9,352 nucleotides of DNA from the NCBI GenBank assembly GCA_937915335.1, contig CALDLZ010000010.1, positions 1 through 9,352 of the forward strand, read 5' to 3'. How positions within the stretch are numbered: the first letter of the stretch is position 1; each line of letters starts with the position of its first letter. This DNA comes from an uncultured Faecalibacterium sp. GTDB lineage: Bacteria; Bacillota; Clostridia; Oscillospirales; Ruminococcaceae. The position numbers and the translations under genes are program-made. Positions 1 through 9,352 of this stretch are shown here, in pieces. Under the pieces are notes generated by a model, which did no database searches, was not told the DNA's origin, and saw nothing but the letters and a program-made list of their open reading frames with translations.

Positions 1-1282
1 TCTTGATGTAGCCGGTGTTGGCCTTTGCCAGTTCCTTGACCTCGTCCATGGTGGGGGCGGACCAGGGGCGCTTCTCACGGTTGGCGAGAGCCCGCTCGTA
101 CAGATCCTTGCGCAGGGCCTCCAGCTGGGCCGGGATGGCGGTCTCCAGCTCGTCCAGGCTCACGAAGGTCTTTTCGCGGGTATCACGGCGGACCAGCACG
201 CACTGGTTCTTTTCCAGATCCTTGGGGCCGATCTCCAGGCGCAGGGGCACGCCCTTCATCTCCCACTGGGAGAACTTCCAGCCGGGGGCGTTGTCGCTGT
301 CGTCCAACTTGACACGGGCGTACTTGCTGATCTTCTCAGCCAGCTCGGCAGCCTTCTCGGAGACACCGGGCTTGTGGGCGGCGATGGGCACGACCACGAC
401 CTGGATGGGAGCCACTGCCGGGGGTAGGATCAGGCCGTCATCATCACCGTGGGTCATAATGATGGCACCCACCAGACGGGTGGAAGCACCCCAGCTGGTC
501 TGGAACGGGTGATGCAGCTGGTTGTCACGGCCGGTGAAGGTCACGTCATAAGCCTTGCTGAACTTATCACCGAAATAATGGCTGGTGCCGCTCTGCAGGG
601 CCTTGCCGTCCTTCATCATCGCCTCGATGGTGTAGGTGGCCTCGGCGCCGGCAAACTTTTCCTTATCGGTCTTGCGGCCCTTGACAACAGGGATCGCCAG
701 ATCCTGCTCGCAGACATCCGCGTAGCAGTTCAGCTGCTGCTGAGTCTCAGCCTCAGCCTCGGCGGCAGTCTCGTGGATGGTGTGGCCTTCCTGCCACCAG
801 AACTCACGGCTGCGCAGGAAGGGGCGGGTGGTCTTTTCCCAGCGCACCACGCTGCACCACTGGTTGTACTTCATGGGCAGCTCGCGGTAGCTGTGCAGAA
901 CACGGGACCAGTGGTCGCAGAACATGGTCTCACTGGTGGGACGCACAGCCAGGCGCTCTTCCAGCTTATCGGAACCGCCCATCGTGACCCACGCCACCTC
1001 CGGCGCGAAGCCATTGACCAGCTCGCCTTCCTTCTGCAGCAGGCTCTCGGGGATCAGCACGGGCATTGCCACGTTCTCGTGGCCGGTGGCCTTGAACCGG
1101 GCATCCATGTCCTTCTGGATCAGCTCCCAGATGGCCTGACCATAGGGGCGCAGGATGATGAAGCCCTTGACACTGGAGTACTCCACCAGCTCTGCCTTGA
1201 CGCAGATATCGGTGTACCACTGTGCAAAGTTTTCTTCCTGGCTGGTGATCGCCTGCACAAGCTTCTTGTTGTCTTTTGCCAT
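1..1282 (-). CDS. proS: Prolyl-tRNA synthetase, archaeal/eukaryotic type, 3'-truncated by window edge
   Basis: Cytoplasmic class II aminoacyl-tRNA synthetase that charges tRNA-Pro with proline using ATP. Reading the complement from the ATG at 1282 gives 427 residues open to the window edge; family members of this short form are about 475-480 aa, so roughly 50 C-terminal residues are missing. Motif 1 lies near residues 41-52 ([13 protein letters not shown]), followed by RPTSE at 114-118. Motif 2 spans about 147-167 and includes RWEKTTRP and a QEGHT segment. Motif 3 is near 263-288 (TSWGAST, then [12 protein letters not shown]). The anticodon-binding domain starts near residue 293. No YbaK-like editing domain is inserted between motifs 2 and 3, and that absence together with the motif 2 wording marks the archaeal/eukaryotic type. 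The start is fixed by AGGAGG at 1293-1298, 10 nt upstream. The gene lies downstream of acpP but beyond a strong terminator, and I see no convincing separate promoter. Confidence 0.97.
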
Positions 1283-1302
1283 TTTGTTATATCCTCCTAA
1301 GC

Positions 1303-1339
1303 CGTGCGCCAAACGTCCAAATTTCAACCGTTCCGCACG
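1303..1339 (-). promoter_or_regulatory. Possible small hairpin in the proS leader
   Basis: The proS leader contains an inverted repeat, CGTGCG at 1303-1308 against CGCACG at 1334-1339. A second 4-bp pair inside it, AACG at 1312-1315 against CGTT at 1329-1332, surrounds a loop of 13 nt. The hairpin ends 4 nt upstream of the AGGAGG site. It is far too short to be a T-box, and no T-box-like or NGGTGG-type sequence was recognised. It may be chance; its position beside the ribosome-binding site is the only reason to list it. Confidence 0.25.
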
Positions 1340-1345
1340 AGCTCA

Positions 1346-1403
1346 TATTAAAAGCCCCGCCGCAGCGCCGCCGTGTGCAGCGCCGGAATGCGGGGCCTTT
1401 TTG
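1346..1403 (-). terminator. Hairpin terminator downstream of acpP
   Basis: GCCCCGC at 1354-1360 pairs with GCGGGGC at 1390-1396. On the minus strand the stem is followed by TTTTAATA, a U-rich tail that starts 63 nt past the acpP stop codon. On the plus strand it is followed by CTTTTT, so the element is symmetric. The roughly 29-nt interior is GC-rich and can fold further. It most likely ends acpP transcripts and insulates proS, or lets part of them read through into proS. Confidence 0.75.
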
Positions 1404-1416
1404 CATCCTTCCGGGA

Positions 1417-1650
1417 TCAGCCCTTGTGGCTGTCCACAAAGTCCACCACGTCGCCCACGGTGCGCAGATTCTCGATGGCATCATCCGGCACCTCAATGCC
1501 GAACTCATCCTCGAGCGTCATCACCATGTCCACGATATCCAGGCTGTCGGCCTCAAAATCGCTCATAATGTCGCTCTCCATCGTGATCTTAGCGGGGTCA
1601 ATATCCAGCTGCTCCGCCAGCAGTGCACGGATCTTTTCAAAAGTATCCAT
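1417..1650 (-). CDS. acpP: Acyl carrier protein
   Basis: Small acidic cytoplasmic carrier of growing fatty acyl chains in type II fatty acid synthesis. The 77-residue product has the family's normal length and four-helix pattern. The phosphopantetheine attachment motif is DSL at residues 35-37, with Ser36 as the modified residue, followed by the acidic recognition helix (DIVDMVMTLEDEF). The start at 1650 is set by AGGAGA at 1659-1664 with 8-nt spacing. A near-consensus promoter lies at 1731-1759, giving a leader of roughly 75 nt. No other fab genes are in view, so it appears to be transcribed alone, diverging from dapF. Dedicated carriers for other pathways (for example polyketide or D-alanine carriers) look similar, but the sequence fits the housekeeping form well. 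Confidence 0.95.
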   Translation of the reverse strand: MDTFEKIRALLAEQLDIDPAKITMESDIMSDFEADSLDIVDMVMTLEDEFGIEVPDDAIENLRTVGDVVDFVDSHKG

Positions 1651-1710
1651 CGTCGCGGTCTCCTTTTGTCAATGATTCTTTCTTGTCAGCCCTGTGCCGC
1701 TCTCTCCGGC

Positions 1711-1826
1711 GCACAAAGCACTCTTTACTTTTTATATCCCATAGGCCGTATCTTGTCAAGCCCTGTTTTGCATTCCACCCCGGTCTGAGCAGAAAAATCC
1801 GATGAAAATTGCACAAAGCCCTCTTT
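1711..1826. repeat. 16-bp near-identical direct repeat in the acpP-dapF divergent region
   Basis: GCACAAAGCACTCTTT at 1711-1726 and GCACAAAGCCCTCTTT at 1811-1826 match at 15 of 16 positions and are exactly 100 bp apart. Each copy contains a small dyad, AAAG-N4-CTTT. The left copy covers the expected start point of the acpP transcript, just downstream of its -10 box. The right copy ends 5 bp before the dapF -35 box. A shared regulator site is possible, but chance or a remnant duplication cannot be excluded. Confidence 0.45.
1731..1759 (-). promoter_or_regulatory. Promoter of acpP
   Basis: On the minus strand the -35 box is TTGACA (1754-1759, exact consensus) and the -10 box is TATAAA (1731-1736, one mismatch), with a 17-bp spacer. 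Transcription would begin near 1724, about 75 nt before the acpP start codon. This is a strong housekeeping sigma-A type promoter, as expected for acyl carrier protein. Confidence 0.85.
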
Positions 1827-1831
1827 TTTGC

Positions 1832-1860
1832 TTGACAGAACACCGTTTGGTTCCCATAAT
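1832..1860 (+). promoter_or_regulatory. Promoter of the dapF-dapL operon
   Basis: The -35 box TTGACA (1832-1837, exact consensus) and -10 box CATAAT (1855-1860, one mismatch) are separated by 17 bp. Transcription would start near 1867, giving a leader of under 40 nt before the dapF ATG at 1904. That is too short for a lysine riboswitch. The promoter diverges from that of acpP; the two -35 boxes are 72 bp apart. Confidence 0.85.
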
Positions 1861-1903
1861 TATAAGAGGTAGTTTTTCAAAACGAACCAACCGAGGTATT
1901 ACC

Positions 1904-2743
1904 ATGAAATTGTCATTTACCAAAATGCAGGGCTGTGCCAACGATTACATCTATCTGGACTGCCGCGTGTCCGGCGTACCGGAGAACATTGCGGCGCTTG
2001 CACGGCGGCTTTCGGCCCGGCACTTTTCCATCGGTGCCGACGGCATCATCTGCATCTGCGCCCCCGTGACTCGTGGTGCGGACGGCCGGATGCGTATTTT
2101 CAACGCGGACGGCAGCGAGGCCCAGATGTGCGGCAACGGCGTGCGCTGTGTAGCCGAGTGGCTCTACACCCACGGGGTGGAAAAGCCCGTCCTGACCATC
2201 GACACCAACAGCGGTGTCAAGCGCATCACCCGTCAGGGTGAACAGCTGTGGCAGGTGGAAATGGGCGCTTACAGCACCCTGCCCGCCGACCTGCCCGCCC
2301 TGAACATGGGTGAGGGTCCGCTGGTGGGCAAGCCGCTCACCGTGGAAGGAAAAAACTGGAACGTCACCTGCATCAGCGTGGGCAACCCCCACTGTGTGAC
2401 CGTGGTGGAGGATGTGGACAGCCTGAAGCTGGAGGAGATCGGCCCGGCATTCGAGCACCACGCCAATTTTCCCGAGCGCATCAACACCGAGTTCGTGCAG
2501 GTAGTGGATGCCACCCACCTGAAAATGCGGGTATGGGAGCGCGGCAGCGGCGAGACCTGGGCCTGCGGCACCGGCACCTGTGCCACGGTGGCGGCCCTGA
2601 CCGAGCTGGGAATCTGCCCTGTCGGGCAGGATATCCATGTGCAGCTCCGGGGTGGTGAGCTGGTCATCCGGGTACTGCCCGGCAGCCAGCTGCTGATGAC
2701 CGGCGGCGCTGTCACGGTGTATGAAGGTATCACAGAAGTTTAA
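1904..2743 (+). CDS. dapF: Diaminopimelate epimerase
   Basis: Cytoplasmic, cofactor-independent epimerase that converts LL-diaminopimelate to meso-diaminopimelate, the precursor of lysine and of peptidoglycan cross-links. The 279-residue product matches the usual length of about 275. Both catalytic cysteines are visible in their signatures: Cys76 in MCGNG (75-79) and Cys221 in ACGTGTC (220-226). The substrate-binding segments NADGSE (67-72), GNPHC (160-164) and ERGSGET (212-218) are also present. An in-frame ATG exists at 1802, but it lies upstream of the promoter. The chosen ATG follows GAGGT at 1893-1897 with 6-nt spacing and gives the family N-terminus (FTKMQGCANDY). First gene of an operon with dapL, 18 nt downstream, whose product makes the substrate of this enzyme. 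Confidence 0.97.
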   Translation: MKLSFTKMQGCANDYIYLDCRVSGVPENIAALARRLSARHFSIGADGIICICAPVTRGADGRMRIFNADGSEAQMCGNGVRCVAEWLYTHGVEKPVLTIDTNSGVKRITRQGEQLWQVEMGAYSTLPADLPALNMGEGPLVGKPLTVEGKNWNVTCISVGNPHCVTVVEDVDSLKLEEIGPAFEHHANFPERINTEFVQVVDATHLKMRVWERGSGETWACGTGTCATVAALTELGICPVGQDIHVQLRGGELVIRVLPGSQLLMTGGAVTVYEGITEV

Positions 2744-2761
2744 GAAAGAGGGATAACTACT

Positions 2762-3949
2762 ATGAAAATGAATCATCATTATGGCGAGCTGAAGGCCAGT
2801 TACCTGTTCGTGGATATCGCCCACAAGGTGGCCGCCTATCAGGAGGCACACCCTGAGAAGGAGATCATCCGCCTGGGCATCGGTGACGTGACCCAGCCCC
2901 TGGCAAAGTGCGTGGTCAAGGCCATGCAGGATGCCGCCGCTGAGATGGGCACCAAGGAGGGCTTCCACGGTTACGGCCCCGAACAGGGCTACCCCTTCCT
3001 GAAACAGGCCATCCAGGGCTACTATGCAGGCCGCGGCACTCAGCTGGCTGAGGACGAGATCTTTATCTCCGATGGTGCCAAGAGCGATCTGGCCAACGTG
3101 CTGGGCCTGTTCGATGTGGATAACACCGTGCTGGTTCCGGACCCCGTTTACCCCACCTATGTGGACGACAATGTGACCGATGGCCGTAAGATCATCTATG
3201 GCCGCACCAGCCAGGAGAATGGCTTCCTGGGTATGCCCGATGAGAACGTGAAGGCTGACATCATCTACATCTGCAGCCCCAACAACCCCACCGGTGCCGC
3301 CTACACCCGTGAGCAGCTCAAGGCCTGGGTGGACTACGCCAAGAAGAACAACGCCGTCATCCTGTACGATGCCGCCTATGAGTGCTTCATCTCCGACCCC
3401 GCCCTGGCCCGCAGCATCTTTGAGGTGGAGGGTGCCCGCGAGTGCGCCATTGAGATCTGCTCCTTCTCCAAGATCGCAGGCTTCACCGGCACCCGCTGCG
3501 GCTACACCATCGTTCCCCACGAGCTGGAGCGCGAGGGTATGAACCTGAACAAGCTGTGGCTGCGCCGCCAGACCACCAAGTTCAACGGCGTGCCCTATGT
3601 TGTCCAGCGCGCCGCCGCCGCCGTGTTCACTGAGAGCGGCATGGCTGAGATCCAGGCCAACCTGGACTACTACCGCAAGAACGCCAAGGTCATCGCCGAC
3701 GCTCTGGACGAGTGCGGCGTGTGGTACTGCGGCGGCAAGAACAGCCCCTACATCTGGCTGCGCTGCCCCGGCAACATGAAGAGCTGGGAGTTCTTCGACT
3801 GGCTGCTGGAGAACTGCGGCGTCGTCGGCACCCCGGGCGTGGGCTTCGGTGAGTGTGGCGAGGGCTATTTCCGTCTGACCGCCTTCGGCGATGCCGAAAA
3901 GACCAAGGTCGCCGCCGAGCGCATCAAGACTGCCATTAAGGCGCTGTAA
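2762..3949 (+). CDS. dapL: LL-diaminopimelate aminotransferase
   Basis: Fold-type I PLP-dependent aminotransferase. It converts tetrahydrodipicolinate directly to LL-diaminopimelate with glutamate as amino donor, bypassing the succinylated or acetylated intermediates of the DapD/C/E route. The 395-residue product is close to the family's roughly 400 aa. Visible landmarks are GIGDVTQPL (39-47), the SDGAKSD stretch (103-109), SPNNPTG with Asn175 (172-178), Asp203 in YDAAY, the Schiff-base Lys237 in SFSKIAGFTGTR (234-245) and the carboxylate-binding Arg371 in FRLTAF. The start has AGAGG 10 nt upstream; the second Met at codon 3 is a less likely alternative. It follows dapF by 18 nt and ends just before a bidirectional terminator. 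The pairing with DapF supports the DAP assignment over a generic aspartate-family aminotransferase. Confidence 0.96.
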   Translation: MKMNHHYGELKASYLFVDIAHKVAAYQEAHPEKEIIRLGIGDVTQPLAKCVVKAMQDAAAEMGTKEGFHGYGPEQGYPFLKQAIQGYYAGRGTQLAEDEIFISDGAKSDLANVLGLFDVDNTVLVPDPVYPTYVDDNVTDGRKIIYGRTSQENGFLGMPDENVKADIIYICSPNNPTGAAYTREQLKAWVDYAKKNNAVILYDAAYECFISDPALARSIFEVEGARECAIEICSFSKIAGFTGTRCGYTIVPHELEREGMNLNKLWLRRQTTKFNGVPYVVQRAAAAVFTESGMAEIQANLDYYRKNAKVIADALDECGVWYCGGKNSPYIWLRCPGNMKSWEFFDWLLENCGVVGTPGVGFGECGEGYFRLTAFGDAEKTKVAAERIKTAIKAL

Positions 3950-3964
3950 AAATTGGACGCAAAA

Positions 3965-3992
3965 AGACCCGCTCTCGCAAGCGGGTCTTTTT
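3965..3992. terminator. Bidirectional terminator between dapL and the aldose epimerase gene
   Basis: A perfect 9-bp stem (AGACCCGCT at 3965-3973 against its complement at 3980-3988) with a 6-nt loop is flanked by AAAA on the left and TTTT on the right. It can therefore stop transcription from both sides. It begins 15 nt after the dapL stop codon and lies 9 nt past the end of the convergent epimerase gene. Confidence 0.92.
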
Positions 3993-4001
3993 CTTTGCAT
4001 T

Positions 4002-4889
4002 TTATCGTTCAAACGTCGTGCTGAGGGTGGTCTCCCAGGTCTGGCCGGGGGCGAGGCAGGCGGCGGCAGCGCGCTGGCTCCACTCCTGGGTGTCGGACTG
4101 GGCACCGGGCAGGGAGTGCCAGGGCTCGATGCAGACAAAGCGCACAGGCTTTGCCGGGGCCGACCAGATGAGGGTATAGGGGTAGCCTTCCACGTTGCAG
4201 ATGACACCACGGCCGGTATCCTTCTCGTAGATGCCCAGCGTGTGGCTGCGCAGACCAGTCATGCAGAAGCTGTCATTCTCGAACAGGTCGTCGGTCAGGG
4301 GAATGGTCTGGTCGTTCTTCCACCGGTAGTAGCACTTACCACTGAGCAAACCAGCCGGGCGGGCATCCAGCACCATGGGGCTCTCGGGCTGGTCGAAGCG
4401 GAACTCGTAATCGGTGGTGGTATGGTTCTTGTCAAAGGGGATGTTGAATGCCGGGTGGTAGCCGATGCCGAACCGCAGCTCCTCGGCGGCATCGGCAGGG
4501 TTCGTGACGGTCAGGGTGTGGTGGACAGTCTTGCCCTCCAGCTTGAAAGTGCTGGTCAGGACAAAATCAAAGGGGAAGCGCTCTGCCTTGATTTTTTCAT
4601 CCGAACGCAGTTCCAGCTGGATGGTGTCCCCTTCCGCCTTGAGCAGGGTGTGCTCCACGTCCCGGGCAAAGCCGTGCTGGCCGCCGGTGTAGGTCTTGCC
4701 GTTGTGGGTAAAGGTGCCGCCGGGCAGCTTGCCTGTCCAGGGGAAGAGAATGGGGGCGTGGCGCTTCCAGATGGCCGGGTCTGCCTGCCAGAGCATCTCC
4801 TGCCCGGCGGCATTTTTCAGGCTGACGGCTTCAGCACCGTGGGTATCCACGGTCAGGGTCAGAAATTCATTGTGAATGGTTGCCTGCAT
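4002..4889 (-). CDS. Aldose 1-epimerase family protein (LacX-like)
   Basis: Predicted cytoplasmic mutarotase that interconverts alpha and beta anomers of an aldose or a phosphorylated sugar. The 295-residue product has the LacX-type opening: GAEAVSLKN (18-26), then LWQADPAIWKRHAPILFP (33-50). Probable catalytic and ligand residues are His72 (GGQHGFAR), His145 (GIGYHPAFN) and the general base Glu255 (CIEPWH). Beta-strand-rich composition without signal peptide or membrane segment fits the galactose-mutarotase fold. AGGAGA at 4898-4903 with 8-nt spacing fixes the start, and the upstream dehydrogenase gene ends 15 nt before it, so the two are probably co-transcribed. It is the last gene of the minus-strand block before the terminator. 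No sugar transporter or galactokinase is nearby, so the true substrate is unknown; galM-type galactose mutarotase and YeaD-like hexose-6-phosphate epimerase are alternatives. Confidence 0.88.
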   Translation of the reverse strand: MQATIHNEFLTLTVDTHGAEAVSLKNAAGQEMLWQADPAIWKRHAPILFPWTGKLPGGTFTHNGKTYTGGQHGFARDVEHTLLKAEGDTIQLELRSDEKIKAERFPFDFVLTSTFKLEGKTVHHTLTVTNPADAAEELRFGIGYHPAFNIPFDKNHTTTDYEFRFDQPESPMVLDARPAGLLSGKCYYRWKNDQTIPLTDDLFENDSFCMTGLRSHTLGIYEKDTGRGVICNVEGYPYTLIWSAPAKPVRFVCIEPWHSLPGAQSDTQEWSQRAAAACLAPGQTWETTLSTTFER

Positions 4890-4904
4890 GGTTCATATCT
4901 CCTT

Positions 4905-5867
4905 TTATTTGTTGACGATGTGCTCGCCGTTTCCTTCCAGATAGGTGCGCAGGTTCCGGGTGGTGATGTCCATCAGGTTCTGCAATGCTTCCCTGGTCGT
5001 CCACGCAATGTGCGGCGTAAGGATGGCGAGGGGCTCGGCACGCAGGGGACTCTCCTTGGGCAGAGGCTCGGTGACAAAGGCATCCGCCCCGTAGAAACCC
5101 AGCTGCCCGCTGTGGAGGGCCGCCGCAACAGCATCCTCATCCACCAGCGCGCCCCGGGCGGTGTTCAGCAGGATGGCCCCGGGCTTCATCTTGGCCAGCG
5201 CCTCGGCGTTGACGATGCCCCGGGTCTGGGGCGTGGCCGGACAGTGCAGACTGAGGATATCGCACCGCTGCAGCAGCGTGTCGTAATCCACAAATTCCAC
5301 CCCGTCGGCGGCGTACTCGGGCCGGACGGTACGGGTGCAGACCAGCACCTTCATGCCAAAGGCTTTGGCGATGCGGGCCGACTGCCGCCCGATGCTGCCG
5401 TAGCCATAGATGCCGAAGGTCTTGCCGTAGAGCTCCACCTGGGGCAGCAGACCGATCTCCTGGGGGATATCCAACTGCCAGCACCCCTGCTTGACGGCAC
5501 GGTTGTAGCGCTCGGCGCACTGGCAGATGGCCAGCAGCAGACTGAAAGTCATCTGGGCCACGCTGTAAGTGGAATAGCCCGGCACGTTTGCCACGGCGAC
5601 CCCGTGGCGGCGGCAGGCCTCCAGATCCAGATTATCGGTGCCCGTGGCAATGATCCCCACCCATTTCAGGTTGGGGCACTGCTGTAAAACAGCTTCGTCA
5701 ATGCGGCATTTGTTCAGCAGAACAAGATCCGCATCCCCGATGCGGGGGGCGATCTCTTCGTAAGCAGTGCGGACGTAGCTTGTGGTGTCCGGTACCAGCG
5801 CCTTCACACCCGACCAGTCCAGGTCGCCCTCCTCCATAACATAGCTTTCCAGAATAACAGCTTTCAT
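4905..5867 (-). CDS. D-2-hydroxyacid dehydrogenase (glycerate dehydrogenase/hydroxypyruvate reductase-like)
   Basis: NAD(P)-dependent oxidoreductase of the D-isomer-specific 2-hydroxyacid dehydrogenase family, closest in feel to HprA-type hydroxypyruvate reductases. 320 residues from the chosen start, the normal family length. The Rossmann nucleotide-binding turn is GYGSIG (155-160). The catalytic triad is Arg238 (NTARGALVD), Glu267 (TEPLP) and His286 (TPHIAW). The family segment YSTYSVAQMTFSLLLA (98-113) is present. An ATG at 5894 would add nine residues but has no reason to be preferred. The ATG at 5867 follows GGAGG at 5874-5878 with 9-nt spacing to the start, and that site lies inside the last codons of the sirtuin gene, which stops one base before this gene begins. 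The tight junction suggests translational coupling. After the second Rossmann strand the sequence is CTRT with no acidic residue, which leaves NADP use open. The substrate is not determined. Confidence 0.93.
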   Translation of the reverse strand: MKAVILESYVMEEGDLDWSGVKALVPDTTSYVRTAYEEIAPRIGDADLVLLNKCRIDEAVLQQCPNLKWVGIIATGTDNLDLEACRRHGVAVANVPGYSTYSVAQMTFSLLLAICQCAERYNRAVKQGCWQLDIPQEIGLLPQVELYGKTFGIYGYGSIGRQSARIAKAFGMKVLVCTRTVRPEYAADGVEFVDYDTLLQRCDILSLHCPATPQTRGIVNAEALAKMKPGAILLNTARGALVDEDAVAAALHSGQLGFYGADAFVTEPLPKESPLRAEPLAILTPHIAWTTREALQNLMDITTRNLRTYLEGNGEHIVNK

Positions 5868-5868
5868 C

Positions 5869-6594
5869 TCAATCCTCCAGCAAAACGTCCTCACTCAGCA
5901 CCTGGCCGATGGGCTTTGCGATGCACAGGTCAGCCTGCTCGTCGGCTCCGGTGGGCTGCATATTGATAACCACCAGATGGCGGCCCCGGAAGTACCGGAT
6001 CAACCCTGCCGCCGGGTAGACCACCAGGCTGGTGCCGCCGATGATCAGGGTATCAGCCTTGCGGATGGCCGACACGGCCCCGGAAAGCACGCCCTCGTCC
6101 AGCCCCTCTTCGTAGAGGACAACATCCGGCTTGACGATGCCGCCGCACTTGGGGCAGCGGGGCACACCGGTGCTGTTGGCGATGAAATCCACATCGTAGA
6201 AGGCACCGCACTTGACGCAATAGTTGCGCAGGGTGCTGCCGTGGAGCTCATAGACATTTTTTGAGCCTGCCGCCTGATGCAACCCGTCGATGTTCTGGGT
6301 AACAATGGCCTTCAGCTTGCCCTCCCGTTCCAGCTTTGCCAGCCGCAGATGGGCGGCGTTGGGCTTTGCCCCCTTCACGATGAGCTTATCCCGGTAGAAC
6401 CGGTAAAACTCCTCGGGGTTGCGCTCCCAGAAGGTGTGGCTGAGGATGGTCTCGGGCGGGTAATCATACTTCTGGTGGTACAGGCCGTCCACACTGCGGA
6501 AGTCGGGGATGCCGCTTTCGGTGGAGACACCCGCGCCGCCAAAAAAGACGATGTTATTGCTCTCGGCAATGATTTTTTCCAGTGCAGGAACCAT
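5869..6594 (-). CDS. cobB: NAD-dependent protein deacylase (sirtuin, Sir2 family)
   Basis: Removes acetyl or other acyl groups from protein lysines, consuming NAD+ and releasing nicotinamide and O-acyl-ADP-ribose. The 241-residue product has all core features: GAGVSTESGIPDFRS (20-34), TQNIDGLH (99-106), catalytic His118 in ELHGS, zinc ligands Cys126/Cys129 and Cys147/Cys150 in two CxxC pairs, and GTSL (187-190) for the ribose. Tyr64 is at the place of the class III Tyr, but the partner Arg position holds Tyr67, so a dedicated desuccinylase/demalonylase role is not indicated. The start at 6594 has AGGAA at 6606-6610 with a long 11-nt spacing, and that site lies inside an inverted repeat. A candidate extended -10 promoter lies just upstream. 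The next gene starts after one base. Neighbours handling NAD(P) suggest a cofactor-linked cluster. Confidence 0.96.
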   Translation of the reverse strand: MVPALEKIIAESNNIVFFGGAGVSTESGIPDFRSVDGLYHQKYDYPPETILSHTFWERNPEEFYRFYRDKLIVKGAKPNAAHLRLAKLEREGKLKAIVTQNIDGLHQAAGSKNVYELHGSTLRNYCVKCGAFYDVDFIANSTGVPRCPKCGGIVKPDVVLYEEGLDEGVLSGAVSAIRKADTLIIGGTSLVVYPAAGLIRYFRGRHLVVINMQPTGADEQADLCIAKPIGQVLSEDVLLED

Positions 6595-6683
6595 AAAAAG
6601 AACGCTTCCTTTCCGGCAGAAAATTTGTGTTTTGGATAAATCCAGTATAACACAAATCCAGCGGAAAGGAAGCTTTTCTTTTT
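6595..6683. repeat. Long nested inverted repeat upstream of the sirtuin gene
   Basis: Three nested dyads share nearly one centre (about 6639). The outer 12-bp arms are GCTTCCTTTCCG (6604-6615) and its perfect complement (6662-6673), extended by AAAAAGAA (6595-6602) against 6676-6683 after a small internal loop. The middle 9-bp arms are ATTTGTGTT (6623-6631) and AACACAAAT (6649-6657). The inner arms are TGGAT (6633-6637) and ATCCA (6640-6644). On the minus strand the structure ends in a T-rich run that abuts the sirtuin ATG, so it can act as the nnrD terminator. Its 3' arm also carries the sirtuin ribosome-binding site. It fills most of the 109-nt gap between the two genes. Confidence 0.8.
6644..6652 (-). 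promoter_or_regulatory. Candidate extended -10 promoter for the sirtuin gene
   Basis: On the minus strand TGTTATACT fits an extended -10 element (TGn followed by TATACT). The -35 position 17 bp upstream, at 6667-6672, reads CTTCCT and is poor, which is tolerated when an extended -10 is present. Transcription would start near 6637, inside the loop of the nested inverted repeat, so this transcript would lack the 5' arms and leave the ribosome-binding site free. Confidence 0.5.
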
Positions 6684-6703
6684 CTTATGGTATCGTCCAG
6701 TCT

Positions 6704-7597
6704 TCAGCGACCATTTTCAGCAAACAACGCTCCCAGTGCGTCGAACAGATCATGGGGGAGCATTCCGGCTTCTCCATGCAGGGCGGCGGCGCGGTCGGCA
6801 GCGGCACCGTGGAGCCAGACCGCGCAGACAGCGGCTTCAAAGGCGGGCAGGCCGCAGGCCAGCAGGGCGCTGGTCATCCCTGACAGCACATCCCCGCTGC
6901 CGCCCCGGGAAAGCCCCGGATTACCGGTAGGATTGACGGCACAGCGGCCCTCCGGGGAAGCAATAACGGTGTGCGCCCCTTTCAGCACCACCACGGCATT
7001 CCACGCCTTGGCAAAGTGCAGGGCGGCACCCTCCCGGTCGGCGTTGATCTCTGCTGCGGAAAGGGCGGTCAGCCGTGCCATCTCGCCGGGGTGAGGTGTC
7101 AAAATCAGTTCACCCTGCGGATGAACCAGCTTTCCGGCCTGGAGCAGATCAGCGGCGGCGTTCAGGCCGTCGGCATCCAGCACCGCACTGCCCGAAAAGC
7201 TAGGCAGGAGCCCTTCCACCAGCGCCCGTGTCTCGGCGGCACGGGCCGCGCTCTGGGCCGTGTAGCCCAGCCCGGGGCCCACCAGCAGAACGGTGGCCTT
7301 CTGTCGTCGGATGCGGTCGAGATTTTCCGGTGAAATGCCGCTCTCAGCCCCCGGTGCGCAGGGGCAGAGACAGCACTCGGGCAGGCGGGCGGCCACAGCG
7401 GCCAGTACCGGCTCCACGCTGGCCAGCGTGACGATGCCGGCCCCGGTGCGCAGGGCTCCTTCCACAGCCAGCACCGCCGCGCCCCGGTAGGATGCACTGC
7501 CCGCCACTGCCAGCACCGAGCCGAAGGTACCTTTGTGGGCATCCCGGGGGCGGGGGGCGATATTTTGCCAGACGTATTCTGAGGTTGTACTGAACAT
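6704..7597 (-). CDS. nnrD: ADP-dependent NAD(P)H-hydrate dehydratase
   Basis: Metabolite-repair enzyme of the ribokinase-like fold. It dehydrates the S form of hydrated NADH or NADPH back to the working cofactor, coupled to ADP hydrolysis. The 297-residue product corresponds to the C-terminal half of bifunctional YjeF proteins; the N-terminal NAD(P)HX epimerase (NnrE) domain is absent and no nnrE is in the window. Landmarks are the GSASYRGAAVLA segment (33-44), GPGLG (107-111), LDADGLN (140-146), TPHPGEMARL (167-176), VLKGAHTVI (204-212) and the nucleotide-site NPGLSRGGSGDVLSG (226-240) with catalytic Asp236. The usual GGTGD appears here as GGSGD. The start at 7597 has AAGGAG at 7607-7612 with 9-nt spacing. 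It lies 27 nt after the nuclease-fusion gene, so it is probably in the same transcript, and it is followed by a hairpin that may end or attenuate that transcript. Confidence 0.95.
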   Translation of the reverse strand: MFSTTSEYVWQNIAPRPRDAHKGTFGSVLAVAGSASYRGAAVLAVEGALRTGAGIVTLASVEPVLAAVAARLPECCLCPCAPGAESGISPENLDRIRRQKATVLLVGPGLGYTAQSAARAAETRALVEGLLPSFSGSAVLDADGLNAAADLLQAGKLVHPQGELILTPHPGEMARLTALSAAEINADREGAALHFAKAWNAVVVLKGAHTVIASPEGRCAVNPTGNPGLSRGGSGDVLSGMTSALLACGLPAFEAAVCAVWLHGAAADRAAALHGEAGMLPHDLFDALGALFAENGR

Positions 7598-7624
7598 AGG
7601 CTGCTGCTCCTTTCCTGCCGCGGC

Positions 7625-9352
7625 TTACCCTTCTCCCTGCAGATATTTCCGTATCTCTTTCTCCGCCTCCATTACCTCCTCATGGAACATGCGGGCGGAG
7701 ACGCGGAGGGCACCATGACCGAGGATGATGACCTGCTCCATACCGTCGGAGGTTGCCACACGGACACGGCGGCCCTTGCCGATCTCATGGGTGACACGCT
7801 CAATGAACATATCGGCGGTCTCGGCTTCCTTTGTATATACAACGTGGATATTATGATATTGTTCAATACTGCCCGGACTGCCAGGCACACGGTAGGCATC
7901 AAACACGAGGATGAGCACACACTTCTTGAAGCCCTGATAGTTGCAGAGGATATCCATCAGCTTGTGACGGGCGGCTTCCAGACTCTCTTTGGAGAGGGCG
8001 TTCAGCTCGTCCCAGGCGAAGATGATGTTATAGCCGTCCACCAGCAAATACTCCGGGGCGATCTCCCACTGCTCGGCGTTGAAATCCGGACGCTCCCGTT
8101 TCTGTGTGGGCCGAAACGCCGCCAACGGGTCCCGCTTGATGGGCCCATAGGTCTGCTCAAAGATTTTCAGCAGCTCGGCATCCTCTTCCAAAGTGGCACG
8201 GTAGGCCGCTATCCGGCGCGGACGGTTCTGTACCTCTTCCTCGGGCTTTACGGTCTTACCCCAGCCGCTGTCCACATGCATGTGACTGCGCACCTGCTCC
8301 CAAGGCACCACGAACCCGGCACCATGGGCACAGAACACCGAATCCGCCGGGTTGTCGAGGTCGTGCTCCGGCTCATAGCCCACGGCAGCGATGACCTCCG
8401 CCGCATTGTGACAGGGACGATAACCATCCAGTGAGAGGTTCAGGTGTCCCCTGCCCCGGGTGTAGCCCACCACCTCCATGGGATAGCTCCGCATCTCGGA
8501 AGCCGGGGCCGTGCCGGTAAGCAGTGTGGTCTGGCCATCCGGGGCGGTCTCGGGCGGGTCAAAGCTGCCGCCCATGTTCTGGATATCGTTCATGGCACGG
8601 CCTACGTTGTCAGAGGGAAGCTCCAGCCGGAAGGCGTACCAGGGCTCCAGCAGTTGCGTCTTGTGGATCTGGTTTGCCATCATCAGGCCCTGCCGGACGG
8701 CGCGGTAGGTCGCCTGCCGGAAGTCGCCGCCCTCGGTGTGCTTGAGGTGGGCACGGCCCGCAATGAGGGTGATCTTCACATCGGTCAGCGGGGCTCCGAT
8801 GAGCACACCCAGATGCTGCTTTTCCTCGAGGTGGGTCAGCACCAGCCGCTGCCAGTTCTTGTCCAGCACCTCTTCCCGGCAATCAGCCGCAAACTGCATT
8901 CCGCTGCCCCGGGGCAGCGGTTCCAGCTTTAAATGCACCTCGGCATAGTGGCGCAGGGGCTCGTAGTGGCCCACGCCCTCGATGGCCTCGGTGATGGTCT
9001 CCTTATATAAAATGCCGCCGGGGCCGAAGCTGACCTCCAGCCCGTAGCGCTCGGCCAGCAGGCTTTTCAGCACCTCCAGCTGGATCTCACCCATCAGCTG
9101 AACATGGATCTCTCCCAGTGTTTCGTTCCAGACCACGTGGAGCTGGGGTTCCTCCTCTTCCAGCCGGTGGAGCTTGCCCAGGGCGGCGTGGACATCAGCC
9201 CCATCGGGCAGCAGCACCTGATAGCTGAGCACGGGTTCCAGCACGGGCAGGTCGCTGTCCCGTTCGGCTCCCAGTCCCTCGCCGGGATGGGCTTTGGTCA
9301 GTCCCGTGACGGCGCACACCTGCCCGGGGAAGACCTCCTCGGCCAGCGTGTA
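7625..9352 (-). CDS. EF-G/TetM-like translational GTPase fused to a YacP/Rae1-like NYN nuclease domain, 5'-truncated by window edge
   Basis: The frame is open to the window edge, giving 575 visible residues; the GTPase domain and most of domain II lie outside. A GTG at 9319 is internal, not a start. Residues 1-40 are the end of domain II. Domain III is about 42-121. Domain IV is about 122-235, with the PLPRGSGMQF strand and the loop KHTEGGDFRQATY. Domain V is about 236-315 and ends in YTRGRGHLNLSLDGY, as in EF-G and TetM. A linker follows (about 316-430) with CAHGAGF and HMH. The C-terminal NYN domain (about 434-575) has LVDGYN with Asp439, VFDAY with Asp485, TKEAETAD with Glu511 and Asp514, and ATSDGMEQ with Asp536, all closely matching YacP/Rae1. 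Known for the families: TetM and EF-G bind the ribosomal A-site side, and Rae1 cleaves mRNA there. Inferred: an mRNA-cutting ribosome rescue or quality-control factor. It probably leads the operon with nnrD 27 nt downstream. Automated labels may call it tetracycline resistance. Confidence 0.9.
   Translation of the reverse strand, partial: YTLAEEVFPGQVCAVTGLTKAHPGEGLGAERDSDLPVLEPVLSYQVLLPDGADVHAALGKLHRLEEEEPQLHVVWNETLGEIHVQLMGEIQLEVLKSLLAERYGLEVSFGPGGILYKETITEAIEGVGHYEPLRHYAEVHLKLEPLPRGSGMQFAADCREEVLDKNWQRLVLTHLEEKQHLGVLIGAPLTDVKITLIAGRAHLKHTEGGDFRQATYRAVRQGLMMANQIHKTQLLEPWYAFRLELPSDNVGRAMNDIQNMGGSFDPPETAPDGQTTLLTGTAPASEMRSYPMEVVGYTRGRGHLNLSLDGYRPCHNAAEVIAAVGYEPEHDLDNPADSVFCAHGAGFVVPWEQVRSHMHVDSGWGKTVKPEEEVQNRPRRIAAYRATLEEDAELLKIFEQTYGPIKRDPLAAFRPTQKRERPDFNAEQWEIAPEYLLVDGYNIIFAWDELNALSKESLEAARHKLMDILCNYQGFKKCVLILVFDAYRVPGSPGSIEQYHNIHVVYTKEAETADMFIERVTHEIGKGRRVRVATSDGMEQVIILGHGALRVSARMFHEEVMEAEKEIRKYLQGEG

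Follow-up and report, generated by a model that had tools for sequence, protein, structure and literature searches.

The stretch of DNA analysed here (hereafter the window; 9,352 nucleotides), which its gene neighbours place in Faecalibacterium, carries on its minus strand the 3' two thirds of a gene encoding an EF-G-like GTPase fused to a NYN_YacP nuclease (7625..9352). The frame runs uninterrupted for 575 codons, its 5' end lies off the window edge with the gene start beyond 9352, and the closest named locus, from F. hattorii (L001), is 94% identical. Along the protein, EF-G domains III (PF14492, residues 39-110; 9023..9238), IV (PF03764, residues 114-226; 8675..9013) and V (PF00679, residues 233-317; 8402..8656) are followed by the conserved C-terminal tail of the GTPase subfamily (..DSVFCAHGAGFVVPWEQVRSHMH; 8273..8401), about where NYN-less members stop, then by a variable linker (8051..8272) and the Rae1-like NYN_YacP domain (residues 435-575; 7628..8050), all on the minus strand. 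The tip of domain IV (loop III, GRAHLKHTEGGDFR, residues 199-212; 8717..8758, minus strand) holds a subfamily signature in place of the SPVSTPADF of TetM. An earlier note on this DNA had described a single polypeptide joining EF-G/TetM domains II (its end) to V with a complete NYN domain, a description borne out by the open frame and the Pfam domains. Twenty-seven bases downstream of the fusion begins a gene for NAD(P)H-hydrate dehydratase (6704-7597, minus strand), a family that directly follows the fusion in 6 of 75 loci, each from Faecalibacterium. The rest of the window (2-6594) contains ordinary-looking genes encoding a class II tRNA synthetase (which we take to be of the prolyl type), diaminopimelate epimerase, a class I aminotransferase, an aldose epimerase, a 2-hydroxyacid dehydrogenase and a Sir2 protein, and no Rfam element was found in the window at gathering score. 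A conserved operon partner was rejected, as no neighbour family occurred in more than 9 of 75 loci when up to three ORFs of at least 100 aa were considered on each side, and a role as an anti-phage defence protein was likewise rejected after PADLOC gave no match for L001.

Full-length relatives of the fusion are about 865 aa long with an intact GTPase domain, and five Pfam domains including GTP_EFTU were common to all 120 matches listed of 7,993 database matches. The P-loop AHVD[AS]GKT was present in 75 of 80 fetched loci, the exceptions being L025, which reads AHVDVGKT, and four loci that start 3' of the P-loop. Furthermore, the G1, G2, G3 (DTPGH) and G4 (NKxD) residues, including His82 of DTPGH, were invariant in the alignment of 53 fusion relatives (53/53). 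The GTPase motifs that the earlier note had expected upstream are thus intact in full-length relatives; judged on the same relatives, neither of the two faults it had named as fatal, a missing GTPase domain and a frameshift artefact joining two genes, holds, the latter being ruled out by the five-domain layout common to the 120 listed matches.

The nuclease domain of the window scored 167.5 bits against the NYN_YacP profile (curated cut-off, 24.6), in agreement with the YacP/Rae1 assignment made from the letters alone. Structure comparison of the full-length model covered approximately residues 1-620 and was dominated by EF-G chains (the 50 Foldseek matches listed were EF-G and its kin; TetM was not among them, which is no argument against kinship), so the NYN domain was folded separately. 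Folded alone, the fused nuclease is predicted to adopt the Rae1 fold, with four aspartates aligned to those of Rae1: Asp439 (Rae1 Asp7; 8036..8038), Asp485 (Asp53; 7898..7900), Asp514 (Asp81; 7811..7813) and Asp536 (Asp104; 7745..7747), all encoded on the minus strand and each conserved in 87/87 fusions and 8/8 free-standing rows. A failure of these acidic residues to superpose on the Rae1 active site, which the earlier note had listed as a way to be wrong, was accordingly not what the predicted fold and alignment gave. Rae1 of B. subtilis is an A-site endoribonuclease (PMC6613710).

We further compared the GTPase with Tet proteins and EF-G. The best NCBIfam match of the fusion was tet_protect, and public records label relatives as members of the TetM/TetW/TetO/TetS family, as would be expected if the fusion were a tetracycline-resistance ribosomal protection protein that had gained an RNase domain, a reading found in public annotation and proposed by Atkinson 2015 (PMC4342817). 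However, L001 and L032 scored 381 and 429 bits against the Tet model NF012153 (cut-off, 775; Tet(M) control, 874), and 246.6 and 297.6 bits against the EF-G model TIGR00484 (cut-off, 659.4), these cut-offs being tuned to known members so that a score below them is compatible with function. TetM Pro509, at the tip of domain IV, overlaps the tetracycline site (PMC7456112, PMC8161019); the corresponding position was Lys in 54/54 fusions, within an invariant H-x-KHTEGGDFR tip. With a looser pattern, the tip motif was recovered in 87 of 92 members of a wider set, the five misses being deep branches, and in four of these five (those in which the stretch could be read) the TetM loop was absent as well. 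In a quick tree of 65 rows with long branches and no bootstrap, fusions and NYN-less orthologues formed one clade (SH-aLRT 100) that was separate from EF-G, TetM, a TetM/W-type protein and two further Tet-like proteins; here the Tet family was represented by Tet(M) and one TetM/W-type protein alone, with Otr(A) left out. Membership of the Tet resistance family was rejected on the combination of sub-cut-off score, Lys for Pro509 and separate clade, and by sequence comparison the GTPase is a subfamily distinct from both Tet and EF-G.

The resistance reading also draws some support from phenotypes, since F. prausnitzii L2-6, CNCM I-4541 and I-4546 lie above the 2 mg/L tetracycline breakpoint, and the genome of CNCM I-4541, with a MIC of 8 mg/L, carries the fusion (L006) (PMC5492426). 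Indirect evidence against it comes from the same study, in which 8 of 13 F. prausnitzii strains had a tetracycline MIC of <=0.2 mg/L and 10 of 13 were under the 2 mg/L breakpoint (PMC5492426), although 29 of 31 genomes in our sample of the genus hold the NYN domain. Calf isolates, in another study, are mostly resistant (PMC4281123). The genomic setting is also at odds with resistance: matches over at least 80% of the query occurred in 2 of 72,556 plasmid records, of which the one inspected carries part of secA, and one carrier genome (G006) holds a TetM/W-type protein besides the fusion. Plasmid copies are thus scarce, and mobile element cargo was rejected. With Lys for Pro509 in 54/54 fusions, 381 and 429 bits where 775 is the cut-off, and low MICs in 8/13 strains, the drug-clearing half of the activity suggested in the earlier note was not borne out, and we consider the resistance reading as a whole very improbable. 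A Monoglobus record labelled plasmid 12 (L100) bears secA and spore-coat genes and may be chromosomal DNA. L. salivarius carries the GTPase unfused; on the megaplasmid of strain UCC118 (L101 2053-4571), this NYN-less GTPase is annotated as tetracycline resistance, and its neighbours are a putative gene of metal homeostasis and rpsN, which encodes ribosomal protein S14.

We then surveyed how the fused and free-standing nucleases are distributed among genomes. All 19 genomes picked for holding a fusion locus had one NYN_YacP match each, the fused copy. In a phylum sample of 299 genomes, 155 had a NYN_YacP match; 18 fused proteins were among the matches listed, each the sole NYN_YacP match of its genome, and the one genome with two matches had both free-standing. 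Searching the same 299 genomes for the GTPase (E 1e-80 or better) returned 22 genomes, namely the 18 with the fusion, two with an NYN-less orthologue and a free-standing yacP (G213, G238) and two with more distant proteins only (G041, G248). Of 127 genomes from the order of Faecalibacterium, 37 had a NYN_YacP match, which was fused in 36 and cut by a contig end in the 37th (G422); seven others carried the NYN-less GTPase without any nuclease, and an eighth (G366) gave a partial match to this GTPase. The remaining 90 genomes of this order had no NYN_YacP match, and many of them seem able to do without Rae1-type cleavage. For the order of Blautia, a match was present in 103 of 126 genomes (39 fused, 63 free-standing and one with a broken frame, G477), the NYN-less orthologue and a free-standing yacP occurred together in 10/126, and approximately 52 of the 63 genomes with free-standing rae1 were without the GTPase at the threshold used. 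The fusion gene of G477 (L145 1401-3929) is split into two frames by an assembly error or as a pseudogene. Within the genus Faecalibacterium, 29 of 31 genomes had the NYN domain, in frames of at least 859 aa in 27, of 746 aa in one and as a fragment of 101 aa in one. Among these samples, which overlap in some genomes, none had intact copies of both the fused and the free-standing kind, and the fused protein was the only intact Rae1-type protein found in its carriers. The earlier note had suspected that fusion-bearing genomes are without a separate yacP, which was right in the samples taken (19/19, the 18 listed, 36/37 and the 39 of the Blautia order), and the fusion, about whose spread it had asked, proved to be real, widespread and conserved.

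In B. subtilis, sigH adjoins rae1. We measured the rlmB-to-sigH interval for 30 carriers of the fusion (G006, G001 and 28 from the 39 of the Blautia order) and for 24 of the 63 free-standing controls, with the identities of SigH, RlmB and CysS confirmed by NCBIfam; a further neighbour, presumably mrnC, was without an NCBIfam match. Among carriers, 21/30 had sigH in the fetched flank, with a gap of -10 to 265 bases and no rae1 in 19 and a relic in two (gaps of 249 and 522 bases), whereas 17/24 controls had sigH in the flank, with a gap of 543 to 765 bases and an intact rae1 of 498-519 bases in 17/17. Some of the rae1 queries were drawn from the same control genomes, and relics weaker than E 0.01 would escape this search. 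The two relics were wrecked second matches in fusion genomes G487 and G460, both between rlmB and sigH (L140, about 6110-6623; L141, 6277-6526); one is a pseudogene interrupted by stops and a deletion, whereas of the other a 5' stub is left. A third small extra match belonged to a free-standing genome (G551). Nine carriers and seven controls lay outside the scoring for want of sigH in the flank; of these controls, two had rae1 beside rlmB and five did not, although in two of the latter the sequence available was too short. That rae1 was not seen beside rlmB in 5/24 control genomes indicates that the gene can also move without fusing. In two of the controls (G469, G501), the free-standing rae1 is on another contig than rlmB, and its clade is nested among fused NYN domains, as either a donor line or a re-isolated gene. 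Together, these data show that the fusion stands in for free-standing rae1 in the carriers examined, and most simply explained, rae1 disappeared from its original site after the fusion had taken over its work.

The order of events was further examined in two trees. The NYN tree comprised 68 rows, without three fusions that had no motif, and its bootstrap had not settled. In it, fused domains did not form one clade (four changes), but a single clade was not rejected (p-AU 0.241). In the GTPase tree, 40 fusions grouped with one NYN-less row, from L. salivarius, a pattern that could equal one gain and one loss. From both trees, a single fusion event appears the likeliest origin, although it is not proven. 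Nineteen NYN-less proteins stop at the conserved tail that precedes the linker in fusions, or no more than about a dozen residues from it; since this is about where the linker begins, the nuclease was added to the end of a pre-existing protein.

In 77 of 80 loci, the linker itself spans 77 to 132 residues between the Trp of the tail and the NYN motif (approximately 70-125 from the end of the tail). In the model of L001 it is predicted to be mostly disordered (pLDDT mostly <60), and the full-length model (pTM 0.49) had no fixed docking of the NYN domain. Within it lies a conserved element, E-L-x-x-I-F-x-x-T-x-G (ELLKIFEQTYG in the window, residues 393-403; 8144..8176, minus strand), in which E393 and I397 were present in 87/87 fusions and the other positions in 81 to 84. 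This element was found neither in free-standing Rae1 nor in the tails of the 19 NYN-less GTPases, and a contact site on the ribosome or the GTPase is a fair guess for its role. The other end of the nuclease has changed too. A C-terminal tail past the nuclease core was present in 31/31 free-standing proteins and absent in 43/92 fusions, including all 11 Faecalibacterium loci (11/11), and its E-x-hydrophobic-basic-basic motif was matched by 25/31 free-standing proteins vs 3/92 fusions with the same pattern; of these three, L064 alone looks in register by eye and two are off register. The window protein has no basic tail corresponding to the W164-R165-R166 region of B. subtilis. In B. subtilis, W164-R165-R166 is the equivalent of the motif, R166P arose in a selection for suppressors and was judged a loss-of-function change (PMC6613710), and the title of PDB 5mq9 names a W164L mutant of Rae1. 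We infer that the tail may dock Rae1 on the ribosome and that in the fusion the GTPase would take over docking. However, four of the six motif-less free-standing proteins (L150, L156, L158, L160) fall among fused NYN domains in the tree, so tail decay may partly predate, or be unrelated to, the fusion.

Alternatively, with its tail lost, the fused nuclease could have given up the Rae1-like action on the ribosome. A further reading is that the nuclease acts on tRNA or rRNA, by processing or by cleavage of stalled-ribosome RNA, and not on A-site mRNA; most fusions miss the tail, or the motif in it, that marks the A-site enzyme, and PMC4342817 states that the domain was proposed to mature rRNA and tRNA. 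Because the fused domain has a predicted Rae1 fold with the residues of Rae1, and stands in for rae1 in the genome, we consider action on tRNA or rRNA quite improbable.

On the combined evidence we lean towards an endonuclease that its GTPase half would deliver to stalled ribosomes, where it would cleave mRNA in the A site. In such a cycle, the GTP form would bind the factor site of a ribosome with an empty or blocked A site, domain IV would probe the decoding centre through its His-x-Lys-His-Thr tip and would be withdrawn upon GTP hydrolysis, and the NYN domain, on its linker of approximately 70-125 residues, would enter the vacated A site and cut the codon there, as B. subtilis Rae1 does; the tether would substitute for the basic C-terminal tail kept by most free Rae1 proteins. 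As the A site could not hold domain IV and the NYN domain together, the two acts would have to be sequential. Another arrangement, in which the GTPase serves only to tether the nuclease to ribosomes and so increase its concentration there, without GTP hydrolysis gating the cut, would fit the long variable linker with no predicted docking, and tail loss would fit a new anchor. It nevertheless seems unlikely, for the invariance of the G1-G4 residues with His82 of DTPGH (53/53) indicates that GTP use is probably under selection, and the conserved linker element suggests more than a passive string. Both parts also occur apart, as an NYN-less orthologue alongside a free-standing yacP (10/126 genomes; G213, G238). 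The GTPase without a nuclease (7/127, L. salivarius) and rae1 without the GTPase (approximately 52/63) indicate that neither part needs the other everywhere, and they count against a pure delivery story.

In its fullest form, the delivered-endonuclease reading would be a GTP-gated A-site cutter, in which an EF-G-like arm senses the stuck ribosome, hydrolysis pulls the arm out and the nuclease swings in, so that a single polypeptide, which has taken the place of free Rae1 in many species of the Faecalibacterium and Blautia orders, would combine sensing, clearing and cleavage; this is possible but, in our estimate, doubtful. If true, many gut Clostridia would hold a rescue factor that cuts mRNA as a single protein and could time the cut by its GTPase cycle, and the fusion may offer a handle on how Rae1 enters the A site, as the presumed delivery factor comes attached. 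It would also correct a database label, given that the tetracycline-resistance annotation borne by some relatives may swell resistome counts in gut metagenomes.

Compared with Tet(M)/Tet(O)-type proteins, with which it has an EF-G-like five-domain architecture and a GTPase in common, the fusion lies below the family cut-off, is without Pro509, falls in a separate clade, has its own C-terminal tail and bears an added nuclease. EF-G differs in turn: the fusion has the G1-G4 motifs, but L001 reaches 247 bits where the cut-off is 659, and two carriers (G006 and G011) keep an EF-G of their own elsewhere in the genome. Unlike Rae1/YacP of B. subtilis (PDB 5mq8/5mq9), the nuclease is fused to a GTPase and is not sited between rlmB and sigH, and its basic C-terminal tail is missing, or the double-basic end degenerate, in nearly all fusions. 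The earlier note knew of no functional description of such a fusion, and this stood, as no functional study was found in the open literature searched, but the fusion itself was already in print: Atkinson 2015 (PMC4342817) gives the same architecture (clostridial Tet-NYN) one sentence, in ten species, read as possible drug resistance. Those proteins are very probably of the same kind as ours, and the passages concerned are silent on rae1 replacement, relics, tail loss and a test against Tet. What we describe is a real and conserved architecture, known before, for which a new reading of its evolution and function is put forward, that of a chromosomal GTPase-Rae1 fusion that displaced free Rae1.
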